DNA from: Methylocystaceae bacterium
GTDB taxonomy: Bacteria; Pseudomonadota; Alphaproteobacteria; Rhizobiales; Beijerinckiaceae
DNA length: 5,216 nucleotides
Assembly: GCA_003152255.1 (NCBI GenBank)
Contig: PLZT01000746.1
Span: forward strand, 1 to 5,216
Direction: 5' to 3'
Shown here piece by piece: positions 1 to 5,216 of the stretch (within the stretch, counting starts at the first letter, position 1; each line of letters starts with the position of its first letter). Position numbers and translations under genes: made by a program. The notes under the pieces are model-generated. The model was not told where the DNA came from. It saw nothing but the letters and a program-made list of their open reading frames with translations, and made no database searches.

Positions 1-30
1 TGTTTTGATATCTCACGACGCTGCTCGGAA

Positions 31-1500
31 TTATCTTCCGTCCGGTGTGTCGAGGCCGAACCATTTGTCTTTGACTTGCTCGTAGTGGATCGTTGGATCG
101 TATTCCGCGACATTGAGGTTCAGATCGCGCACCGACAAGCGGCCGACCGCTGCGAGGGCGGCGAAGGACGCGACCACGCGATCATGCTGCGCGATGACGA
201 GATTGACCCGCGCGCTCAACAGCGCCTGTTGCGCGTTGAGGATGTCCAGCGTTGTTCGCTGCCCGACTTTCGCCTCTTCACGCACATCCGCGAGCGATTT
301 TTCCGAAGCCGCGACCTCCACCTGGCTCGAGACAATCGACGCCTTGGCCGCTTGCAACTGCGCGTAAGCAAAGACGACGCTCCTGCGCACGTTGTCCCGC
401 TGCACGTCGACACGCAGTCGCGCCTGGCCCAATTGTTCCTTGGCTTTGCGGATCGAGGCATATTCCGAGCCGCCCTGATACAGGGGGACATTCAGCGTCG
501 CCGCCGCCAGAGCATAGAACTGCCGGGTGCCCGTCCAGCCCATAAAAGAATCCCCTTGCGGCGAGACTTGCGCGCCTACCGCCAACGTCGGCGCCAAAGC
601 GCTTTCCGCCAGTTTCACCGCCTCTTCCGCCGCATCGACCTGATGCAGCGCCGCAACCACGGCCGGATGCTCTACGAGTGCGAGGGAAACCGCATTTTCC
701 ATCGATCTGGGCAACAGCTTCTCGACAGTCCCCGCAGGCTCCAACCGCTTGGGTTCGACACCCACGACCTGACGGTATGTGGCCCCGCTCATTTGGAGAA
801 CCGCCTGGGCGCTAAAGAAATCTGAACGCCCGTGCGCCAAGGCGGCCTCCGCCTGCGCGACGTCCGCGGCGGTCACCTCACCGAACTGGTAACGTACGCG
901 TGTATGCCTGAGTTGCTCCTCTAACACGGCGTTGTTGTTCTTGCGCAGACCTAGGATCGCCGTATCGCGTAACACGTCCATAAAGGCGATGACGCCGTTC
1001 TGGAGGATGGTCTGCTCGCTGGCGCCAAGGTTCGCCCGCGCCGCGAACACGCCAGACTCGGCTTGCCGGACGGCGCTCTGCGTGCGGCCGCCATCGAAAA
1101 TGGTCTGGGATACGGAAAGCGTCGCGCTACGCGGCTTGCCCAGATATTCGTCGGTGAAATATGCGCGTTGGCCGGTCGCGGTGCGGCCGGACGGAATTTT
1201 GATGGTGGAAAATTCCGGCCCAATGGAAGCGGCGAGGCCCGCCTTCGGCCGCATTCCCGCGAGCGCGTTCGTCGTATCCTCGTCCTGCGCCCGGACGCCG
1301 GACCGTTGTTGATTGATCTCGGGATTGCTGGAATAGGCTCTTGCCAACGCGGAATTCAAGGTTTCGGCGACAGCGCCTTGGCCGGGGAGTCCGATGAACG
1401 ACGTAACCAATGCGGTAACGCCCAGCCCGGTCGGAAAGATGCGCGCACGCCCACTGGCGCGACGCATGAGACAGCGAGACGTCGCAAACCAATATGTCAT
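31..1500 (-). CDS. TolC-family outer-membrane efflux channel protein
   Basis: This is a complete TolC-type outer-membrane factor of about 489 residues, the usual size for the family. It would form a trimeric beta-barrel plus periplasmic alpha-barrel exit duct for a tripartite efflux or type I secretion system. Counting from the ATG at 1500, a signal peptide with a hydrophobic core ends near residue 45 (AVA|ET). The two internal structural repeats each carry the family's strand-turn motif: SQTIFDGG near 131-138 and NVPLYQGG near 337-344. The late helical motif VGQRTTLDILNAQQ lies near 412-425. The start is uncertain. TTG at 1518, ATG at 1500 and ATG at 1467 are all in frame, none has a good Shine-Dalgarno sequence, and 1467 would still leave a full signal peptide. 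It is the last visible gene of the minus-strand operon, 52 bases after the DUF302 gene, and is the natural partner of the divergent adaptor at 4250. The substrate is unknown. Confidence 0.93.
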   Translation of the reverse strand: MTYWFATSRCLMRRASGRARIFPTGLGVTALVTSFIGLPGQGAVAETLNSALARAYSSNPEINQQRSGVRAQDEDTTNALAGMRPKAGLAASIGPEFSTIKIPSGRTATGQRAYFTDEYLGKPRSATLSVSQTIFDGGRTQSAVRQAESGVFAARANLGASEQTILQNGVIAFMDVLRDTAILGLRKNNNAVLEEQLRHTRVRYQFGEVTAADVAQAEAALAHGRSDFFSAQAVLQMSGATYRQVVGVEPKRLEPAGTVEKLLPRSMENAVSLALVEHPAVVAALHQVDAAEEAVKLAESALAPTLAVGAQVSPQGDSFMGWTGTRQFYALAAATLNVPLYQGGSEYASIRKAKEQLGQARLRVDVQRDNVRRSVVFAYAQLQAAKASIVSSQVEVAASEKSLADVREEAKVGQRTTLDILNAQQALLSARVNLVIAQHDRVVASFAALAAVGRLSVRDLNLNVAEYDPTIHYEQVKDKWFGLDTPDGR

Positions 1501-1552
1501 CGAACGCCAGCGTCTCAATGGATCATGCCCCGCTTATATCGCGTTGGCGCCT

Positions 1553-1939
1553 TCAAATTGCGCTGACAACCCGTGAAAGCCGCTCCGCGACTTCCTCGGC
1601 TATTTCCGCGAGCGCGGGATTTCCGATTCCACGCATCGCCACGCGGGGATCGATGGCCGCTATGTCCACCTCGCCGCCGTCCTTCTCCTGGACGACGACG
1701 TTGCAAGGCAGCATCACGCCGATTTTGTCTTCAACGCTCAGCGCCTTGTGCGCGAAGCCCGGATTGCAGGCGCCGAGAATGCGATAACGTTTCATCTCGA
1801 CGCCGAGCTTTTGTTTCAACGTGTTCGCAACGTCGATTTCGGTGAGGACGCCAAAGCCTTCATCCTTCAACTTCTCTATCACTTTCGATACAACGGCGTC
1901 GAAATCGCCCTTCGGCGACTTTGTGATGTAGTAGCTCAT
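1553..1939 (-). CDS. DUF302 domain-containing protein
   Basis: This 128-residue protein is a stand-alone DUF302 domain of normal length. Family hallmarks are visible: GFGVLTEIDV near 28-37, KLGVEMKRYRILGACNP near 44-60, AHKAL near 63-67, LPCNVVV near 77-83, and a closing IDP near 95-97. It has two cysteines (58 and 79), both inside these conserved motifs. No signal peptide or membrane segment is evident, so it is probably cytoplasmic. The biochemical role of DUF302 is not established, and I do not assign one. The ATG at 1939 is supported by a GGAGAA Shine-Dalgarno sequence at 1948-1953 with an 8-base spacer. The gene begins 24 bases after the SQR stop codon, which argues for co-transcription and a role tied to sulfide handling or its by-products. 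Confidence 0.92.
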   Translation of the reverse strand: MSYYITKSPKGDFDAVVSKVIEKLKDEGFGVLTEIDVANTLKQKLGVEMKRYRILGACNPGFAHKALSVEDKIGVMLPCNVVVQEKDGGEVDIAAIDPRVAMRGIGNPALAEIAEEVAERLSRVVSAI

Positions 1940-1963
1940 GGCTGGCGTTCTCCAAAATTGCCG

Positions 1964-3262
1964 TTACGCGTTTGTCCCGGAGCGCAAACGAACGATTCCA
2001 AGCGCCTTCATTATGACGCGCTCATACACAGGCTCGCAATGCCCCCTGCGAACCTTGCGCATAAAATACTTCTCATAGGCCACTTTAGCCAGATGCACCC
2101 AATAGCCTTGGGCCGACCAGTTGATATTGCGCGGCGGGATTTGCGGCTGGGCGACAAAGATGATGCCGTTATCGCCAAAATCCGCGAGACAAACCGCGTT
2201 CCAAGTTCCCTCGTGCGTCGCTTCCTTGCCTGCGATCAAGTCTCGGATGTTGTGCGCGGCCGCCGTGCACATGGATTCGATCATGTAACCGGTCTTGGGC
2301 ATGCCCACCGGCACCGGCGTCGACTCGAATGGCGGAAGCGCGACGCAGACGCCGATCGAAAAGATGTTGGCGTATTTGGCGTTCCTCTGCTTTCCGTCGA
2401 CGGTCACGAAGCCGCGCGGATTGGTCAGACCCTCGATCCATTTGCCGTCCTCGCCCTTAAGGCAGTCGACGCCGCGGAAAGCGGGAAGGAACATCGTGAA
2501 CTTCGACGCGATCTTATGCGTTTTCTTTTGCGATCCGTCCTCATTGAATTCCGTCGCCTCGACCGAATCGGCGTTGATGCGGTCGATTTTCGCGTTTGTC
2601 ACCCATTTGATGTCGCGATCGCGCATCACGGATTCCAGCATGCCCTTGGTGTCGCCCACGCCGCCGAGGCCGAGATGGCCGATATAGGGTTCGGAAGTCA
2701 TGAAAGTGATCGGCACGCGGTCGCGAATCTTGCGCTTGCGTAGATCGGCGACCGCCGTGAGCGCATATTCATAAGCGGGGCCAAAGCAGGACGCGCCCTG
2801 CACCGCGCCAATGACCATCGGGCCGGGGTCCTTGCAGAATTCTTCCCAACGCTCGCCGGCTATCCCGGCGTGATCGACGTGGCAAACAGATTGTGCATGC
2901 CCGCTCGGTCCCAGTCCCTCAACTTCATCGAAGGCGAGGTGCGGGCCAGTCGCGATCACCAGATAGTCATAGAAAAGCGTCGAACCGTCGTTCAACTCGA
3001 CTAGGTTTTCTGAAGGCTTCACGCGTTTTGCGCCAACGGACGTGAAACCGATCTTCAACTTCTTGAACACTGCGGGAAGATTGACCTTCACGTCGCCCGG
3101 CTTGCGCCAATTGACGGCGACCCAGGGGTTCGACGGCACGAACTGGAAGTAGTCAGTTAGTGAAACGACGGTGATGTCAGCTTTCTTGCCGAGCAGTTCC
3201 TTCAGCTCGAAAGCCATGGGCACGCCGCCGATGCCGGCGCCCAATACAACAATCTTGGTCAT
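1964..3262 (-). CDS. sqr: Sulfide:quinone oxidoreductase (SQR)
   Basis: This 432-residue flavoprotein oxidises sulfide to zero-valent sulfur or polysulfide and passes electrons through FAD to the membrane quinone pool. It carries an N-terminal dinucleotide-binding loop GAGIGG (8-13), the DYFQFVPSNPWV segment (37-48) and the second FAD motif YDYLVIATGP (98-107). The three catalytic cysteines of SQR are present: Cys127 in SVCHVDHA, Cys159 in GASCFGPAYEYA and Cys358 in TWNAVCLADFGD. From memory, these match Cys128, Cys160 and Cys356 of the Acidithiobacillus ferrooxidans enzyme, and similarity runs along the whole chain. The quinone-site segment TPVPVGMPKTGYMIES is at 315-330. An amphipathic, aromatic and basic C-terminal region (about 380-408) fits monotopic membrane attachment. 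The three cysteines distinguish it from flavocytochrome c sulfide dehydrogenase and type II NADH dehydrogenase. The start is ATG at 3262, preceded only by a weak purine-rich GAGAGAGA tract. It sits 81 bases after the upstream DUF2892 gene. Confidence 0.96.
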   Translation of the reverse strand: MTKIVVLGAGIGGVPMAFELKELLGKKADITVVSLTDYFQFVPSNPWVAVNWRKPGDVKVNLPAVFKKLKIGFTSVGAKRVKPSENLVELNDGSTLFYDYLVIATGPHLAFDEVEGLGPSGHAQSVCHVDHAGIAGERWEEFCKDPGPMVIGAVQGASCFGPAYEYALTAVADLRKRKIRDRVPITFMTSEPYIGHLGLGGVGDTKGMLESVMRDRDIKWVTNAKIDRINADSVEATEFNEDGSQKKTHKIASKFTMFLPAFRGVDCLKGEDGKWIEGLTNPRGFVTVDGKQRNAKYANIFSIGVCVALPPFESTPVPVGMPKTGYMIESMCTAAAHNIRDLIAGKEATHEGTWNAVCLADFGDNGIIFVAQPQIPPRNINWSAQGYWVHLAKVAYEKYFMRKVRRGHCEPVYERVIMKALGIVRLRSGTNA

Positions 3263-3343
3263 GGCGTCTCTCTCTTTTTTGCGCAGATTCCATGACGCAA
3301 AGCGCTGGTCCGCGGCGTTTTGTTGGGCATTGGGATTAGAGGT

Positions 3344-3547
3344 TTACCTGCGCGAATAGGTGCTCACGCCAAGCAGGCTGTAAAGCGGGCAAGTGCCGAT
3401 AAAGGCAGTGAGCAGAGGCACGACTCCGATCCAGCCAACCCAATTCCAGCCGGTGCTGGGCAAGCCGAGTTTGAGCGCATAGGCAATCAGCATTAGGCCG
3501 ATGACGATACGCAATGCACGATCGATGGTTCCGACATTGGTGACCAT
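3344..3547 (-). CDS. DUF2892 (YgaP-like transmembrane) small membrane protein
   Basis: This 67-residue protein has the classical DUF2892 pattern. It opens with NVGTIDRALRIVIG (4-17), then has two hydrophobic helices (about 10-28 and 36-52), and ends with the signature TCPLYSLLGVST (52-63). Cys53 sits at the end of the second helix. It is expected in the inner membrane. The same domain forms the membrane part of YgaP-type rhodaneses, and stand-alone copies are common beside sulfide and persulfide genes, but the molecular function is unknown. Many relatives, as I recall them, end in a second cysteine after this signature. Here that place is taken by Tyr (STYSRR), leaving one cysteine. The ATG at 3547 has a strong AGGAG Shine-Dalgarno sequence at 3555-3559 with a 7-base spacer. 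It follows the other DUF2892 gene by 52 bases and precedes sqr by 81 bases. Confidence 0.93.
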   Translation of the reverse strand: MVTNVGTIDRALRIVIGLMLIAYALKLGLPSTGWNWVGWIGVVPLLTAFIGTCPLYSLLGVSTYSRR

Positions 3548-3571
3548 ATTTTATCTCCTGACGACCAAAGA

Positions 3572-3611
3572 CGCCGCGTTTATGGACAAAGGCGGCGCGC
3601 TAAAACGCCGC
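3572..3611 (-). repeat. Alternating GC-rich inverted repeats at the end of the second DUF2892 gene
   Basis: CGCCGC (3572-3577), GCGGCG (3592-3597) and CGCCGC (3606-3611) allow two mutually exclusive 6-bp hairpins around the TAG stop at 3600-3602: one with a 14-base loop and one with an 8-base loop. There is no following U-run, so this is not a convincing terminator. It might stabilise mRNA or tune expression between the two membrane-protein genes, or be chance in GC-rich DNA. Confidence 0.3.
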
Positions 3612-3800
3612 GCCCGGCTTTACGCCGAATTTCTTCAAAATGAGCGCGAGCGGGCAGAAACTTGTAAAGGCGGCCTGGAAAAGATTCAGCCCGACAAAGG
3701 CTGCGAGCAGCAGCCACCACGGGCCGAAGAGATCGGCGAGCCCGAGGCTCACAAGGATCATGGCGCCAGCGAAAGCCATAATGATTCGGTCTATAGTCAT
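3600..3800 (-). CDS. Second DUF2892-type small membrane protein
   Basis: This 66-residue hydrophobic protein has two predicted membrane helices (about 5-22 and 27-46), followed by NLFQAAFTSFCPLALILKKFGV (39-60) with one cysteine (Cys49) in a CPL motif. It belongs to the DUF2892 superfamily but to a different branch from its neighbour: its N-terminus is MTIDRIIM rather than NVGTIDR, and CPL is followed by ALILKK. The frame stays open upstream to 3908, but that extension is charged, lies inside the arsR gene and is unlikely to be translated. The ATG at 3800 is chosen because it has a GAAGGGA Shine-Dalgarno sequence at 3809-3815 with an 8-base spacer and overlaps the repressor's TGA stop as ATGA. 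This implies translational coupling. Its function is unknown. Transport or binding of a sulfur species is only a guess from context. Confidence 0.9.
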   Translation of the reverse strand: MTIDRIIMAFAGAMILVSLGLADLFGPWWLLLAAFVGLNLFQAAFTSFCPLALILKKFGVKPGAAF

Positions 3801-4192
3801 GCGGCGCGTCCCTTCGATTTTGTGAGGCCGAGCGAACAACTCGCCTTCGCGCTTACCTTTTGTCCCGCCTTCTTCCGCTTTTGTTTTGCATCGCATTCGT
3901 CGGCGCAAAACAATTCGTAAAGCAAAGCTATCGCCCGCGAGACATTGGCATTGGCGAGCGAATAAAAGATGGCCTGCGATTCTCGTCGCGTTGTGACGAG
4001 TTCGTCTTCGCGCAGACGGGCAAGATGTTGCGAAAGCGAGGATTGGCTGAGGCCAAGCGCCTTTTGCAGCGCGGAGACACCAGTCTCGCCCTTATGTAGT
4101 TCGCACAGGATCATCAGGCGGCGGCGGTTAGCCAAAGCCTTCAGAAAGTTTTCCGCCTGCACGGCTTTTGGAGCGAGTTTCTCTAAATTCAT
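3797..4192 (-). CDS. ArsR-family repressor, BigR/SqrR-like sulfide/persulfide sensor
   Basis: This 131-residue ArsR/SmtB winged-helix regulator is placed first in the minus-strand operon. Residues 13-35 (ENFLKALANRRRLMILCEL region) form the opening helices. SALQKALGLSQSSLSQHLARLRE (40-62) is the helix-turn-helix with its recognition helix, and LVTTRRESQAIFYSL (65-79) is the beta wing. Cys30 and Cys96 are 66 residues apart. As I recall the family, this is the same spacing as the reactive pair Cys41/Cys107 of Rhodobacter SqrR and Cys42/Cys108 of BigR, which form disulfide or polysulfide bridges on sulfide exposure. The ELxVCD metal site of classical ArsR is absent: the equivalent segment reads RRLMILCEL. 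An unusual Lys/Ala-rich tail (101-131) adds Cys119, and Cys100 is also present. The frame continues upstream to a TTG at 4228, but that codon lies in the -35 box, so ATG 4192 is preferred. It probably represses its own operon and the divergent adaptor. Confidence 0.93.
   Translation of the reverse strand: MNLEKLAPKAVQAENFLKALANRRRLMILCELHKGETGVSALQKALGLSQSSLSQHLARLREDELVTTRRESQAIFYSLANANVSRAIALLYELFCADECDAKQKRKKAGQKVSAKASCSLGLTKSKGRAA
3809..3815 (-). promoter_or_regulatory. Ribosome binding site inside arsR for the overlapping DUF2892 gene
   Basis: GAAGGGA on the minus strand lies 8 bases before ATG 3800, inside the last codons of the repressor gene. It selects the short 66-residue protein over the 102-codon open frame and supports translational coupling through the ATGA overlap. 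Confidence 0.7.
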
Positions 4193-4194
4193 GC

Positions 4195-4221
4195 TTGCTA
4201 AATTATAGATAAGCAATATAA
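4195..4221. promoter_or_regulatory. Candidate ArsR/BigR-type operator (two interleaved dyads)
   Basis: Two inverted repeats lie between the divergent genes. One is TTATA-N9-TATAA (4203-4221), perfect in its arms. The other spans 4195-4216, with outer arms TTGCT and AGCAA and partial symmetry inside (8 of 11 positions per half). Both cover the -10 region of the minus promoter, and the second also covers the -35 of the plus promoter. An AT-rich imperfect palindrome across the promoter is typical of ArsR-family operators. Which dyad is bound, if either, cannot be told from sequence. Confidence 0.5.
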
Positions 4222-4222
4222 G
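4195..4222 (+). promoter_or_regulatory. Candidate promoter of the divergent adaptor gene
   Basis: On the plus strand TTGCTA (4195-4200) is a -35-like element, separated by 16 bases from TATAAG (4217-4222), a -10-like element. A start near 4229 would leave a roughly 20-base leader containing the Shine-Dalgarno sequence before ATG 4250. It overlaps the minus-strand promoter almost completely, so polymerases would compete for the site. The match is weaker than the opposing promoter. Confidence 0.5.
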
Positions 4223-4228
4223 TGTCAA
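4202..4228 (-). promoter_or_regulatory. Promoter of the arsR-sqr-tolC operon
   Basis: On the minus strand a perfect TTGACA (-35, at 4223-4228) is followed after 15 bases by a perfect TATAAT (-10, at 4202-4207). The spacer is shorter than the optimal 17, although shifted -10 readings such as TAATTT would restore 17. Transcription would begin near 4194-4196, only a few bases before the ATG at 4192. The perfect hexamers in an otherwise GC-rich window make this a strong candidate. Confidence 0.7.
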
Positions 4229-4237
4229 GGCCTTTCC

Positions 4238-4246
4238 AAGGGGGAA
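4238..4246 (+). promoter_or_regulatory. Ribosome binding site of the adaptor gene
   Basis: The AAGGGGGAA tract, a strong Shine-Dalgarno match, ends a few bases before ATG 4250 and decides that start over the in-frame upstream region. Confidence 0.75.
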
Positions 4247-4249
4247 TCG

Positions 4250-5216
4250 ATGCGGACGAGTTTCACCTTCCTATCGCGAGTTTGTGTCGGCCTTATCTTG
4301 GTGCTGAGCGCGGCTCTTTCCGGCTGGGCCGGCGCCGGGGAGATCGCCGTGCATGTCGCGTCGATCGACGATCTCAAGGCCGTGGTCGCAACGGTCGAGC
4401 CCGTTCATCAGCTTGTCGCCCGGGCGCGAATCGGCGGCACGGTCACGGCGCTGAAGATCAAAGAAGGCGATGTCGTCGTGGCGGGCGCCGAAATCGCGCT
4501 GGTCGCTGACCAAAAGCTGTTTTTGCAGATGCAGGCGCTGGATCAGCGAATCAAATCGCAACAGGCGCAACGCGATAAGGCGAAAGCCGACTTCGATCGC
4601 GCGCAGGAGTTGCTTCAGCGCGGCGTCACAACGAAAGTGATGTTCGATCAAGCCAAAACCATGCTCGACGTGGCGGATCGCAATCTCGCGGCGATTCGCT
4701 CCGACCGTGGCGTGATCGAACAGCAGGCGGCCGAGGGCGCCGTGCTCGCACCGGGAGCGGGGCGCATCCTGACCATTCCCGTGTCTGTTGGGCGCGCGGT
4801 CATGCCCGGTGAAACTATCGCGACCCTTGCGGAAGAGCACTATATCCTTCGCCTTCAATTGCCCGAGCGTCACGCCAGATTCATGCGCGCTGGCGATCCT
4901 GTGCAAATCGGCGGACGCGGTTTGCACGACGAAGCCAGCGCAACACGCAAAGAAGGCCGTGTGCGCATCGTCTATCCTGAGATTCAGGGCGGACGCGTCA
5001 TCGCCGACGTCGATGTCCAGGGTCTTGGCGATTATTTCGTTGGAGAGCGCACGCGCGTTTACGTGACCACGGGGAAGCGCGATACGATCATTGCGCCGCG
5101 CGAAGCGATCTATCGTCGCGCGGGCGTCGATTACGTTCGCTTGAAAGACGGAGCCGAGATCGTGATCCAGACTGGCGAGCAGCGTGCGGAGGGCTTAGAG
5201 CCTGACCTAAAATTGG
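4250..5216 (+). CDS. RND/HlyD-type periplasmic adaptor (membrane fusion protein), 3'-partial
   Basis: This is an efflux adaptor with 322 codons visible. The frame is open to the window edge and the C-terminus is missing. A signal peptide occupies residues 1 to about 29 (hydrophobic core VGLILVLSAALSG, likely cut near AGA|GE) with no lipobox cysteine. The first barrel-sandwich half is at about 51-87 (RARIGGTVTALKIKEGDVV). An alpha-helical hairpin runs at about 88-162 (a run of Gln, Lys, Asp and Ala, with LLQRGVTTKVMFDQAKTML at the turn and return helix), the short type seen in AcrA-like RND adaptors. The second barrel-sandwich half is at about 163-194 (APGAGRI to GETIATLAEE). The beta-barrel follows from about 198, and the membrane-proximal domain begins near 281 (APREAIYRR). 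ATG 4250 is fixed by the Shine-Dalgarno sequence at 4238-4246. It is divergent from the arsR-sqr operon, whose last gene encodes a matching TolC. An RND pump gene is expected downstream. The substrate is unknown. Confidence 0.92.
   Translation, partial: MRTSFTFLSRVCVGLILVLSAALSGWAGAGEIAVHVASIDDLKAVVATVEPVHQLVARARIGGTVTALKIKEGDVVVAGAEIALVADQKLFLQMQALDQRIKSQQAQRDKAKADFDRAQELLQRGVTTKVMFDQAKTMLDVADRNLAAIRSDRGVIEQQAAEGAVLAPGAGRILTIPVSVGRAVMPGETIATLAEEHYILRLQLPERHARFMRAGDPVQIGGRGLHDEASATRKEGRVRIVYPEIQGGRVIADVDVQGLGDYFVGERTRVYVTTGKRDTIIAPREAIYRRAGVDYVRLKDGAEIVIQTGEQRAEGLEPDLKL

Follow-up and report, generated by a model that had tools for sequence, protein, structure and literature searches.

How the reactive product of sulfide:quinone oxidoreductase (SQR) is disposed of in bacteria whose sulfur oxidation pathway is incomplete is a question raised by a locus of a Methylocystaceae bacterium (contig PLZT01000746.1), in which an SQR gene stands among genes of a tripartite efflux pump. 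The window, i.e. the whole stretch of 5,216 nucleotides that was analysed, contains seven genes, and the gene content given in an earlier note on this DNA was recovered in full: a BigR/SqrR-like ArsR-family regulator, two DUF2892 proteins, SQR, a DUF302 protein, a TolC-family channel and an RND adaptor. The minus-strand order is ArsR-family regulator, DUF2892 a, DUF2892 b, SQR, DUF302 and TolC; the adaptor gene lies alone on the plus strand, divergent from this arm (Table 1).

Table 1. Features of the window.
Feature	Position	Strand	Evidence
TolC-family outer membrane channel	31..1518	-	PF02321; TIGR01844 293.5 bits vs cut-off 225
DUF302 protein	1553..1939	-	PF03625
Predicted sulfide:quinone oxidoreductase, 432 aa	1964..3262	-	476 bits (E 6e-142) to sulfide-quinone reductase chain 3sz0
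YgaP-like transmembrane (DUF2892) protein b	3344..3547	-	PF11127
YgaP-like transmembrane (DUF2892) protein a	about 3600..3800	-	PF11127
Putative ArsR-family repressor, BigR/SqrR/HlyU type	3797..4192	-	ATG at 4192, stop at 3797; HTH_5; HlyU and BigR-type PDB hits
Predicted overlapping divergent promoters	4195..4228	both directions	Recognisable pattern in relatives
RND periplasmic adaptor (membrane fusion protein)	4250..5216	+	PF16576, PF13437; 3' end beyond window

The predicted SQR is assigned by similarity and by its redox cysteines. Cysteines 127, 159 and 358, which we take to be the catalytic ones, are also present in 3sz0, and together with cysteine 306 they are invariant in all 81 aligned sequences. 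The adaptor scores 89.6 bits against TIGR01730, just under the cut-off of 94.9, because the protein is truncated by the end of the window. The minus-strand genes probably share one transcript. DUF2892 protein a, which recurs among the related loci, has a start codon that overlaps the ArsR stop as ATGA, and the gaps between SQR and DUF302 (about 25 bp) and between DUF302 and TolC (34 bp) are small. Seven terminator-like sites were found where 6.5 are expected by chance, and all three minus-strand sites fall within genes.

The ArsR-family and adaptor genes are separated by a 57-bp intergenic region. The earlier note had the adaptor transcribed divergently from the same control region, and overlapping divergent promoters can indeed be read there: a rightward TTGCTA (4195-4200)-N16-TATAAG (4217-4222) and a leftward TTGACA (4228-4223)-N17-TAATTT (4205-4200). 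An imperfect inverted repeat between them, ATT-N10-AAT (4202-4217), is a candidate operator and is present in 10 of 28 divergent ArsR/adaptor regions. Both promoters are recognisable in 16 of the 28 (at least 11/12 for the left and at least 9/10 for the right, where shuffles average about 7-8 and 6-7), a partly circular test because the consensus was derived from the same sequences. A strict SqrR-type repeat, ATTC-N8-GAAT, was rejected as a general rule; its relaxed form occurs in 15 of 55 upstream regions (1.2 expected) and is missing from the window. The regulator reaches 87.1 bits with the BigR model NF040642 (NCBIfam equivalog; cut-off 155) and hence is BigR/SqrR-like rather than a curated BigR. 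It has both sensing-position cysteines, as do 46 of 51 homologue hits adjacent to the module. Judged from its sequence, it is likely a sulfane-sulfur sensor and may bind the shared promoter region.

The pump gene itself is expected beyond position 5216, as suggested by the relatives. In L110, the nearest genome fetched, the adaptor is followed directly by an RND pump of 1087 aa. Identity to L110 is 69% for the window adaptor and, over 445 aa, also 69% for the window TolC, whose counterpart stands after SQR there. L001-L007, L050 and L110, all close relatives, carry the expected pump gene beside the adaptor. Of the presumed tripartite set, the adaptor and TolC are encoded in the window, and the pump is seen in relatives such as L110.

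Linked and unlinked loci were counted by domain-level mapping, which replaced a looser label (51 loci with and 30 without RND parts) and a rough ORF clustering of 66 loci that still contained shadow frames. RND-pump genes lie at most 2.6 kb from SQR in 49 of 80 related loci; 21 loci are without them, and 10 are cut too short (L016, L018, L021, L025, L033, L052, L067, L068, L075 and L079, left out because they show no RND parts and extend less than about 3 kb to one or both sides). The pump itself is present in 45 linked loci, and the remaining four are interrupted by contig ends. The RND background is about one hit per 356 kb (140 hits in 49.8 Mb of 11 genomes). In the alphaproteobacterial class, L199 was not scored as paired, since the RND pump found 3 kb from its SQR is unrelated.

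The SQR-adjacent pumps fall into three lineages (A, B and C) of one RND subfamily, interleaved with unlinked lineages. In lineage C, SQR lies between the adaptor and the pump with gaps of less than 100 bp (L043, L071). Lineage A pumps without adjacent SQR still have a BigR/SqrR-type regulator nearby in 16 of 20 cases and a DUF2892 protein in 10 of 20; rhodaneses were found in 4 of 10 where neighbour proteins were checked. A close sister lineage of C occurs mostly with LysR and AI-2E-transporter genes and without sulfur genes. Pumps without cysteine are found in all lineages (C, 12/12; A, 38/46; B, 8/16), which was rejected as a sign of polysulfide exposure since the non-sulfur sister lineage is also cysteine-free (17/17). 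Plasmid-borne copies of the pairing were seen; comparison of the window with plasmids gave no near match.

A survey of co-occurrence, as proposed in the earlier note, shows that the SQR-RND neighbourhood recurs in relatives and that the two also co-occur at genome level. In the family of the window (149 genomes), one RND subfamily is present in 29 of 29 genomes with SQR vs 20 of 120 without it (p 4e-18, kinship uncorrected). For the evenly drawn alphaproteobacterial class, the corresponding values are 11 of 14 and 18 of 371 (p 2e-11, kinship uncorrected; G562, at 45% identity, scored as pump-negative), and nine of the 14, centre genome included, have the pump no farther than about 5 kb from SQR. 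In eight of 20 SQR stretches from the family, the mapped part contains no pump, which these genomes carry elsewhere. At least four gene orders of the pairing are found across Alpha-, Beta- and Gammaproteobacteria. The proposed link of SQR with a tripartite pump holds for the control region and the neighbourhood, but adjacency is not general: it was seen in 0 of 20 evenly sampled Beta/Gamma loci of the same SQR family. By coordinates, a lineage-C-like pump stands beside SQR in 5 of 104 Beta/Gamma SQR genomes, centre genome included. Co-occurrence in Beta/Gammaproteobacteria (55/104 SQR genomes vs 47/265 others, p 5e-11) is not used as support because most of the 20 pump stretches belong to the LysR/AI-2E sister lineage; lineage B pumps were outside the reach of the query, and its threshold mixed two groups. 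Overall, the SQR-pump pairing is well supported.

Similar arrangements are known. In Azospira suillum PS, Dsui_3440-3443 join SQR, an RND adaptor and a pump in one operon that is highly expressed with sulfide and was a Bar-seq hit; deletion of SQR or of the whole operon left the sulfide oxidation rate under perchlorate unchanged (PMC5358917). The order listed there matches, by description, the adaptor-SQR-pump-small protein order of lineage C loci. Unlike the window, the operon of this one organism is described without a regulator, divergent arm or TolC (PMC5358917). In BigR/SqrR/sHdrR-type regulons, a Cys-Cys ArsR repressor likewise adjoins sulfide-handling genes, with RND pumps among the neighbours (PMC12423496, PMC9995734), and RND pumps near Cys-conserved ArsR regulators are considered shown or likely sulfur-compound transporters (PMC12423496). 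The account of these regulons stresses sqr, sox, persulfide dioxygenase, rhodanese, shdr, TauE and YeeE, and its main text describes no conserved SQR-RND unit (PMC12423496). The suoS-suoR and suoC-suoT genes of Synechocystis resemble the window in a Type I SQR, a DUF302 relative, a transporter and an ArsR repressor that acts on a divergent promoter region common to both arms, but are reported from a cyanobacterial plasmid with the arsenite-linked SuoT in place of an RND tripartite pump (PMC4307280, PMC5061849).

We propose, with a probability of about 45%, that the locus is a sulfane-sulfur-switched detoxification module that oxidises sulfide and expels the product. Without sulfide stress, the repressor would occupy the intergenic region and block both overlapping promoters together. 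Sulfide would raise the level of persulfide or polysulfide, which would bridge the two cysteines of the repressor and release both arms. SQR would then oxidise sulfide at the membrane and pass the electrons to quinone. Polysulfide, S0 chains or a low-molecular-weight persulfide would remain, and this product, or something derived directly from it, would leave the periplasm or inner membrane through the adaptor, the expected RND pump and TolC. The DUF2892 and DUF302 proteins may handle or shuttle sulfane sulfur. Since the pairing is kept in many related bacteria, the pump may expel a sulfur product. The module is favoured by the pairing, the co-occurrence, the three lineages of one subfamily and the lineage C gene order, and the switch by the conserved divergent promoters, the two sensing cysteines and the regulator, DUF2892 proteins and rhodaneses near lineage A pumps that have no SQR. 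The sulfide expression and Bar-seq result for the Azospira operon (PMC5358917) speaks for the module as an independent experiment, and so does the published view of RND pumps near Cys-conserved ArsR regulators (PMC12423496). The module is weakened by the Azospira deletion result, the Beta/Gamma loci without adjacency, the context of the sister lineage of C, the 20 family genomes with the pump and no SQR of this kind, the pump-type scores under the cut-offs and the loss of a SoxB contrast with kinship. A dedicated role of the SQR-paired subfamily in exporting sulfane sulfur, be it polysulfide, S0 chains or persulfide, seems doubtful to us. A literature search found no tripartite pump with demonstrated transport of sulfane sulfur.

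The relatives' pumps leave room for other substrates. Four of them were scored: they belong to the general ACR_tran family and fall under every curated multidrug and metal cut-off, with 232-267 bits for CusA/CzcA (TIGR00914; cut-off 701) and at most 430 bits for NF033617, NF000282 (1250) and TIGR00915 (940). We therefore regard the paired pumps as a divergent RND subfamily. Export of metals, metalloids or metal-sulfide complexes arising under sulfide stress, with SQR merely a co-regulated neighbour, is unlikely. It would fit the L001 pump, for which CusA/CzcA (267 bits) exceeds the AcrB-type TIGR00915 (241 bits), and the L110 pump, for which ZneA (173 bits) exceeds MexB (171) and AcrB (about 145) in a PDB search, but the highest scores come from models and chains that are general or named for multidrug pumps (RND_permease_2, 412 bits for L001; CmeB, 202; 7wlv, 228). 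An arsenic operon adjoins SQR on a plasmid of Rhizobium sp. SL42, yet arsenic genes occur in only one of six annotated plasmid stretches. The Azospira authors read the pumps as exporting metal sulfides or serving general toxicity (PMC5358917), and the arsenite transporter of the cyanobacterial neighbourhood points the same way (PMC4307280, PMC5061849). The TM4 double aspartate, which all 74 pumps of lineages A-C have, was rejected as a non-metal mark since 17 of 18 other RND pumps also have it.

A broad multidrug pump co-switched with SQR against harm to respiration or the envelope, with no sulfur substrate, is somewhat unlikely. Sulfane sulfur does turn on the MexAB multidrug pump through MexR, a MarR-family regulator in a unit without SQR (PMC9495516), and further RND pumps are up under sulfide in Azospira (PMC5358917). 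However, such a response poorly explains the choice of one RND subfamily from 6-22 hits per genome (11 genomes), the complete co-occurrence in the family, or the lineage C order. Methyltransferases might instead turn sulfide into thiols or organic sulfides that the pump removes, an improbable scheme: SQR has class I methyltransferase genes in its vicinity in L001, L130 and L133, the last also with an isoprenylcysteine-methyltransferase-family gene, but these are three of the loci inspected, and the window has no such gene. Chance neighbourhood or plain inherited synteny is already disfavoured and very improbable. Many loci are related by descent and adjacency is rare across Beta/Gammaproteobacteria at large, but this reading has to face the varied gene orders, the three pump lineages, the plasmid-borne copies, the shared promoters and co-occurrence even where the genes are not neighbours.

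If the dedicated-exporter reading is true, methanotrophs, nitrifiers and heterotrophs with the pairing, many of them without SoxB, would detoxify sulfide by two-electron oxidation and expulsion of the product, one bidirectional switch would govern oxidation and export, and the module, which is found on plasmids, would have been assembled several times from different members of one pump subfamily. This bears on the sulfide tolerance of methanotrophs where methane and sulfide meet. Among cultured bacteria, the unit recurs in Methylocella tundrae, Methylocapsa, Methylococcus and Azospira, which opens it to direct tests by gene deletion and sulfur speciation.

The content of the module varies among relatives. 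The statement in the earlier note that no rhodanese is seen here is true of the window, but several relatives have a rhodanese next to the pump or to SQR. SoxB is present in 11 of 46 linked vs 11 of 21 unlinked loci (p 0.028; 35 of 46 linked loci without it), where the linked positive L023 is a fragment under the cut-off, L010, L041 and L077 are left out, and L049 is taken from L019 (same assembly prefix). Absence of SoxB as a sign that the module replaces further oxidation was set aside, as only four independent pairs remain on well-supported branches and they gave no signal. The DUF302 gene immediately follows SQR in L206, as in the window; it is found after SQR-DUF2892 on plasmid 2 of Methylocella tundrae, whereas in L043 and L053 it comes behind the pump and DUF2892.

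All seven genes that the earlier note had read in the window are present as claimed. The minus-strand unit includes, in order, an ArsR-type regulator, two YgaP-like/DUF2892 membrane proteins, sulfide:quinone oxidoreductase (SQR), a DUF302 protein and TolC, separated by small gaps; the RND adaptor is divergent from it. Terminator prediction across the window gave no more sites than chance. The SQR scores 476 bits against the sulfide-quinone reductase chain 3sz0 and has cysteines 127, 159 and 358 in common with it; all 81 aligned sequences keep these cysteines and residue 306. The regulator is similar to HlyU and BigR-type structures and scores below the cut-off of the NCBIfam BigR model (87 vs. 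155).

The neighbourhood is conserved in relatives, in several gene orders. Among the best 80 of more than 500 SQR loci, taken from named genomes and thus biased to the relatives of the window, 49 carry RND parts no more than 2.6 kb from SQR according to domain mapping, and 21 with sufficient flank carry none; ten were too short for a call. The pump itself is seen in 45 of the 49, the contig ending early in the others (L010, L046, L063, L077). Since the background density is about one RND hit per 356 kb (140 hits, including some split genes, across 49.8 Mb of 11 genomes), a chance RND neighbour within 6 kb is expected at about 5% of loci. Four gene orders recur, among others. A single row in L043 contains adaptor, SQR, pump, DUF2892, DUF302 and TolC. 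In the closest genome fetched (L110), whose SQR is 84% identical to that of the window, one arm carries pump and adaptor and the opposite arm ArsR, DUF2892, SQR and TolC; identity to the window is 69% for TolC and likewise for the adaptor. DUF302 directly follows SQR in L206, as in the window. Class I SAM-dependent methyltransferases are encoded near SQR in three stretches, and L133 has an isoprenylcysteine-methyltransferase-family gene there as well; methylation of sulfide or thiols is a possible side route.

Features and recurrent layouts in the window and in related stretches (L numbers)
Stretch	Feature	Position	Strand	Remark
Window	RND adaptor	starts 4250	+	57 bp from regulator ATG (4192)
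Window	Regulator -10 (span to ATG)	4192-4205	-	7 bp before ATG
Aligned divergent regions	Leftward promoter			TTGACA-N17-TAATTT, 7 bp before regulator ATG
Aligned divergent regions	Rightward promoter			TTGCTA-N16-TATAAG
L001-L004, L006, L050	Layout 1, as in window			Pump-adaptor divergent from ArsR-DUF2892-SQR
L032, L005	Layout 1 variants			DUF2892 after SQR; in L005 no ArsR called between
L008, L031, L043, L047, L053, L055, L064, L069-L071	Layout 2			Adaptor-SQR-pump, one strand
L019, L027, L028, L039, L051 and others	Layout 3			SQR-(DUF2892)-TolC-adaptor-pump
L015, L054, L059, L060	Layout 4			TolC/adaptor/pump unit divergent from SQR
L130	Pump-sized stretch	4013-7392		No listed gene; between adaptor and ArsR
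L001	Class I SAM-dependent methyltransferase	11366-11968		Near SQR
L130	Class I SAM-dependent methyltransferase	12075-12737		Near SQR
L133	Class I SAM-dependent methyltransferase	9852-10959, including the isoprenylcysteine-methyltransferase-family gene		Near SQR
L132	Carboxymuconolactone decarboxylase family	10778-11119		Near SQR
L133	Carboxymuconolactone decarboxylase family	9488-9841		Near SQR
L135	Carboxymuconolactone decarboxylase family	7572-7925		Near SQR
L134	Arsenic resistance operon	10490-13586		Beside SQR, near RND genes

In the window's own family, which includes Methylocapsa aurea, SQR was found in 29 of 149 genomes (E 1e-100 or better) and the pump in 49 (at least 60% identity; next matches at most 43%). 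The pump is present in all 29 SQR genomes vs. 20 of the 120 others (p 4e-18, kinship ignored); 12 of the 20 SQR stretches fetched from this family contain pump and adaptor in the mapped part and eight do not. Among 385 evenly drawn genomes of Alphaproteobacteria, 14 have SQR, 29 the pump (at least 59%) and 11 both (p 2e-11, kinship ignored). The pump lies within about 5 kb of SQR in nine of these 14 (seven of 12 fetched stretches; coordinates add G027 and the centre genome, G002). In contrast, it was beside SQR in none of 20 Beta- and Gammaproteobacterial loci taken in even steps through a list of 104 genomes. Three of these loci end about 1.2 kb or less from SQR on one side, and in another a faint similarity to an adaptor lies 4 kb off. 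By coordinates, five of the 104 genomes, centre genome included, have a pump like that of the Betaproteobacterial lineage C within 2 kb of SQR on the same contig. The pairing is thus common in Alphaproteobacterial carriers and in some groups of Beta- and Gammaproteobacteria (methanotrophs, Nitrosomonas, some Rhodocyclaceae and relatives), and is no rule for this SQR.

SQR was also found on 31 plasmid records (tblastn of plasmids, E 1e-60 or better). Annotated adaptor and pump genes are near SQR in five of six plasmid stretches read, chosen from 20 matches listed; one of the five is a conjugative plasmid of Rhizorhabdus wittichii that also has TolC. Plasmid 2 of Methylocella tundrae (L130) carries adaptor, pump-sized stretch, ArsR, DUF2892, SQR, DUF2892 and DUF302; it has two ArsR genes, each with both sensing cysteines. 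Carboxymuconolactone decarboxylase-family genes accompany SQR on three plasmids. The arsenic operon on a Rhizobium plasmid (L134) resembles the cyanobacterial link between SQR and arsenite.

The SQR-adjacent pumps form three groups, A in Alphaproteobacteria, B in methanotrophs and Nitrosomonas, and C in Betaproteobacteria, all within one RND clade (support 100, in a tree with long-branch warnings). By coordinates, the sisters of A (L208, L215-L217) are not beside SQR: two are far off, one is on another contig and one genome lacks such an SQR. The sisters of C mostly lie beside LysR and AI-2E-transporter genes. Two histories would explain this pattern: repeated joining of SQR to pumps of this subfamily, or repeated loss of the pairing. 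The pump scores under all cut-offs of curated models, nearest to RND_permease_2 (402-430 bits vs. 1250), and near-equally with the CusA/CzcA (232-267) and AcrB-type (241-272) models. Its best PDB match is 7wlv (228 bits), followed by CmeB (202), ZneA (173), MexB (171) and AcrB (about 145). The TM4 double aspartate is found in 74/74 A-C pumps and 17/18 other RND pumps, and the TM10 arginine in 74/74 and 10/18. A conserved adaptor-RND pump unit adjoins LysR and AI-2E-transporter genes in Beta- and Gammaproteobacteria (L157, L159, L160, L164, L169 and others); 17 of 17 such pump sequences are without cysteine.

Twenty lineage A stretches without an adjoining SQR were analysed, 15 from SQR-less genomes and five from genomes with SQR elsewhere. 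In 16 of them the pump has nearby an ArsR homologue carrying the two sensing cysteines, in ten a DUF2892 protein, and rhodaneses make up four of ten tested proteins neighbouring SQR-less lineage A pumps. These neighbours tie the pump to sulfane-sulfur-type control whether or not SQR is present. Both cysteines are kept in 46 of 51 ArsR hits near pump, adaptor or SQR in the loci then fetched.

Alignment of the divergent control regions revealed two overlapping predicted promoters in a fixed place, the -35 of each touching or overlapping the -10 of the other. The pair can be recognised in 16 of the 28 regions, which also supplied the consensus. In the window and nine further regions an ATT-N10-AAT repeat spans the middle of the control region; bound there, a repressor would shut both arms simultaneously. 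The short distance from the regulator -10 to the ATG, repeated in many relatives, predicts a leaderless regulator transcript.

The gene content, recurrence and shared control region observed here are most likely those of a module that would sense sulfane sulfur, oxidise sulfide by SQR and expel a sulfur product through the tripartite pump; we infer the export substrate, what DUF302 and DUF2892 do, and that the repressor binds. The link between sulfide oxidation and efflux proposed in the earlier note is supported in part, by the recurrent pairing and common control, but adjacency is not general, as the Beta- and Gammaproteobacterial sample demonstrates. We regard the module as a variant of the sulfide-detoxification operons known to be under BigR/SqrR control. 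One relative is published, Dsui_3440-3443 of Azospira suillum, which has the lineage C layout. According to the available text of PMC5358917, this operon encodes an unknown protein, an efflux pump, SQR and an RND adaptor, was a Bar-seq hit (direction not stated) and is highly expressed with sulfide; a separate DUF2892 gene was about 10-fold higher. Perchlorate-linked sulfide oxidation ran at the same rate after SQR or the entire operon had been deleted, and the authors propose export of metal sulfides and a response to toxicity in general. This unchanged rate is in keeping with a protective rather than a bulk role, and equally so with general-stress efflux.

The pairing is not mentioned in the accessible portions of PMC10128140, PMC8399692, PMC2864759 and PMC12113291, and no description of a conserved SQR-RND module was found in the mostly open-access literature covered. 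In the available text of PMC12423496, RND pump genes join sqr, sox, pdo, rhd and shdr as neighbours of cysteine-conserved ArsR regulators. PMC9495516 describes activation of the MexAB efflux pump by sulfane sulfur via MexR, and PMC9995734 deals with SqrR. In the parts of PMC4307280 and PMC5061849 that were accessible, Synechocystis suoS-suoR and suoC-suoT have a common control region and a DUF302 gene in their neighbourhood, and a multidrug efflux pump gene lies upstream of Geitlerinema sqr2.
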